Program-made: the position numbers and the translations under genes
In this document: piece by piece, positions 1 to 64,000 of the stretch
How the letters are laid out: every line of letters starts with the position of its first letter
How positions within the stretch are numbered: position 1 is the stretch's first letter
Notes under the pieces: generated by a model
Databases searched by the model: none
What the model was told of the DNA's origin: nothing
The model's input: the letters and a program-made list of their open reading frames with translations, nothing else
Assembly: GCA_023511485.1 (NCBI GenBank)
Contig: JAIMBH010000005.1
Span: 1-64,000 of the forward strand
Reading direction: 5' to 3'
Length of the DNA stretch: 64,000 nucleotides
From: Bacillota bacterium
Lineage (GTDB): Bacteria; Actinomycetota; Aquicultoria; Aquicultorales; Aquicultoraceae

Positions 1-1503
1 CCCATCCCTGTCCCTTTGGGATAGAAACTCTTGAAGTTCGTAGAGTTTTAAGACTTCCTCTCCACGAGGCAGAAGCCAGGGGATTTGCTCCTTGGGTGGG
101 GGGATGTAGAGGACGCCGTCTCGTTCAACCTGGGGCAGGATGGAGAGTTTGCCTCCGTCTTTGACAAGGAAGCCGGGGCTGCCGTTGTGCTCTACCAGGT
201 CAACCAGCCCCTCAAACAGGGCGGTATAAACAGGCTCGGTGTCTGTGCTGGCAGTGTGTATGTTTGGCGCTTCAGCTTCCCCTCGGCGGTATTTGTTGAC
301 CAGCTCCCGATAGCCGTCTATGTCTTCCTTCTTCAGCTTAAAGCGGGGCTTGATCTCATAGCTTAGATACGCCTCCGCCTTTGCCCTCTCCATTCGGGCA
401 AGCTTCTTCAAAATAGGCTCAAGTCTTTGGGGAAGCTCGGTCTTGTCCATACTGGGAGGAATGAGGCTCAGTTCGTATTTGATGATGTCCTTGGCGGAGG
501 CAATAAGGCTTTCAAAATCCTCTTTGCGGTGGTCCTTGAAATAATCGTTAAGGTCAAGCCCTGTGGGAAGCTGGATGACCCTTGCCCGCTCCCCGATAAG
601 TCCTCCAATCCTGAGAGCCCCCTCCTCTCCGGCCTTGTCTCCGTCAAGGCAGAGATAGACCGCCTCGCATCGGGAGAACTTTGGTAGGTATTCGGGCTTG
701 AAATTGGATGATCCGAGGATGGCAACGGCGGGATAGCCCGCTTGAACAGCGGAGAGGCAGTCGGGTATCCCCTCGGCGATATATACCGTTTTGCTGGATA
801 GGGCGTCCTCGTTGTAGAGGTAGCGCATCTCTCCCGGAAGGTGCAGATATTTAGGCTCCTGACCGTCAAGGCTTCTGCCTGAGAGATGAACCACCCTGCC
901 TCGCTTGAGGTTAGGGAAGATGACCCGGTGATAGAAATAATCCCTGACCGCTCCTTCTGCCGTTTTTTTAAGAATCCCTGCCTTGAGGCAAAGGTCTAAC
1001 GGGAATTTCCGCTTATCTATTAGATGCTCCCGCAAGCCTCCATTGGCATAACCTATCTGAAAGCGGGAGATGATCTCCTCGGTAAAGCCCCGCTCCTTGA
1101 TGAGGTAACTTTTGACCTCCGGGGTAAGGCTCTGGTGGTAAAACATAGCGGTCTCAGTGAGGATGTCATCAATCGTGCGAGTTTCCTTGATGCGTTCCCT
1201 GTCTTCTGAGGTTATAGAGGTGAGGGAAATTCCGACCTGACTGGCAAGTTCAGACAAAGCCTCCATAAAGGGCTTATTCTCGTAGAGCTCAAGAAACCGG
1301 AAAACATCCCCTCCTATGCCACACCCAAAGCAGTGAAAATACTGACCCTTCGGATTAACGGAAAAACTTGGGGTCTTCTCCTCATGAAAAGGACAAAGGG
1401 CTTTATGGTGGCGATCAAGGGCGATACGCTGACCGATAACCTGCATGATGTCGGTCTGTTCTCTCACCCTTTCAATCAAATCCTTAAAATCAAAATCTTT
1501 CAT
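1..1503 (-). CDS. DnaG-type DNA primase of integrated element (partial, runs off window)
   Basis: The frame is open from ATG at 1503 to the window edge (501 codons), so the C-terminus is missing. The N-terminus has a CHC2 zinc finger (CPFHEEKTPSF, then HCFGCG). It is followed by a catalytic-core region and a TOPRIM domain (YIAEGIPDCLSAV, then LCLDGDKAGEEG with the acidic pair). These mark a primase that makes RNA primers for replication. A complete chromosomal dnaG lies at 8155-9993, so this second, diverged copy probably serves replication of the mobile element. It lies downstream of a small unknown gene and the element's sigma-like gene, all on the minus strand. The family is clear. The phage, plasmid or ICE origin is inferred from the neighbouring recombinase. 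Confidence 0.9.
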   Translation of the reverse strand, partial: MKDFDFKDLIERVREQTDIMQVIGQRIALDRHHKALCPFHEEKTPSFSVNPKGQYFHCFGCGIGGDVFRFLELYENKPFMEALSELASQVGISLTSITSEDRERIKETRTIDDILTETAMFYHQSLTPEVKSYLIKERGFTEEIISRFQIGYANGGLREHLIDKRKFPLDLCLKAGILKKTAEGAVRDYFYHRVIFPNLKRGRVVHLSGRSLDGQEPKYLHLPGEMRYLYNEDALSSKTVYIAEGIPDCLSAVQAGYPAVAILGSSNFKPEYLPKFSRCEAVYLCLDGDKAGEEGALRIGGLIGERARVIQLPTGLDLNDYFKDHRKEDFESLIASAKDIIKYELSLIPPSMDKTELPQRLEPILKKLARMERAKAEAYLSYEIKPRFKLKKEDIDGYRELVNKYRRGEAEAPNIHTASTDTEPVYTALFEGLVDLVEHNGSPGFLVKDGGKLSILPQVERDGVLYIPPPKEQIPWLLPRGEEVLKLYELQEFLSQRDRDG

Positions 1504-1523
1504 CGCTGGGCGGCTCCTTTCCA

Positions 1524-1817
1524 TCATCCCTTGCCCGTTACCCTGTCCACGGTGAACTTATCCTCACCAAGTTGACGGATCATCAAGCCAGTGAAGACCT
1601 GGGCGATGTGTTCCCCAACCTCTGTAGAAACATCAATAGCAACTTGTGGCTTTTTCCTACCATCCGAGCTCCCGGGGGAGACACAGTAAGCGGCGCTGAT
1701 CCTGACCTTAGGCTGACCAAAGGTGCACTCAGCGGCAATGATGGCAAGGGCAAGCTGGGTCTCTATGATTTCCCTGTCTAATCCTTCAGGAAATTTGAAT
1801 CGGCAAACGGCTGGCAT
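1524..1817 (-). CDS. Small hypothetical protein of the integrated element (97 aa)
   Basis: I do not recognise this protein. It is 97 residues, starts at ATG 1817 and has no signal peptide or membrane segment. The middle has a GSSDGRKKPQVAIDVSTEVGEHIAQ stretch and the end is basic. A GGAGG-like site (AAGGAGGACGAG) precedes the start. It sits between the element's sigma-like gene and primase gene with a 20-nt gap to the primase, so it is probably co-transcribed and may be a replication accessory protein. That role is inference from position only. Confidence 0.6.
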   Translation of the reverse strand: MPAVCRFKFPEGLDREIIETQLALAIIAAECTFGQPKVRISAAYCVSPGSSDGRKKPQVAIDVSTEVGEHIAQVFTGLMIRQLGEDKFTVDRVTGKG

Positions 1818-1897
1818 TTCTCGTCCTCCTTATTTGAGCCAAAATTTCTTTCATCACAGGGCATACATACGGAATGTTTTGGAAAAGTGTCGGAGGG

Positions 1898-2482
1898 TCA
1901 TTTCAGATAGTCCTCAAGCCCTTCTTTCATAAAGATTGTTCTGATACGCTTTAACTCGTCGTATATGGTGCTTCGGGGGGTCTTGAGATACTCGCTTGCC
2001 TCTTTGACAGTAAGCCCCTTCTCGCCAAGCAAAAGGCAGAGCTCTTTTTGTTTGGGGGTAAGCTTCTGGAGAACCTTTGAGAGGTCTATTTTTAGCTGGA
2101 TTTCCAAGAATCGATTGGGAATGGCATCGCTGATAGTCTGCTCATCAATCTTGTCAATTAGGGCTGGAGAGTCCTCATCGTCTCCTAAAGGCTCATCAAG
2201 GGAGACCGTGAGGTGGGCAATCTTTCTTTTGTCCGATTCCCTTTCTCGGACAAGGTCGGTGAGTTTGTTTCGGATGATCCGCCCCATAAAGGTTTTTTGA
2301 GACGCCTCCTGTCTGGGGTCGTAATCATCCTTGGCAAAGAACCAGTGAGTAAGGCATTCCTGTAACAGGTCGTCAAAGTCTTCCCGTTCCAGGCATCTCC
2401 ACTTTCCTTGAAATTCGTTGACCAACTTCTTGGCAACCGCAATCTCCCAATCCTGAAAGAGTCCTCTGTAATTTTGACCCAT
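1898..2482 (-). CDS. Sigma-70-family (ECF-like) transcription factor of the integrated element
   Basis: The 194-aa protein has a region-2-like half with LEREDFDDLLQECLTHWF and TFMGRIIRNKLTDLVRERESDKR. After an acidic linker comes a region-4-like helix-turn-helix: LTPKQKELCLLLGEKGLTVKEASEYLKTPRSTIYDELKRIR. This is the architecture of small alternative sigma factors and phage sigma-like activators that redirect RNA polymerase. It is the first gene of the leftward transcript that includes the primase. An inverted repeat covers its ribosome-binding site and start codon (see 2482-2519), which suggests translational self-control. Whether it is a true sigma factor or a sigma-like DNA-binding protein cannot be decided from sequence alone. 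Confidence 0.75.
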   Translation of the reverse strand: MGQNYRGLFQDWEIAVAKKLVNEFQGKWRCLEREDFDDLLQECLTHWFFAKDDYDPRQEASQKTFMGRIIRNKLTDLVRERESDKRKIAHLTVSLDEPLGDDEDSPALIDKIDEQTISDAIPNRFLEIQLKIDLSKVLQKLTPKQKELCLLLGEKGLTVKEASEYLKTPRSTIYDELKRIRTIFMKEGLEDYLK

Positions 2483-2519
2483 TGAGACACCTCGCCATTG
2501 CGTTTTTGAGGCGTCTCAA
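2482..2519 (-). promoter_or_regulatory. Inverted repeat over the start of the element sigma gene
   Basis: The arms are TTGAGACaCCTC and GAGGcGTCTCAA, 12 nt each with one central mismatch and a 14-nt loop. On the minus strand the right-hand arm contains the GAGG Shine-Dalgarno sequence and ends at the ATG. The hairpin would therefore hide the ribosome-binding site. It could equally be a protein operator. Confidence 0.5.
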
Positions 2520-2653
2520 ATGAGCCTTAATGAAATGATACGAACCCGGAGACCTCGGATAAATCACGGAGGGCTCACGGAGGTTGGGGCAATAGTTGCC
2601 TCCGACAGATTGAAAGACTATTCCGTATGTATGCGGCAGGAGGAAAACCTGCC

Positions 2654-2875
2654 GTGTTCAAAAAGGTTGAAGTTTCATACACAGAGAGAGCAGATGACGG
2701 AGAAAGACTAAAGAGGATTACCGAAATCCTTGCGGAAGGGGTCTATGCCTATCTCAAAACGAGTGGGCTCTTGCGGGAAGATATAGAGCGGACAGAGAGG
2801 ATAAAAAGGCTTCTGGAGAAGGCAAAAGAGGTGGGTAATCAGGCAGAGGAAGAAATTGAGGGAGAAGATTCTTGA
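2654..2875 (+). CDS. Small hypothetical protein, charged and helical (about 74 aa)
   Basis: The family is not recognised. The open frame runs from 2627. GTG at 2654 is preferred because an AGGAGG sits 10 nt upstream, whereas the upstream ATG at 2627 has no ribosome-binding site. The protein is rich in E, K and R (RLKRITEILAEGVYAYLKTSGLLREDIERTERIKRLLEKAKEV) and is probably helical. It transcribes opposite to the sigma and primase genes and toward the recombinase, so it may belong to the recombinase transcript. The AGGAGG lies in the loop of a 6-bp GGCAGG/CCTGCC hairpin. Confidence 0.55.
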   Translation: MFKKVEVSYTERADDGERLKRITEILAEGVYAYLKTSGLLREDIERTERIKRLLEKAKEVGNQAEEEIEGEDS

Positions 2876-2952
2876 AAAATACCTTGATTTCTGAAAAGAA
2901 TATCTATATAATTATGGATGTATGATGAACCCGTTACTACGGAGGAGAATCC

Positions 2953-3120
2953 ATGAGAAAGACAACGATTGAACTCACCGAGGAACAGTATTTTTACCTT
3001 CAGGAGAAGGTGCTGGAGCTCAAGAAGAAAAACGAAAGCGTGTCTATGGCATCTCTGATCAGAGATTTGATTGAAAAAGACAGGCAGGCTTCCACGAAAA
3101 AAGGGAAGGCTGGAAAATGA
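2953..3120 (+). CDS. Small ribbon-helix-helix-like protein (55 aa)
   Basis: ATG at 2953 follows GGAGGAG with good spacing. The protein begins MRKTTIELTEEQYFYLQEKV and continues with SVSMASLIRDLIEKDR. This is the beta-strand-helix-helix pattern of short CopG/Arc-type repressors: a TTIELTEEQ strand, then a helix ending in SMASLIRDLI. Its TGA overlaps the recombinase ATG (ATGA), so the two are translationally coupled. The likely role is to repress or modulate excision and recombinase expression. The fold assignment comes from pattern only. Confidence 0.7.
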   Translation: MRKTTIELTEEQYFYLQEKVLELKKKNESVSMASLIRDLIEKDRQASTKKGKAGK

Positions 3121-4889
3121 AGAAGTGCGGCTTTGTTATCCGGGTGAGCACGGACAGGCAGGCAAAGAATAAGGAAGGCTCCCTCAAAAACCAGCTTCAA
3201 AGACTACGGGCTCATGTGGAATATAAAAATGTGGCCTGCGGGGAGCAGTGGGTTGAGGTTGAGAGGTATATCCTCAAGGCAGTATCCGGCAAAGACTCCT
3301 TCCGAAGCAAAGAATTTGCAAGGCTCTTTGAAGATATCCGAATAGGAAAAATCAATACTGTTATCTGCACTGCCCTGGATAGGATCAGTCGGTCCGTCAA
3401 GGACTTTCTCAACTTCTTTGAAATCTTAAACAAATACAATGTGGAGTTTGTCTGTCTCAAGCAGAACTACGATACCACCTCCTCCCAGGGAAAGCTCTTT
3501 ATAACCATCATGATGGCATTGGCGGAGTTTGAGAGGGAGCAGACATCGGAGAGAAACAAAGACGCAACTATGGCAAGGGCGGAAAGGGGGCTGTGGAACG
3601 GCGGGCAACTCCTGGGATATGATTTAGACCCCAATAGGAAGGGATACCTTATCCCCAACGAGAAAGAAAAGGCACTTGTCAACTTCGCCTATGATACCTA
3701 CCTGCAATGCGGCTCAATCCTTGAGACCGCAAAGATAATGAACAAACACGGCTACAGGACGAAGGAATACACCTCACGGAGAGACAAATTTCACCCTGCC
3801 GAGGAGTTTTGCTACTCCTCTGTCCAGCACATATTGACAAACTATGCCTATATAGGAAAGAAGGAGATCAACAAGAAGAAAAGGACTGAGGATCAGGAAA
3901 AGCTCCCGGAGAGTGAGCGGTATCGGATTGTGGATGCCGTCTGGGAGCCGATTGTAGATGAGGAAAAGTTTTATAGCGTGCAGGCTCTCCTAAAGAAAAA
4001 CTGCGTCTCGAAACACAACGAGGCAAAGCCTGTCAAACATAACTACATCCTAAACGGTGGGCTTCTCTGGTGCGGGAAGTGCGGGAAGGAGATGGAGGGG
4101 CGCTCTGGAACCGGGGCCAGGGGTGTGAGGTATTATTACTACATCTGCAAGAACAAAGAATGCAAGTTCAAGGTGCCTGCCGCTGAAATCGAGGGAGTTG
4201 TCCTAAAAAGGATTAGAGAGCTCTCCACCAAAAAAGACATCATGGAGAGCATCATTAAATCCACCAACGAAAAATTGCAGAAGGAACTCCCGGAGTTGAA
4301 AGAGCAAAAAACACTCCTCCAGAAGGAGCTTACGGAGATCAAGAATTTTGCCGATGGCATTATGAATAAGTGGGCATCCCTGGCAAGCGAGGACAGCAGT
4401 CTTTTCCTCAAAGACAAGCTGGATCAGTTAGGCAAAAGAAGAAAAGAGATTGAGACTGGCATCCAGGCATTAGAAGAGATGATCGAGGAAATAGAAAAGG
4501 AGTCCGTCACTCAAGAATTAGTGATGCTTGCCTTGAATAAATTTACGGATGTCTTTGATCACATCCGGCCTTATCAACAGAAGGAACTCTTGAGCCTCGT
4601 CCTCCATAAGGCCATCCTTGCCCCGGACAGCATAAAAATAGCCCTATACGGGCGTCCACCCGAAATAGGGCTACTTTCTTTATGTGAATCTGAGATACGC
4701 TCTCAGACACCAATCTGGCTCCCCGGGCAGGATTCGAACCTGCAACCCTCCGGTTACAATTGCCTCCGAATTTCTTCGGAGATTGGACTATATCATCTTC
4801 CGGCATTGATCTTGTATCAACCCACCAGCCGGAAGTCGGGCGCTTCCCCTAATGCATTCCAAGCATTAGAGTACTCCCTTGCGGGATAG
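3117..4889 (+). CDS. Large serine recombinase (site-specific integrase)
   Basis: The 590-aa protein starts with a resolvase domain, FVIRVSTDRQ, with nucleophile Ser11, and later TALDRISRSVKDF and QGKLFITIMMALAEFEREQTSER. A recombinase DNA-binding domain follows (about 160-300). Next come a zinc ribbon near 315-350 (CGKCGKEM, then CKNKEC) and a coiled-coil segment rich in K, E and L (about 370-500). This is the standard large serine integrase layout. From about residue 534 the frame reads antisense through the tRNA-Asn 3' exon (WLPGQDSNLQPSGYN) and into its intron. The last 57 residues are therefore host sequence acquired at the integration junction, and the native C-terminus probably ends near residue 530. 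It drives integration and excision of the element to its left. Confidence 0.93.
   Translation: MKKCGFVIRVSTDRQAKNKEGSLKNQLQRLRAHVEYKNVACGEQWVEVERYILKAVSGKDSFRSKEFARLFEDIRIGKINTVICTALDRISRSVKDFLNFFEILNKYNVEFVCLKQNYDTTSSQGKLFITIMMALAEFEREQTSERNKDATMARAERGLWNGGQLLGYDLDPNRKGYLIPNEKEKALVNFAYDTYLQCGSILETAKIMNKHGYRTKEYTSRRDKFHPAEEFCYSSVQHILTNYAYIGKKEINKKKRTEDQEKLPESERYRIVDAVWEPIVDEEKFYSVQALLKKNCVSKHNEAKPVKHNYILNGGLLWCGKCGKEMEGRSGTGARGVRYYYYICKNKECKFKVPAAEIEGVVLKRIRELSTKKDIMESIIKSTNEKLQKELPELKEQKTLLQKELTEIKNFADGIMNKWASLASEDSSLFLKDKLDQLGKRRKEIETGIQALEEMIEEIEKESVTQELVMLALNKFTDVFDHIRPYQQKELLSLVLHKAILAPDSIKIALYGRPPEIGLLSLCESEIRSQTPIWLPGQDSNLQPSGYNCLRISSEIGLYHLPALILYQPTSRKSGASPNAFQALEYSLAG
4716..4756 (-). 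other. Probable attachment site: 3' exon of tRNA-Asn at the element boundary
   Basis: The recombinase coding sequence runs straight into the last 41 nt of the tRNA-Asn gene. This is the arrangement expected where an element has recombined into a tRNA 3' end and restored the gene. The crossover core must lie within or beside this segment. The partner site is outside the window, so the exact core cannot be set. Confidence 0.5.
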
Positions 4890-5020
4890 TCTCTGCACCT
4901 TCCTCAATCCATAGATTGAGGCTTGGCTCAGGATTGCCTTACACCTTGCGGTAATCAGGTTCCCCTGAATTCACCCGATTTTTCAACCACAGTTACCTGT
5001 GGAAGCTGCAACTTTACTTT
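4757..5020 (-). ncRNA. Group I self-splicing intron (IC3-like, 264 nt, no ORF)
   Basis: Conserved core elements read in order on the minus strand. P is at about 4972-4955 (AATTCAGGGGAACCTG). Q is at 4938-4920 (GGCAATCCTGAGCCAAG). R is at 4901-4883 (AAGGTGCAGAGACTATCCC). S is at 4799-4785 (AAGATGATATAGTCC). P1 forms between exon GGCUGU and intron GCAGCU, with the required U.G wobble at the 5' splice site. Perfect hairpins fit P2 (CCACAG/CTGTGG), P6 (CCTCAAT/ATTGAGG), P8 (CTAATGC/GCATTAG) and a terminal P9 (CTCCGAA/TTCGGAG). The size and Q/R sequences resemble tRNA-Leu(UAA)-type IC3 introns. No homing endonuclease is encoded. Confidence 0.94.
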
Positions 5021-5097
5021 ACAGCCGGATGCTCTACCGTTGAGCTACCGAGGAATAGTCAATTTTCATGTCAGTGCACCAAACGCGCACTTTTAGC

Positions 5098-5126
5098 ATT
5101 ATAGAGGATATTTTTGAAACTTTCAA
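5098..5126 (-). promoter_or_regulatory. Sigma-70 promoter of tRNA-Asn
   Basis: The minus strand has TTGAAA (5126-5121), exactly 17 nt, then a perfect TATAAT (5103-5098). Transcription would start near 5091, giving a leader of about 37 nt before the tRNA. Confidence 0.8.
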
Positions 5127-5208
5127 GCACACCCTCGACACTTCTCACCAGCTAAATCTGGGTGCTTGGAAGCCTCCCAACCTATTTTTAAATCCTCAAA
5201 ACAAGTTA

Positions 5209-5237
5209 TTAAACTGGCTGAAAGCTTCGTGTATAAT
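5209..5237 (+). promoter_or_regulatory. Probable promoter of the NapH-like gene
   Basis: A perfect TATAAT lies at 5232-5237, with a weak -35 (TTAAAC, 5209-5214) 17 nt upstream. The start site would fall near 5244. That is downstream of the GTG at 5240 and therefore excludes it as the initiation codon. Confidence 0.5.
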
Positions 5238-5284
5238 ATGTGGAGCAGACTATTGGATTGACAAGAGTTAGCAGAGAAAAATCA

Positions 5285-6844
5285 ATGCGCTTTAAGTTAT
5301 CAAAATACCGCAGAATAATTCAAGCGTTCTTCTTGGTGCTCTTTCTAATATTATTGGTGATCGCGGCAAGGCCGATTACCTTACCGTTTCCGGCACAGCT
5401 CTTTCTCTCCTCTGACCCGCTGATCGCTCTGACTGCAGTTCTAGCCGGCCTGCCACTGGTAACAGCCCTATTGTATTCCTTAATCACGCTTATCGTAACC
5501 TTCCTTTTCGGCCGAATCTTCTGCGGATACGCATGCCCAATGGGCACGTTTATAGACCTTTTCTCCCCGCTTGCCAAGCTTCTTAATATAGACCAGAAAG
5601 CGTTCAGAAAGCTTAAGACCGTGCCTTTAGCCATGCTAGCAATAGTTCTTATAATGAGTGCTTTGAAAGTTAACATCCTGATGATTCTTGACCCGATATC
5701 GCTTCTTACCCGAACAATGACAGTTACGGTCTTCCCCGCACTTAATTTTATAATTACGAAAGCAAGCATCGGATTATATAAATCCGATGCACTGGCCAGT
5801 GGGGTTGATAGCACAATGAAAGCACTGAACGGAGTGCTTGTCTACAGCAACGGAAAGTCTTTGGATTCGTCACAATGGATAATACTTATTTTTATCTCTG
5901 TTGTTAGCTTAAATGTGTTGGGCAAAAGGTTTTGGTGCCGGTACTTGTGCCCGCTTGGAGGCCTGCTTGGCCTCATCGGAAGAATACCGCTATATAGACG
6001 GAAGGTCGAAGCCGATGCCTGCGCTGGGTGCTTGGATTGCGCTACGGTCTGCGAGATGGATGCTGTTGCAGGCGATGGAGATGCAACTGACACCGCAAGC
6101 TGTGTCCTGTGCTTAAAATGCAGAGACGAGTGTCCGCAGGATGCGATATCCTGGGGATTAAAGCCCGAACTTGTGATGGAGATGCCGTCACGAAGGTTGG
6201 CCCTTGCAGCAATAGGTACAAGCATTGCCACAGCTTACCTAGTCCCTCTTAAGGCCGCGGCAGCAGAAGCAAAACAGACTTTAATTAGGCCCCCCGGCGT
6301 ATCAAACGAAGATGAGTTCTTAAATAAGTGTGTACGGTGCGGAGAATGCCTTAAGGCATGCCCAACTAACGTGCTTCAACCATCGCTGCTTCAATACGGA
6401 CTCGAAGCGCTGTGGACCCCACACCTGGACTTTAGCCGGGGCTCCTGCGACTGGTCATGTAACGCATGTGGAAGAGTATGCCCAACCGGTGCGATACAAA
6501 ACCTCACGCTTAAAGAAAAACAAAAATTCGTCATTGGAAGGGCCGAGATAGACCGCAGCAGGTGCTACCCATGGATAGCCGGGCACGGCTGTAAGGTTTG
6601 CTACGACCTGTGCCCGCTCCCGGAAAAGGCAGTTATCTTAAAAGATACAGGACGATACGATAATAGCGGTATACGGATCGTTCTTCCATATATGGTAAGG
6701 GACAAATGTATCGGCTGCGGAATATGTGAGAGCGAGTGCCCCGTGCCTAAGAAGAAGGCAGTCTATGTCTTTCACCCAAGTGTAAAAAATCCCTATCCAA
6801 ATAATAAGATGATGGAATTACACGTTAATATGCAAAAATCCTAA
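5285..6844 (+). CDS. NapH/NapG-like membrane polyferredoxin (4Fe-4S)
   Basis: The 519-aa protein starts at ATG 5285. The upstream in-frame GTG at 5240 lies at the -10 box. The N-terminal part has several membrane segments and the two NapH-type motifs CGYACPMG and CRYLCPLGG. These precede a double 4Fe-4S module (CAGCLDCATVCE, then CVLCLKCRDECP). The C-terminal half resembles NapG/NapF: CVRCGECLKACP, CDWSCNACGRVCP, CKVCYDLCP and CIGCGICESECP. It is thus a fusion of a quinol-interacting membrane ferredoxin with a second ferredoxin domain. It should pass electrons from the quinone pool to a reductase. No partner reductase lies next to it, so the acceptor is unknown. Confidence 0.85.
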   Translation: MRFKLSKYRRIIQAFFLVLFLILLVIAARPITLPFPAQLFLSSDPLIALTAVLAGLPLVTALLYSLITLIVTFLFGRIFCGYACPMGTFIDLFSPLAKLLNIDQKAFRKLKTVPLAMLAIVLIMSALKVNILMILDPISLLTRTMTVTVFPALNFIITKASIGLYKSDALASGVDSTMKALNGVLVYSNGKSLDSSQWIILIFISVVSLNVLGKRFWCRYLCPLGGLLGLIGRIPLYRRKVEADACAGCLDCATVCEMDAVAGDGDATDTASCVLCLKCRDECPQDAISWGLKPELVMEMPSRRLALAAIGTSIATAYLVPLKAAAAEAKQTLIRPPGVSNEDEFLNKCVRCGECLKACPTNVLQPSLLQYGLEALWTPHLDFSRGSCDWSCNACGRVCPTGAIQNLTLKEKQKFVIGRAEIDRSRCYPWIAGHGCKVCYDLCPLPEKAVILKDTGRYDNSGIRIVLPYMVRDKCIGCGICESECPVPKKKAVYVFHPSVKNPYPNNKMMELHVNMQKS

Positions 6845-6910
6845 GAATTATTGTGGGTAAGCAACGAGGGTAAACATGTTTGATACTATATAGATCCCTC
6901 TACCCTCAAC

Positions 6911-8158
6911 CTACTCCAAATAATCCCTCAGCTTTGCGCTGCGGTTTGGATGGCGAAGCTTACTAAGCGTCTTGGATTCGATTTGTCTAATGCGCTCACG
7001 CGTCACGCCAAATACCCGGCCTACTTCCTCAAGCGTCCTTGGGTGGCCATCGATCAGACCAAAGCGAAGCTCGATAACCCTGCGTTCGCGCTCGGATAGC
7101 GTATCGAGAACTTCCTGCAGCTGCTCCTGGAGCAGTGAAAATGATGCTGCATCCGCTGGCACTTCGGCCTCTTGATCCTCGATGAAGTCGCCAAGCTGGC
7201 TGTCCTCTTCTTCGCCGATCGGCGTTTCAAGGGATACCGGCTCCTGCGAGATCTTCAGTATCTCACGGACCTTCTCGGGTGTGAGACCCATTTCCTCTGC
7301 TATTTCCTCAGGAGTGGGTTCGCGCCCAAGTTCCTGCAGGAGCTGCCTTTGAATCCTTATCAATTTATTGATAGTCTCGACCATATGGACAGGGATACGG
7401 ATAGTTCTTGCCTGGTCGGCAATTGCACGGGTAATCGCCTGGCGAATCCACCAGGTTGCATATGTGCTGAATTTATATCCTTTCCGATAATCAAATTTCT
7501 CAACGGCGCGGATAAGGCCAAGATTGCCCTCCTGGATTAGGTCAAGAAAAAGCATTCCCCGACCGACGTATCTTTTCGCGATGCTGACAACCAGTCTTAA
7601 GTTTGCTTCAACAAGCTTTTTCTTAGCAGCCATTCCGTCGCGCTCAATTCTACGAAGCTTTCTTATCTCCTCTCGCGAGAGCTTTGCTTCTTCTTTTTCG
7701 AGCTTGGCCGCTGCTTTTTCACCAGCTTCTATCCTCTTAGCCAGTTCGACTTCTTCCTCGGCTGTAAGAAGCGGTACTTTACCGATCTCCTTCAGGTACA
7801 TGCGCACCGGATCATTGGTTGGTGCCTTAACGGACAAGTCTATATTCCTGATCTCTTCCTCAGTAACTTCCTCTTCCTCTTCAGGCACAACCCCTACTTC
7901 TTCGCTATTAAGATCAACATCCAACCCATCCTCGACTGTGCCGTCATCGCTTGTATCAATGATCTCAACACCAATATTAAATAGGTAGGTATAGATGTTA
8001 TCTATTTGTTCACTGGTAAGATCAAGCGATTCGAGAGCGCTGCCTATTTCATCGGATGTTAGGACGCCCTTTTCCTGCCCCATCGAGACCAGTTGCTTAA
8101 CCTCTGAAATTTCAAGCTCGTTAATGCGGGTATTCAAACTCGACTTTCCTCCATTCAA
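6911..8158 (-). CDS. rpoD: Primary RNA polymerase sigma factor RpoD/SigA
   Basis: The 415-aa housekeeping sigma factor has region 1.1-like helices at the N-terminus (about 10-60) and an acidic linker, then region 1.2 ([11 protein letters not shown]). Regions 2.1-2.4 include [32 protein letters not shown]. Region 3 and region 4.2 follow, ending [20 protein letters not shown]. It directs RNA polymerase to standard -10/-35 promoters, such as those seen at 5098 and 48547. The start is TTG at 8158 and overlaps the dnaG stop (TTGA), with an AGAGGG ribosome-binding site. The pair is therefore translationally coupled in a dnaG-rpoD macromolecular-synthesis operon. Confidence 0.97.
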
Positions 8159-9993
8159 ACTACGGTTCCCTCTTGACGAAGATCCCGCCTTTTTGCTTCA
8201 AGAGTTATTAATTCCTCAAATAATGCATCGTAATGCGTTTTATTTTCTTGAGACGTAAATGATTGAAGTTCAGCCTTCAATCTATTAATTTGACGTCTAT
8301 AGTGAAAATCCTTGAGCGTTATCAAAATATCCTTAAAATATTTTGGTAAATTCTCTTCTTCATACTCAGGCTCGGCCAGCAGCAATTCCGTTGCTTTTGA
8401 AGCCAGTCGCCTGTCAAGATTATCCAGCACGCCCGCATCAAATGTACCCGCCCCCAGGTCCTTTAAAACTGTAAAAAGCTGGGCGTGAGCTGGAAAAACA
8501 AAGTAGCTCTCATCCATGTCTGCCGGTATTATCTTTCTTATCTCGGGATATTTTATTGCTAAGTGAAGGAATGATTGTTCCGTCTTTTCCTGCGGATCTA
8601 GCGCTGCTGCCCGTGCTTCACCTCGAATTACGGAAGTTTTCTTGTATATAGCGTTATACTTAACTGTAAGAGCATCTTCGCTAAGGCCAAGCCGTTGCGC
8701 TACTCTGCTAAGGTACTCTTTCTGTGTTGCTGGATTATCCAGCGTTGCTATTAGTTTAAAACAAGCCAGCGCGGCCTGCTCTTTTTGCCGAACCTCAATG
8801 ATATTATACTTATTGATCTCTCTAGTCAAGTAAAAATCAAAGAATGGCTCGGCAGATTTTACAAGCTCGTGGAACGGTTGGCCGCCTCTCAAAGCTATAA
8901 AATCTGCAGGATCAAGGCCCTGCGGCAGCACAATTACTCTTACATCCAACCCCGAAGAGCTTTTCCGTTCCAAATCCTTTAACGCCTCCATTTTGGGGAG
9001 CCTGAATTCCGAAAGGTAAGATCCAGCGCTCTCAGCAGCTTTTATTCCTGCACTATCGGCATCAAATACCAGGACTACTCGCTCAGCAAACCTCTTTAAA
9101 AGCTCGATATGCTCAGCTGTAAAAGCGGTTCCAAGTGTGGCTACCACGTTATTTATCCCCGCTTGCGCCAGCGCTATGACATCGGTATATCCCTCAACAA
9201 CTATAACGGTGCCCTTTCGAACTATGTCATTTTTTGCTAGGTGAAGCCCGTAAAGTACCGCGCTTTTGTGGTAAACTGGGGTTTCTGGCGAGTTGAGATA
9301 TTTAGGCTCTTCAGCGCCCAAAACCCGACCACCAAAAGCAATTATTCTTCCCCTTGTATCGGCAATGGGGAAGATAAGCCTACCACGAAAGCGATCATAA
9401 TAGCCCTTCGAGCCTTTAATAATAAGGCCCGCCTCAAGAAGCTCTTCCTTTGAGAAACCCTTTTTTGTAAGGTATCTATCAAGAGAGCTCCAAGTTTGAG
9501 GAGCTAAACCAAGCCCATATCTAGATACAATATCGTCATTTAAGCCTCTATTCTTTAAATACGTTCGCCCGCGTTCTCCTTCATGTGTTTCATGTAAAAT
9601 ATATTGGTAAAAACGCTGTGCTAAGCGATTTGCCTCCATAATCCGGTTAATTTTAGAAGTTTCCTTTTTCTTTGTGGACTCGTAATTTATTTTGTAGCCA
9701 ATGCGGTCCGCAAGGGTCTCAACAGCTTCAGTAAAATCGAGATGTTCAACCTTCATTATAAACGAGAAAACATTTCCCCCTTCGCCGCAGCCAAAGCAAT
9801 GATAGAGCTGCATGGCTGGATCAACCTTAAATGAAGGGGTCTTTTCCTGGTGAAATGGACAAATCCCCCAGAAAAGCTTGCCCTTTTTCTTTAAAGCAAC
9901 GTATTCAGATACGACATCAACAAGATCGCTGTGCTCTCGCACAATACTTATATCTTCTTCTTTTATCCGACCCTTATAATTAGAATTAGCCAT
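8155..9993 (-). CDS. dnaG: Chromosomal DNA primase DnaG
   Basis: The 612-aa primase has a CHC2 zinc finger at C45/H48/C66/C69 ([16 protein letters not shown]), the DnaG catalytic core (about 120-250) and a TOPRIM domain ([12 protein letters not shown], then [14 protein letters not shown]). A C-terminal helical DnaB-binding region runs from about 440. It makes RNA primers at the replication fork with the DnaB helicase. The length is normal. It overlaps rpoD by 4 nt, the usual primase-sigma pairing. Compare the shorter, diverged primase at 1-1503, which belongs to the integrated element. Confidence 0.97.
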
Positions 9994-9994
9994 T

Positions 9995-10024
9995 GTTCAC
10001 CGATTCACCGATTCACCGATTCAC
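9995..10024. repeat. Short tandem repeat of ATTCACCG type
   Basis: About 3.7 copies of an 8-nt unit (TTCACCGA) fill the gap between dnaG and dgt. Similar CCGATTCACTGATTT text recurs before dnaJ near 46023. It is a simple-sequence spacer. Confidence 0.7.
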
Positions 10025-10030
10025 AGCTTT

Positions 10031-11077
10031 TCATACCATCCAAACCTGAGGAACGAAATATTCCTCGAATGCTTTGATTGCGTAACGATCAGTCATACCG
10101 GCTACGTAGTCGCACACCTTAATTGGAAGCTCCTCCTCCCCTGATGGCTGAAAATCAGGCGGGAGGAGTTCGGGCTTTTCTAAGAACAGGAAAAAAAGGC
10201 TTCTTATTACGTTTTTAGCCTTGTCGTTCTCTGACTTTGCGGCCGAGCCTAAGTAAACATGCTCAAATAGAAACTCTCTTAGCTCTAGCATCGCATTCAT
10301 AAACTCCGGACTCATCTCTATAGTAGCCTTCCCCCTGCTATATTCGACCAAGTTGCAGACCATGTTGTTGATGCGAAGTCCATGATGCTTTCCCAAAATG
10401 CTGGTGAGCCTGGCCGGAATATCCTCAACGCTTAAAATGCCCGCCCTTATCGCATCGTCTATGTCGTGATTTATATAAGCAATTCGATCCGCGATTTTTA
10501 CCACTCTGCCTTCCAATGTTTCCGGATCGCATTCACCGGTGTGATTAAGTATGCCATCCCGTACTTCCCAGGTAAGATTGAGGCCCTTGCCGTCGTACTC
10601 GATGACATCAACAACCCGCAAACTCTGCTCGTTGTGATGGAAATGCCCCGGTGCTCCCCGGTATCCGCTATCTCTCAGCTCCCTGAAAATTTCATCTATC
10701 GCCTTCTCACCGACATGGCCAAACGGGGTATGGCCTAGGTCATGTCCCAGAGCGATAGCCTCAGTTAAATCCTCGTTCAAACGAAGTGCCCTTGCTATAG
10801 TTCTCGATATCTGGCTTACCTCAAGGGTATGTGTGAGACGTGTCCGATAATGGTCCCCTTCTGGAGCCAAAAATACCTGGGTCTTGTTGATAAGCCGCCT
10901 GAACGCTTTTGAGTGGATTATGCGGTCGCGATCGCGCTGGTAACAGGTACGCAAAGGACACGGTTCAATAGGTTTTTCCCGGCCTTTAGTATCAACACTT
11001 CGTTTTGCATTTTGTGCAAGCTGCTCCTTTTCCTGCTGCTCATATAATTGTCTTGGCGTCGCTTTATCCTGTTTCAT
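10031..11077 (-). CDS. dgt: Deoxyguanosinetriphosphate triphosphohydrolase-like protein (dNTPase)
   Basis: The 348-aa HD-domain protein carries RTRLTHTLEVSQISR, AIALGHDLGHTPFGHVGE and IADRIAYINHDIDDA, the metal-binding H..HD..D set of the Dgt/SAMHD1 family. It removes triphosphate from dNTPs and so controls precursor pools. It is of the shorter Gram-positive type 2 class. It sits upstream of dnaG-rpoD with a 37-nt repeat-bearing gap. The dgt-dnaG-rpoD order is common in actinobacteria. Substrate range (dGTP only or all dNTPs) cannot be read from sequence. Confidence 0.93.
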   Translation of the reverse strand: MKQDKATPRQLYEQQEKEQLAQNAKRSVDTKGREKPIEPCPLRTCYQRDRDRIIHSKAFRRLINKTQVFLAPEGDHYRTRLTHTLEVSQISRTIARALRLNEDLTEAIALGHDLGHTPFGHVGEKAIDEIFRELRDSGYRGAPGHFHHNEQSLRVVDVIEYDGKGLNLTWEVRDGILNHTGECDPETLEGRVVKIADRIAYINHDIDDAIRAGILSVEDIPARLTSILGKHHGLRINNMVCNLVEYSRGKATIEMSPEFMNAMLELREFLFEHVYLGSAAKSENDKAKNVIRSLFFLFLEKPELLPPDFQPSGEEELPIKVCDYVAGMTDRYAIKAFEEYFVPQVWMV

Positions 11078-11121
11078 ATAGTTTTCTCGTTCCTCGAAAA
11101 AGTTTCCCAGTTATCAGCCTA

Positions 11122-11706
11122 TTACTTACATTCCTCGACTAGCCGTATCCCGACAACGCGGGCACTTTTTATTGCCTCCACATCCTTGTCTGCGGGCTTT
11201 TGAGCGCAAACACCGTGGTGGCCAATAGTTTCTGACACCGAAGAATCGGATACCACCGTCATCCCATGAACCATCATAATATCGTGCAGAGCCCTTATTG
11301 TTGTTTCCTGGCCCCCGAAACGCGATGACCCGACTGTAACGGCTGCACCCACCTTACCGGCGAAGGCTTTCCTTTTCCTATAAGCCCTGCTCTTATCAAA
11401 AATTGCCTTTAATTGGGCCGACACAGTACCGAAGTATACGGGGCTCCCGAGCACTATCGCATCGGCCCGCGCTAACTTATCAAAAGCCTCCTCAAGCAAG
11501 GTATCTTCGTAGCAGCTCTCGTTACAGGGTGAGCTGCACGCATCGCAATAAGGCTTCTCCTGCCCCTCCAATATATTCATGGAGTGCAGCAGCTCTGTCT
11601 TAGCCCCGACTTTCTCAGCCGATTTTAAGACCTCCTTTAATAAGAAAGCCGTATTCCCATCCTCGTTAGGACTTCCGTTAATAGCAACCACAAATATTTC
11701 TTTCAT
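11122..11706 (-). CDS. Flavodoxin-fold NAD(P)H-dependent FMN oxidoreductase, Isf-like
   Basis: The 194-aa protein begins with the flavodoxin-fold FMN-binding loop (INGSPNEDGNTAFLL) and has GSPVYFGTVSAQLKAIFDKS, typical of NADPH-dependent FMN reductases. Between them is a compact cysteine cluster, CDACSSPCNESC, like that binding a 4Fe-4S cluster in iron-sulfur flavoproteins. It probably moves electrons between ferredoxin or NAD(P)H and an unknown acceptor. It is transcribed away from the amidohydrolase gene across a 289-nt gap in which I see no recognisable gene or regulatory site. Confidence 0.85.
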   Translation of the reverse strand: MKEIFVVAINGSPNEDGNTAFLLKEVLKSAEKVGAKTELLHSMNILEGQEKPYCDACSSPCNESCYEDTLLEEAFDKLARADAIVLGSPVYFGTVSAQLKAIFDKSRAYRKRKAFAGKVGAAVTVGSSRFGGQETTIRALHDIMMVHGMTVVSDSSVSETIGHHGVCAQKPADKDVEAIKSARVVGIRLVEECK

Positions 11707-11995
11707 AACATCACCTCAAAATCCCAGTGCTTAGGGTCAGAATCCAGAAGGAATATCGGAAATTCAAAGGCCCGTCAATATACCAAGATACCATTTTACA
11801 CTTTATCGTATAATTGTATTCTGCAAATAACCATTTTTTTCCTGCTATTGGCAAAATTATTTCTAAGGAATATTTAAGGCACTTGCCGTTTTCTTTTCCA
11901 GTCCCTTGCTTCAGGTTTTTATCAAGAAGCCCTTCACTAAGCCTCTCACCTGTGCTATCGTAAAAAAGCATATTTTTCTGGATGCGGAGTAAGGT

Positions 11996-12781
11996 ATGGC
12001 GACTTTTGATTTTCACGCACACGTTTATGCTGCGGATATCGCCGAGAAGCTTATCAGCAGGATGGAGGAAATTTATGGCGTTAAGCGCGCGCATAACGCT
12101 GTAGTCGAGGATGTTTTAGAATCGGCAGCAGCCGCAGGAATTGATAGAATAGTAGTACTATCTGTGGCCAACCGCCCGGAGCATATTCGCTTTAATGATT
12201 GGTATGCCGAGCTGGGGAAAAAATATGACAATATAATACCGTTCGGATCCATCCATATTGAAAACGATCCTTCTGAACTCGACCGCTTCCCAAAGCTAGG
12301 ACTAAAAGGTATAAAAATACAGCCAAACGCCCAAAAATTCTATCCGGATGACGTACGCATGTTTCCGATATATGAGCGAGCAAGTAAACTCGGTCTGATC
12401 GTTTCTTTTCACTGCGGCGATGAACAGGGCGGCGTTAAAGGGGTTTTCAGCCACCCTAAAAACTTTGTGAAAATCGTGCGCTCCTTTCCTGATTTAAAGA
12501 TTGTGCTCAATCACTTCGGCGGCTATATGCAGTGGGAACATATCGACCCGCTGATAGGTTTTGAAAATGTATATTTCGATACAGCCTTTTTACCGAGGAT
12601 GATTGACGATGCCCTCTTTATATCTTTGGCTGAGAGGATCGGTTTTGACCATATTATTTTTGGAACGGATTTTCCTTTTAAGGACCATAAAGCTGAACGT
12701 GAATACATAGAACATCTCTTTGGCAACGATTTAGCCCGCAAATTTATGAGCGGCAACCCCTCTCGGCTCCTAGGTCTTTAA
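11996..12781 (+). CDS. Amidohydrolase 2 family metal-dependent hydrolase
   Basis: The 261-aa TIM-barrel protein begins with FDFHAHVY (metal ligands H7 and H9). It has central SFHCGDEQ and NHFGGYMQW histidines and ends with FGTDFPF (catalytic Asp) and GNPSRLLGL. This is the layout of the ACMSD/amidohydrolase-2 family, which hydrolyses or decarboxylates cyclic or aromatic acids. The start is ATG 11996 with GGAG upstream. It lies 153 nt before a B12-radical SAM gene on the same strand, with no clear terminator between, so the two may be linked. The substrate is unknown. Confidence 0.88.
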   Translation: MATFDFHAHVYAADIAEKLISRMEEIYGVKRAHNAVVEDVLESAAAAGIDRIVVLSVANRPEHIRFNDWYAELGKKYDNIIPFGSIHIENDPSELDRFPKLGLKGIKIQPNAQKFYPDDVRMFPIYERASKLGLIVSFHCGDEQGGVKGVFSHPKNFVKIVRSFPDLKIVLNHFGGYMQWEHIDPLIGFENVYFDTAFLPRMIDDALFISLAERIGFDHIIFGTDFPFKDHKAEREYIEHLFGNDLARKFMSGNPSRLLGL

Positions 12782-12934
12782 GCATTCTCTTGTTTTATAA
12801 GCTAAAAATATTTTACCAGTATATCCACTAATTAGCCTCTCGTAGACTATGCCAATGGTCTTTCTTTCTGGGTAAGAATAGGTCAGGTCTGTTGTTGATA
12901 TCTTTAACCAAACCACACCTACCGGGAGGCTAAC

Positions 12935-14662
12935 GTGAAGTATGACATAATTTTTATCCATGCACCCAGCATATTTGATTTCAGGGAAAAGCCTATCCTA
13001 TCGGGGCCAATTAGCGATGTAGTTCCCTCGACAACTATGTTTGAGATGTATCCCGTAGGATTCGTAACTCTCTCGGATTATCTTGAAAAAAAGGGTTTTA
13101 GAACACGAATTGCCAACATAGCAATAAGAATGCTAACTCAACCTAAATTTAACGTAGAGAGATTCATTCAATCCCTTGATGCAAACATTTTTGGGTTTGA
13201 CCTTCACTGGCTCATGCATGCTCAGGGCTCGGTAGAGCTGGCAAAGCTGGTTAAAAAGCATCATCCCAATACACCGATTATCTTTGGCGGCCTCTCATCA
13301 ACCTACTTCCATGAGGAGCTTATCCGCTATCCGCAGGTGGATATGGTCATGAAGGGTGACTCAACAGAAGAGCCGATGAGGATTCTTCTTGATATCCTAA
13401 AGAAAGGCGGGGGCGGCGATCTGTCTCAGGTTCCAAACCTGACATGGAAGGACAGAGCCGGGGTGATTCATTCCCAGCCGATAACATATGTTCCGGAAAG
13501 ACTCACCGACTCGCACATAAACTATGCAAGAGTTATTAAATCTGCCATTAGAAATAGGGATATAAGAAGTTATCTTCCTTTTAAAGATTTCTTAAGATAC
13601 CCTATAGTTGCATTGCTTACGTGTAGGGGCTGCTCTAATAATTGCTCCATTTGCGGTGGCTCAAGGTTTGCATATACTAAGTTTTACAACCGGCCAAATA
13701 TCGCCATGATGGACCCAGAGAGGCTGGCGTTTGATATTGCCGACGCGGCAAGTTATTTTGCTGGACCGGTGGTCCTTGTAGGCGACCTTCAGGCTGGGGG
13801 ACTGGAGTACGTAGACAGGTTCCTGGACACACTATCCCGCTATAAATTTAAAAACATGGTTGTATTTGAGTTCTGGGACCTTCCGCCAAAGGAATTTTAC
13901 GAAAAGGTTTCAAAATCTTTAAGCAACTGGAGCTTTGAGATATCGTGCGAATCTCAAGACCCGATAATTCGCAGGAAGTTTGGTAAGGCAAACTACACTA
14001 ACGAAGAGCTTAAGCAAGCTATCAACGACGGATTGAATGCCGGAGCAAAGAGAGCGGATGTCTACTTGTTTATGGGTATTCCCTTTCAAACTAGAGAATC
14101 AATACTTGAGATACCCGAATTTGCCGAGTATCTCTACGATAGTTTGGATGTCGAAGCTAACCGGCTAGTATTTCTTGCAGCCCCTCTAGCCCCATATGTT
14201 GACCCGGGAAGCCTCGCCTTTGAGAGACCATCACACTATGGATACAGAATAGTAAGAAGGACGCTTGCTGAGCATATAGAAGGTATGGTTGCTCCGTCAT
14301 GGAAGTACGGATTGAACTACGAAAGCGACTATATAGATAGAGACAGTTTCGTGAAGGCAACCTATGAGTGCGCACTTAGGTTAAACGAGATTAAAAGAGC
14401 AAAAGGCGCGATAAGCAAAAGTAATGCCGAGCACGTAGAAAGAAATATTATTGAGGCCGTTTATATCATGGATAAAATAGATGAGATATACAATTCAAGA
14501 CTCTCTCCGCAAGAAAAAGAAGTTAAATACTTCGAGCTAAAAAACGAGATGGCCTCACATTCGATGTCTACTGTTTGCGAAAAGAGAGAGCTTGAATGGA
14601 GCGTGCCCGCACTAAGGAAGTTTAAGATTAGAGGCCTAATTAAAGCTATGCTATTAAAATAG
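12935..14662 (+). CDS. B12-binding domain/radical SAM protein (Ta0216-like)
   Basis: The 575-aa protein starts at GTG 12935 after a strong GGGAGG. The N-terminal domain (1-170) is a cobalamin-binding-type Rossmann fold (HAPSIFDFREKPILSGPISDVVPST, FGGLSSTYFHEEL). The radical SAM core follows with C233xxxC237xxC240 (GCSNNCSICGG), then a TIM barrel to about 430. The pattern matches the family sometimes called TIGR04190/Ta0216, whose reaction is unknown. B12-radical SAM enzymes usually methylate unactivated carbons or rearrange rings. It sits between an amidohydrolase and a second radical SAM gene on the opposite strand. The substrate is unknown. Confidence 0.88.
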   Translation: MKYDIIFIHAPSIFDFREKPILSGPISDVVPSTTMFEMYPVGFVTLSDYLEKKGFRTRIANIAIRMLTQPKFNVERFIQSLDANIFGFDLHWLMHAQGSVELAKLVKKHHPNTPIIFGGLSSTYFHEELIRYPQVDMVMKGDSTEEPMRILLDILKKGGGGDLSQVPNLTWKDRAGVIHSQPITYVPERLTDSHINYARVIKSAIRNRDIRSYLPFKDFLRYPIVALLTCRGCSNNCSICGGSRFAYTKFYNRPNIAMMDPERLAFDIADAASYFAGPVVLVGDLQAGGLEYVDRFLDTLSRYKFKNMVVFEFWDLPPKEFYEKVSKSLSNWSFEISCESQDPIIRRKFGKANYTNEELKQAINDGLNAGAKRADVYLFMGIPFQTRESILEIPEFAEYLYDSLDVEANRLVFLAAPLAPYVDPGSLAFERPSHYGYRIVRRTLAEHIEGMVAPSWKYGLNYESDYIDRDSFVKATYECALRLNEIKRAKGAISKSNAEHVERNIIEAVYIMDKIDEIYNSRLSPQEKEVKYFELKNEMASHSMSTVCEKRELEWSVPALRKFKIRGLIKAMLLK

Positions 14663-14666
14663 TGTT

Positions 14667-14768
14667 CATGGTCTTAAAGTATCTAAAGTACCAATACTGC
14701 AAGGTGCCAAAGTTGAAGAAAAAAGGCATTGGTGCTTTGGCGCCTCCAAATTTTGGCGCCTTCTAAGC
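14667..14768. repeat. Intergenic palindromic repeat, GTGCCAAAG family (copy 1)
   Basis: This convergent gap contains AAGGTGCCAAAGTTGAAGAAA followed by GGTGCTTTGGCGCC and TTTTGGCGCCTTCTAAG. It is an imperfect inverted repeat of GTGCCAAAG/CTTTGGCAC type. Related copies are at about 22960, 27818 and 49448. It lies between two convergent genes and could also serve as a bidirectional terminator. Confidence 0.6.
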
Positions 14769-15716
14769 CTAAAACACACCAAAGATTTCTCTGCCTGCAC
14801 CTATCGCATCGAGGCGTAATTGGTATGCCAGAGATATCTCTGCGTGGGCAGAGAAACCACATCTCTTGCATGGGTTTTTTTCAGGTGTGCGATTTTTAAG
14901 ATAGCAGCCTTGGATATACGTTCCGTCGGGATCGATATCTGCAACCATCCATGGTTCGCAAGACCAATTGTTTGCCTTTAGGGCCTCCAGGCACGATACC
15001 GAATTCACTAAAGGATAACCCTGCCTTTTTAGGCTTATGAGCTCATCTAAAACTGCAGCCCGCTTCTCCCAAGGGAGCCAGAGGTCTTCGCTTTCCGGAT
15101 ATGGGTAGAAGAATTGAATCGTTATACCCCTTACTAGGGGTTCTAATAGCCTAACCAGATTGGTAACCTCAAAATAGTTTAAACGGTTGATAGTGATATG
15201 TGCAAATACTTTAGGGTGTCTTGACCTTTTTATATTTTCGATGGCACAGTCAAATGAGTTACTACGCAACTTATCGTGCGTCTTCTTTAACCCATCGATA
15301 CTTACCCAGACTATGTCCGGCTTTATATCTATGGGAAGTGTACCGTTAGTCGTAACCCCAACGCTGAAGAAATACCGCCTCGCCCGGTCAATGACATCTG
15401 ATATGTTACGGGCACCATCTCTCCATAGCAGAGGCTCGCCCCCTTCAAAAACTACTATCCGCACGCCCTGTTGGTACAGCTCAGGCAGAAACCGCCTTAT
15501 CTGGGCCCATTTAAGATCCGGCATCGTCTTGCGCCAGTAAGGGCACTGTGCGCACCTTAAAGTACACCTGTGCGTCAGCTTTATGCCTGCAAGAAGCGGT
15601 CGCTTAGCACCAAAATACCGTGCTCCAGCGAAGTAATGGACAAGGTATGCCCCGCGTGATAGCCTCTCTGCAGCCCCAAGCTTCTCCACCTGCCCCACCT
15701 CTTTCAAGCACGGCAA
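14769..15716 (-). CDS. Radical SAM protein with C-terminal SPASM-like cysteines
   Basis: About 315 aa. The radical SAM motif is C51xxxC55xxC58 (HRCTLRCAQCPYW), followed by FEGGEPLLW, typical of the AdoMet-radical fold. The C-terminus has a cysteine-rich auxiliary-cluster region (CEPWMVADIDPDGTYIQGC, then CKRCGF). Such proteins (MoaA/NifB/PqqE-like or peptide-maturing) carry extra Fe-S clusters. The start is uncertain: the frame opens at TTG 15716, but GTG at 15698 or 15689 is also possible and no start has an ideal ribosome site. No short precursor peptide gene is visible beside it. The substrate is unknown. Confidence 0.85.
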   Translation of the reverse strand: MPCLKEVGQVEKLGAAERLSRGAYLVHYFAGARYFGAKRPLLAGIKLTHRCTLRCAQCPYWRKTMPDLKWAQIRRFLPELYQQGVRIVVFEGGEPLLWRDGARNISDVIDRARRYFFSVGVTTNGTLPIDIKPDIVWVSIDGLKKTHDKLRSNSFDCAIENIKRSRHPKVFAHITINRLNYFEVTNLVRLLEPLVRGITIQFFYPYPESEDLWLPWEKRAAVLDELISLKRQGYPLVNSVSCLEALKANNWSCEPWMVADIDPDGTYIQGCYLKNRTPEKNPCKRCGFSAHAEISLAYQLRLDAIGAGREIFGVF

Positions 15717-15818
15717 AACAGATATAACTTATTATTTACCCAGATAAGTAAGACAATCACGCAGATAAACGATACATTCTGTAAGAACCGATATAAGTAA
15801 GATTGCTGTCAGAACAGT

Positions 15819-16892
15819 CTATTTCCGTAACGAATAAAGACTGCCGCCAATGAAATAAATTGAATTGCCCGATACCACCGGCGAGGAAATGCCCCCATCT
15901 TTTGCTTCTGCTACTTTAAATTCCCACTTCCGCCGCCCGGTTTGCGCATCCAGCGCATAGAACCTATCGGAGCCAAAGTAAACCGTCCCAGTAGTTACTG
16001 CCGGTGACGAGTCGTAACCTACAGGCGATTTACTCTCAAACGCCCATTTCAGAACACCGGTCTTTGCGTCGATAGCGCAAAGACGCCCGTTCCAGCTGCT
16101 GCAGTAAACAACGCCGTTGTTAACCGCTGGTGCGGATGTAACCTCGCTTCCCATATCGAATTTCCAGTGCCGTTTCCCCTTCTTTGCACCAACAGCATAT
16201 AGGTAGTGATCCCAGCTTCCAAAATAGACTATCCCATCGGAGATAACGGGAGAATCAACAATTCCACCTGTTTTAATCGACCAAACTTTAAAACCAGATT
16301 TAAGGTCTAGCGCGTATAGACGTTTATCTGTCCCGCCAAAATAAACTTTGCCGTCGTAGACAGCTGGGGACGAGTAGATCGGTTTTGTGGTTTCAAAAGA
16401 CCACTTTAACTGGCCTGTTTTAGCATCAACTGCATAAAAACGGTTGTCTGCACATCCAAAATAAATCGTCCCATCTGCCGCTGCAGGCTTCGAGCTTACT
16501 TCGTGTCCTATCTTGTAATACCAGAGCCCCTTGCTGGTCTTAGCGTCTATAGCATAGATGCCGTCAAAGCTTCCTATATAGATAACACCGTTATAAATGG
16601 TAGGTGTAGTAATGGCCAGCGACTCGTTCTTAATCTTCCATTTTTCCTTACCATCCCTGGCATCTATAGCATAAAGACCATCCGGACCCCGCAAGTAGAT
16701 CACTCCGTCAGCAATACCAGGCGAGTAGTTGAGCCAGCCAAGTGACTTATAACTAGACACCGATATGCTAGCTTTCCACTTTACCCTACTTGGTTTTGCT
16801 TTGGGTTCTTTGGGTTTGCCGAATATGCCACAACCTGAAGCAAAAAGCATTAGGACAAGAAAGAGTGATATTATCCTGTGAGTAATTTTCAT
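15819..16892 (-). CDS. PQQ-like beta-propeller repeat lipoprotein
   Basis: The protein is about 357 aa from ATG 16892, chosen because it places the signal peptide at the very N-terminus. The frame extends eight codons further to a TTG. MKITHRIISLFLVLMLFASGC is a lipoprotein signal with the cysteine at about 21. The mature part consists of about seven repeats of the form VYFGSxDxxLYAxDAKTGxxxWxF, the blade motif of PQQ-dehydrogenase/BamB-like propellers. No catalytic cofactor site is evident. It is probably an exported scaffolding or binding protein anchored to the membrane. Confidence 0.9.
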   Translation of the reverse strand: MKITHRIISLFLVLMLFASGCGIFGKPKEPKAKPSRVKWKASISVSSYKSLGWLNYSPGIADGVIYLRGPDGLYAIDARDGKEKWKIKNESLAITTPTIYNGVIYIGSFDGIYAIDAKTSKGLWYYKIGHEVSSKPAAADGTIYFGCADNRFYAVDAKTGQLKWSFETTKPIYSSPAVYDGKVYFGGTDKRLYALDLKSGFKVWSIKTGGIVDSPVISDGIVYFGSWDHYLYAVGAKKGKRHWKFDMGSEVTSAPAVNNGVVYCSSWNGRLCAIDAKTGVLKWAFESKSPVGYDSSPAVTTGTVYFGSDRFYALDAQTGRRKWEFKVAEAKDGGISSPVVSGNSIYFIGGSLYSLRK

Positions 16893-16918
16893 GTTTAAAT
16901 AATATTGAATATCCAATA

Positions 16919-16946
16919 GGGGGTAAAGAGATATCTCTTTACCCCC
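16919..16946 (-). terminator. Perfect 28-nt palindrome downstream of ppdK
   Basis: GGGGGTAAAGAGAT is followed directly by ATCTCTTTACCCCC, a perfect 14-bp inverted repeat. It lies 25 nt after the ppdK stop and just before the lipoprotein gene. No long T-run follows, so it is a probable rather than textbook terminator. Confidence 0.6.
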
Positions 16947-16971
16947 TTAGCTTACTATTGCCTGCTATGTC

Positions 16972-19626
16972 TTACTTCGTTGAGACCTTAGCCTCACCGA
17001 GAACGGCCTGTGCTGCTGCAAGCCTTGCAAGCGGAACCCTATACGGCGAACAGCTTACATAGGTTAGGCCGATCTCATGGAACTTTTTAACCGAGTCGGG
17101 ATCTCCGCCATGCTCGCCGCAAACACCTAGCTTAATATTCGGATTGGTCTTGCGTCCGTTCTCACAGCCCATGGCAACAAGTTTGGCGACACCGTCATCT
17201 ATTGTCTCAAACGGGTTTTTCAGAAGGATCTTTCTGTCAAGATACCTCGGCAGGAACTTCGCCTCAATATCGTCGCGGCTAAACCCAAACGTCATTTGGG
17301 TAAGGTCATTCGTTCCGAACGAGAAGAAATCAGCAACGCTTGCAATCTCGTCGGCGGTTATGGCAGCACGCGGAATCTCGATCATAGTGCCAATCTTGTA
17401 GTCCACACTTACGCCACAGTTTGCAATGGTCTCAGATATTACATCCTCCGCTTCGCGTCGCAGTGTGCTCAGCTCGTTGACAACCGATACCAATGGAATC
17501 ATAATTTCGACTTTTGGATCGCCACCCTCTTTCTTTAACTGGCAAGCTGCCTCCATAATTGCGCGAACTTGCATCTTATATATTTCAGGATGGGTAATGC
17601 CCAGGCGGCAGCCACGCAGACCTAGCATCGGGTTCATTTCAGCCATTTTCTCAACGCTCTCAAGCAGCTCTCTCTTTGGCGCTATATCCTGCTCAGAAGC
17701 ACCAGTACATTCCATCTTAGCAACTTCTACCCTTAAATCGGACGCATTCGGCAGGAACTCGTGAAGCGGCGGGTCAAGAAGCCTTATGGTTACCGGTAGG
17801 CCATCCATGGCTTTAAATATGCCGTAGAAATCCGACTTCTGGACCTCGAGTAGTTTTGCGAGTGCCTCATCCTCTTCCTCTTTGCTTTTAGCTAGAATCA
17901 TCTTCTGTACTATAGGCAGGCGCTCTCCAAGGAACATGTGCTCAGTACGGCATAGTCCAATACCTTCAGCGCCAAACTGGCGAGCCTTCTCGGCATCTTC
18001 CGGCGTATCGGCATTCGTGCGGACACCCAGCGTCCTTATCTCATCAGCCCATCCAAGGATCAACTCGAACTCTTTACTGGGCTTCGGAGGAACAAGGGCT
18101 ACCTCACCAAGTACAACTCGACCAGTTGTTCCATCTATTGAGATAATATCTCCCTCTTTCACCTGAGTACCATTAACTGAGAATACCTTATTCTTGGCAT
18201 CAATTTTAATCGCGTCGGCACCGCATACACAGGGTTTGCCCATACCGCGGGCAACCACTGCCGCGTGGCTGGTTTTACCGCCGTGGCTGGTCAGAATACC
18301 CTGCGCTGCAATCATTCCGTGTAGGTCATCCGGTGTCGTTTCCCAACGAGTCAGTATAACTTTTTCGCCCCTGCTGCCCATTTCCTCAGCAGTATCGGCA
18401 TCAAAAACAACTTTGCCAACCGCCGCGCCTGGCGATGCGTTAAGTCCTTTGGTCAAGACATCGACTTTGGCCTTTGGATCAAATTGCGGGTGGAGAAGCT
18501 GGTCGAGCTGGTCGGGATCGATCCTTTGAACGGCTTCTTCTTTAGTTATCAGACCCTCTTCTACCATATCAGCCGCAATCTTTAGCGCTGCGGCTGCAGT
18601 CCTCTTTCCAATTCTCGTCTGGAGCATCCACAGTTTGCCCTGCTCGATGGTAAACTCGGTATCGTTCATGTCCCTGTAGTGCTCTTCAAGTTTGCGCAGG
18701 ATACCAAAAAGCTCTTCAGCTAACTCCGGCATCTCGTTTTTTAAGTTCATGAGCGGCTGCGTTACGCGAATTCCTGCAACGACATCCTCGCCCTGGGCAT
18801 TTACCAGGTAGTCGCCATAAGGCACATTTTCACCAGTTGCGGCATCGCGGCTAAAAGCAACACCGGTTGCAGAGGTATTTCCTTTGTTTCCAAACACCAT
18901 GGTCTGAATATTTACCGCCGTGCCCAAATCATCGGGTATCTTGTAAAGCCTTCTATAATCAACGGCCCTCTTATTACCCCAGCTCTTAAAGACTGCCTCA
19001 ATTGCAAGTAGGAGCTGCTCTTTCGGATCGGTCGGAAACTCACGGCCTGCATGCTCTTTGACTATTCCCTTGAATGTATTGACAAGCTCTTTTAAATTAT
19101 CGGCCGTTAAATCGGTATCGAACCTGGCTCCTACTTTCTCTTTGAGCTCGTTGATGGCCTCTTCAAATAGCTCGCCTTCGACTCGTAAAACGACTTTTCC
19201 AAACATCTGGATAAAGCGGCGGTACGAGTCATAAGCAAATCTCTCATCGTTGGTTTGCTTGGCCAGCCCCTGTACGGAGTCATCGTTTAAGCCCAGATTC
19301 AAAACGGTATCCATCATGCCCGGCATAGAAAATGGTGCTCCGGAACGAACTGAGACCAGAAGTGGATCCTCTGGATCACCTAGCTTCTTGCCCATTTTTT
19401 CTTGCAGCTTAGCTAGATGTGCATCTACTTCATCAAGCAGACCATCCGGGAATCGGCCCGTCCGGTAGTACTCGTTGCAGGCTCCGGTGGTGATGGTAAA
19501 GCCTGGAGGTACCGGCAGTCCTAGGCGGGTCATCTCAGCGAGGTTTGCACCTTTGCCGCCGAGGACGTACTTCATATCCGCCGATCCCTCTTCGAAATCG
19601 TAGACATACTTGGTCTTCCCTGGCAT
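16972..19626 (-). CDS. ppdK: Pyruvate, phosphate dikinase
   Basis: The 884-aa protein has full family length. The N-terminal ATP-grasp domain has LGGKGANLAEMTRLGLPVPPGF. The central phosphohistidine swivel domain has SHGGKTSHAAVVARGMGKPCV with the catalytic His. The C-terminal PEP/pyruvate TIM barrel has TEHMFLGERLP, MLGLRGCRLG and GVCGEHGGDP. It interconverts pyruvate, ATP and phosphate with PEP, AMP and PPi, giving gluconeogenic PEP or PPi-driven glycolysis in anaerobes. It lies downstream of glyQ-glyS. In several Gram-positive lineages ppdK is found near glyS, sometimes with its regulatory kinase, which is absent here. Confidence 0.97.
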   Translation of the reverse strand: MPGKTKYVYDFEEGSADMKYVLGGKGANLAEMTRLGLPVPPGFTITTGACNEYYRTGRFPDGLLDEVDAHLAKLQEKMGKKLGDPEDPLLVSVRSGAPFSMPGMMDTVLNLGLNDDSVQGLAKQTNDERFAYDSYRRFIQMFGKVVLRVEGELFEEAINELKEKVGARFDTDLTADNLKELVNTFKGIVKEHAGREFPTDPKEQLLLAIEAVFKSWGNKRAVDYRRLYKIPDDLGTAVNIQTMVFGNKGNTSATGVAFSRDAATGENVPYGDYLVNAQGEDVVAGIRVTQPLMNLKNEMPELAEELFGILRKLEEHYRDMNDTEFTIEQGKLWMLQTRIGKRTAAAALKIAADMVEEGLITKEEAVQRIDPDQLDQLLHPQFDPKAKVDVLTKGLNASPGAAVGKVVFDADTAEEMGSRGEKVILTRWETTPDDLHGMIAAQGILTSHGGKTSHAAVVARGMGKPCVCGADAIKIDAKNKVFSVNGTQVKEGDIISIDGTTGRVVLGEVALVPPKPSKEFELILGWADEIRTLGVRTNADTPEDAEKARQFGAEGIGLCRTEHMFLGERLPIVQKMILAKSKEEEDEALAKLLEVQKSDFYGIFKAMDGLPVTIRLLDPPLHEFLPNASDLRVEVAKMECTGASEQDIAPKRELLESVEKMAEMNPMLGLRGCRLGITHPEIYKMQVRAIMEAACQLKKEGGDPKVEIMIPLVSVVNELSTLRREAEDVISETIANCGVSVDYKIGTMIEIPRAAITADEIASVADFFSFGTNDLTQMTFGFSRDDIEAKFLPRYLDRKILLKNPFETIDDGVAKLVAMGCENGRKTNPNIKLGVCGEHGGDPDSVKKFHEIGLTYVSCSPYRVPLARLAAAQAVLGEAKVSTK

Positions 19627-19853
19627 TTCTTATTCCCTCCGTAAAATATTTGTCAAAAGGTATTTCTTATATTTGAAACAGCCTGCGGCTGATATCTCAC
19701 ACATTATCTCTAAGCTTTGCTCATAGTACAGGGCTTTAGCCCTGCTATATAGTAGCCCCTTCGACTTCGCTCAGGGTGGGCTCAAAAGGGCTGCACTACA
19801 TGTTATAAACCCTGTTTTATAAACCCTGGTTCCTGAATCCCGATCCCTAGGTT
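19627..19853. repeat. Intergenic repeats: AGGGCTGCACTACA element and ACCCTGG tract
   Basis: At about 19725-19850 the text includes TAGTACAGGGCTTTAGCCCTGC (a hairpin), AAAAGGGCTGCACTACATG, repeated TTATAAACCCTG, and a CCTGGTTCCTGAATCCCG tail. The same order of modules recurs at 28396 and 47403. No gene is visible. Confidence 0.6.
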
Positions 19854-21932
19854 CTAAACCGGTTGAGTTACCTGCGAAAAATCAGCAATCCTTAAGAATA
19901 TTTCATAACAATAGTTCAGTAGCCTAATCCGGTTGTTTCTTAAGGCCTCATCTTCTACCATGACCAGGACTTCATCGAAGAACTTATCTACTGGACTTTT
20001 CAAGCGAGCTAGTATGTCGATAGCTAGGGTATAGTTGCCATCAGCTTTTTCCAGGCCTTTATCTACTCTAACCACAGCATCGTAAAGCTCTTTCTCCGCT
20101 TCTTCTTGGAGAAGACTTGGGCTTACCTCTACGCCTAACTCAGGCTTGGCAAGATTCTTACATCTCGTAAAGGCAACCAGCAAATCAGACATTTCTGGGC
20201 TTGCTAATTTTTCAGCTACCGCCTGAGCTCTTCTTCTGATATCAACTATATCATCTATTGGCAATGTACCTACAGCCTCTACCGCATCAACTGGAAGATT
20301 CTGTGCCAACAGATATGCACGTAGACGGCCTCTGACAAAGTCCTCAACCAGTCTGCGCGTAGCCGCAATATCAAATTCAACGCCCTGCTCTTTGTAAAGC
20401 ATTAGCGCACGGTCTATGAGCGAATATACGGGTATATTCATATCATTTTCAAGAATAATTGACACGATACCGTATGCCTGCCTGCGAAGGGCATAGGGGT
20501 CTTCAGAGCCAGTCGGTATAAGACCTGCCGCTATGATTCCTGTAATGGAGTCGATTTTATCAGCAATGCTTACGATTTGACCTATAAGCGTCTGGGGTAG
20601 GATATCTCCCGCTGAACGCGGCAGATAATGTTCGAAGATAGCAACCGCAACTTGTTCAGGTTCGCCGGATACCCTGGCATACTCCATTCCCATGACGCCC
20701 TGCAACGTGGGAAACTCCCCAACCATCTCAGTTAAGAGGTCAGCCTTACAAAGAAAAGAAGCTCTTTTAGCAAGCTCTTTGTCTTCTTTAGTTAGCCCAA
20801 GTCTTTCGGCGATATACCCTGCAAGTTCAACAAGTCTCTCTGTCTTTTGGAAAACAGTACCGAGTTTTGCCTGGAAAGTTACCCCTTTTAACTTATCAAC
20901 AAAAGATGCAAGAGGCCTGGAGCTATCGGTTTCGAAGAAGAACTTTGCATCCGAAAGCCTTGCTTGGATTACTCTCTCGTGGCCTTTGCGAATGAGGTTT
21001 GCATATTCAGGATTGCCGTTATGTATCACAATAAAGTTTGGCAGTAATTTTCCCTGCATATCTTCAACCGGAAAGTACCTCTGGTGTGCTTCCATTGCGG
21101 TTACAAGGACTTCTCGAGGAAGTGCAACAAACTCGTTCGAGAAACTTCCGCGGACCGCATGAGGAAATTCAACTAACTCGAGCACTTCATCGAACGTGTG
21201 CTTATGGATAACAGGCCGACCCCCGGTATCTTTTACAACACGCTCAATCTCTTCTTTCATAATATCTGCGCGCTTCTGCGGATCTACAATTACTTTATTG
21301 TTATAAAGAACTTCAAAATAATCGCATGGAGCATTTATGGTAAGCGGATTTTTAGCCAATTGGCGGTGCCCCATGCTCTCCCTTCCTGAGAAGATATTAC
21401 CTATCTTAAACGAGACAACGTCGTGCCCGAAGAGTGCAACAACCCAGCGAATGGGACGCACAAAGCGAATGTCACCGCCTCCCCAGCGCATAGCCTTAGG
21501 AAACGAAAGCGAAAGTATAAGCTCAGGCAGGATAGTTGCCAATATATCGGAGGTCTGACGTCCTTCTTCTTCTTTTACAGCAAATACATATTCGCCACCG
21601 TCAACCACTCTTGTTTCCAGGCTCTCAACAGCAACTCCCTGGGATTTTGCAAACCCGATTGCGGCTTTGGTAGGTTCTCCTTCAGGAGTATAAGCCACTT
21701 TCTTGGCTGGTCCTTTTATCTCATGAACCGTTTTTGCCTGCCTCTCGTCAAGGTTTCCAACCATCAAGGCAAGCCTTCTTGGAGCCCCGTACGTGCTTAT
21801 GACGTCATATTCAAGCCTGTATCTATCAAAAAGTAGCTGTGCCCTCTCGGCAAGCTGGTTTTGGCCGATCACAACCGATGCAGCCGGTATCTCTTCGGTC
21901 CCTATCTCTAAAAGCAAGTCTCTTTTACTCAC
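19854..21932 (-). CDS. glyS: Glycyl-tRNA synthetase beta subunit
   Basis: The 692-aa protein has normal length for GlyS. It begins [12 protein letters not shown] and contains [25 protein letters not shown] and [10 protein letters not shown], both characteristic of the bacterial alpha2-beta2 glycine enzyme. An internal HD-like region and the C-terminal tRNA-binding domain follow (about 580-690). It recognises tRNA-Gly for the alpha subunit. It overlaps glyQ by 8 nt, giving translational coupling. No T-box leader was found upstream of glyQ. Confidence 0.97.
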
Positions 21933-22812
21933 TAAGTATCACCGACTTTTTCAAAAGCGGAAAGCCCAGCTCTTCCCTGTGCGTTAAATATGCATGGGCC
22001 ACAAGACGGGCCATATCCCGTACTCTACCTATAAATCTTGTCCGCTCGGTTACGCTAAGCGCGCCCCGCGCGTCAAGAAGGTTAAACGTATGCGAGCACT
22101 TGAGTACATAATCGTAAGCTGGCAGCACAAGCCCTGCTTCCAAAGTACGCTTGGCTTCGGTCTCATACGTATCGAAAAGACTAAAAAGCATTGGGACGTC
22201 GGCTATCTCGAAGTTATACTTCGAGCCTTGAACTTCATTTTGGCGATGGACCTCGCCGTAAGTTACGCCCTCTGCCCACTCAAGGTCATAAACGCTCTCT
22301 TTTTCTTGTATATACATGGCCAGTCGCTCAAGGCCATAAGTAATCTCGGCACAGACCGGCTTAACATCTATCCCGCCGACCTGCTGAAAATATGTAAATT
22401 GGGTTACCTCCATGCCGTCGAGCCAGACCTCCCAGCCGAGCCCCCAGGCTCCAAGCGTTGGAGACTCCCAGTCATCCTCTACAAAACGGACATCATGTTT
22501 GGATAGGTCAAATCCTAATCGCTCGAGGCTTTTTAGATAGATATCCTGCACATCATCCGGCGATGGCTTAAGGATGACCTGGTACTGGTAATAGTGCTGA
22601 AGCCTGTTTGGATTCTCGCCATACCTGCCATCAGTCGGCCTCCTGGATGGCTGCACATAGGCAACATTCCACGGTTCTGGGCCAAGAGAGCGCAGAAAAG
22701 TAGCCGGGTGGAATGTTCCGGCTCCAACCTCAGTATCATACGGCTGCACGATAATGCAGCCGTATTCTGCCCAATATGACTGAAGGGTCAGGATTAGTTG
22801 CTGAAAATTCAC
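21925..22812 (-). CDS. glyQ: Glycyl-tRNA synthetase alpha subunit
   Basis: The 295-aa class II synthetase subunit begins [34 protein letters not shown]. It includes [34 protein letters not shown], the near-invariant GlyQ signature, and the [12 protein letters not shown] motif. It catalyses glycyl-adenylate formation. Length and start agree with the family. The upstream 227-nt gap has no T-box (no AGGGTGGNACCGCG core) and holds a GTGCCAAAG-family repeat near recO. Confidence 0.98.
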
Positions 22813-22959
22813 TAAACTAACCTCTCTCCTTGAACACTAAATTTTTATTGGTTATCTGAAGACTATGGATGCGATTTCTACCAATGCGATGAGCACAATT
22901 CTATATTTTAACAGATAATAGCTAGCTATCGCTAGAGTACCGTTGCTAGAGTACCGTTC

Positions 22960-23038
22960 CGGCTAGGTCTGGGTATGCCAAACTCCAAGGCACAAGGGTC
23001 TTTTATTTTCCTACTTTGGCGCTTTAGCACTTCAAGAC
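22960..23038. repeat. Intergenic palindromic repeat, GTGCCAAAG family (copy 2)
   Basis: TATGCCAAACTCCAAGGCAC is followed by a T-rich spacer and CTACTTTGGCGCTTTAGCACTTCAAGACCT. The sequence and spacing resemble the copies at 14667, 27818 and 49448. The preceding 50 nt has a doublet of CTAGAGTACCGTT. Confidence 0.55.
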
Positions 23039-23788
23039 CTAATTATACAAGAGTTGGCTCAGGCATTCTCTGCTTTTTAGTCTAGTCTGGATATAGTATG
23101 TAACGTAATCCCTCATAAGAAGGTATAATTCATCCTCTACAAGGGCCATAACATCCATGTCTACAATATCTTTAAGCGGAAGTTTTATCAGCCTGGCAAG
23201 AGTCTCAACCGCTGCGGGTGTGACCATAATGCTGTTTTTATCCAGAAAGCCGCATTCCTCGCAAACAAAACCGCCCCACTCCAGGCTGAAACGCTGCTTT
23301 GCCCCCGGCTTTTTCCCGCAAACCACGCAGTGCTCAAGCTTCGGCATATACCCCGATATCGCCATGAGCTTAATATCAAAAGCAATAAGCAAAAGCCTGA
23401 AATTCTTTTTAGTTTCGGACAGGACGCCGAGGCTTTTCAGCAGGAGATTGTAGAGAGCAGTATCACTCTCTCCCTCAACTGATACCTTGTTTGCCAGATC
23501 CAGCATAGCCGAACCATAAGTTATGCGCTCGAAGCTATCCCTAATACCGAAAAATGAGTTTACTATCTCGGCCTGCGTTACTATATCTAAATTTCTTCCC
23601 TTGTAAAGAACCAGATCAACATGCGTAAACGGCTCAAGACGGCTGCCAAACTTACTTTTAGTCTTTCTTACACCCTTGGCAACGGCCCTTACTTGACCGT
23701 AATAATTTGTAAGAATGGTAACGATACGATCTGACTCTGCAAGCTTATGAGTTCTTAAAACAATACCTCTTGTTTTGTATAAGGACAT
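23039..23788 (-). CDS. recO: DNA repair protein RecO
   Basis: The 249-aa protein has an N-terminal OB-fold (YKTRGIVLRTHKLAESDRIVTILT, then GVRKTKSKFGSRLEPFTHVDLVLYKG). A C-terminal helical domain carries the four-cysteine zinc site CVVCGKK...CEEC. RecO loads RecA on SSB-coated gaps in the RecFOR pathway. It lies between era/mgtE/deoC and glyQ, its usual neighbourhood in Gram-positive genomes, where era-recO-glyQS is a common order. Confidence 0.96.
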   Translation of the reverse strand: MSLYKTRGIVLRTHKLAESDRIVTILTNYYGQVRAVAKGVRKTKSKFGSRLEPFTHVDLVLYKGRNLDIVTQAEIVNSFFGIRDSFERITYGSAMLDLANKVSVEGESDTALYNLLLKSLGVLSETKKNFRLLLIAFDIKLMAISGYMPKLEHCVVCGKKPGAKQRFSLEWGGFVCEECGFLDKNSIMVTPAAVETLARLIKLPLKDIVDMDVMALVEDELYLLMRDYVTYYIQTRLKSRECLSQLLYN

Positions 23789-23967
23789 ACAACCACCACT
23801 GCTATAATTCCTGCGATAATTATCAAACTTTAAAATTTAGTGAGTAATTATGGCTCCTTCAGGGAAACTCAATTTAAGAACTATTAAAATACTTACAAAA
23901 ACTAATAGCTACTGTGTATATTCTAACCTATTTATGTCAATAATGTAACTTATTAAAGCATTATCTA

Positions 23968-23983
23968 AGTAAACGATTGTTTA
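23968..23983. terminator. Small hairpin downstream of deoC
   Basis: GTAAAC-GATT-GTTTAC is a 6-bp inverted repeat 30 nt after the deoC stop, without a T-run. It is either a weak terminator or an operator. The rest of the 225-nt gap to recO is AT-rich with no gene. Confidence 0.3.
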
Positions 23984-24013
23984 CGGGTCTAGAGCGGTCA
24001 TATCTGTTCGAAT

Positions 24014-24736
24014 TTATCTCCATGGATTAGCTGGGGGTGGCACATAACCCTCGCCGAATTCCTGTTCAATTATCTGAACACCGGCACTCGTGCCAATGCG
24101 GTTGGCCCCCGCGTTAAGCAAAGCTATCGCCTGCTGTGCCGTTCGTATTCCGCCAGAAGCTTTTATCCCCATCTCAAAGGAAAGATTTGCCCTTAATAGC
24201 TCAACATCTTCTACGGTTGCCCCGCCACCGGTAAAGCCAGTATTTGTCTTCACAAAATCGGCACCTGCGCGCTCAACTATCTGAGCAGCACGAATTTTTT
24301 GTTCGTCGCCTTCTAGAAGGTTTGTCTCAATAATTACTTTGACAATGATATCCCTGCCGTGCTCAACCTCTCCCCTGCGAGCCTGCTCAACAACAGCTCT
24401 TATGTCATTGTAGACCTCATCAAAAAGCCCAGACCTGAACGCCCCAACATTCATAACCATATCTATCTCGTCCGCCCCAAGGTCAATTGCCTCACGGGTC
24501 TCATGAACCTTAGCACCTGTTGTGATAGCACCGATAGGAAAACCTACTACTGTTCCCACCTTAACCACAGAGCCGCGTAATAGACGATAGGCTATATTTA
24601 CATAGAAAGGATTTACAACTACCGAAGCAAAATTATACTTTATTGCATCTGCACATAACTGTTCGATATCTCTGACAGTCGCACCAGGACTTAGATTAGT
24701 CGAGTCGATGCTCTTAGTTAACTCTTCTCGCCTCAT
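24014..24736 (-). CDS. deoC: Deoxyribose-phosphate aldolase
   Basis: The 240-aa class I aldolase has EIDMVMNVGAFRSG, KVIIETNLL, FVKTNTGFTGGGAT (Schiff-base Lys) and GIKASGGIRT (second catalytic Lys). It cleaves 2-deoxyribose-5-phosphate to glyceraldehyde-3-phosphate and acetaldehyde in deoxynucleoside salvage, in line with cdd nearby. The start is ATG 24736 with GGAG upstream. The sequence is complete. Confidence 0.97.
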   Translation of the reverse strand: MRREELTKSIDSTNLSPGATVRDIEQLCADAIKYNFASVVVNPFYVNIAYRLLRGSVVKVGTVVGFPIGAITTGAKVHETREAIDLGADEIDMVMNVGAFRSGLFDEVYNDIRAVVEQARRGEVEHGRDIIVKVIIETNLLEGDEQKIRAAQIVERAGADFVKTNTGFTGGGATVEDVELLRANLSFEMGIKASGGIRTAQQAIALLNAGANRIGTSAGVQIIEQEFGEGYVPPPANPWR

Positions 24737-25052
24737 TTAAACTTCTCCTCATTAATATCGCTTAGATTTAACCACTCTTAAGAGAAACTAAACAAATTAA
24801 TATTAGGCAGTAATTAGGCGGTACAGTGCTTTATCCCTGCTTATCAGCCCTAAAGGGCCACCTACTGCCTACTATTATTTAGTACCCTAAAGGGCTGCAC
24901 TGCGATCTGCGCTCTTCTCTTTAGTTATCTTAATTCTTAGTTCTGCACTATAATTTCCGGTAAACTAAAAGAAATTATTGCCAAATTCTGCGTTTGGGAA
25001 ACTACTGCGAAAAGCAGTGCTACAGGTACTATACACCCACTGCCTGCGTGAA
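24737..25052. repeat. 316-nt gap with CCCTAAAGGGC repeat copies; no gene
   Basis: Two CAGCCCTAAAGGGC-type palindromes lie at about 24847 and 24890 (TAGTACCCTAAAGGGCTGCACTGCGATC). There are also GCAGTAATTAGGCGGTAC and GAAAAGCAGTGCTACAGG fragments. I see no open reading frame with coding character and no riboswitch. It is a repeat-filled spacer between deoC and mgtE, and the deoC promoter must lie in its first part. Confidence 0.5.
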
Positions 25053-26405
25053 TTAGGTTAAATACCTTAATAATAAAGTTGCAAGGCCTAAGAAAGTAAA
25101 GAAGCCAGAGACATCGGTAAACGTCGTGACTATAACTCCAGAACCTAATGCTGGGTCCTGCTTAAGAAGCCTGAGAATAATAGGTATACCCGCACCCGCC
25201 AGGCCTGCCACCCCCATGTTGATCATCATGGAAAGAAACAGGACCAGGCCAAGAAAAGGATTGCCGTTAGTAAAATACGCAACTAAAGCCGCAAGTAGCC
25301 CAGTAGCGGCACCAATTGCTACACCAACACCAATCTGTCGGAATACAACTCGCATGCCCTCCCGAAATTCGAGCTGTCCTAAAGCGATACCTCGCGTTGT
25401 AACAGTTAGGGTTTGTGTGCCCATATTGCCACCCATGCCTGCAACGATCGGCATAAACACAGCCAATATGGCAAGCCTATCGATCGAATTCTCAAATAAG
25501 GCAACTACACTCGCGGCTAAAAATGCGGTCACAAGGTTGAAAGTCATCCACGGTAGTCTATTCTTAATGGATTCTATGGCAGAACTATCGAGCCTTTCCT
25601 CGCGAACAACACCGCCTAAGCGGTAGATATCTTCACTCGCCTCTTCCTCGATAACATCGACAACGTCATCGATAGTTACAATACCCAGCAGATTGTGTTC
25701 GTGATCGACAACCGGTACGGCGAGGAGATCGTAGCGCGACATTACATTTGCTACTTCTTCCTGGTCGGTGTCGACGTCAACAAATATGACGTTCGGATTC
25801 ATGATCTTTTCGATGCGTTGATTCGGCTTGGCAATAATAAGGTCACGAAGGGAAACAACACCGATCAGTTGCCCTTCTTTGTTCGTTACAAAAACATAGT
25901 ATATGGTCTCAGCTGTAGGAGCTTTCTCTCTTAACAGATCAATTGACTGCTGAGCCGTCATACCCTTTTTAAGAGCGACAAACTCAGGGGTCATGATGCC
26001 GCCGGCGGTATCTTTTTTGTGCTGCATTAACTTGAGAGCCTCCGCCGCGTCATCCCGGTTCATCGATGCTAATATACGCTCGGCATCCTGTTTGTCCAAG
26101 CCGCCAAGAAGGTCGGCAACATCGTCGGCGGCCATTTCCTCAAGTATATCTGAAACCAGCGGGGTACTGAGCAGATCGACTATATCGATCTGCTCACTCT
26201 CATCCATTTCTTGCAGAGCGTCTGCGGCACTTGGGATATCCCAGGTCTCAAATATTCTCTTTTGATATTCATCGGGCAAAGACGAGACAATTTCTGCTGC
26301 ATCGGCAGGGTGAAGCTTATCAAGAAGGCTAATCACCTTCTTGATATCGTCTCTCTTGAGTAGGTTTTCTGCTGCGACCAGTAGTATTTTGTTTCTTTCC
26401 TGCAT
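25053..26405 (-). CDS. mgtE: Magnesium transporter MgtE
   Basis: The 450-aa protein has a cytosolic MgtE N domain of acidic helical repeats (about 15-130, e.g. DVADLLGGLDKQDAERILASM). Two CBS domains follow (about 135-260), then five C-terminal membrane segments starting near 285 with RLPWMTFNLVTAFLAASVVALFE. The pore-lining motif GMGGNMGTQTLTVTTRGIALGQL is present. It is a Mg2+ channel gated by Mg2+ binding to the N and CBS domains. It is downstream of era with a 14-nt gap. No M-box is visible. Confidence 0.96.
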   Translation of the reverse strand: MQERNKILLVAAENLLKRDDIKKVISLLDKLHPADAAEIVSSLPDEYQKRIFETWDIPSAADALQEMDESEQIDIVDLLSTPLVSDILEEMAADDVADLLGGLDKQDAERILASMNRDDAAEALKLMQHKKDTAGGIMTPEFVALKKGMTAQQSIDLLREKAPTAETIYYVFVTNKEGQLIGVVSLRDLIIAKPNQRIEKIMNPNVIFVDVDTDQEEVANVMSRYDLLAVPVVDHEHNLLGIVTIDDVVDVIEEEASEDIYRLGGVVREERLDSSAIESIKNRLPWMTFNLVTAFLAASVVALFENSIDRLAILAVFMPIVAGMGGNMGTQTLTVTTRGIALGQLEFREGMRVVFRQIGVGVAIGAATGLLAALVAYFTNGNPFLGLVLFLSMMINMGVAGLAGAGIPIILRLLKQDPALGSGVIVTTFTDVSGFFTFLGLATLLLRYLT

Positions 26406-26419
26406 CTAAACCTCTTGCC

Positions 26420-27337
26420 TTACTCTGAGTAGCCAAACTGTCTAACATATTTCTCTTCTTTGCGCCAGTCCTTCTTTACTCTTACTCTAAGGTCAAGATA
26501 CACATGGCTTCCAAGTAATTGCTCAATCTCGGCTCTCGCCCTTGAACCGATCTCTTTAAGCATGCGTCCCTCTTTGCCTATCAAAATTCCCTTTTGAGAT
26601 TCGCGTTCAACAAAAATCGTTGCAAATATGTCTACTATTTCGCCGTCCTTTCTCGGTTTCATCTCTTGAACTTCAACAGCAACGCTGTGTGGAACCTCTT
26701 CCCTAGTGAGCTCGAGAACTTTCTCCCGAATAAACTCTGCAGCAACCATACGCTCTGGTTGATCGGTTATTACATCATCAGGATAATATTTCGGACCTTC
26801 CGGTAGTAGCCCGATCAACTTCTCAGTCAGCTTGTCAACATTTTCACCGGTTATAGCCGATATTGGAATTATGTCGTCAAATCGACCTAGCTGCCTGGCG
26901 ACTTCCAATTGGACCTCAAGGTCTTGTGGTTTTATCTTATCTATCTTGTTGAGCACCAATATCTTTGGCGTATTCAAGCCCGAAAGCTCCCCAGCGATAA
27001 AAAGGTCACCGGATCCAATAATCTTTGACGCATCGACCATAAAGATAACAGCATCGACATCTTTTAAGGTATTTCTTGCAACTTGATTAAGATGCGCCCC
27101 TAGTGCGTCTTTTGGTTTATGCAGACCAGGCGTATCAACCAGGACTATCTGAGCGTTTTCAAAATTTAATATTGCCCTTATGCGATGCCTCGTTGTCTGC
27201 GGTTTATCGGAGATAATCGCAACTTTTCGCCTGGCCAGAAAGTTTAAAAGCGAAGATTTTCCGGTATTAGGTCGGCCCACGATGGCCACAAATCCAGATT
27301 TAAAATGTTCGTTTTGTCCATTGTTATTAATTTTCAT
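26420..27337 (-). CDS. era: GTPase Era
   Basis: The protein is about 305 aa. The start is set at ATG 27337; an in-frame TTG at 27346 lacks a spaced ribosome site. GTPase motifs are G1 GRPNTGKSS, G3 DTPGLHKP and G4 NKID. The C-terminal KH domain has EREGQKGILIGKEGRMLKEIGSRAR-like sequence and ends in RVKKDWR. Era binds the 3' end of 16S rRNA and couples 30S assembly to the cell cycle. It belongs to the ybeY-dgkA-cdd-era cluster. Confidence 0.96.
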   Translation of the reverse strand: MKINNNGQNEHFKSGFVAIVGRPNTGKSSLLNFLARRKVAIISDKPQTTRHRIRAILNFENAQIVLVDTPGLHKPKDALGAHLNQVARNTLKDVDAVIFMVDASKIIGSGDLFIAGELSGLNTPKILVLNKIDKIKPQDLEVQLEVARQLGRFDDIIPISAITGENVDKLTEKLIGLLPEGPKYYPDDVITDQPERMVAAEFIREKVLELTREEVPHSVAVEVQEMKPRKDGEIVDIFATIFVERESQKGILIGKEGRMLKEIGSRARAEIEQLLGSHVYLDLRVRVKKDWRKEEKYVRQFGYSE

Positions 27338-27342
27338 AACAA

Positions 27343-27810
27343 TCAATCTTTCAATTCCAGTTCGTATAATAATCTGTCTACTGCAGGTCCATACTCGTCG
27401 GTAAGCTTCGCAATTTGCTTAAAACCTGCCTTACGATAAAGACGAATTGCCCGTTCGCTCTTCGGATCGACCGTAAGTTGTATTTTCCTTATACCATCAC
27501 CTCGGAGTTCTTCTATTATCCCGGTTAGGAACCTGTACCCAAGACCCCTGCCACGCTCACCCTCTCTAATCGAAAAACCTACAATGAAAGCAAGCTCGGG
27601 GTCTATCCAGTCTTTGATTACATCTGCTACCCCACAAATTGTTTTGTTGCACCTTAACACATAGACCGCGCCGTGTCGAATAAGAACTGGAAATGTCCAG
27701 TAATTAAGTCCACCTTCGCCAAACGCTTCAGCCTCTATTTGCGTAAGTTCCGCAACAAGTTGTGGGTTAAAGTTAGTAATGCGCTCAACAGAAATTCGCT
27801 CATTTTCCAT
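27343..27810 (-). CDS. GNAT-family N-acetyltransferase
   Basis: The start is set at ATG 27810 (155 aa). A longer frame to 27870 only translates an intergenic repeat. The acetyl-CoA site is GFSIREGERGRGLGYRFLTGIIEEL (motif A, R/Q-x-x-G-x-G/A). Near the end is SERAIRLYRKAGFKQIAKL, as in RimI-like acetyltransferases. It overlaps or abuts the era start, suggesting coupling. The substrate is unknown. RimI-type protein N-terminal acetylation is one possibility. Confidence 0.85.
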   Translation of the reverse strand: MENERISVERITNFNPQLVAELTQIEAEAFGEGGLNYWTFPVLIRHGAVYVLRCNKTICGVADVIKDWIDPELAFIVGFSIREGERGRGLGYRFLTGIIEELRGDGIRKIQLTVDPKSERAIRLYRKAGFKQIAKLTDEYGPAVDRLLYELELKD

Positions 27811-27817
27811 AGTTAAT

Positions 27818-27885
27818 AAGTCTGGAAGTGCCAAGGTTAATAAATAAAAAATACTGGCACTTTGGCACATTAAGGCTTCGGCATT
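27818..27885. repeat. Intergenic palindromic repeat, GTGCCAAAG family (copy 3)
   Basis: GGAAGTGCCAAGGTTAATAAAT is followed by AAAATACTGGCACTTTGGCAC. AGTGCCAAGG and CTTTGGCAC form the stem of an imperfect hairpin. It lies just upstream of the GNAT start and is the clearest copy of this family. Confidence 0.65.
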
Positions 27886-28290
27886 TTATTTATTAAATAA
27901 CTGTTCACTAGTAAAGGCCATTGGTAAGAGATCTTTTACCTTGGCCCTCTTTATTTCCCCACTTGTGTTGGCCATGATAACCAGCGTTTCCGCGCCAAAT
28001 TCGGCCAAAAATTGCCGGCAACTTCCGCATGGGGAGCACGGTGTGGGGCCATCGGCAATTAAAGCCATCGCCTCAAATCGACGGCAGCCCTCAGAAACTG
28101 CTTTTGCCACCGCAACACGCTCTGCACAAATCGATAGTCCATAGACGGCATTTTCAACATTTGCGCCACTAAAGACCCTTCCGTCATCGCATAAAAGAGC
28201 CGCACCAACTCTAAAGCCCGAATACGGAGCATACGCCTCTTGCCGCGCTGCAGCCGCTTTTTGTATAAGTTCGCTCTCATTCATAGTCAT
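27886..28290 (-). CDS. cdd: Cytidine deaminase
   Basis: The 134-aa tetrameric-type enzyme has zinc and catalytic motifs ICAERVAV (Cys, Glu proton shuttle) and PCGSCRQFLAEF (two further Cys ligands), with AYAPYSGFRVGAALL near the start. It deaminates cytidine and deoxycytidine in pyrimidine salvage. Two in-frame ATGs (28290 and 28284) are possible starts. Its place between dgkA/CNNM and era follows the Gram-positive order. Confidence 0.96.
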   Translation of the reverse strand: MTMNESELIQKAAAARQEAYAPYSGFRVGAALLCDDGRVFSGANVENAVYGLSICAERVAVAKAVSEGCRRFEAMALIADGPTPCSPCGSCRQFLAEFGAETLVIMANTSGEIKRAKVKDLLPMAFTSEQLFNK

Positions 28291-28465
28291 AGCTTTAACT
28301 CCTAGCTCTGAGCTGCTAGCTCTTAGAATTATGGACTCTAACTCTTACGGGCCTCCACTTAAGGATGGCATAAATGCCACTCCTTGCTGCCTGCAAACCT
28401 TTAGCAGCCCTAAAGGGTTGCACTACGTTTTTACAAACCCTGGACCATGGCCCTAGCCCCTACCT
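28291..28465. repeat. Intergenic repeat: GCAGCCCTAAAGGG element with ACCCTGGACC tail
   Basis: TTAGCAGCCCTAAAGGGTTGCACTACG is followed by TTTTTACAAACCCTGGACCATGGCCCTAGCCCC. It has the same module order as 19780 and 47403. No gene is seen. Confidence 0.65.
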
Positions 28466-29743
28466 TTATCCGGCTTCTTCTTGCTTTTCCTCGTGAACTT
28501 CTTCTTTCGTAATTAGTATTTTCGATATCCTTCTGCCAATAACCTTCTCGACTTTGAAGGTAAGATTTTCAAATCGCACCTGCTCGCCGGGGTTTGGAAT
28601 CCTTCCAAACAGGCTATAGACAAAACCGCCAATCGTATCGATATCGTTTCGAGACAGGTTTGCGTTCAATATTTCGTTGGCCTCAAATATATTGACCCGT
28701 GCGTCCATCCTTATAGTATGCTCATCTATATATTCGACCAAGGTTTCTTCAAGGTCGTATTCGTCAAATATCTCGCCGACAATCTCCTCCAGAAGATCCT
28801 CGATGGTGACCAAACCGGCGGTACCACCGTATTCGTCCACAACGATTGCCATATGAAGCCGTTTCTTCTGGAGTTCGCGCAATAGCTCATCGACCTTTTT
28901 TAGCTCGGGAACATAATAGGCAGGCCGCATCAGCCTTCTTATCGGGATATCGATATTTCCTTTTCTCATCTGAATGAGAAGATCTTTGGCGTAGATAATA
29001 CCTACAACATTATCAACCGTCTCCTCATAGACGGGGATTCGTGAATGGCCTTCGCGGATAATTAAAGAGAGCACCTCTTCGAGCGGCGCATCAACATTGA
29101 CCGCAACCATATCCATGCGGGGCACCATAACTTCGCGAACAATAGTGTCGCCGAACTCGAATATGCTGTGGATCATCTCTCGCTCTTCTTCCTCTATTAC
29201 GCCCTCCTCTTCTTCAGCGCCGCCCATAGTTATAATCTCTTCTTCTGTAACGACCGGAAGCTCCGTTATGGGCCTGCCACCGAAGAGCCTAATAAATATA
29301 TTCGACACAGAGATAAATAGAGCGGTCACCGGATTAAGAACCCTATTGAGTGCGCTTGAAAAAGACGCCGTCCGCAAGACTAGAGTCTCCGCATGCCTTG
29401 TACCGAAAGTCCTGGGTACGATCTCGCCGAAAATAAGAACGATGAAAAGCATTACTGTTACGGAAACTAGTACGACAAAGCTCGCCAAAAACCTTGATGC
29501 AAGGATAGTAGCAAGCGATATCGCCGTAATGTTGGCAACATTATCAACCAGGATGAGCGAGGACATCAGACGGCCTGGATGCTGTAGTATCTGTTCAACT
29601 GTTTTGGCTCCTGGAACGTCCTGCTCCGCAAGATAACCTATCCTGATTCGGCTGACCGACCTTATCGCACTTCTGATGGCTGTAAGAAGCGCCGAAATAC
29701 CGATAGAAATAATTATTAAGGCAATGTATAACCAGTCTGGCAA
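28466..29743 (-). CDS. CNNM/CBS-domain transporter (hemolysin C/CorC family)
   Basis: The 425-aa protein has an N-terminal CNNM (DUF21) domain with three or four membrane helices (about 1-150), including PGRLMSSLILVDNVANITAISLA and FGEIVPRTFGTR. Two CBS domains follow (about 205-325; VMVPRMDMVAVNVDAPLEEV, EYGGTAGLVTIEDLLEEIVGEI). The CorC/HlyC C-terminal domain covers about 340-415. The family includes Mg2+/Co2+ efflux proteins. Despite the old name, haemolysis is not implied. It lies between cdd and dgkA, a common insertion in this conserved cluster. Confidence 0.93.
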   Translation of the reverse strand: MPDWLYIALIIISIGISALLTAIRSAIRSVSRIRIGYLAEQDVPGAKTVEQILQHPGRLMSSLILVDNVANITAISLATILASRFLASFVVLVSVTVMLFIVLIFGEIVPRTFGTRHAETLVLRTASFSSALNRVLNPVTALFISVSNIFIRLFGGRPITELPVVTEEEIITMGGAEEEEGVIEEEEREMIHSIFEFGDTIVREVMVPRMDMVAVNVDAPLEEVLSLIIREGHSRIPVYEETVDNVVGIIYAKDLLIQMRKGNIDIPIRRLMRPAYYVPELKKVDELLRELQKKRLHMAIVVDEYGGTAGLVTIEDLLEEIVGEIFDEYDLEETLVEYIDEHTIRMDARVNIFEANEILNANLSRNDIDTIGGFVYSLFGRIPNPGEQVRFENLTFKVEKVIGRRISKILITKEEVHEEKQEEAG

Positions 29744-29797
29744 AATATTCTCCTTTGCTAACCCGCTAAAGGTTATTATTTTTAGTAGTTATCTTAA

Positions 29798-30502
29798 CTA
29801 CAGATTATAAAACATTTGAAAAATCAGTATAGTTAAAAGAATACCAATCAGGGCTCCCGAGATGATCTCAAGTGCAGAGTGAATTCCAGCATCCATTCTA
29901 CTGTGAAATACAAGTAGGGCAAGCCCCAATCCAAGTGTTGCGATAAGTGGGGATTGGCTTATGAATGCAATGGCAGTAAACAGTGCTCCGGCAAGAGCAC
30001 TATGCCCGCTCGGCCATCCGCCCCGTAAAAAACTTCCGCCACCAATCCAGGCTTTAGCGGCAATAACAGTGATCATAACAAGCATTAAAGATATTACTGT
30101 CAGGTGGATTGGCGATTGACCAACTCTTTTTAAAAGCATAAGGCTGTACGGGTTGAGTTTCTGAAAGAAGACAAAATATCCAACCAGAACAGCATTTATG
30201 CTTGCCAAAAGCACGGCTCCCGCAGCGACATCTTTTGCGATCTGAGCAATCGGGTCATAAGCTGTTGTGACCAAATCTATGGTCGCCTCTATAGCTGTAT
30301 TTATAAGCTCGGCAACCATGACTAGAATGATAGCAAAAATCAGTGCAACAAAGGCCCACGTGCTTAATTTAAGAAAAAGGGCAAGCCCAAGAGCAAATGC
30401 AGCAGCGGCAAAGTGAATCCGCATATTGCGCTGCGTTCGTAGCACATAAATTAATCCGTCAATTGCATAATTAAAGCTTTGAAGAAGCGATCTGCTTTTC
30501 AT
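29798..30502 (-). CDS. Diacylglycerol kinase fused to PAP2 phosphatase
   Basis: The 234-aa protein has a DgkA-like integral kinase domain (residues 1-115) with membrane helices and ELINTAIEATIDLVT, whose Glu/Asn residues form the active site. Residues 120-234 form a PAP2/type-2 phosphatidic acid phosphatase domain with WPSGHSA and SRMDAGIHSALEI (PSGH and SRxxxxxH motifs). One protein thus carries opposing lipid kinase and phosphatase functions, useful in undecaprenol or diacylglycerol recycling. The first conserved PAP2 block (KxxxxxxRP) is not obvious. The start is ATG 30502, downstream of ybeY. Confidence 0.88.
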   Translation of the reverse strand: MKSRSLLQSFNYAIDGLIYVLRTQRNMRIHFAAAAFALGLALFLKLSTWAFVALIFAIILVMVAELINTAIEATIDLVTTAYDPIAQIAKDVAAGAVLLASINAVLVGYFVFFQKLNPYSLMLLKRVGQSPIHLTVISLMLVMITVIAAKAWIGGGSFLRGGWPSGHSALAGALFTAIAFISQSPLIATLGLGLALLVFHSRMDAGIHSALEIISGALIGILLTILIFQMFYNL

Positions 30503-30529
30503 GACTTTCTTTCATTCCTAAAATGTTAT

Positions 30530-30976
30530 TTAGTTATCGCCAGTTGCAAATATTCCTGCAAGAATCTCTCTTTCAAGTTTTTCCATCTGCTCAGCATCTT
30601 CCACGTTTTCGTGGTCATAACCGAGCAAATGCAAAATCCCATGAGTAAGAAGAAGTGCCATCTCCTGCTCGAAAGTCTGACCGTAATCGACAGCTTGCTT
30701 TGCAGCAACGCTGGGACAAATCACAACGTCGCCTAATAAATGAGGAATACCCGGAGTTTCTTTGGCAAAAATTCCCGATTCAAAAGACAGGACATCGGTT
30801 GGATAGTCTTTCCCCCTATAGGCTGCATTTAGTTTGCGAATCTCATCTTCACCAACAAGAGCGATACTTAACTCAACATCTTTAACGCCTTCCCAATCGA
30901 GAACAAACCTGGCAATTTTCTTAAGAAACACTTCATCGATGGGCAGATCTTGATTGTTATTTACCAGGATTTCCAT
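30530..30976 (-). CDS. ybeY: Endoribonuclease YbeY (rRNA maturation factor)
   Basis: The 148-aa protein has the zinc motif HGILHLLGYDHE (H3xH5xH) at about 117-127 and the family signature RKLNAAYRGKDYPTDVLSFE-like text before it. It processes the 16S rRNA 3' end and takes part in ribosome quality control. Its start overlaps the 3' end of pgpH by 20 nt. The phoH-pgpH-ybeY-dgkA-cdd-era chain is intact here. Confidence 0.96.
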   Translation of the reverse strand: MEILVNNNQDLPIDEVFLKKIARFVLDWEGVKDVELSIALVGEDEIRKLNAAYRGKDYPTDVLSFESGIFAKETPGIPHLLGDVVICPSVAAKQAVDYGQTFEQEMALLLTHGILHLLGYDHENVEDAEQMEKLEREILAGIFATGDN

Positions 30977-33080
30977 GAACGGTCAAACTCCTAGTTTGCG
31001 ATACAGGCATAGACGGATACTCAATTCTCGTATGGTACAGGCTGCTTAGCACCTGTGTAAAGCTTTTGATTATACTCTCGATATCGCATAGAGTAAGATT
31101 ACTATCGCTAAGCTGACCGTCATCCAGCTTAGTTTGTACTATCCTCTTGATCAACTGCTCAATTCTGCCAGGTGACGGTTTTGTTATTGTCCTAGCGGCG
31201 GCCTCAACCGAGTCTGCAAGCATAACCAAAGCAGCCTCTTTAGTTCGCGGGCGCTGGCCTGAATACCTGAAGTTTTCTTCGTTAACTACTTCTTTTGCTA
31301 TACTCTCTTTTGCTTTGTGGTAGAAGTAGGCAACCACACTTGTACCATGATGCTCGTTTATTATATCTATGATTTCCTTTGGCAAACGGTGTTTCTTTGC
31401 TATCTCCACTCCCTCTTTAACGTGAGATGTGATGATCAAGCAGCTTAAACTCGGGTTTGTGTGGTCGTGTGGATTCTCATTGCCAACCTGGTTCTCAACA
31501 AAGAAAAGCGGCCTTTTTATCTTGCCGATATCATGGTAATACGCACCAACTCTGGCAAGAAGCGGGTTCGCCCCTATTTCTTCGGCCGCACTTTCAGCTA
31601 GATTGCCGGTCATAATGCTGTGGTTATAAGTTCCCGGCGCCTTCATCATAAGTTCCCTGAGAAGGGGTTGATTTGCATAGGATAGCTCGACGTATTTTAT
31701 ATCTGTTGTAATACCAAATGCCCGCTCAAGGAAAGGTAGTGCCCCAACGGTAAGAACGGCTGTTGATATACCACCGACCAGACCCCACCCTAAATTTTTA
31801 AGCACTTCAAACCACCCTGCGCCACTAAGTAGAGTAGTTATAAGGGCAAGAACTGTAGTGGCAAGTGTAACCCAGGCGCCTGCAATAACAAGGTCAGTTC
31901 GGTGCCTGATGTTGTTGATCGAGTAGATTGCAAATAACCCTGTAAGTAACCCATAAAGTGTATATTGATAATTCTGTCCGGCGATAAGCCCTGAGTACAG
32001 ACTTAATGTGAGGGTCATTAACACAGCCATTTCGGTGTTAAAAAGAAGTGCTGTAAGCATCGCAGCCGCACCAACTGGTATTACAAAAAACGAGTAAAAC
32101 GGCCCTACAAACTTTGCGGTCACAATGGTAGTTATAAATATAATAGCCAGCACAGCTATTAAGCGATCGCTATCATATATCTTGCGCTGGAAGTTGTATA
32201 GATACAAGGCAAGCGCCACAAAAGATACTAGTTCAAATAGCAGCAGACCAACCAGTCTCGCAAGATCGACAGTTCTCTTCATTAAACCGAGTTCTTTTAG
32301 TATTTTAACCTGCCCGCTGGTAACAATCTCGCCTTCCCGGACAACTATTTCGCCCTTTTGTTTGTTCACGATGACAGGCGTAACCCCGGCCATGACTTCT
32401 TTCTTTAGCCTGTCGGTTTGCTTCTCATCATAGAAGAAGTTTGGTCTTAGATACAGCGAGCCTATTTCTGCGATTACTGCATTTTTGTCCTTATCCTGAG
32501 TCAGACTGCTTGCACCGCTTCGAAATTCGCTTTTCTTGTTAACTAGATTATCCAATGTTATGCGATCGCGGTAGGCCTGGTCCACCTGGTTTATAATCAC
32601 TGATTCGAGATAATTCAAGTCGCTATCAGATATCGAGAGGGTGGTATTCAGCACATTTTTATCAACCGTTGTGCCGATCTCTTTGGAGAGCATATCAAGC
32701 TTGGCTTCCTGGGTAAGCGCCTGGTTTGACCTCACCTGTCTGGCTAAACCAAAAAAGTTATGAACCGAATCAATGACCTGAGACTCAACCGCCCAATCCC
32801 GGTTGTATACCTTTTGCACTTGTGCAGCGGCCTCTTTACGAAGAGTTTCGGTTTTTTCAAAATCAATAAATTCAAGGTCACGGTTAGCCTTAATTGTTTT
32901 TGGACTTGGCTTGCCGACCTGAATGCCGGCAAGCCTATCCGGTAAAAAATCAATTGTTAGAGTGGCGAGAACAAGCGTGAAGATAAGTGCGACGAGAAAT
33001 GACCGACGAAGATTCGTGTTTCTCCAATCAACCTTTTTTAAAAGATATTTAATTTTATCGAGGCCAAAGCCCGCTATCAT
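30957..33080 (-). CDS. 7TM-HD (PgpH family) cyclic-di-AMP phosphodiesterase
   Basis: The 707-aa protein has an N-terminal helix and extracellular 7TMR-HDED domain (about 60-290) and seven membrane segments (about 290-470). The cytosolic HD domain has GTYNHSIMTGNLAESAAEEIGANPLLARVGAYYHDIGKIKRP, with the HD pair and histidine ligands. This family hydrolyses cyclic-di-AMP to pApA and controls osmolyte and wall homeostasis. It is 2 nt downstream of phoH, hence co-translated. Confidence 0.93.
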   Translation of the reverse strand: MIAGFGLDKIKYLLKKVDWRNTNLRRSFLVALIFTLVLATLTIDFLPDRLAGIQVGKPSPKTIKANRDLEFIDFEKTETLRKEAAAQVQKVYNRDWAVESQVIDSVHNFFGLARQVRSNQALTQEAKLDMLSKEIGTTVDKNVLNTTLSISDSDLNYLESVIINQVDQAYRDRITLDNLVNKKSEFRSGASSLTQDKDKNAVIAEIGSLYLRPNFFYDEKQTDRLKKEVMAGVTPVIVNKQKGEIVVREGEIVTSGQVKILKELGLMKRTVDLARLVGLLLFELVSFVALALYLYNFQRKIYDSDRLIAVLAIIFITTIVTAKFVGPFYSFFVIPVGAAAMLTALLFNTEMAVLMTLTLSLYSGLIAGQNYQYTLYGLLTGLFAIYSINNIRHRTDLVIAGAWVTLATTVLALITTLLSGAGWFEVLKNLGWGLVGGISTAVLTVGALPFLERAFGITTDIKYVELSYANQPLLRELMMKAPGTYNHSIMTGNLAESAAEEIGANPLLARVGAYYHDIGKIKRPLFFVENQVGNENPHDHTNPSLSCLIITSHVKEGVEIAKKHRLPKEIIDIINEHHGTSVVAYFYHKAKESIAKEVVNEENFRYSGQRPRTKEAALVMLADSVEAAARTITKPSPGRIEQLIKRIVQTKLDDGQLSDSNLTLCDIESIIKSFTQVLSSLYHTRIEYPSMPVSQTRSLTVHGNPGK

Positions 33081-33082
33081 GG

Positions 33083-34060
33083 CTACTTCTTTGAACCTCT
33101 CTCTTCGTCATACTGCTTATATGCTTCAACAATTCTTTGAACAAGCTTATGACGAACTACATCGCGTGCTGTAAGGTGAACAAATGCTATGCCGTCAATT
33201 CCAGATAATATCTTCTCTACAACGAGTAACCCCGAACTCTGCCCTTGCGGCAAATCAATCTGGGTTGCGTCTCCAGTTACAACAACCTTTGAGCCAAAAC
33301 CAAGCCTAGTCAGAAACATTTTCATCTGCTCGGGCGAGGTATTTTGAGCTTCATCCAAAATAATGAAGGAATCGTTTAAGGTGCGGCCCCTCATATACGC
33401 AAGAGGTGCAACCTCTATAATCCCTTTTTCCATTAAGCCTTGGAACTGCTCAGCATCCATCATATCATAAAGTGCATCGTAAAGTGGACGCAAATATGGA
33501 TCTACTTTTTGGTAGAGGTCCCCAGGTAGAAAACCAAGCTTCTCACCAGCCTCAACGGCCGGTCTCGTAAGAATAATTCTGCCAACCTCTTTGTCCTTTA
33601 AAGCCTTCACCGCCATTGCCATCGCCAGGTATGTCTTTCCTGTTCCGGCAGGTCCTATAGCAAAGGTGGCAATGTGTTTGCGTATGGCATCGACATACTG
33701 CTTCTGCCCAGCTGTTCGTGGCCCGATTACTTTGCGCCGGTTGGTGATAATCACATCCGAGTAGATGCTTGATGGAGCAACTTTTTCATTTTTATCACGA
33801 ATTAGCTCAATAGTGTGCTCGACTTTTTGGGGGGTTAGCTGATGCCCACTTGATAATACTGCCAGAAGTTCCTCGAAAACTGTTGCTACGGCTTCTACTT
33901 CACCGGCATCGCCTTTGATTTTTATTTCATTCCCTCTTACTAATATTCTCGTATTAAAGTTATCTTCTATTATCTTCAATAGTTGGTCCTGGTAGCCTAA
34001 TAGTTCAACCATTGGCTGATTACCCGGAACCACAACTTTAGTTTCTATTTTCCCTGCCAA
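33083..34060 (-). CDS. phoH: PhoH-like ATPase
   Basis: The 325-aa protein has Walker A GPAGTGKTYLAMAMA, Walker B FIILDEAQNTSPEQMK and a downstream VVTGDATQIDLP sensor. A KH-like N-terminal region precedes the ATPase (residues 25-90). It belongs to the PhoH/YbeZ group that partners with YbeY in rRNA handling, consistent with its neighbour. The start is TTG 34060; no better in-frame ATG is nearby, and GAGGAG lies 13 nt upstream. Confidence 0.94.
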   Translation of the reverse strand: MAGKIETKVVVPGNQPMVELLGYQDQLLKIIEDNFNTRILVRGNEIKIKGDAGEVEAVATVFEELLAVLSSGHQLTPQKVEHTIELIRDKNEKVAPSSIYSDVIITNRRKVIGPRTAGQKQYVDAIRKHIATFAIGPAGTGKTYLAMAMAVKALKDKEVGRIILTRPAVEAGEKLGFLPGDLYQKVDPYLRPLYDALYDMMDAEQFQGLMEKGIIEVAPLAYMRGRTLNDSFIILDEAQNTSPEQMKMFLTRLGFGSKVVVTGDATQIDLPQGQSSGLLVVEKILSGIDGIAFVHLTARDVVRHKLVQRIVEAYKQYDEERGSKK

Positions 34061-34238
34061 TTAGGCTATTTCACTCCTCTTTAACTGTTAGCAACCAGCT
34101 GCTAGCGGCCAGTTAGACGCGATATATATCGCATCCGTGCCCGGGAACTTGCTGATGTCTAGACAGTGAGAAAATTATATCACCTTTGGGTCTCCAGGAG
34201 CTAGAAATCAGGCATTTGAACAGAAAACTGCGTTCATC

Positions 34239-34700
34239 CTAACCTTTTAATAGCTCCGAAACAATCTCATTGACCCTTTTACCATCAGCTCTGCCTCTAA
34301 CCTCGGGCATTAGCTTGCTCATAACTCTGCCCATCTCTTTTATAGACGTAGCCCCCGTATCTTTAATGGCCCTCTTTGCAAGCTCCCGGATTTCATCGTC
34401 GGTGAGCTGTTTCGGCAGATAGCTGGCAAGGATTTTGGCTTCGCTCTCCTCTTTCTCCGCCAAATCCTCACGATTTCCCTTCCTATACTGCTCAACAGCT
34501 TCTCTTCTGCGCTTGATCTGCTTTTGGATTATCTCAACGATTTCCTCGTCTGTAAGCTGGCTCTTTTTTGTTATTTCGGCATTTTTGATCTCGGCATTGA
34601 GGAAACGGATCGTTGAAACCCTAATCTTCTGACTAACATCAGAAGGCGCAGCACGCATTGCTGATTTTAAATCCTCGCTTAAACGGTCTTTAAGTGACAA
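34239..34700 (-). CDS. yqeY: GatB/YqeY domain protein
   Basis: The 153-aa protein begins MSLKDRLSEDLKSAMR and ends with the YqeY tail (VMSKLMPEVRGRADGKRVNEIVSELL). It is homologous to the tRNA-binding tail of GatB and may act in amidotransferase-type tRNA charging. The function is not settled in the family. In many Firmicutes rpsU precedes it. Here the 69-nt gap to the HIT gene holds only a CCCAGGATCCTGG tract and no S21 gene. A 178-nt repeat-bearing gap (34061-34238) follows before phoH. Confidence 0.93.
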   Translation of the reverse strand: MSLKDRLSEDLKSAMRAAPSDVSQKIRVSTIRFLNAEIKNAEITKKSQLTDEEIVEIIQKQIKRRREAVEQYRKGNREDLAEKEESEAKILASYLPKQLTDDEIRELAKRAIKDTGATSIKEMGRVMSKLMPEVRGRADGKRVNEIVSELLKG

Positions 34701-34769
34701 AATTTGCCTCCTTTTGTAGGTCAGGGGATCGGGTCGGGACCCAGGATCCTGGTCTCTGCACCCTGCTTT

Positions 34770-35114
34770 TTATCCTGGTGGCCAGCCCAGCTTCCTCCCA
34801 CCTAAGAGGTGGATGTGGATATGATAGACTTCCTGCCCGGAATCAGGTCCGTTATTTATAACAACCCTATAGCCGCTTTCTGCGATTCCCTCCTGTTTAG
34901 CGATTTTACTGGCCGCAAACAGCAACTTGCCGAGCAACTCTTCATCCTTTTCGGTGGCATCTGCAAGCATTGCGATATGCTTTTTAGGGATAATTAAGAT
35001 ATGGGTAGGAGCCTGCGGTCTGATATCGCGAAAAGCAAGTATATCTTCGTCCTCGTAAACCTTATCGACTGGAATTTCCCCAGCAACCATTTTACAAAAA
35101 AGGTCTTCTGCCAT
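34770..35114 (-). CDS. HIT-family nucleotide hydrolase (HinT-like)
   Basis: The 114-aa protein has the histidine triad YHIHIHLLGGRKLGWPPG near the C-terminus and DILAFRDIRPQAPTHILIIPKKHI in the middle. It cleaves AMP-amidates and acyl-adenylates. Length and motif are typical of HinT. It lies between mtaB and yqeY in the conserved chain. Confidence 0.95.
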   Translation of the reverse strand: MAEDLFCKMVAGEIPVDKVYEDEDILAFRDIRPQAPTHILIIPKKHIAMLADATEKDEELLGKLLFAASKIAKQEGIAESGYRVVINNGPDSGQEVYHIHIHLLGGRKLGWPPG

Positions 35115-35160
35115 TTACTCCCTCCTTGTTGTAGATCAAAAATCAACGATATCTGATAGC

Positions 35161-36429
35161 CTATACAATTCTACCATAGAGGATTGCGTTTTCCTGCTCA
35201 TCTATATTAACATTAACTAACCTTCCGATAGCATCTTGCGTACCGCCTTCTATATGAACCCTGATATAGTTATCGCTTATACCTGAAAGATACTTGCCAT
35301 GCGCGCGCTCCACCAATACACTCAAGTTTTTCCCAACGTAGTTTGAGGCAAACTTTGACGACAGTTTTCTGCTTATATCAATCAGCTGAGCTGATCGGCT
35401 GTCTTTAACAGAGCTTGCAACCTGGTTGTTATAGGTTGCAGCAGGCGTTCCTGCTCTCGGAGAAAACTTAAACACATGAAGTTTGCTAAACCCGACTCGC
35501 TCAACTAGCTCTGCGGTATCGTTAAAATCATTATCGGTCTCTCCAGGGAAACCGACAATGACGTCAGTTGTAATTGCAAGACCATCGATTTTCTGCTTAA
35601 GTTCATCAGTGCGCTCAACAAACTCAGACTGCGTGTAACGTCTATTCATTTTAGCAAGTATGCTATCGCTTCCGCTCTGAAGCGGGATATGAAGATGGTT
35701 GCATACTTTGCCTGATGTGGATATCAGCTCGACAATATCAGGTGTTATTTCGTTTAGCTCGATAGAGCTCAGACGAATTCTGCCCAGGCCACGTATATCG
35801 ATAAGCCTTCTTAAAAGGCTGCCCAAGCTGTTACCTGTTCCGTTACCATACAGCCCAAGATGAATGCCGGTCAAAACTATCTCTTGCGTGCCGGTAGCTA
35901 CAAGACGCGATACCTCATCGACTATCTCGCTTTGCGGGCGACTCCAAAGGTTGCCACGGACATAGGGAACTATGCAATAGCTGCAAAACTGGTTGCAGCC
36001 ATCCTGTATCTTAACCAGCGCACGAGTATGTAAAGGCATAACAATCTTATCCCCGCTTACCTTGCTGGATGCTTCCATGCCGAGCTTTTCAGCAAGTACC
36101 CTCGGGAGCTCACGCTTCTGGTCATTTCCCACGATCAAGTCGATCCCCTCAATTTGAGCTATCTCATCGCGATCAGAATCAGCATAACAGCCGGTAACCA
36201 CAACAAGGGATTCTGGATTGTTTTTTAAGGCGCGCCTTATAAGCTGCCTGGACTTGTGATTTGCAACCGCCGTGACCGTGCAGCTATTGATGATATACAC
36301 GTCTGCTGAGGATGAAAAATCAACCTGATCCCAGCCCATTCTCTTAAGATCGGCAACTATTCGCTCTCCTTCATATTGATTGACTTTGCAGCCAAGTGTA
36401 TGTATGGAAAAGCTTACTCTGCTATGCAC
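35161..36429 (-). CDS. mtaB: tRNA (t6A37)-C2 methylthiotransferase MtaB
   Basis: About 422 aa from GTG 36429, which has GGGG 7 nt upstream. The frame extends five codons to a TTG without a ribosome site. The N-terminal MTTase domain (SFSIHTLGCKVNQYEGERIV) carries cluster cysteines, followed by the radical SAM motif CNQFCSYCIVPYVRG and a TRAM domain at the C-terminus. It converts t6A37 to ms2t6A37 in ANN-decoding tRNAs. In the standard order it follows rsmE. Here an 8-kb accessory block separates them. Confidence 0.94.
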   Translation of the reverse strand: MHSRVSFSIHTLGCKVNQYEGERIVADLKRMGWDQVDFSSSADVYIINSCTVTAVANHKSRQLIRRALKNNPESLVVVTGCYADSDRDEIAQIEGIDLIVGNDQKRELPRVLAEKLGMEASSKVSGDKIVMPLHTRALVKIQDGCNQFCSYCIVPYVRGNLWSRPQSEIVDEVSRLVATGTQEIVLTGIHLGLYGNGTGNSLGSLLRRLIDIRGLGRIRLSSIELNEITPDIVELISTSGKVCNHLHIPLQSGSDSILAKMNRRYTQSEFVERTDELKQKIDGLAITTDVIVGFPGETDNDFNDTAELVERVGFSKLHVFKFSPRAGTPAATYNNQVASSVKDSRSAQLIDISRKLSSKFASNYVGKNLSVLVERAHGKYLSGISDNYIRVHIEGGTQDAIGRLVNVNIDEQENAILYGRIV

Positions 36430-36485
36430 AACATAAAACCCCAATTTTTTATTTTAATAACCGCGGTTTAAGCCGACTTAACAGC

Positions 36486-36560
36486 AACGCGAAGAAGCCA
36501 GAAGTCGGGAGCTAGAATTCCAAAGATTTTAATTCTTAGCTTTTGACCTTTGGCTTCCTA
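36486..36560. repeat. Long imperfect inverted repeat upstream of mtaB
   Basis: The left arm reads AGAAGCCAGAAGTCGGGAGC and continues TAGAATT. The right arm is AATTCTTAGCTTTTGACC and continues TTTGGCTTCCT. About 26 nt pair imperfectly around a 13-nt loop. It belongs to the general class of repeat-built intergenic palindromes in this genome. It could also act as a terminator for the response-regulator gene. Confidence 0.6.
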
Positions 36561-36684
36561 CTATATTTTGACTTGTTTTTAGCCTTTCGACAATAACAAC
36601 GGAATTATAAGTTAACCATCAAACAACCGGTAGATGAAATTAGATGAAACCAGATGAAATAAGTGTGCTAGCATTTTAAACCGC

Positions 36685-37314
36685 TTATCTTATAAGTAAC
36701 CTTCGGAAAGCAATTGCTACAGCCTGCGCCCTATCCCTTGCTTTGAGTTTCTTGAGAATTTGCTTAACATGAGTATTGATGGTCTCGATGCTTAGTCCAA
36801 GCTGGGATGCAATCTCTTTGTTTGAAAACCCTTCGGCCATGAACTCAAGTATCTGCTGCTGCCTGGGAGGCAGGCTAACCAAATTGCCATCCGTCGTCAC
36901 TCTCATTTTGAATATCTCCTTAGCCAGCTTAGGTTGCACGTAAACTTCATTTGCAATGGCGCTCTTAACTGCCGCAACCAGTTCGTCCTTGTTCACACTG
37001 TTTAGAATAAAGCCGCAGGCTCCTTTGGATATTGCCTCTTCAAAATACTTGCCGTTGTCAAGGTTTGAGATAAACAAAAATCTAATAGACGGATTTATAT
37101 CAATATAGGATTTAATCCTATCAAAGCCACAAAAATCGGAAAGCTGAAGATCGATGATAATAATATCGGGGGAAACCTTCTCTATCTTTGCGTCCACTTC
37201 GGCACATGTAGTCGCAGTATCAATAACCGTTACGTCACCGACATCGCTTAACATTGCCTTAATACCTTCCTGCATAAGAGGATAAGGGCTCGCTATGATT
37301 AAACTAGTGCTCAT
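36685..37314 (-). CDS. NarL/LuxR-type response regulator (orphan)
   Basis: About 209 aa from ATG 37314, chosen for its GGAGG 5 nt upstream. An upstream frame to 37362 lacks support. The receiver domain has DIIIIDLQLSDFCGFD (phospho-acceptor Asp in IDLQL) and FISNLDNGKYFEEAISKGACGFI. The C-terminal LuxR helix-turn-helix is LPPRQQQILEFMAEGFSNKEIASQLGLSIETINTHVKQILKKL. No histidine kinase lies next to it, so its partner and regulon are unknown. It is the first gene of the accessory block after mtaB. Confidence 0.92.
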   Translation of the reverse strand: MSTSLIIASPYPLMQEGIKAMLSDVGDVTVIDTATTCAEVDAKIEKVSPDIIIIDLQLSDFCGFDRIKSYIDINPSIRFLFISNLDNGKYFEEAISKGACGFILNSVNKDELVAAVKSAIANEVYVQPKLAKEIFKMRVTTDGNLVSLPPRQQQILEFMAEGFSNKEIASQLGLSIETINTHVKQILKKLKARDRAQAVAIAFRRLLIR

Positions 37315-37649
37315 ATTGTCCTCCATCTTGGCATCCCTTCCCCCGCCACCGTCTGTCTTCACCGTTCCAGGTAAGACCGCTTTGCGGACTCTATTGATAT
37401 GGATAGATTGTGGCTCGAGCCTGAGCCTAACAGATTATGGTTATGAGCTCCAAATAGTAGTGGTTCTGCAAGAACATAAAATAGGTCGATACTTATAGGT
37501 AAATTTTTAGTATTACTCCACTACTTACAGTTTATTCTATTTACCTATATATCGGTTATACCTATATATAGGTATAATTATAACCCAAATTAGGGAATTC
37601 CTATAGGTTTTCTGGGAATTTGTGGCTTACCGTGATTCTTTTGCTATCG
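37315..37649. promoter_or_regulatory. 335-nt regulatory gap with ACCTATATATAGGT palindrome
   Basis: This gap lies between the response-regulator gene and the Lpd-like gene. It contains a perfect 14-bp palindrome ACCTATATATAGGT at 37560-37573 and a second half-copy ACCTATATAT at 37543-37552, 17 nt apart. TATAATTATA follows immediately. The two sites on one helical face look like an operator pair for the response-regulator gene. No -35 is convincing. The rest holds no gene. Confidence 0.4.
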
Positions 37650-39041
37650 TCATGCCGCCTTGCGCTTCTTGCTCTCTATTAATCCCTTTAGATCTATAAA
37701 AGCATCGCCTAATCCTTCGGACATAGTAAGCACGCAATGAATCGTTTGCGCGAGGTCAGCTAACTTCAACCTGGACTGCATTGCGACCACCCCTTCTTCG
37801 AGTATTTCATCTGCATGATGACCAATTATATGGATGCCGAGCACCTCTTCACTGTCTACATCTGCAATAATTTTTGCGAAACCCAAGCGGTCTCCAGATG
37901 TAAGGGCCCGGCCAAGACCTGCAAACGGCATTTTATGCGCTACGTAGTTGAAGCCATTTTGCCTTGCCTCTTCCTCGGTTATGCCCACGCTTGCGATTGG
38001 AGGGTTACTCCAAGTAACCCGTGGTATGACGCGAAAGCTGACCTCTTCGCTGTTTCCGGCAAGGGCGTTTTTAACTGCAAGGTCGCCTTCATATGCTGCG
38101 GCCTGAGCTAATTGAAAGCCAGGGATAACATCGCCTGCCGCATATATATTATCAACGCTTGTCTGCAAGTACTTGTTGACTTCGATCCCTTTCTTGCCGG
38201 TTTTTACACCAATTCCTTCCAGGTTAAGATTATCTATCAAGGGGCGCCGGCCTGTTGCAATAAATATCTCGTTTGCCTTTAATGTAGCCTTGCCATCCGG
38301 TGTTTGGATCACCAGAGCCTTGGCGTGATTATCCTTAAAAGCCTTCTTTACTTGAGAGCTCGCATAGATGTTAACACCCCTGCTTGTCATGTAATTATGG
38401 ATAGCTTCTGATATCTCCGGATCTTCCTTAGGGGCTATTCTACCTGCAGCTTCCACGATTGTTACCTGAGAATCAAAAGATTCGTAGACCGTGCTAAACT
38501 CTAGACCCACGGCTGAGCCCCCAACCATAATAAACGATTCGGGCAGGTCTCGCATATCGATTGCTTGCTCGCTTGTTATGTATCCCACCTCATCTAAGCC
38601 CTCTATAGGTGGCACGAAAGGTGTGGATCCGGTTGCGATAATGGCTTTATTAAACGAGATGGTCCTTCCATTAACATCAACTTCGTGTGTTGACTTAAAA
38701 CTAGCCGTACCATAGATAATATCGATTCCTTGTATCTCGAAGAATCTTCGCATCTCTGGCCCAGTTATCTGAGAGACAACCCAGTTCTTTCGGTCGATAA
38801 CCTTTCCAAAATCAAAGCCAATGCCGTCAGCTGATAAGCCGAACTCAGCAGCCCTTTTTAGTGAACGGAAAGCTGCTGCTGAGGCCAGCAAAGCCTTGCT
38901 GGGAGCACAACCCGTATTAGGTCAGGTTCCGCCAAGCTTTGCTTTCTCGACCATCGCAACTCTTGCACCCAGCTCTATTCCACCCACAGCTGCAGCTGCT
39001 CCTGCGCTACCTGAGCCGATAACAAGCAGGTCGTAATGCAT
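37650..39041 (-). CDS. Candidate selenoprotein: dihydrolipoamide dehydrogenase/MerA-like flavoprotein with UGA at the redox cysteine
   Basis: ATG 39041 follows a strong AAAGGAGG. The frame runs 463 codons with one in-frame TGA at codon 40 (38924-38922), the full length for this family. N-terminal MHYDLLVIGSGSAGAAAA is the FAD-binding GxGxxG. The active-site motif reads GGT-(TGA)-PNTGCAPSK, where Lpd, glutathione reductase and MerA have GGTCxNxGCxPSK. TGA thus replaces exactly the first redox cysteine. Then come a second GGSAVGLEFSTVY dinucleotide fold, YAAGDVIPG and a C-terminal dimerisation domain with HIIGHHADEI. A SECIS-like hairpin follows the TGA. I read it as selenocysteine, though a nonsense mutation is possible. 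It is last in the operon with YHS and CMD genes. Confidence 0.8.
38885..38902 (-). promoter_or_regulatory. SECIS-like hairpin after the in-frame TGA
   Basis: On the minus strand CCAGCAA-GGCT-TTGCTGG forms a perfect 7-bp stem with a GG-starting tetraloop. The stem begins 19 nt after the TGA and the loop GG is about 27 nt after it. This matches the usual bacterial SECIS spacing and the requirement for a G in the first two loop positions. Confidence 0.6.
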
Positions 39042-39139
39042 AACAGGCCTCCTTTAAATGTTTTAAATGTATAACCTATCAGGAGCTAATTCAGGCCCTA
39101 TACTTGATATGAAAGCTTCTAATTTTTAACTTGAATTTC

Positions 39140-39334
39140 CTAAGCGGCCCAACCTATCTCTTTTGCTATCTTTAGGTAGCGCTCAGGATCCTGATCAAAC
39201 ATATTCTTATGCTCTAGGCTGTCAAAATAATAAGTTCTGCCTTGGTACTCACTAGTCAAATTTTCCTGTTTAGCTCTTGCCTCATCTACTGTGGTGTCCA
39301 TGCCCATTGAGGCACATACAATACATTTAGCCAT
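39140..39334 (-). CDS. YHS-domain small protein
   Basis: The 64-aa protein begins MAKCIVCASMGMDT and has EYQGRTYYFDSLEHKNMFDQDPERYLKIA, the YHS pattern (Y-x-G-x-x-Y-x-F-x-S-x-x-x-x-x-x-F-x-x-x-P-x-x-Y). YHS domains bind metals, often copper or heavy metals, in transporters and heavy-metal proteins. A CxxC (CIVC) sits at the N-terminus. It lies between the CMD gene and the Lpd-like gene on the same strand with short gaps, so it is probably part of their redox or metal system. Confidence 0.85.
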   Translation of the reverse strand: MAKCIVCASMGMDTTVDEARAKQENLTSEYQGRTYYFDSLEHKNMFDQDPERYLKIAKEIGWAA

Positions 39335-39368
39335 CTATCCTCACCTACACCTATTTTTTAATACAACA

Positions 39369-39767
39369 TTAAGCTGCTTTTTGCATCGACTGCTTGATAT
39401 AGGCTGCTATCTGATTAGCTTCATTTTTGAATTGCTCCATATCCGGGTTATTACCCTCAAGAAACGCCGACCAGCCGGCAACATATTTTGCAATCCGGTA
39501 AGCCTCATCTACCTGGGTATCCGTGGCACCTGACGCCATCGCCATCTGAGCGTGCCAATATGCCATATGCGGACAGCTTGCAGCTGAAGCGACAGATACA
39601 CCCATCAAATGCTTCTCCATCGGAGATAAGTTGCTTGGCTGAAGCTCCATCACTTTGAAGATCTCCCAATCATGCTCAAGAGTTGAATCGGGAATTGTTA
39701 GCATCCAGCTGGGTATGCGGCCAAGCATAGATTCCATCTCATCAAATATTTCTTTCCTGCTTCTCAT
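39369..39767 (-). CDS. Carboxymuconolactone decarboxylase/AhpD-like protein
   Basis: About 132 aa from ATG 39767, set by GGAGG 5 nt upstream. The frame also opens four codons earlier. The CMD/AhpD core is visible: LSPMEKHLMGVSVASAASCPHMAYWHAQMAMASGATDTQVDEA. AhpD has CxxCxxxH. Here the spacing is kept but the second cysteine is Met (C-P-H-M-x3-H), leaving one thiol. In mycobacteria AhpD works with a lipoamide dehydrogenase to reduce peroxiredoxin. Its operon with an Lpd-like flavoprotein therefore suggests a thiol-redox or peroxide role. No signal peptide is seen. Confidence 0.87.
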   Translation of the reverse strand: MRSRKEIFDEMESMLGRIPSWMLTIPDSTLEHDWEIFKVMELQPSNLSPMEKHLMGVSVASAASCPHMAYWHAQMAMASGATDTQVDEAYRIAKYVAGWSAFLEGNNPDMEQFKNEANQIAAYIKQSMQKAA

Positions 39768-39973
39768 AGCGACCTCCAATAATCAAATACCTTACAAATG
39801 CGTTTCTACCCGTAAACGTACTCAAAAACTTTTTCGTGGCAAACTGGTCTGCCGATGTTTGCACAAATATTTCATTGAGCCCGATTTCAATAACCGGCAG
39901 AGAGCCTTTGCAGTTTAAAGCCAGATACGGCGTGGAAAGATTTAAAGCAATTCCTGCTTCTGGGAGAACAAGA

Positions 39974-42122
39974 ATGAAAGTCACCATCAATGAAGGCACT
40001 TTGTTTATTATTTCAAACGAACTGGGCGACATCTTGCCCGGTAAAGAAGATGGTCTATACAACCAGGATACCCGTTTCCTAAACCGGTACGAAATATTTA
40101 TAAACGGCGTTAAGCCAACCGTGTTAACTGGGCGACAGGTTGATTATTACTCAGCAGTTCATTACCTGACAAATCCAGAACTTGATGGCATGCGCCCGAA
40201 TTCAATAACGATAGCAAGGAAACGCATAATCGGAGATGCCCTTCACGAAGACCTTGAGATAGCAAACCATAGCTTAGAACCAATCGATATCAAGCTTCAT
40301 TTTGAGTTTGATGCCGATTTCGCAGATATCTTCGATGTTAAAGCTAGCCGCCACCCTGCTGAGATATCGCCTGAATTTATTACAAATAGGAAGGCTAGAA
40401 GCCTCTCTTTCAGGCATGAATCCAAAGCCCTCTATAGAGAAACTAAGATAGTTTTTAGCCAAACACCTGAGCTTGGCGAGAAGGCAGCCGGCTTTGATAT
40501 AAAACTTGAGCCGGACCAGCGATGGCGAATCTGTATTGACTTCTCTATGCTTGCAAGCCGGAAAGCAGTAGTATCAAGCTACAGATGTGAGCCGTTTAGC
40601 ATGGTGCGCAAACGGCCTGAGAGCGAGGTTGAATGGGTTAGAAAAGCCCCTAAGCTATTTACGGATTATGACACTTTAGAGCACGCTTATGCACAAAGTC
40701 TAACAGACATGGTAGCGCTCCGACTAAAGAAGCCAAAGTTTGAAGATCTAGGAATAATTCCAGCAGCGGGAATCCCATGGTTTGTAACGTGCTTTGGAAG
40801 AGATAGCTTAATAACAGCGTACCAGACACTGCCTTATCTGCCGGATATGGCATACGGCGTTCTAAGAAACTCAGCCAGATATCAAGGCCGCAAAGTAGAC
40901 ATACGCACCGAGGAGGAGCCCGGCAAGATATTTCATGAGATCCGATGGGGCGGATTTCCATCAACCTTTCCAGCAATTGGCGAGGCCCCTTACAAAATTT
41001 ACTACGGAACGGTCGATGCAACCCCGCTTTTCATCATCCTCCTCTACGAGTTATACAGCTGGACTGGAGATAAAGCATTAATAGGCAGCCTCAAAGGTAA
41101 TCTTGTAAAAGCCCTCGAATAGATCGATAAATATGGAGATAAAGACAATGATGGATATGTCGAGTACAGAAAAATGAGTGAGCATGGCCTTGAAAATCAG
41201 GGGTGGAAGGACTCGTGGGATTCGGTAAGATTTGCCGACGGCCGTTTTGCTAAAGCCCCTATTGCTCTGTGTGAGGTTCAAGGTTATGTATACATGGCAA
41301 AACTGGGTGCTGCAGAGCTCTTAGATGTTCTAGGAGATAGTGGAAGAGCTGGCCAGCTAAGAAAAGAGGTCACCGAGCTAAAAGAAAGGTTTAACCGAGA
41401 CTTCTGGATGGAAGATAAAGGCTTCTTTGCTGAGGTACTCGATAAAGATAAGAAGCAAGTTGACTCAATAACATCCAACGCGGGACAACTCCTTTGGTCC
41501 GGCATTGTTGATAAAGAAAAGGCCGGTATTTTGAGGGAGAAATTACTCTCTCCCGACATGTTTTCTGGTTGGGGCATACGCACGATGAGCTCACAGATGG
41601 CTGCCTATAATCCGCTGAGTTACCACAACGGAACCATCTGGCCTCACGATAACTTAATTATCGCAAACGGGCTGATGCGCTATGGTTTTTACGAGGAATC
41701 TTTGCTGATTATCGATTCTATCTTAGATGCCGGTCAATACTTTGCATATCAAAGACTTCCTGAGCTTTTTGCAGGCTATGATCGCAGGTCATCTGTCGTA
41801 CCAATTGATTACCCGGCAAGCAACAGCCCGCAGTCCTGGGCGTCCGGAGTATCGTTTCTGATGCTATCCACAATTCTCGGCATGCGGGTGCAGGCGGACA
41901 AGAAACTTCTTATCCTTAAACCGAGATTCCCTGCAGACATATATCGAATACATCTCGCCGGCTTAAGGGTTGGCGATAGTTATATCAGCTTTGAGGTTCT
42001 CAAAGAGGGGGGGTAGAAACGAGCTATATATAACCGAGAATCCGGGCTCTTTTAAGATCAAACTTGAGAGGTGGCCAGATGAGTATGAGAGCGACTGCCG
42101 TAAAACCAGGACAGAAGGATAG
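39974..42122 (+). pseudogene. Glycogen debranching/amylo-alpha-1,6-glucosidase-like gene, interrupted
   Basis: ATG 39974 has GGGAG upstream. The N-terminal GDE domain is clear (ISNELGDILPGKEDGLYNQDTRFLNRYEIFINGV). The (alpha/alpha)6 glucosidase domain has PWFVTCFGRDSLITAYQTLPY, then GYVEYRKMSEHGLENQGWKDSWDS and SYHNGTIWPHDNLIIANGL. An in-frame TAG at 41120-41122 (codon 383) replaces the Trp expected in ALEWIDKYGDKD-like text. A run of seven Gs at 42009-42015 shifts the frame to a TAG at 42014-42016, while the +1-corrected frame continues GGRNELYITENPGSFKIKLERW. The enzyme would remove alpha-1,6 branches of glycogen. Two lesions suggest decay, though assembly errors remain possible. Confidence 0.82.
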
Positions 42123-42678
42123 CGCGAGCTTGTCAGATGTGCCAACTCCCGAGCCAGGCCCAGGTGAGATCCGGGTTAAAGTCATCGAAGTTGGAGTTGA
42201 CGGAACGGATATCGATATAAACGAGGGACTCTATGGCCAGGCACCTCCGGGCGAGGAACGGCTAATCATCAGTCATGAGGCTGTCGGGGTTATCGATAAA
42301 ATTGGTTTGCATGTAAGCGGTTTTTTTAAGGAGGAGCTTGTTGTGCCAACCGTCCGCCGGGGCTGCCCTGAGCAATGCCCAAGCTGTAGCCAGTTAGAGC
42401 CCGATATGTGCCTCACCAATAACTACGAAGAGAGGGGCATTTTAAAATTACAGGGATTCATGGCTGATTACTTTGTCGAGAAACCTGATAACCTGCTTAA
42501 AGTTCCCCCTCACTTGCGCGCTATAGGGATATTGGTTGAACCCTTAAGCATCTGCGAAAAAGGAATTCGTGAGATATTTAAGCTGCAGCAGCGCTTAAGA
42601 TGGTCTCCTGAGATGGCCCTCGTTCTTGGCGCAGGAAGCATCGGCCTTCTCTTTACCTTTCTTCTTCTACAACGGTGA
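42079..42678 (+). pseudogene. Truncated zinc-dependent (glucose/threonine-type) dehydrogenase
   Basis: ATG 42079 has GAGAGG upstream. About 199 residues remain of a family normally near 340-370. The GroES-like domain is intact (PEPGPGEIRVKVIEVGVDGTDIDINEGLYG, then RRGCPEQCPSCSQLEPDMC with structural-zinc cysteines). It resembles archaeal-type glucose dehydrogenase. The Rossmann domain stops just after VLGAGSIGLLFTFLLLQ at the first copy of a GGTGACAGGCACCG repeat. The cofactor-binding half is lost, so it cannot be active. The break coincides with the repeat element at 42674-42839. Confidence 0.8.
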
Positions 42679-42839
42679 CAGGCACCGGGCAATCTCTCTA
42701 CCAGGTACTTTACCTTGCTATTGGCTTAAAAGTGTGCGATTGTAAAATATTTAATAGCCTGGAAATTCACAATCGCACACTTTATTATTAAGCATTCTCT
42801 GTTTATACTGGTCAGCAATTTGAAAGGTGACAGGCACCG
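42674..42839. mobile_element. REP-like non-autonomous element with GGTGACAGGCACCG ends
   Basis: Identical 14-nt GGTGACAGGCACCG copies lie at 42674-42687 and 42826-42839, and each is nearly palindromic (GGTG...CACC). Between them is a perfect 15-bp inverted repeat, AAAGTGTGCGATTGT (42729-42743) and its complement (42769-42783), with a 25-nt loop. The unit has no ORF. Its left end truncates the dehydrogenase and its right end abuts the thioredoxin stop codon. The paired-palindrome layout resembles REP/BIME units mobilised by Y1-type transposases. Confidence 0.6.
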
Positions 42840-43091
42840 CTAAAAAATATTTTGGATAGCTGCAATTGCGCTTTCTTTGTCAGGCGTACCTGTGAAAACA
42901 ACCTTTCCGTCAATAATAGTCACGGGAACGCCGGTTATTCCGTACTCTTTAGCTAATTGCTGACCTTTTTCTGATGCTATATCATAAACCTCATAATTAA
43001 AGTCATATTCCTTCTTTAAACTATCCCATAGCTCCTTTGCGCCAGGACATACGGGACACCAATCGGCTATGAGAAGCACCACAGACTTCAT
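42840..43091 (-). CDS. Small thioredoxin/glutaredoxin-like protein
   Basis: The 83-aa protein has the active site DWCPVCPGAKELW (CPVC) at residues 11-14 and GVPVTIIDGK with the cis-proline. This is the thioredoxin fold without extra domains. It overlaps or abuts the preceding SGCP protein gene and is last in the ArsR-led operon. It may reduce a partner in metal or arsenic stress, which is inferred from context. The stop codon abuts the REP-like element, but the protein looks complete. Confidence 0.88.
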   Translation of the reverse strand: MKSVVLLIADWCPVCPGAKELWDSLKKEYDFNYEVYDIASEKGQQLAKEYGITGVPVTIIDGKVVFTGTPDKESAIAAIQNIF

Positions 43092-43403
43092 TTACATGGC
43101 CTCCTTGAATGCTTCTAAAACCATTTTCTTGTTAGGCCAGCCTAAAAGCCCTTCACTTGTTTGGTACACACGACACTTTAGAGCGTAATCAGTCGCCGTA
43201 CGCGCATTCCTATCAACATCAAGGCCGTTTATCCTAATTGTAGGCGATCCTAAAAACTTTCTCTCAACCGCCTCTTCTTGACTTTGAACATCGATCTTTT
43301 CAATCGGCTCATCTATACCAAGCTCTTTCATGACCTCGGCTAAAACTTCTTCAGCATTCTTAAATGTAGGACAACCTGAAAAGTAAAGTAATTCGATTTT
43401 CAT
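43092..43403 (-). CDS. Thioredoxin-like SGCP-motif protein (mercury/arsenic-type accessory)
   Basis: The 103-aa protein begins MKIELLYFSGCPTFKNAEEVLAEVM and later has RKFLGSPTIRINGLDVD, a thioredoxin-like fold with a single N-terminal Cys and a cis-Pro-like SPT. Proteins with this YFxGCP start are common in bacterial mercury and arsenic loci and often annotated DUF2703-like or alkylmercury-lyase-associated. The exact family is not certain. It is the second gene after arsR and ends 1 nt before the CPVC thioredoxin gene, a tight operon. Confidence 0.75.
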   Translation of the reverse strand: MKIELLYFSGCPTFKNAEEVLAEVMKELGIDEPIEKIDVQSQEEAVERKFLGSPTIRINGLDVDRNARTATDYALKCRVYQTSEGLLGWPNKKMVLEAFKEAM

Positions 43404-43447
43404 TTTATCCTCCTCTGTTAACCGATATGTCTGCTACTTAGATTGGC

Positions 43448-43786
43448 TTACATCCTGGTGCACGAGCTAATATGGCTGGCATTATCTGTAACCACCGAGC
43501 GGCTAAGTTCCATAATCGTGCGGATTCGCTCATCAGTTATTTTGTAATAGACGTATTTTCCTTCCTGCTGCGAGCTAACGTAGCCACACCACTTAAGGCA
43601 GGCAAGTTGATTGGAGACGAGGCTTTGCGATACACCAAGTGTTTCCACCAACTCACTTACGTTTTTTGAGCCGCCAAGCAGCACCTCAACGATTCTATAT
43701 CGCGTTGGATTAGCTAGCCCCTGAAAGAATTTCGCATAGAGCGTTGATTGAAGCTCTTGCGCACTCTTTTCTACCATTTTAGTCAT
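43448..43786 (-). CDS. ArsR-family winged-helix repressor
   Basis: The 112-aa protein has FFQGLANPTRYRIVEVLLGGSKNVSELVETLGVSQSLVSNQLACLKWCGYVSSQQEGKYVYYKI, the classic ArsR/SmtB winged helix. Two cysteines lie in the recognition region or near it (ACLKWC) and one in the C-terminal tail (SSCTRM), possible metal or thiol sensors. The start is ATG 43786 with AAGGTGG upstream. It heads the operon with two thioredoxin-like proteins and probably represses it through the palindrome at 43821. Confidence 0.93.
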   Translation of the reverse strand: MTKMVEKSAQELQSTLYAKFFQGLANPTRYRIVEVLLGGSKNVSELVETLGVSQSLVSNQLACLKWCGYVSSQQEGKYVYYKITDERIRTIMELSRSVVTDNASHISSCTRM

Positions 43787-43820
43787 TGTGCCACCTTGTA
43801 TTAACGTATTTTAATATGTT

Positions 43821-43841
43821 GATTCTTATTATATAAGAATC
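43821..43841. promoter_or_regulatory. Palindromic operator upstream of arsR
   Basis: GATTCTTA and TAAGAATC are a perfect 8-bp inverted repeat with a 5-nt TTATA centre, 35 nt upstream of the arsR start. The layout fits ArsR/SmtB operators, which overlap the promoter. Confidence 0.65.
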
Positions 43842-43880
43842 TGCCCTGTTTTCAAGAACATGTTTTAAGAGTCCATAGGC

Positions 43881-44156
43881 TTACCCGCAGCACGCTTCAA
43901 AATGCCCCTTATCATGTGAGACAGCAGCACCAGCGACCGCTTCAGAAAACGTGGGGTGGATGTAGATGGTGTCAGCGATATCATCTATCGTAAGATTACC
44001 TTTCATGGCAATAGCAACCTCTAAAATAAGCTCTGCCGCACTGTGGCCGATTATGTGTCCTCCGATTATTTGACCGTTGCTGTTGTCCACGATGAGCTTT
44101 GCAAAGCCTTCGGTTTCACCGTTTACAATGGCTGCCCCAATAGTAGCAAAATCAAG
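43881..44156 (-). pseudogene. C-terminal remnant of a mercuric reductase/Lpd-like flavoprotein
   Basis: The open codons from 44156 translate LDFATIGAAIVNGETEGFAKLIVDNSNGQIIGGHIIGHSAAELILEVAIAMKGNLTIDDIADTIYIHPTFSEAVAGAA. This is the dimerisation domain of the disulfide-reductase family. It ends EACCG with a vicinal Cys pair, like the CC tail of MerA. About 370 N-terminal residues with the FAD and NAD domains are missing and a TAG lies just upstream. It is a decayed copy beside the ArsR operon and a second relative of the Lpd-like gene at 37650. Confidence 0.82.
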
Positions 44157-44258
44157 CTAGGTGCAAAGTGGTGCAAAGTGTGCAAATTGAGACATCGTTC
44201 ACGTTCGCAAAATTCTCATTGGTGATATAAACTTAATCCATAACCGTAGCCCACTCAA

Positions 44259-44278
44259 TCCCCAGACAGGATTCAAAC
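44259..44278 (-). pseudogene. Degenerate tRNA 3'-end-like remnant
   Basis: On the minus strand GTTTGAATCCTGTCTGGGGA matches GTTCGAATCCTGCCCGGGGA, the tRNA-Asn 3' exon, at 17 of 20 positions. No other tRNA arms are recognisable. It lies at the rsmE edge of the accessory block. It may be a decayed tRNA or an old attachment-site copy. Confidence 0.35.
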
Positions 44279-44293
44279 TTAAGGCCTTAAAGG

Positions 44294-45076
44294 TTAGTAA
44301 TAGCTTATTTTCCCCGAATCTGGGGCCTTCGAACTTTGTCTTTTTAACCTTCTCAAATCGTATACGATAAGTGCAATTGCAACCGGACCGGCAGTCTCAA
44401 CTCGAAGGATAGACTCGCCAAGTGTTACGATTTTTGCGCCGATCTCTTTAAGGCTTAAAACCTCAGAGTCGGCAAGCCCACCCTCAGGGCCGATAACAAG
44501 AGCAACTCTTTTTGCACTCACATCCAGTACTTCGTAGGGAAATTGGGCTCGCTCCTCTTCCCAGAAAACGATAACCTCGTCAAAGCCCTCAAGTTGAACT
44601 AACGCATCGCTAAAAGAAAGTACCGGGCTTACTTTTGGAATAAGAGTGCGGTGGGACTGCTTTGCGGCCTCAGTAGCTATCTTTTGCCACCGCTCGACTT
44701 TTCTTGCGGCTTTCTCGGGCTCTACCTTAACGACCACGCGCTCAGTTAACATAGGAAATATTCCGGTAACACCAATCTCAACCGATTTGCGAACGATATC
44801 GTCCATCTTTGTGCCTTTGGGTAGAGCTTGAAATAGGAATACCTCGGGAAGGCCCTCTTCTGGACGGTAACTCTTGATGACTTTGCCCGTTACCTTCTCG
44901 TCTGAGATGTTTACAATCTCAACATCCGAAACGACTCCTTCTGGATCCACAACTTCGATGACTTCCCCAGCGCGCAGCCGCAAGACATCTCGGATGTGTC
45001 TTGCATCAGAGCCGGTTATATCAACCGCGTATTTAACTGCCCTATCCACAAAAAAGCGGGGCTTAGCCAAGCTCAC
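44294..45076 (-). CDS. rsmE: 16S rRNA (m3U1498) methyltransferase RsmE
   Basis: The 260-aa SPOUT-class enzyme has a PUA-like N-terminal domain (GSDARHIRDVLRLRAGEVIEVVD) and the knot motif VALVIGPEGGLADSEV, then LGESILRVETAGPVAI. It methylates U1498 in 16S rRNA. The start is GTG 45076, overlapping the prmA 3' end by 14 nt. It belongs to the hrcA-dnaJ-prmA-rsmE chain. Its usual follower, mtaB, is 8 kb away. Confidence 0.95.
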   Translation of the reverse strand: MSLAKPRFFVDRAVKYAVDITGSDARHIRDVLRLRAGEVIEVVDPEGVVSDVEIVNISDEKVTGKVIKSYRPEEGLPEVFLFQALPKGTKMDDIVRKSVEIGVTGIFPMLTERVVVKVEPEKAARKVERWQKIATEAAKQSHRTLIPKVSPVLSFSDALVQLEGFDEVIVFWEEERAQFPYEVLDVSAKRVALVIGPEGGLADSEVLSLKEIGAKIVTLGESILRVETAGPVAIALIVYDLRRLKRQSSKAPDSGKISYY

Positions 45077-45926
45077 TCACCACGTTAGTCCACTCACCTA
45101 TATCAAGAATTTTTTTAACTATAAAGCCATTATCTTTAAGAGCTTCAAGAATTCCGCCTTTTTGCTCAACCGTTATACCGGAGGCAATAAAAATCTTAAG
45201 CCCTTTGAGCCTGCGCACTATATCAGGCAAGAAATTAATTATCATTGAAGCAGTTAGATTAGCAACAAGAAGGTCAACCTGTGTGAGTTCAAGGTCTGAA
45301 AAGTCCTTGACTATGAAATCAATTTTATCAGCTACTCCGTTTTCGGCTGCATTTTCTTTTGCGACTTCTATGGCCTGCGGGTCATTATCGATTGCAACAA
45401 CTTTTTTTGCCCCAAGTTTTGCGGCCGCTATCGCAAGTATCCCTGAGCCAGTACCTAGATCAAGCACCGTGTCGGTTCCACGCACAAATTCCTGCAAAAA
45501 TATAAGGCACCCTTCAGTCGTCGGGTGCGAGCCAGTCCCGAAGGCAAGCCCCGGGTCAAGCTGGATTACTATCTCGTTTGGGAAAGACTCGACTTCCTGC
45601 CAGGATGGCCTTATCAAGAACCTGCCGATTCGCACCGGCTTGAAGGATTTTTTGTAATTCTCGGCCCAATCTTCATCAGAAATTGTACTAATGCTAATCG
45701 TAGCCGGATCGGTCTTTAGCCCTTCGAGGTCGATCTTTTCCAATGCAGCTTTTAAAGTTATCTGGATATCCTCAACAGGATAAGATTCTGGCACGTAGGC
45801 GGTAAGGGTCACAGCATCATCTTTGTTATCGATCTGGATACCGGATGGACTTAAGTTTAGCATCGCCGAAGATAGAGCCTCAGCCGCTTCTAAAGATACG
45901 GTAACTTCCACCTTCAGCCAATCCAT
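45063..45926 (-). CDS. prmA: Ribosomal protein L11 methyltransferase
   Basis: The 287-aa class I methyltransferase has an SAM-binding motif TVLDLGTGSGILAIAAAKLGAKKVVAIDNDPQAI, DPGLAFGTGSHPTT before it and VDLLVANLTA as motif IV. It trimethylates L11. The start is ATG 45926 with GGAGG. It lies between dnaJ and rsmE, as in Bacillus-like gene order. Confidence 0.95.
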   Translation of the reverse strand: MDWLKVEVTVSLEAAEALSSAMLNLSPSGIQIDNKDDAVTLTAYVPESYPVEDIQITLKAALEKIDLEGLKTDPATISISTISDEDWAENYKKSFKPVRIGRFLIRPSWQEVESFPNEIVIQLDPGLAFGTGSHPTTEGCLIFLQEFVRGTDTVLDLGTGSGILAIAAAKLGAKKVVAIDNDPQAIEVAKENAAENGVADKIDFIVKDFSDLELTQVDLLVANLTASMIINFLPDIVRRLKGLKIFIASGITVEQKGGILEALKDNGFIVKKILDIGEWTNVVSELG

Positions 45927-46059
45927 GCAATCCTCCGGGTTAGTTCATGGCTTATGAATTTGAGGGCAAGAGGCACGAATTCTGCTATTCCCCAATCCCT
46001 CTCATCAAGGATGGGGAACCTCCGATTCACTGATTTATCCATTTATCCACTCACCAGTT

Positions 46060-47202
46060 TTACTTTTGGCCAAAAGCATCCTTTATGCGGCTGAAAATAC
46101 CGCCGTGTGATGTTTCGTGGATTTCCTCACCCGACTCCCGGGCAAATTCAATTAAAAGTTCCTTTTGTCTTTCGGTTAACTTGCGCGGGGTCTCTATTAC
46201 AACCTGAACTATAATATCACCACGGGAACTACCGCGAAGCGAAGGAACGCCCTTTCCTTTTAGCCTAAAAGTTGTTCCCGTCTGTGTTCCCGGTGCAACT
46301 GTTATTGTTTCAAAACCCTCAAGCGTTGGTACCTGCAATTCCGAACCGATTGCGGCCTGGGTAAATGTTATCGGTAGCTGACAGAAAAGATCGACTCCCC
46401 GGCGCTCGAAGACAGAATGCGGCTTAACATGAAGCGTGACGTACAGGTCTCCGGGTCTTCCACCGCGCAGGCCGGCCTCACCCTTGCCTGTTAGCTTAAG
46501 CGTAACGCCGTTATCCACCCCGGCTGGAATATCGACTTTTATCTTCTCGTGCACAGGTTTTCGGCCCTGGCCGTTACAATCTTTGCATGGTGTTGTAATC
46601 ACCCGACCAGTGCCCTGACATTTAGGGCAGGTCGACGTCCTGATAAATGTACCGAAAACAGTGCGCTGCTCACTTCTGACCTCTCCCGCGCCCCTGCAAG
46701 TAGGACAGGTCGCCGGACTCGTGCCGGGCTCCAGGCCTGTACCACCGCAAGTACTGCAGCCTACCAAGCGGGCGATCTCAACTTCTTTCTCTGCGCCAAA
46801 GACAGCTTCTTCAAAGTCTACCGTTAGCTCAAGGCTTAAATCGGAGCCACGCTGGGCGGTACTTTTCGCTCGCCCACCCTGCTGCTGCCAATTGCCAAAA
46901 AACATGTCAAATATATCGCCAAAAGCGCTCTCGAAGCCGCCACCGAAGCCAGAAAAATCCTCAAAGCCGCCACCAAACGCCGGACCCTTAGCCGAACCAA
47001 ACGTATCATAGTTGCGGCGTTTATCCGGGTCGCTTAAGACCTCGTAAGCCTCGTTGATTTCCTTAAATTTTGCCTCAGCTTTGGGATCGTCCTTATTAAC
47101 ATCAGGGTGATACTTCCGGGCAAGCCTTCGAAACGCTTTCTTGATCTCGTCTTGCGTTGCGCCTTTTGAAACACCCAATATCTCGTAATAGTCTTTGGCC
47201 AT
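46060..47202 (-). CDS. dnaJ: Chaperone DnaJ
   Basis: The 380-aa protein has the full type I layout. The J domain has HPD in [12 protein letters not shown] Gly/Phe-rich region follows ([23 protein letters not shown]). Four zinc-finger repeats come next ([32 protein letters not shown]), then the C-terminal substrate-binding domain. It stimulates DnaK. It follows hrcA after a 277-nt repeat-bearing gap. grpE and dnaK are not in between, so they must be elsewhere. Confidence 0.97.
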
Positions 47203-47479
47203 CTTTACCTCAACATAAACCTATGTTAATTAATATTTCTTGCTCAATATTTTTTATCGCCCAAGCGAGAATTATAGCTTAAGCGATTGCGATAGTACAA
47301 TATGAATTTATTCACAGTTCATGGCCCAGCGCTCAGCAAGTAAGGGCAAGGGAAGAGGGCAAACGCTTTTGATATTGTTATTTAGACTCTTCGACTCTGC
47401 CCCTTGCTGCCTGTTAGCAGCCCTAAAGGGCTGCACTACATTTTTTATAAACCCCGGACCCTAGTCCCTGGACCCTGGA
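47203..47479. repeat. Intergenic repeat: GCAGCCCTAAAGGGCTGCACTACA element and ACCCTGGACC tail
   Basis: At about 47415-47440 a perfect palindrome GCAGCCCTAAAGGGCTGC is followed by ACTACATTTTTTATAAACC and then CCGGACCCTAGTCCCTGG. It is the best copy of the module series seen also at 19780, 24890 and 28400. On the plus strand the hairpin plus T6 resembles a terminator. No gene is seen. Confidence 0.7.
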
Positions 47480-48502
47480 CTATGACCTCAAATCGTTCAA
47501 AGCCTTGGTCAGATTCCCAGCAATGAACTCGACAGCCGAGATGGCCCGCGCATAATTCATGCGGGTTGGGCCGATTATGCCCAGTGTTCCAAAAGCCTCA
47601 TCATCTACATGATAAGTGCTTGCAATTACACTGCAATCTTTAATCTGCTGATCAGCATTCTCAGACCCGATCCGAACAAACACCTTATCACTCCTATATG
47701 AATCCTCCAACCACTGAAGGAGACGGTAACCGTGCTCGAGCGAGCTTAAAAGGGATTGTACTTTACGGAAATCTTCAAACTCTGGCTGGCCGAGAATGCT
47801 TGTTGTACCGCCTAGAAAAACACGCTCTTTGTCCTCGCTCTGCATCACGTCTACTATCTCGTCTATTAGCTGGTGGATAAAGCCTGCAGATTTATAGTCG
47901 GACAAGTCAATAGCGTCTTTAACGGTTGATATCTCGGAAGGTTGAAGCCCCTGAAGCCTCTCGTTTAGCAGGTGCTCAACACCTGAAACATCAACACCGT
48001 GGGTCTCAACGCTGATCGTACGCTTTAAAACCTGTCCTTTATCGGTTATTAGAACCATTAGCATATGTTTTGGCGATAGTGAAACTAGATCGATGTGCTT
48101 AAGGCGACTGCTCTTAAATGTGGGAGCCATGACAACCGCTATGTAGTTTGTAAGCTTTGAGAGGATACTGGTCGTCTCCCGTAGAAGCTCTTCCATCTCC
48201 TTGTTTAAGGCAGAGTAGAGTTTAACTATCGCCTTTTCCTCTTTAAGAGTAAGCCCAGGCTTATCAGCCGTGCTGTCAACATAAAAACGGTAAGCAATAT
48301 CGGTTGGGATGCGCCCTGCGGAAGTATGGGGCTGATGCAAATACCCTAAATCCTCTAATACGGCAAGCTCGTTTCTAACCGTAGCTGAGCTTACACCAAG
48401 CTGATATTTTTCAACAAGCCTGTGAGAGCTCACCGGTTCGGCGGTCAGAATATATTCCTGTACTGCTACAAATAATATTGCTTTCTTTCTAGCATCAAGC
48501 AT
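47480..48502 (-). CDS. hrcA: Heat-inducible transcription repressor HrcA
   Basis: The 340-aa repressor begins MLDARKKAILFVAVQEYILTAEPVSSHRLVEKYQLGVSSATVRNELAVLEDLGYLHQPHTSAGRIPTD, the family's winged helix. GAF-like and dimerisation domains follow, ending with GPTRMNYARAISAVEFIAGNL. It represses heat-shock genes by binding CIRCE. A perfect CIRCE lies 14 nt upstream of its own start, so it is autoregulated. Confidence 0.97.
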   Translation of the reverse strand: MLDARKKAILFVAVQEYILTAEPVSSHRLVEKYQLGVSSATVRNELAVLEDLGYLHQPHTSAGRIPTDIAYRFYVDSTADKPGLTLKEEKAIVKLYSALNKEMEELLRETTSILSKLTNYIAVVMAPTFKSSRLKHIDLVSLSPKHMLMVLITDKGQVLKRTISVETHGVDVSGVEHLLNERLQGLQPSEISTVKDAIDLSDYKSAGFIHQLIDEIVDVMQSEDKERVFLGGTTSILGQPEFEDFRKVQSLLSSLEHGYRLLQWLEDSYRSDKVFVRIGSENADQQIKDCSVIASTYHVDDEAFGTLGIIGPTRMNYARAISAVEFIAGNLTKALNDLRS

Positions 48503-48515
48503 TTTACCGCTCCTT

Positions 48516-48542
48516 TTAGCACTCTCGCAGGGAGAGTGCTAA
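48516..48542. promoter_or_regulatory. CIRCE operator of hrcA
   Basis: TTAGCACTC-N9-GAGTGCTAA is an exact match to the consensus, placed between the promoter and the hrcA Shine-Dalgarno (AAAGGAG). Confidence 0.97.
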
Positions 48543-48546
48543 ATTA

Positions 48547-48576
48547 AATTTATCACCTGTTATGCTTGAATGTCAA
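48547..48576 (-). promoter_or_regulatory. hrcA promoter
   Basis: On the minus strand a perfect TTGACA (48576-48571) is followed after 17-18 nt by TAAATT or ATAAAT. The CIRCE element begins immediately downstream, so bound HrcA would block initiation. Confidence 0.7.
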
Positions 48577-48623
48577 GGACACGTGGATGGGTGTCTACCC
48601 AGTCTAGCTGCGATTTTATCTTT

Positions 48624-49415
48624 TTAATACTGTATTTTAACCAACACCAGGCCTTTGGCAGGGGCGGTTTTGCCTGCCCTAGTTCTATCTCTTGCCTCAA
48701 TTATCGATGGGATATCAGACGGAGATATTGCTCCTAGACCTACATCGATAGCAGTACCAGCAATTATGCGAACCATGTTATGGAGAAAAGCGTGGGCGCG
48801 CACCTTAATAGTGATGAGCCCTTCCAGCGGCTCTCCCGCCCATACTATATCAGACGACCTTTTGCAGGATACCTCTAGCACGGTTCTAACAGGATTTTTA
48901 ATCGTCGCCGCACTTTCGGTAGCACAAAACGAAGTAAAGTCGTGCCTTCCCTTTAGGTAACTTACCGCCTCATCCATGGCCTCAACATCCAGCGGCCGAG
49001 CCTCGTGGTGGACAAACCTGTTTGCAAAAACCGAGCGGTAAAAGCGGTTCAGGATATAGTAATGATACTCACGCCACTTAGGGTCCCGGCGCGCATCGAA
49101 ATCCGGCGAGACCTCCTCGGCATCCTTTGCGGCGATATCTTCCGGCAGTAGCGCGTTAAGCGAGTAAGGAATCCTGTGGATCGGCATACCGGAAGACGTG
49201 AAGAAATTTATCACCTGCCCAAAAGCATGAACTCCTGCATCAGTTCTACCTGCAGCGTTAACCTCAATTACCTCACCCAGCAGAGTACTAAGTGCGGCCT
49301 CGACCTCTGCCTGCAATGTGCGCACGTCTTGCTTCTCTTGCTTCTGCCAACCACTATAGTTGGTGCCGTCGTATTCGAGCACAAGCTTGATATTTCGTGT
49401 AGGTTTATCTTTCAT
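48624..49415 (-). CDS. truA: tRNA pseudouridine(38-40) synthase TruA
   Basis: The 263-aa enzyme has catalytic Asp in NAAGRTDAGVHAFGQVINF, with KLVLEYDGTNYSGWQKQ at the start and FLHNMVRIIAGTAIDVG near the end. It modifies U38-U40 of tRNA anticodon arms. It follows ecfT, the usual end of the extended ribosomal cluster. The rplM-rpsI pair that often comes next is absent. Confidence 0.96.
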   Translation of the reverse strand: MKDKPTRNIKLVLEYDGTNYSGWQKQEKQDVRTLQAEVEAALSTLLGEVIEVNAAGRTDAGVHAFGQVINFFTSSGMPIHRIPYSLNALLPEDIAAKDAEEVSPDFDARRDPKWREYHYYILNRFYRSVFANRFVHHEARPLDVEAMDEAVSYLKGRHDFTSFCATESAATIKNPVRTVLEVSCKRSSDIVWAGEPLEGLITIKVRAHAFLHNMVRIIAGTAIDVGLGAISPSDIPSIIEARDRTRAGKTAPAKGLVLVKIQY

Positions 49416-49447
49416 CTGTCCTCTTAAACATTATTAATTATTAGGTC

Positions 49448-49525
49448 TTGATGTGCCAATGTTCTAAGACGCCAAAGTTAAGAAATAAAAAGGTGTCGCC
49501 GCTTTGCCACGTCTGGAAGTCCAGG
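49448..49525. repeat. Intergenic palindromic repeat, GTGCCAAAG family (copy 4)
   Basis: GATGTGCCAATGTTCTAAGACGCCAAAG is followed by an A-rich spacer and GGTGTCGCCGCTTTGCCACGTC. It shares module order with the copies at 14667, 22960 and 27818. It lies between ecfT and truA. Confidence 0.6.
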
Positions 49526-49527
49526 TT

Positions 49528-50337
49528 TTATACGATCGGTAGTCTGCCAATATATATCAAAACAGCAAACAACACATTCACTACTATAAACCCAATCCAG
49601 TCACCGTTTTTCATCTTAAGCTCACGCATGCGAGTCCTTCCCTCACCTCCACGGTAGGCGCGGGCCTCCATAGCCTCGGCTAGCTCATCCGCCCGCCTAA
49701 ATACGCTTACGAAAAGCGGAATAAGGATAGGGATGAAGCTTCTAAACTTTGCTATCGGGTTTTTTGAGTTAAATCTTGCTCCCCTTGATGCTTGAGCCTT
49801 GATTATCTTATCGGCCTCAACGGAGAGTATCGGTATAAAGCGCAGGGCAATCGTCATCATCATGGCAAGCTCGTGTGACGGCGCCCCTAATCGTTTTAAA
49901 GGTGTGAGCAGATACTCTATAGCATCAGTTAGCTCAACTGGTGTTGAAGTAAGCGTCAGAAACGATGCGCCAACGATTAGAAGAACCAGTCGTATATCGA
50001 TAAATATCCCATCTCTTAAACCCGGAATACTAATATTTACCGGCCCGACAGCCACCCACGGACCACCACCGACCCACAGCTGGATGAGTAGGGTAAGCAC
50101 GAGAATGTAAAATAGAGGCTTGACCCCTTTTAGGGCGAGGCCAACAGGAAGCCTGCTTATATAGACAAACACGCCGATAAGAATGGTCATAACCACAAGA
50201 CCAGTGAAATTTTTAATGAAGAAAATTGCGACTGCGTAAAAGAGGATAAGCAGCAGCTTAACCCTCGGATCAGTTCGGTGAACGGGTGAATCTATAGGAT
50301 AATACTGCCCGGTGATAAACCCAGCACCTACAGACAT
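49528..50337 (-). CDS. ecfT: ECF transporter transmembrane component EcfT
   Basis: The 269-aa protein has five or six membrane helices. N-terminal HRTDPRVKLLLILFYAVAIFF is typical. The coupling-helix motifs are KAQASRGARF and EAMEARAYRGG (two Ala-Arg-Gly-type motifs). It pairs with the two EcfA ATPases to energise vitamin or metal S-components encoded elsewhere. No S-component is in the window. It overlaps the upstream ecfA by 10 nt. Confidence 0.95.
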   Translation of the reverse strand: MSVGAGFITGQYYPIDSPVHRTDPRVKLLLILFYAVAIFFIKNFTGLVVMTILIGVFVYISRLPVGLALKGVKPLFYILVLTLLIQLWVGGGPWVAVGPVNISIPGLRDGIFIDIRLVLLIVGASFLTLTSTPVELTDAIEYLLTPLKRLGAPSHELAMMMTIALRFIPILSVEADKIIKAQASRGARFNSKNPIAKFRSFIPILIPLFVSVFRRADELAEAMEARAYRGGEGRTRMRELKMKNGDWIGFIVVNVLFAVLIYIGRLPIV

Positions 50338-51185
50338 TGTCTCTCCTTAACCGCAGCAAGTATTGTACTGACAACACCTTTCAGGCTTAAAGAATCAACC
50401 GATATATTAAAGCCGCACTCCTTTAGCTTTAAAAGCACCTCTACTGGCTTCGGCAAATCTAGCCCTATACCCTTTATTGTATCCAGCTCGGAGAATACCA
50501 CCTTTGGACAGCCATCTAGTACTACTCTACCGCCGTTTACAACGACAATGCGCCCGACATGCTCTGCGATCTCATCCATATCGTGGGCAGCGATTATTAT
50601 CGTCATTCCTGCTTTGTTTAGCTCATCAAGAATGCGCATAATCTTTGCCTTCCCACGGACATCCAATCCGCTTACCGGTTCATCTAAAACAAGTACGCGG
50701 GGTCTCATGGCAAGTACACCGGCAATAGCTACAAGCCGCTTTTCGCCACCGCTTAAGCTAAACGGAGGCCTGTCGGCAAATTTGTTAAAGTCTAGTCCTA
50801 CGCTCTCGATGGCCTCTTTTGCCCGTACGCGCGCTTCTTTGTCCGAAAGGCCCAGGTTGCGAGGCCCAAAAGACACATCATCTACAACCGTGTCGGCAAA
50901 AAGCTGGCTTTCGGGAAACTGAAATACCAACCCGACCTCTTCCCGCACAAGGCGTGGATGTACGTCTTTGCCTATCTCTTTCCCCTCAAACAACACCCGC
51001 CCCTGTGTAGGAGTTAGAAGCCCATTCAAGTGCTGTATAAGGGTGGATTTTCCCGAGCCGGTCGGCCCAATAAGACCGATAAAATCACCTTCGCCAATTT
51101 TTAAGTCGACATCTTTAAGTGCGACTTGCTCAAGGGATGTACCGGGCAAGTACGTGAAGCTGACATTGACCAACTCAATCAGCAT
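50328..51185 (-). CDS. ECF transporter ATPase (EcfA2-type)
   Basis: The 285-aa ATPase has Walker A GPTGSGKST, Q-loop QFPESQLFADTV, signature LSGGEKRLVAIAG and Walker B VLVLDEPVSGLD. The QFPE sequence at the Q-loop is typical of EcfA2. It overlaps both neighbours by a few nt. With the other EcfA and EcfT it forms the energy-coupling module. Confidence 0.95.
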   Translation of the reverse strand: MLIELVNVSFTYLPGTSLEQVALKDVDLKIGEGDFIGLIGPTGSGKSTLIQHLNGLLTPTQGRVLFEGKEIGKDVHPRLVREEVGLVFQFPESQLFADTVVDDVSFGPRNLGLSDKEARVRAKEAIESVGLDFNKFADRPPFSLSGGEKRLVAIAGVLAMRPRVLVLDEPVSGLDVRGKAKIMRILDELNKAGMTIIIAAHDMDEIAEHVGRIVVVNGGRVVLDGCPKVVFSELDTIKGIGLDLPKPVEVLLKLKECGFNISVDSLSLKGVVSTILAAVKERQCL

Positions 51186-51997
51186 AATGCACTCACCAGC
51201 TCACCTACCGTCAAGATGCCGGTTGGCAAACTCAGACCCGCCGAGACAAGCTCATCTGCAATAAGTTTTGCTTTTGGGACGCCAATGCCGAGTGCGGCAA
51301 GCTCCGATGAGTCGACAAAGACCTCCTTCGGCACACCGGTTTTTATTATGGCCCCGTCTGAAAGTACAACAATTCTATCTGCTTGAACTGCTTCATCAGG
51401 AGAGTGTGTGATGTTTATTACCGTAGTGCCGTGCTCCTTGTTAAGCGCTTTAAGAGTTACCAAAGTATCAGCTCTTCCCTTTGGATCAAGCATGGAAGTG
51501 GCTTCATCAATTACCAGGTATTTTGGATACATGGCTAAGGCTCCTGCTATAGCAATTTTTTGTTTCTGGCCGCCAGAGAGCAAATGGGGCTCATGCTTTG
51601 CGTAAGCCCGCATACCTACGATTTCAAGCGCTTCATCAATGCGTTTACGTATCTCTTTTGGGCCTAGCCCTAAGTTCTCAGGACCAAATGCGACATCTTC
51701 CTCAACGCTAGTTGCAATGATCTGGTTGTCCAGATTTTGAAAGACCATACCTACTCTCTGGCGTATCTGCCAGAGAGAGGATGTGTCGCGCGTTGATAAT
51801 CCGTCTACTAACACTTCCCCTTTTTTTGGAATCAAGAGACCGTTTATATGTTTTGCAAGCGTGGATTTCCCGGAGCCGTTTGGCCCAAGGATAGCGATGA
51901 ACTCACCCTCTTTAATTGTAAGATCGATATTGTTAAGGGCAGTTATTTTGTCTTCTGTTTTGCTGTAACTGTAAGAAACGCCTTTAAATTCAATCAT
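51179..51997 (-). CDS. ECF transporter ATPase (EcfA1-type)
   Basis: The 272-aa ATPase has Walker A GPNGSGKST, Q-loop QNLDNQIIATSVEEDVAFGPENLG, signature LSGGQKQKIAIAGALA and Walker B YLVIDEATSMLD. QNPDNQ/QNLDNQ is the EcfA1 hallmark. It is the first gene of the ecfA1-ecfA2-ecfT-truA unit. A terminator and a long repeat separate it from rplQ. Confidence 0.95.
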   Translation of the reverse strand: MIEFKGVSYSYSKTEDKITALNNIDLTIKEGEFIAILGPNGSGKSTLAKHINGLLIPKKGEVLVDGLSTRDTSSLWQIRQRVGMVFQNLDNQIIATSVEEDVAFGPENLGLGPKEIRKRIDEALEIVGMRAYAKHEPHLLSGGQKQKIAIAGALAMYPKYLVIDEATSMLDPKGRADTLVTLKALNKEHGTTVINITHSPDEAVQADRIVVLSDGAIIKTGVPKEVFVDSSELAALGIGVPKAKLIADELVSAGLSLPTGILTVGELVSALC

Positions 51998-52110
51998 TGT
52001 TTCAATTATAAAGCCATCAGCTACCGGCTATCAGCTGCCAGCCTCAAGACAAAAGAAATAAAAAGCTGATTGTCAATAGCTGATGGCTGACAGCTCCTAG
52101 ATTACTAATC
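51998..52110. repeat. Long repeat-built palindrome, AGCTATCAGC family
   Basis: The left arm is GCCATCAGCTACCGGCTATC then AGCTGCCAGCC. The right arm is AAAGCTGATTGTCAATAGC then TGATGGCTGACAGCT. The arms pair imperfectly over about 30 nt around an A-rich loop. Related units lie at 53545 and 57331. Confidence 0.6.
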
Positions 52111-52151
52111 GCTTAAATTAACGTAACGCTAATCTTTTTGCCAGTAATGTG

Positions 52152-52184
52152 AAAAGGCAAGAACCATGTTAGCTCTTGCCTTTT
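52152..52184 (-). terminator. Intrinsic terminator after rplQ
   Basis: AAAAGGCAAGA and TCTTGCCTTTT form a perfect 11-bp stem with an 11-nt loop, 42 nt after the rplQ stop. T-runs flank both sides, so it could act in both directions. It ends the ribosomal operon. Confidence 0.88.
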
Positions 52185-52225
52185 ACAATAGCATATTTGA
52201 ATTACAACCCATGAACTACCTGCTG

Positions 52226-52576
52226 CTAAACCAGCTCGATCATAGCCATAGGTGCGGCATCACCCTGACGGGGTCCGAGTTTTAGTATTCTCGTATAGCC
52301 GCCATCGCGGTCGGCAAAACGAGGGGCAACTTCGGCAAAAAGTTTGTGGACTACCTCTCTGTCGCGAAGAACTGCTAAAGCTTGCCTTCTTGCATGGAGG
52401 TCGCCTCTTTTGCCAAGGGTGATGATTTTCTCGACCACCGGCCTTAGCTCTTTCGCTTTTGCCTCTGTCGTCCGGACTTTCTCGTGCAAAATAACCTGAC
52501 GAGCCAATCCCCCTAAAATTGCCTTCCTATGGCTGGCACTTGTACCTAATTTTCTGCCTCTCTTTTGGTGCCTCAT
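52226..52576 (-). CDS. rplQ: 50S ribosomal protein L17
   Basis: The 116-aa protein has normal bacterial length. It begins [46 protein letters not shown] and ends [23 protein letters not shown], both family signatures. It is the last gene of the alpha operon, 18 nt after rpoA. Confidence 0.97.
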
Positions 52577-52594
52577 TACTGTCTCCTACTATAC

Positions 52595-53524
52595 TTAAGA
52601 TTTAAGCGAAAGCCCAAGTTGATGCAACTTGTCTTTAACTTCCTCAATTGACTTGGCGCCAAAGTTTCTTATCTTCATTAAATCGCTCTCGGTTTGCTCA
52701 ACCAGTTGCTGCACGGTATTAATACCCTCTCGCTTTAAGCAGTTATAAGAACGAACTGAGAGCTCAAGGTCTTCTATCGGTGAGTCAAGGGCCTTATCGC
52801 GCTCGCTAGCATCGGACACAAAAACCGGAGTCGAAGCAAACTCGCTTGCCTGCTCCATGAATAGCCCCATATGATCGTTGATTATTTTTGCACCAATGCT
52901 TACAGCTTCAAAAGGCGTAATAGCACCGTTTGTCGTAACTTCAAGAATCAGCCTGTCAAAATCGGTTCTCTGCCCAACGCGTGTGTTCTCAACCGAATAA
53001 GTCACATTTTTTATAGGGCTAAATATGGAATCGATAGGAATGACTCCGATTGTATCCGAGGATCGTTTATTGCGCTCCGCAGAGACATACCCACGGCCTG
53101 CCTCAACTGTCATCTCTATCTCAAGCTTACCATCCTCGTTTACGGTAGCGATATGCTGGTCTGGATTTATAATTTCCACATCAGCCGGATATTCTATATC
53201 TGCAGCCGTAACGGTCTTTGGGCCCTTAACGTTAAGCCTTAGGGTCGCCGGCTCTTCACCGTGAAGCCTTAAGACAACCTCTTTAAGATTAAGGATAATA
53301 TCGGTCACGTCTTCCTTAACGCCTTTAATGGTGCTAAATTCATGAGCCACACGTGCAATCTTTACCGACGTTATGGCCGCACCCGGCAAAGATGAGAGTA
53401 AAACCCTCCTCATAGAGTTACCCAAAGTGTAACCGAAGCCTCTCTCCAGGGGTTCGACTTTAAACAAAGCTGTATTGTTTCGTCGTTCCTCTATGGAGAT
53501 GGCAGGCTTACGGATATCTAACAT
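52595..53524 (-). CDS. rpoA: RNA polymerase alpha subunit
   Basis: The 309-aa subunit has an N-terminal dimerisation domain (FKVEPLERGFGYTLGNSMRRVLLSSLPGAAIT). After a linker the alpha-CTD follows (about 240-305; LELSVRSYNCLKREGINTVQQLVEQTESDLMKIRNFGAKSIEEVKDKLHQLGLSL), which binds UP elements and activators. It lies between rpsD and rplQ with a 168-nt repeat spacer upstream. Confidence 0.98.
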   Translation of the reverse strand: MLDIRKPAISIEERRNNTALFKVEPLERGFGYTLGNSMRRVLLSSLPGAAITSVKIARVAHEFSTIKGVKEDVTDIILNLKEVVLRLHGEEPATLRLNVKGPKTVTAADIEYPADVEIINPDQHIATVNEDGKLEIEMTVEAGRGYVSAERNKRSSDTIGVIPIDSIFSPIKNVTYSVENTRVGQRTDFDRLILEVTTNGAITPFEAVSIGAKIINDHMGLFMEQASEFASTPVFVSDASERDKALDSPIEDLELSVRSYNCLKREGINTVQQLVEQTESDLMKIRNFGAKSIEEVKDKLHQLGLSLKS

Positions 53525-53539
53525 TAATATATTCCTCCC

Positions 53540-53692
53540 CTTATTAGCTATCAGCTATTAGCAGTCAGCTTTCAGCTTTTAATAAATCATTGCCTCACTT
53601 TGACTGCTTAATTTACTGCCAGCTTTCGAGACCACAGGACCTTCTTCGTATATTCTTTAGGCTGATGGTTGAAAGCTGACAGCCAATTAATA
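53540..53692. repeat. Long repeat-built palindrome upstream of rpoA, AGCTATCAGC family
   Basis: TTAGCTATCAGCTATTAGCA then GTCAGCTTTCAGC on the left faces GGCTGATGGTTGAAAGCTGA then CAGCC on the right. The arms are complementary in part. It is an insertion-like spacer inside the alpha operon, between rpsD and rpoA. Confidence 0.6.
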
Positions 53693-54310
53693 TTATTTCG
53701 AATAGAGCTCAACGATCATTTTTTCTTGAACCGGTATGTCGATATCTTCTCGCGATGGAATACCGACAACCTTTGCGGTCAAGTTAGCCGCATCAACATC
53801 GAGCCACGGCGGGATTGCGGCTTTATTTGCCGACTCGGCCGCTTCCTTAATTCGCGCGATATCTCCAGCCACGGTAATAATATCGCCTGGTTTTACCCGG
53901 AAGGACGGGATATCCACTCTTCTGCCGTTAACCTTAATGTGCCCATGGCGGACTTCCTGCCTTGATTGTGCCCTTGACGGGGCAAAACCAATTCTATATA
54001 TAACATTGTCTAGCCGGCTTTCTAGTATTTGCAAAAGATTCTCTCCGGTGACTCCTTTTTTCTTTGCCGCCAACTGGTAATAATTTCTGAATTGCTTCTC
54101 GAGCACACCATATATACGCTTTGCTTTCTGCTTTTCACGCAACTGCATGTAGTATTCTGATTCCTTGTGACGGCTTCGGCCGTGCTCCCCAGGCGGATAT
54201 GGTCGCCTTTCAACCGGACACTTATCAGTTAAGCACTTATCTCCTTTTAAGAAAAGCTTCTGTGCTTCTCTTCTGCATAGCTTGCAAACAGGTCCTGTAT
54301 ATCTTGCCAT
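53693..54310 (-). CDS. rpsD: 30S ribosomal protein S4
   Basis: The 205-aa primary 16S-binding protein begins [44 protein letters not shown]. It keeps the zinc-type cysteine set (C9, C12, C26, C31) found in C+ forms. The S4 RNA-binding domain is [37 protein letters not shown]. It is 4 nt after rpsK. Confidence 0.98.
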
Positions 54311-54313
54311 AGC

Positions 54314-54709
54314 TTACACCCTTCTCCTTTTCCTTGGGCGACAGCCATTATGCGGCACCGGAGTAACATCGGTGATACCTGCTACCTCAAGACCGTTTGC
54401 CTGCAATGTCCTTATAGCGGTCTCACGTCCTGCTCCCGGACCTTTAACATAGACATCTACTCTTTTCATCCCGTGCTCCTGGGCTTTTTTTGCGCAAGCC
54501 TCTGCCGCAACCTGTGCCGCAAACGGCGTACTTTTGCGGGAGCCTTTAAAGCCCGAGGTACCGGCACTTTCCCAAGCTATCGTGTTGCCTTGCTGATCGG
54601 TAATTGTAATAATCGTATTGTTAAAAGTACTCTGTATATGGGCAGCTCCGTGAACAACATTCTTGCGTTCCCTGCGCTTCACTCTGCCTGTGACTTTCTT
54701 CTTAGCCAA
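54314..54709 (-). CDS. rpsK: 30S ribosomal protein S11
   Basis: The 131-aa protein has [42 protein letters not shown] and the C-terminal [16 protein letters not shown], all typical of S11 in the platform of the 30S subunit. It lies between rpsM and rpsD. Confidence 0.98.
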
Positions 54710-54761
54710 ACAGCTGTTACCTCCTTCGATACTAAATCGTTAGATTTATTTTAAATAAAGT

Positions 54762-55133
54762 TTACTTTTTGCGCTTCGCACCTACAGTCCTGCGCGGCCC
54801 CTTTCTCGTGCGTGCATTAGTGTGAGTTCGCTGGCCACGGACTGGAAGACCCCTGCGGTGTCTCAAGCCGCGGTAACATCCTATCTCCATGAGACGCTTG
54901 ATGTTCTGAGACACTTCTCTTCGCAGATCGCCCTCTACCTTAAGATTCTTATCGATATAATCCCTAAGCTTTACGATTTCCTCTTCGGTTAAGTTGCGAA
55001 CTCGCGTGTCAGGATTTACTCCTGTTGCCTGCAATATCTCTCGCGCTTTTGAAAGACCAATGCCGTAGATATAAGTAAGGCCGATCTCTACCCTTTTATC
55101 TCTCGGTAGGTCTACACCGGATATACGTGCCAA
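54762..55133 (-). CDS. rpsM: 30S ribosomal protein S13
   Basis: The 123-aa protein begins [26 protein letters not shown] and has [28 protein letters not shown] at the C-terminus. S13 lies in the 30S head and contacts tRNA and the 50S. It follows rpmJ after a gap that holds an inverted repeat. Confidence 0.98.
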
Positions 55134-55169
55134 AACTTTACCCTCCTCTGACTAACAAAACATTCTGTA

Positions 55170-55300
55170 AAACACCGAAAATCGAGAATCGAGAATCGAC
55201 CGAATCGAAAATGCCTAGAGCCAACAAAGATTTTCACTTTCTAACTTTTCCCTCGATAATTCAATCGATTTTCGATTTTCTATTTTCGATTCTCGAATTT
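55170..55300. repeat. Inverted repeat of CGATTCTCG/CGAGAATCG units between rpmJ and rpsM
   Basis: GAAAATCGAGAATCGAGAATCG and ACCGAATCG on the left mirror ATCGATTTTCGATTTTC and ATTTTCGATTCTCG on the right, around a loop of about 60 nt. It is another long hairpin made of degenerate 8-9-nt units. Confidence 0.65.
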
Positions 55301-55321
55301 ATGCCACCAAGGTGGCATAAA

Positions 55322-55435
55322 TTATCCCTGGCGCTGCTTATGGCGAGGATTCTCGCAAATTACGAGCACCCTTCCATGTCTTCTTATGATTTTACACTTT
55401 TCACATATACGCTTTACTGATGGTTTTACCTTCAT
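55322..55435 (-). CDS. rpmJ: 50S ribosomal protein L36
   Basis: The protein has 37 aa: [20 protein letters not shown], then [17 protein letters not shown]. It is the C+ zinc form (CxxC, then C and H). It is short but unmistakable. ATG at 55435 precedes rpsM in the usual infA-rpmJ-rpsM-rpsK order. Confidence 0.97.
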
Positions 55436-55553
55436 TGTCCCTCACCAATAATCTTTTTTACCGCCCGATAATCGGGCCAGCTACCCGGCAGGGCTAGAGC
55501 CCTGCGCTATAACATTTATCGATAATCCATCTTTCGAAATTTGTGTTCAAAAT

Positions 55554-55781
55554 TTACTTGAATCTATAAACAATACGGCCTCTGGTTAAATCATAAGGCG
55601 ATAGTTCTACAACAACCCTATCTCCTGGTAATATCCGAATGTAATGCATGCGCATCTTACCAGAAATATGGGCCAAAACCTTATGTCCGTTATCTAATTC
55701 AACCCTGAACATGGCGTTAGGCAAAGGTTCTATTACTGTACCTTCAACCTCTATGGCTTCCTCTTTTTTGGGCACTACCAT
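55554..55781 (-). CDS. infA: Translation initiation factor IF-1
   Basis: The S1-like OB fold reads [71 protein letters not shown]. An open frame extends to 55823 (89 aa), but the family is about 72 aa. ATG 55781 gives 75 aa but has GGAGG only 1 nt away. GTG 55775 (73 aa) has ideal 7-nt spacing and may be the true start. It binds the 30S A site during initiation. It lies between map and rpmJ. Confidence 0.93.
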
Positions 55782-55870
55782 TCCTCCGTATGGGTCCTGC
55801 TCATAACGCCTAAACGGCCTCAACTCTTAGAACCACAAAACCAGATTATAACAAAATTTAATCCAGACGT

Positions 55871-56617
55871 CTATACAACCGTTAATATCTCAGGCCCTTT
55901 CTCGGTAACTGCAACGGTATGCTCGAAATGGGCTGATAAGCTACGGTCCGCAGTAACCACTGTCCAGTGATCTGGTAAAATATTGACCTTGAAACCACCA
56001 ATATTTACCATCGGCTCTATCGCAAAAACCATCCCAGATTTTATCTTCGGGCCACGGCCCGGAAGCCCGAAATTTGGGATTTGTGGGTCTTCGTGCATCT
56101 GCCTACCGATACCATGACCCACAAACTCTCTTACAACAGAGTAACCAGCCGCCTCTGCAGTGCTCTGTATCGCGTATGATATATCATACAGGTAGTTTCC
56201 TTCGACACATTTCTCGATACCCTTATTGAGAGCCAGTTTGGTAACCTCGATCAGGCGTTTTGCCTCCTCAGACACTTCACCCACCGGATAGGTAGCTGCT
56301 GCATCACCATAATACCCATTGTACTCAACACCGATATCGATACTGATAATATCGCCTTCCTTTAGCTTCCTGTGGCTGGGTATCCCATGAACCACAACCT
56401 CATTCGGTGACGCGCATATAGAGGCTGGGAAACCTTTGTACCCCTTAAAAGCCGGCCTTGCTTTGGATTTACGTATGAAATCCTCAGCTATTTGATCCAG
56501 GGCAATCGTTTCAATTCCCGGTCTTATCTTGCTTTCAATGAGCTCCAAGGCCTGGGCTACTATGCGACCGGCATGCCGCATAGTAGCTATCTCGTCCTTG
56601 CTTTTACGGATTATCAT
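55871..56617 (-). CDS. map: Methionine aminopeptidase type I
   Basis: The 248-aa enzyme's dinuclear metal ligands are visible: [20 protein letters not shown] (two Asp), [20 protein letters not shown] (His) and [11 protein letters not shown] (Glu), with a last Glu in [11 protein letters not shown]. It removes the initiator Met from nascent proteins. It follows adk in the standard secY-adk-map-infA order. Confidence 0.97.
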
Positions 56618-56646
56618 GCTCTCGCCTCGTCATCGGCAGAGAATAA

Positions 56647-57300
56647 CTATACCTTTGCTTTAAGAGCGTTTTCGATATCTGCAAATACCTCTTCAACCTT
56701 CTTGGTGCCATCAATATCAATAATAATGCCCTTGTCTTTGTAATAATCGATAAGCGGCGCAGTCTGGCTGTGATATACATCCAGACGGTTCTTTACTGTC
56801 TCGACGGTATCGTCGGCTCTTTGGTAGAGCTCACCACCACAGTCATCACAGATACCGTCGGTTTTTGGCGGTTTAAACATCACATGATACGGCTTCTGGC
56901 AGGACTTACATATACGTCTTCCGGTCAGCCTATTGAGCAATTCCTCGTCAGGAACAACGATATTAATAACTGCATCAATACTCCTGCCCATGGAGGCTAA
57001 CACTTTATCTAGCTCTTCGGCCTGTACAACGGTGCGTGGAAATCCATCCAGTAAAAAGCCCTTTTCGGTAACATCTGGCTCGGCAATGCGGTCGCGCACA
57101 ATTCCAATAACAACTTCATCCGGCACAAGCGCGCCTGCGCTCATGTACTCCTGAGCCTTAAGACCCATTTCGGTACCGGCTTTGACCGCTGCACGAAGCA
57201 TGTCACCGGTTGAGATATGGACTAGTCCAAACTTTTTAACAATACCCTCTGCCTGTGTTCCTTTCCCAGCTCCGGGAGGACCTAACAGAATAACGTTCAC
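56647..57300 (-). CDS. adk: Adenylate kinase
   Basis: About 217 aa from GTG 57300, which has AAAGGAG at the right distance. A longer frame to 57330 is not supported. P-loop is [12 protein letters not shown]. The LID has a four-Cys zinc site ([10 protein letters not shown], then [11 protein letters not shown]), and [15 protein letters not shown] is the family core. It interconverts ATP + AMP and 2 ADP. Long LID and zinc suit Gram-positive forms. Confidence 0.97.
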
Positions 57301-57330
57301 CTTTTGCTCCTTTCTCTTAAAACCTCTCAT

Positions 57331-57442
57331 TTGAGAGCTGCCAGCTATTAGCAGTCAGCTCTCAGCTTTACATTCTCAAATTATAATCTTTAACCAGCAA
57401 TCCCAGCCCGCATGATAACAGCTGATTACTGATAACTGATTG
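57331..57442. repeat. Long repeat-built palindrome between secY and adk, AGCTATTAGCAGTC family
   Basis: TGCCAGCTATTAGCAGTCAG and CTCTCAGC on the left faces ACAGCTGATTACTGATAAC and TGATTGC on the right. The left half shares AGCTATTAGCAGTCAGCT with 53553-53570. Confidence 0.65.
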
Positions 57443-58696
57443 CTATTTCAAAAATCCCTCATAATGCCTCATGAGAAGCTGTGACTCAATCTGCCTCATG
57501 GTTTCAAGCGCTACACCGACCATAATAAGTAGCGATGTACCGCCAAAGTTTCCGCCCCGGAAGAACGGAATATTGAACACTTTCCCTAGAATCTGCGGGA
57601 GAACTGCAATAAGCGCCAAAAAGATCGAACCCGGTAGGGTAATCCTGGTAAGTACCCTATCTAAGTAACCTGCTGTTGGTTTACCCGGTCGAACACCCGG
57701 AATAAAGCCGCCGTATTTCTTCATGTTATCCGATATATCGATCGGGTTAAAAATAATAGCTGTGTAAAAGTACGTGAAGAAGATTACCAAAAGCGCATAA
57801 AGACTTAAATAAAGAGCTCCGCTTGGATCAAGCCAATTGCTAATCGTCCTGGAAAATGCTCCAGGGAAAAATTGCAAAAGCGTTGCTGGAAATAGCAGCA
57901 CCGAAGACGCAAAGATAATCGGGATAACGCCTGCCGAGTTAACTTTCAATGGGATATAAGTGCTCTGACCACTATATACCTTGCGCCCAACTACACGCTT
58001 TGCATACTGCACCGGAATCCTTCTTTGTGCTTTTTCAACAACAATGATTGAAACAACAATCGCAAGCAGAATAACTATCAGCGCAATAACTGTTACAACA
58101 CCGCCCGTCTGCTCAGTCTGAAACGTAGCCTGCGGGAAGCGAGCGATAATACTTGCAAAAATTAGAAGCGACATACCGTTGCCGATACCGCGCTGAGTTA
58201 TAAGCTCACCCAACCACATTATCAAGGCAGTACCCGCGACGAGCGTAAGGACTATCAACCCGCTCTGCACGAAGGTAAACTGTGCGCCTATCTGCCTACC
58301 GAAGAACAATGTCAAGCCTATCGACTCAACAAGTCCCAGGACGAGAGTCAAGTAACGCGTCCACTGAGTGATTTTACGCTGGCCAGTCTCTCCCTCTTTT
58401 GCCCATTGCCCAAGCGTAGGAATAACAATTGTTAAAAGCTGCAGGATAATAGAGGCTGTAATATACGGCATTATTCCCAGTGCAAATATTGCAAACTGCG
58501 ATAAGGCACCGCCTGCAAACAGGTCTATAAATCCTAAAAGTGGTGTTTGTTCGAAGAGGTCCTTTAACGCTTTTATATCAACAAATGGGACTGGAACGTG
58601 AGCACCTAACCGGTAAATGGTGATCATTGCAAGTGTAAAAATAATGCGACGTTTTAGATCCGGTACCTTAAACGCGTTTCCAATTGCTTCGATCAT
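57443..58696 (-). CDS. secY: Protein translocase subunit SecY
   Basis: The 417-aa protein has ten membrane segments. It begins [36 protein letters not shown], has the plug region [26 protein letters not shown], and ends [22 protein letters not shown]. It forms the Sec channel. It overlaps rplO by 4 nt. Length is slightly under the E. coli protein, normal for this group. Confidence 0.97.
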
Positions 58697-59139
58697 TTAA
58701 GACTCTCTACCTTTCCGCCAGCTGCTTCGATTTTTTTTACTGCAGAACCGCTAAAATGATGTGCTTTTACGGTTAGATCCCTATCCAACTCACCACGGCC
58801 TAATACCTTAACCGGCATAGTTGCCTTTCTAATCAACCCGGCCTGCTGCAGTGCTTGAGGGTCAACAACACTGCCCTTGTCGAATATGTTTAGCTGATCG
58901 ACATTAACCAGCTCATAGACCTTTTTAAACGGATTTTTAAAACCCGGAAGCTTTGGTAGTCTTCTGTATATAGGGGTCTGACCACCTTCAAACCCAGGAC
59001 CCTTGCCACCGCCAGAACGGGATTTTTGACCCTTCATCCCACGCGTAGCAGTCTTGCCGTGCCCAGAGCCTGGCCCTCTGCCAACCCTTTTTCTTTTTTT
59101 AACAGCACCCGGTGCGGGTGACAGCTCGCTTAATCGCAT
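58693..59139 (-). CDS. rplO: 50S ribosomal protein L15
   Basis: The 148-aa protein begins [45 protein letters not shown] and has the C-terminal [18 protein letters not shown]. It is a late-assembly 50S protein. It lies between rpmD and secY. Confidence 0.97.
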
Positions 59140-59235
59140 TAAATCTATCCTCCTTGAAAAGCCGACCTAAAATAAAACCCAATCTATTATAAATGCACTA
59201 AAAGTTTAATACCAGCTTTCAGTTCCAAAGTATGA

Positions 59236-59418
59236 CTACTTAACTTCCTCAACCTCAACAAGATGACTGACCTTTGATATCATACCACGAATTTCAGGTC
59301 TATCTTCTTGTTCAACAACATCTCTAATTCTCTTCAGGCCGAGCGCTCTTAAGGTTTTCTTTTGCTTCTCACTACGACCAATACCGCTTCTGACCTGCTT
59401 TATCCTGAGTTTAGCCAA
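59236..59418 (-). CDS. rpmD: 50S ribosomal protein L30
   Basis: The 60-aa protein reads [31 protein letters not shown] then [25 protein letters not shown], the short bacterial L30. It is 21 nt after rpsE. Confidence 0.96.
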
Positions 59419-59439
59419 CTCGCTACCTCCTAACCAGCT

Positions 59440-59946
59440 CTACTTGCCCAATATTTGCTCAACGGTTTTTCCGCGGAGACGGGCAACATCTTCTGGGGTC
59501 TTGAGTAATTTCAATCCCTCAACTGTCGCCCTCAGCATATTAATTGGGTTCTGGCTGCCTAAAGATTTTGTCAATATATCTCTTACACCGGCAAGCTCGA
59601 GGATTGCTCGCACAGGGCCTCCTGCGATAACCCCGGTACCTTCTGAGGCTGGCTTTAAAAGCACGCGACCAGCACCATATTCACCGATAACCTCATGTGG
59701 AATGGTTGATCCGGAAAGGGGAACATAAAACAGGTTCTTCTTTGCATCCTGGACGCCCTTGGAAATCGCAATCGGCACTTCCGCGCCTTTGCCAAAACCG
59801 ATACCGACATGCCCATTGCGGTCGCCGACGACAACCAGAGCGCTTAAGCTAAACCTACGCCCACCTTTCACTACCTTTGCAACCCTATTTATGCTTACTA
59901 CTTTTTCCTCGAGTTCGAGCTCTTCCGGATTAATTCTCTTGCTCAC
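59440..59946 (-). CDS. rpsE: 30S ribosomal protein S5
   Basis: The 168-aa protein has an N-terminal double-stranded-RNA-binding fold ([46 protein letters not shown]). The C-terminal part has [47 protein letters not shown]. It takes part in decoding accuracy and translocation. Confidence 0.98.
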
Positions 59947-59964
59947 GCGTTTCCCCCTAATCTT

Positions 59965-60333
59965 TTAAAATTTTAAGCCTGCCTCACGAGCCGCATCAGC
60001 TAAGGCCTTCACGCGCCCATGATACAGGAATCCACCTCTGTCGAAAACAACCTGGTCAATATTTTTCTCTAGAGCTCTTTTAGCTATGAGCTCTCCAACT
60101 TTTTTCGCAGCCTCGATGTTGCCGCCACTTGAAATCTGTGACTTAATCTCGGGATCAAGAGTCGATGCGCTTGCTAAAGTCACTCCCTTAGTATCATCGA
60201 TTAATTGAGCATATATATGGTTGGTGCTGCGAAAAACAGCCAGACGTGGCCTCGCAGCCGTGCCGAATACATGCTTGCGCACCCTGCGATGTCTTCTTAA
60301 CCTGGCAATCTTTTCTTCCGCTGTCTTCCCCAT
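59965..60333 (-). CDS. rplR: 50S ribosomal protein L18
   Basis: The 122-aa protein has [38 protein letters not shown] and [25 protein letters not shown]. It binds 5S rRNA. It lies 18 nt upstream of rpsE in transcription order. Confidence 0.98.
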
Positions 60334-60354
60334 TGTCTTCCTCCAAATTTTTAT

Positions 60355-60400
60355 CTCAACCCTGGTCCCTGGGACCCCAGTCCCTGGACCCTAATTATCC
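60355..60400. repeat. CCCTGG-type palindromic tract between rplF and rplR
   Basis: CTCAACCCTGGTCCCTGGGA is followed by CCCCAGTCCCTGGACCC, a nested set of CCTGG/CCAGG palindromes. Similar tracts lie at 34725, 47449, 61010 and 61806. Confidence 0.6.
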
Positions 60401-60403
60401 TAA

Positions 60404-60940
60404 TTATTTAGCTGTCTTTCCAACCTTCCTTCTGATGTACTCACCCTCGTATTTAATGCCCTTGCCCTTATAGGGCTCTGGCGGGCGCACGCCGCGGATA
60501 TTTGCCGCAACCTCGCCTACAAGCTGCTTGTTAGCACCTTTGACTATTATCTTCGTCGGAGCAGGAACCTCAAACTCGATTCCTTCTACCTGTTTTATAA
60601 CAACTGGATGCGAGTATCCCATAGCAAGCTCCAGATCGTTGCCTTTCTTAGTAGCCCTATAGCCGACACCAACGATTTCCAGGGACTTTGTGAAACCCTG
60701 ACTTACTCCTATAACCATATTTGAAATAAGAGTCCTGGTCAGCCCATGAAGCGATCGGTGAAGTTTACTGTCAGACTGCCTTTGGACCAATATCTGGTTG
60801 TCCTCTTTCACTACCTTGATACCATACGGCACTTTTTCTGACAGTTGACCCTTCGGACCTTTAACTTTAACTTCAGTTGGCTCTATAGTTACCTCAACGC
60901 CCGGTGGTACGTTGATCGGCATTTTACCAATTCTTGACAC
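60404..60940 (-). CDS. rplF: 50S ribosomal protein L6
   Basis: The 178-aa protein begins [33 protein letters not shown] and ends with the highly conserved [30 protein letters not shown]. It lies near the L7/L12 stalk base. The tandem L6 fold is intact. Confidence 0.98.
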
Positions 60941-61053
60941 TTTTTACCTCCAATTTAGCACTTAGCTAACGGTTTATACTTCCGATAAAACTAGGTGTTC
61001 CTGCCGTGCACGCCCTAGCCTTACCCTGGCCCTAGACCCTGAGCCTTAAACTA

Positions 61054-61452
61054 TTACCACACGTAACAGATAACCTCTCCACCCAGGCCGGCTTTTTTGG
61101 CCTCACGGCCGGTCATAACACCCTTAGATGTCGATATAATTGCAATACCAAGTCCTCCAAGCACCCTTGGAATCTCATCTTTTTTTGCATAGATTCTAAG
61201 CCCCGGTTTGCTTATTCTTTTAATACCGGTTATTGAGCGCTCCTTATTTGAACCGTAGCTCATCTTAACCCTAATTACAGGAAAGCCATTCTCCTGGATA
61301 ATTTGATAATCCCTTATATAGCCCTCTTCTTTTAATATCTTCGCTAGCTCCTCTTTAAGCTTTGAAGCGGGTATATCAACTACCTCATGAAAGGCCCTGT
61401 TTGCATTTCGGATGCGCGTCAGCATATCCGCAATAGGGTCAGTCATCGTCAT
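61054..61452 (-). CDS. rpsH: 30S ribosomal protein S8
   Basis: The 132-aa protein begins [20 protein letters not shown] and ends [31 protein letters not shown]. Either of two ATGs (61452, 61446) could start it. It binds helix 21 of 16S rRNA and in many bacteria regulates the spc operon. Confidence 0.98.
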
Positions 61453-61567
61453 AACGCTTCCTCCTTATCAAGTCATTAGCCGCTAGCATCTAACACCTGT
61501 TGCCTCAATCCTCTGCCTTAAGATAACAGTTAGCATGCCGGCATTGACTTAAAACTATCTAATAATT

Positions 61568-61753
61568 CTACCAACTGGCCTTTGTAACACCCGGGATCTC
61601 ACCCCGATGTGCAAGTTCTCTTAAGCAGATACGGCAGAGCCCGAACTTGCGGAAATAACCGCGCGGTCTTCCGCACCTTGAACAGCGATGATAAGCACGG
61701 GTCTTATACTTCGGCTTCCGCCCCTGTTTTGCGATCATCGATTTCTTCGCCAT
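61568..61753 (-). CDS. rpsN: 30S ribosomal protein S14, zinc-binding (type Z)
   Basis: The 61-aa protein has [38 protein letters not shown]. The two CxxC pairs define the zinc-dependent short form found in Gram-positive lineages. It lies between rplE and rpsH. Confidence 0.97.
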
Positions 61754-61799
61754 TTAACCTCCAACCTATCTCTATGATTAATGCTCACTTGTAATCAAT

Positions 61800-61840
61800 C
61801 ATATAGTCCCTGGCTCCTGGACCCCAGTCCCTGAACCCTT
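61800..61840. repeat. CCCTGG-type tract between rplE and rpsN
   Basis: TAGTCCCTGGCTCCTGGACC is followed by CCAGTCCCTGAACCC, the same family as at 60355. Confidence 0.55.
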
Positions 61841-61843
61841 GAC

Positions 61844-62482
61844 CTATCTTTCTCTAAACGGGAAGCCAAAATGCCTTAGAAGTGCACGGCCTTCCTCGTT
61901 GGTATTTGCCGTAGTTACAATCGTGATATCCATACCGCGAATCTTGTCGATTTTGTCGTAATCTATCTCCGGGAAAATAAGCTGCTCGGTTACGCCAAAC
62001 GAGTAATTCCCACGTCCGTCAAAAGACTTCGGGCTAAGTCCACGAAAGTCTCTGATCCTTGGAAGCGCAGTCGAAAGCAACCTATCCAAAAACTCATACA
62101 TCCTGTCTCCCCTGAGCGTTACTTTTGTGCCAACCGGCATATTGGCACGAAGCTTAAATCCGGCAATGGACTTCTTAGCTCTGCGGACAATAGGCTTCTG
62201 ACCGCTTATAATAGCAAGGTCATCCATTGCACCATCAAGTGCTTTCGCATTCTGTGTAGCCTCTCCTACGCCCATGTTAAGAACAATCTTCTCAATCTTT
62301 GGCACCTGCATGGGGTTCTTATAGCCAAACTCCTTCATCAAAGCAGGCAAGATCTCTTTTCTATAAGCCTCTTTAAGCCTGGGAGTGATTTTAGCTCCAC
62401 CAGAAGGTTTGACGGCTGTTTCAACCCTGGCGGCTTTGGGAGCCTTTTCCTCTTTTCCCTTTTTTGTTTTTGTGTCTGCCAT
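61844..62482 (-). CDS. rplE: 50S ribosomal protein L5 with N-terminal extension
   Basis: The 212-aa protein is about 30 residues longer than usual. The extra N-terminus ([20 protein letters not shown] and on to about 33) is Lys/Ala/Glu-rich and probably disordered. The normal L5 then starts at about [40 protein letters not shown] and ends [21 protein letters not shown]5 binds 5S rRNA and the P-site tRNA. ATG 62482 follows GGGAGG. Confidence 0.97.
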
Positions 62483-62490
62483 TTATACCT

Positions 62491-62630
62491 CCCGTCTAGA
62501 TACTAGAAACTAGACCGGATCCACCAGTCCTAACTAGAGGCTAGATAAAACCATCTTCTTAAATCTCTTATCTTATAACCCTCACTCTAGACCTTCACAT
62601 CTAGTCTCTAGTCTCTAGTCTATGCTTTAT
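62491..62630. repeat. 140-nt CTAGAAACTAG palindrome, copy A (between rplX and rplE)
   Basis: It begins CCCGTCTAGATACTAGAAAC, has CTAGATAAAACCATCTTCTT in the middle, and ends in tandem GTCTCTAGTCTCTAGTC. The ends are complementary. A near-identical unit lies at 63738-63870. It runs into the rplX stop codon. Confidence 0.85.
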
Positions 62631-62973
62631 CAATGTCACCTTCGCATTTCCGGCACACCCTAACCTTTACGCCGGACTCTGTTATCCTGTGTCCAATCCT
62701 TGTTGGCTGTCCACAGCCAGGACAAATCACCTGCACGTTGGATACGTGAATTGGTGCTTCCCTCTCCTGAATGCCCCCCTGAGGGACTTTCTGAGTCGGG
62801 CGCATATGGCGCTTAACCATATTTATGCCTTCGACTACAACTCTGCCCTTTTTAGGTTGGACAACAAGAACCTTGCCTTTCTTGCCTTTATCTTTACCGG
62901 CAATAACCTCAACTCTATCGCCTTTTTTAATCGATAGTTTTGGCACTTCTCTCGTTATAGATGACTTGGGCAT
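62620..62973 (-). CDS. rplX: 50S ribosomal protein L24
   Basis: The 117-aa protein has a KOW motif in [53 protein letters not shown]. The C-terminus carries a zinc-type [10 protein letters not shown]...CRKCEG pair as in many L24 proteins. It is an early 50S assembly initiator. Its stop codon (62622-62620) lies within the adjoining repeat. Confidence 0.97.
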
Positions 62974-62987
62974 CTTAAATTTTCCTC

Positions 62988-63356
62988 CTACAATACTTCC
63001 GGAGCCAATGAAACAATTTTCATAAAGTTTTTATCCCTAAGCTCCCTGGCTACGGGACCAAATATACGGGTTCCTCTCGGATTGCCATCATCCCTGATGA
63101 TAACGGCCGCATTGTCATCAAACCTCACATAAGAGCCATCATTTCTACCAATAGGCTGCTTTGTCCTGATAACTACCGCTTTTACAACATCGCCTTTTTT
63201 GACAGTACCTCCCGGGATTGCCTCTTTAACAGCACCGACAATGGTATCGCCGACTGAAGCGTAACGACGCCTCGAGCCACCCAGAACCCTGATACAAAGG
63301 ATTTCCCTCGCTCCTGTATTATCAGCAACTTTTAATCTTGACTGCTGTTGGATCAT
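62988..63356 (-). CDS. rplN: 50S ribosomal protein L14
   Basis: The 122-aa protein begins [28 protein letters not shown] and has [48 protein letters not shown]14 is at the 50S interface and contacts helix 44 of 16S rRNA. Confidence 0.98.
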
Positions 63357-63374
63357 CCTTGATTTCCTTTCTTC

Positions 63375-63470
63375 TTCCAGTAGTCAGTAATCAGAAAGTC
63401 GGTAATCAGAAAATAGATTATCGGATTATTAAATCCCCTGCTTTTGAACCTTAGATTCCGACTTCTGACC
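63375..63470. repeat. Imperfect inverted repeat between rplN and rpsQ
   Basis: TCAGTAATCAGAAAGTCGG then TAATCAGAAAATAG on the left faces TAGATTCCGACTTCTGACCG on the right. It is a member of the repeat-built palindrome class. Confidence 0.5.
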
Positions 63471-63471
63471 G

Positions 63472-63729
63472 TTATTTTGCCCGCTCTAAGATTTCAACCA
63501 CACGCCATCTCTTAGTCTTGCTAAGCGGTCTAGTCTCGGCAATTTGTACGGTATCACCAACTCTAGCCTCATTTGCCTCATCATGCGCTTTAAACTTCTT
63601 TGTTCTTTTTACCGCTTTTTTATAGAGCGGATGCCTTACAAGCGACTCAACAGCTACTGTTACTGTCTTGTCCATTGCATCGCTTACAACCTTACCAACT
63701 CTAATTTTGCGGCGTCCTCTCTCCTCCAT
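63472..63729 (-). CDS. rpsQ: 30S ribosomal protein S17
   Basis: The 85-aa protein has [74 protein letters not shown], the S17 OB fold. It binds the 5' domain of 16S rRNA. Confidence 0.98.
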
Positions 63730-63737
63730 CTAAACCC

Positions 63738-63870
63738 CCCGTCTAGATACTAGAAACTAGACCGGACCTACCGGTCCTAACTAGAAACTAGATAAAACCA
63801 TCTTCTTGAATCTTTATCTTTTAAATCTACACTCTAGACCCTCACTTCTAGTTTCTAGTTTCTAGCTACT
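63738..63870. repeat. About 135-nt CTAGAAACTAG palindrome, copy B (between rpsQ and rpmC)
   Basis: It starts CCCGTCTAGATACTAGAAAC, has AGATAAAACCATCTTCTTG in the middle, and ends TCTAGTTTCTAGTTTCTAGC. It matches copy A at 62491 in order and almost all positions. Its end reaches the rpmC stop codon. Confidence 0.85.
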
Positions 63871-64000
63871 AGCTACTAGAAGCTATCTTGGCCTCAATTT
63901 CTCTTTCCCTGCGCACAGTCTGTATGCGCGCTATATCTTTCTTGATTTCTTTAATCCTCTTTGGATTGTCAAGCTGTCCGGTAGCCAGCTGAAAGCGAAG
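63869..64000 (-). CDS. rpmC: 50S ribosomal protein L29 (partial, 5' end off window)
   Basis: The 43 codons in view read [20 protein letters not shown], then [14 protein letters not shown], then IEAKIASSS. These are the L29 helix pair with the FQxATGQLxNP motif. The start is beyond 64000. Its TAG stop (63871-63869) lies in the adjacent repeat. L29 lies at the exit tunnel. The usual rplP should follow off the window. Confidence 0.95.

Follow-up and report, generated by a model that had tools for sequence, protein, structure and literature searches.

A group I intron splits the anticodon of the sole tRNA-Asn(GUU) gene in an Aquicultoraceae genome

Group I introns in bacterial tRNA genes are described in reviews for the tRNAs for Leu, fMet, Ile and Arg, mainly in cyanobacteria and proteobacteria (PMC8450103, PMC4033280, PMC3984707), and their main insertion site is 37/38 (PMC4033280). 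Such introns explained the missing fMet or Ile2 gene of 36 genomes in one survey (PMC8450103), and Thiomargarita carries them in its tRNAs for Arg and Leu. Group I introns in tmRNA genes are known from 21 phyla, mostly without an endonuclease gene (PMC11915505), and all 39 archaeal group I introns of Nawrocki et al. (2018, PMC6125680) lie in rRNA genes. A 2014 review placed all phage introns in protein genes and listed archaea as having none (PMC3984707). In the openly accessible literature we met no paper that names bacterial tRNA-Asn as a host of group I introns or describes position 35/36; a 2025 preprint by Nakagawa et al., whose title speaks of a “novel insertion site” in tRNAs of Patescibacteria, may be prior art for this site. 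A group I intron in a tRNA gene is therefore of a known kind, and the more interesting result reported here is its distribution at position 35/36 of tRNA-Asn.

Anatomy and fold of the split gene

We analyzed a 64,000-nucleotide stretch of DNA (the window), in which a tRNA-Asn(GUU) gene on the reverse strand (4716–5054) comprises a 34-nt 5′ exon, a 264-nt intron and a 41-nt 3′ exon (Table 1). Read from 5054 to 4716, the gene opens with TCCTCGGTAGCTCAACGGTAGAGCATCCGGCTGT, continues for 264 nt and closes with TAACCGGAGGGTTGCAGGTTCGAATCCTGCCCGGGGAGCCA. Run without introns, ARAGORN reported zero tRNAs in the window; with introns of up to 400 nt allowed, it returned tRNA-Asn(gtt) at c[4716,5054] and placed at position 35 an intron of 264 nt, i(35,264), whose removal restores exactly a cloverleaf with an intact GUU anticodon. 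The intron-tolerant search gave 0 matches in 20 dinucleotide shuffles of the window. The Rfam model RF00028 (Intron_gpI; cut-off 50 bits) matches 4764–5030 on the reverse strand with 98.3 bits (E 3.3e-24) and at full length (model positions 1–253 of 253). The first-pass annotation had read a complete cloverleaf with exons of 34 and 41 nt and an insertion after U35 from the letters alone, and had named a covariance-model search and an intron-tolerant tRNA search as checks; both were run, and both bear it out. No endonuclease gene lies inside the 264-nt intron. The CCA end is encoded in the window copy (4716–4718) and is not encoded in the copy of either congener (L051, L052).

Table 1. Features of the interrupted tRNA-Asn gene, in window coordinates
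Feature	Position	Strand	Description and basis
tRNA-Asn 5′ exon, 34 nt	5021–5054	-	Ends ...GGCUGU, last base U35 of the anticodon; ARAGORN with introns, sequence reading
Group I intron, 264 nt	4757–5020	-	Final G at 4757; RF00028, ARAGORN, covariation on 52 relatives
tRNA-Asn 3′ exon, 41 nt	4716–4756	-	Starts U36 A37 A38; G73; encoded CCA; ARAGORN, sequence
P1 exon strand GCUGU	5021–5025	-	U35 pairs with G as U.G; structure, pair counts
P1 internal guide sequence GCAGC	5005–5009	-	GCAG invariant in 52 introns
P3 5′ strand	4972–4978	-	Pairs with 4836–4842; 97.5% of cells pair; double changes in 4 pairs
P3 3′ strand	4836–4842	-	Alignment pair counts
P4 5′ strand	4963–4968	-	Pairs with 4928–4933; alignment pair counts
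P4 3′ strand	4928–4933	-	Alignment pair counts
P7 5′ strand GACUA	4887–4891	-	Pairs with UAGUC, guanosine-binding helix; invariant in alignment
P7 3′ strand UAGUC (S element)	4786–4790	-	Alignment
Extra hairpins P7.1, P7.2 between P7 and P3	4847–4886	-	In window and some relatives, missing in others; weakly paired across the set
P9.0 5′ side	4783–4784	-	Pairs with 4758–4759, sets 3′ splice site; 52 of 52 paired
P9.0 3′ side	4758–4759	-	Immediately before terminal G 4757

The intron structure was read from the window sequence and scored, without fitting, on an alignment of 52 introns with their splice-site flanks. Pairs form in 90.2% of pair cells, compared with 69.5% in shuffles and 32–46% in slid versions, while cells with changes on both sides number 745 (230 in shuffles) and the covariation score is 0.480 (0.139 shuffled). 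Compensatory changes occur in P2, P3, P4, P6, P6a, P9 and P9.0; P7 and four P1 pairs never vary and are uninformative for covariation because they are invariant, and P7.1, P7.2 and distal P8 are not common to all 52 introns. The window intron contains the conserved P3–P8 and P4–P6 core with P7, and the P, Q, R and S motifs, the U.G pair in P1 and the terminal G listed in the first reading are all present in the sequence and alignment. Its J7/3 region bears extra hairpins. The assignment, made with the general Rfam model, is to group I as a whole rather than to a subgroup such as IC3.

Both splice sites are defined by comparison. The U35.G wobble at the 5′ splice site is found in 52 of 52 introns, and a natural empty site exists in one genome (G025), which has an uninterrupted ...GGCTGTTAACC... 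and the same 3′ exon as the intron carriers G014 and G029 of its genus; together, these fix the 5′ splice site. P9.0 pairs in every intron, using three and five standard pair types at its two positions, and this fixes the 3′ splice site. Among parsed Asn introns, exon 1 ends in CUGU and the intron in G in 120 of 120. In phage tRNA-Lys(UUU) introns, the exon sequence CUUU is matched by a GAAG or GGAG guide, as CUGU is by GCAG in tRNA-Asn; this paired change in guide and exon reads as an independent sign of a real P1. We looked in the alignment for P10, a pairing of exon 2 with the guide, and it was not evident.

In group I splicing, a guanosine bound in P7 attacks the 5′ splice site, and the exons are joined by a second attack, that of the 5′ exon 3′-OH on the bond after the terminal G. 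The precursor described here would fold so that the guide GCAG pairs with exon bases C32–U35, forming P1 with U35.G at the splice site. The P7-bound guanosine would attack the phosphate after U35. The freed 3′-OH of the 5′ exon would then attack beyond the terminal G, which P9.0 holds in place, to yield a 34+41-nt tRNA with an intact GUU anticodon. From the anatomy, covariation, sole-copy status and conservation we infer that the intron is catalytic and spliced in vivo. All of its core helices are complete, and self-splicing in vitro is known for small bacterial tRNA introns, making it unlikely that this intron is no longer self-sufficient and requires a host splicing protein, as some group I introns do (PMC3984707).

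Dependence on the interrupted gene

The genome measures 2.37 Mb in 58 contigs and is rated 100% complete. A tRNA model search followed by ARAGORN listed tRNAs for the other amino acids and no second tRNA-Asn in the whole genome. With the joined 75-nt tRNA as query, the genome returned its own two exons at this locus and only distant tRNAs elsewhere, and a pattern for intact tRNA-Asn matched 16 other genomes of the class and none of the three in the genus. The suggestion of the first-pass annotation, that AAU/AAC decoding may depend on self-splicing unless a second tRNA-Asn exists, is supported by the tRNA model, ARAGORN, joined-tRNA and pattern searches, which show no second copy. Since the genome shows no other tRNA-Asn, all AAU/AAC decoding should depend on splicing of the interrupted one.

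A pattern search of 36 genomes of the class found the interrupted form in 11, the intact form in 16 and both in 0 (Fisher p = 0.0006 for the two never co-occurring, a value that ignores relatedness); 9 of the 36 fit neither pattern, and the patterns may be too strict for them. Intact tRNA-Asn was also missing in 21 of 22 other intron-bearing genomes tested, the only one with both forms being an Elusimicrobia MAG (G410, locus L087). This MAG, the 58-contig state of the assembly and the similar failure to see some other tRNAs, such as Ala(UGC), would be compatible with the interrupted copy being a decayed tRNA-Asn and an intact copy lying hidden in an assembly gap. We judge this very improbable given the completeness rating, the presence of the intron form and absence of the intact form in all three genomes of the genus, the 21 other genomes in the same state, and an intact cloverleaf and ribozyme core that are more strongly constrained than the flank. 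An artefact of assembly or binning, which a metagenome-like assembly in 58 contigs and relatives that are mostly MAGs might suggest, is in practice refuted by independent assemblies from the genus, which share the structure and whose flanks are 74% identical, and we give it almost no weight in view also of the same structure in complete or cultured records (CP006914.1, CP070837.1, Microcoleus sp. FACHB-61 and Tychonema sp. LEGE 06208).

At the level of sequence, we therefore regard 4716–5054 as confirmed to hold a group I intron in the sole tRNA-Asn gene, which would be spliced. Should splicing be confirmed, carriers depend on a ribozyme to translate every AAU and AAC codon. The interruption also explains a “missing tRNA-Asn” in annotation, default ARAGORN being silent at this locus, and Microcoleus and Tychonema provide cultured test systems.

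Three other features of the window and genome were recorded. A large serine recombinase (Resolvase, Recombinase and zinc ribbon domains) occupies 3117–4715 of the window, with a frame extending into the antisense of tRNA-Asn. Homology to the congeners stops at 4718, the tRNA 3′ end, so the region to its left may be an element integrated at tRNA-Asn; searches of the window and the genome gave no further copy of this 3′ end. The genome's second group I intron lies in 23S rRNA (G000:C50:4240–4547, L002) and adjoins a 212-aa open frame resembling a homing endonuclease. A selenocysteine-type tRNA (G000:C21:40225–40313, L046; RF01852, 57.4 bits) has the cysteine anticodon GCA and a long variable arm, and possibly reads UGC/UGU in an unusual way; contig C47 of the genome carries selA and selB together with a tRNA-Sec that scores higher.

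Distribution, transfer and inheritance

Rfam group I matches in relatives identified tRNA-Asn introns in both congeners and more widely in the order, class and phylum. The 35/36 insertion in tRNA-Asn(GUU) is present in 3 of 3 genomes of the genus, 11 of 36 of the class and 14 of 396 sampled from the phylum. A pattern scan of GTDB contigs (13-nt spacer) gave at least 114 stretches, among which at least 99 further loci reassemble to tRNA-Asn(GUU) with an intron after U35, from about 15 bacterial phyla and Pacearchaeota. Among the matches listed (at least 99) are 33 from Patescibacteria, 11 from Omnitrophota, 7 from Nitrospirota, 7 from Acidobacteriota and Aminicenantia, 6 from Cyanobacteriota, 5 from Deltaproteobacteria, 3 from Elusimicrobiota and 3 from Pacearchaeota, plus others; this grouping follows record titles, and misbinning of MAGs is possible. 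Representative cases were confirmed by Rfam. Asparagine, which the first reading had called unusual as a host, is by these counts not unusual, archaea included. The proviso “to my knowledge” in that reading was fair with respect to the textbook list, as this tRNA-Asn insertion is missing from accessible reviews and tRNA surveys.

In several relatives ARAGORN shifted the splice site and so labeled the gene tRNA-Thr, Ser or Tyr; the CUGU/G rule gives Asn in all of them. Parsed matches with introns above 900 nt or a poor exon 1 were discarded as wrong exon joins (e.g., L100, L145, L152, L176, L193, L205–L207), and one parsed match (L177) has the anticodon CAU. Two loci in the class of the window genome (L075, L078) are tRNA-fMet genes whose group I intron seems to follow U33 (33/34), a site other than that in Asn.

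In Pacearchaeota, three tRNA-Asn(GUU) genes that are archaeal in type (G1) carry an intron at 35/36 (L082, 1884–2214; L084, 894–1389; L192, 5249–5811). The L082 intron is group I by Rfam (83 bits), those of L084 and L192 fall below the Rfam cut-off, and that of L192 contains an HNH open frame. All three genes come after the universal archaeal KH protein gene (arCOG04150), with aIF2-beta nearby in two, so the three cases are not stray bacterial contigs. In IMG/VR contigs (L194–L217), short group I introns of about 200 nt interrupt phage tRNA-Asn and tRNA-Lys(UUU) genes in dense tRNA arrays, and one of these contigs (L202) has at least 2 additional Rfam intron matches.

Introns longer than 420 nt make up 28 of 120, and in most of them an open frame of about 110 aa, bearing HNH-type motifs, lies upstream of the guide sequence; this frame matches PHROGs strongly (phrog_2255 HNH, E 4.5e-30) and Pfam HNH only marginally. 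Presence at this one conserved site is patchy among genomes of the class and phylum, with intron-less relatives. The intron tree clusters partly by phylum, and its starred branches force several changes involving Patescibacteria (at least 3), Nitrospirota, Acidobacteriota, Planctomycetota and phages, consistent with a history that mixes inheritance and transfer. In the same tree the window copy and those of its two congeners form a firm group. Intron and splice-site flanks are 86–89% identical to the congeners, compared with about 74% for an alignment that includes the neighboring gene, which argues that the window intron is kept by selection though it has no endonuclease gene of its own.

These data suggest a family that would spread between lineages at 35/36, its longer members homing by means of an HNH endonuclease whose gene lies in the P1 loop, while the window copy, without that gene, would now be inherited within the genus. 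Taken together, we are highly confident that at this locus a functional group I intron separates U35 from U36 in the sole tRNA-Asn(GUU) gene, and that it belongs to a family that spreads between lineages, the window copy being inherited within the genus. For a broader proposal we see the case as evenly balanced: that tRNA-Asn(GUU) 35/36 is among the most widespread and uncatalogued homes of tRNA group I introns, occupied by one family with HNH in P1 across about 15 bacterial phyla, Pacearchaeota and phage arrays, shifted to tRNA-Lys(UUU) by compensatory guide change, and with most hosts dependent on it for their sole tRNA-Asn.

Comparison with known systems

Like the known anticodon-loop introns of bacterial tRNAs, the window intron is a small group I ribozyme in a single-copy tRNA gene, with U.G at the 5′ splice site and a terminal G; it differs in its host, tRNA-Asn(GUU), in its site, 35/36, in its GCAG guide for the exon sequence CUGU and in its extra P7.1 and P7.2. 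With tmRNA introns (PMC11915505) the family shares an essential, tRNA-like, single-copy host gene and a spread over many phyla, and tmRNA introns mostly lack an endonuclease gene; theirs lie in the T-loop with LAGLIDADG genes, whereas in this family the site is the anticodon and the longer members have HNH genes. By its title, the preprint of Nakagawa et al. deals with new tRNA intron site(s) in Patescibacteria, the group that holds 33 of the tRNA-Asn introns among the matches listed here (at least 99). The archaeal group I introns of PMC6125680 are in rRNA, whereas three Pacearchaeota have an intron in tRNA-Asn, one of them group I by Rfam. The present set places a group I intron in archaeal and phage tRNA genes, where accessible papers report none.
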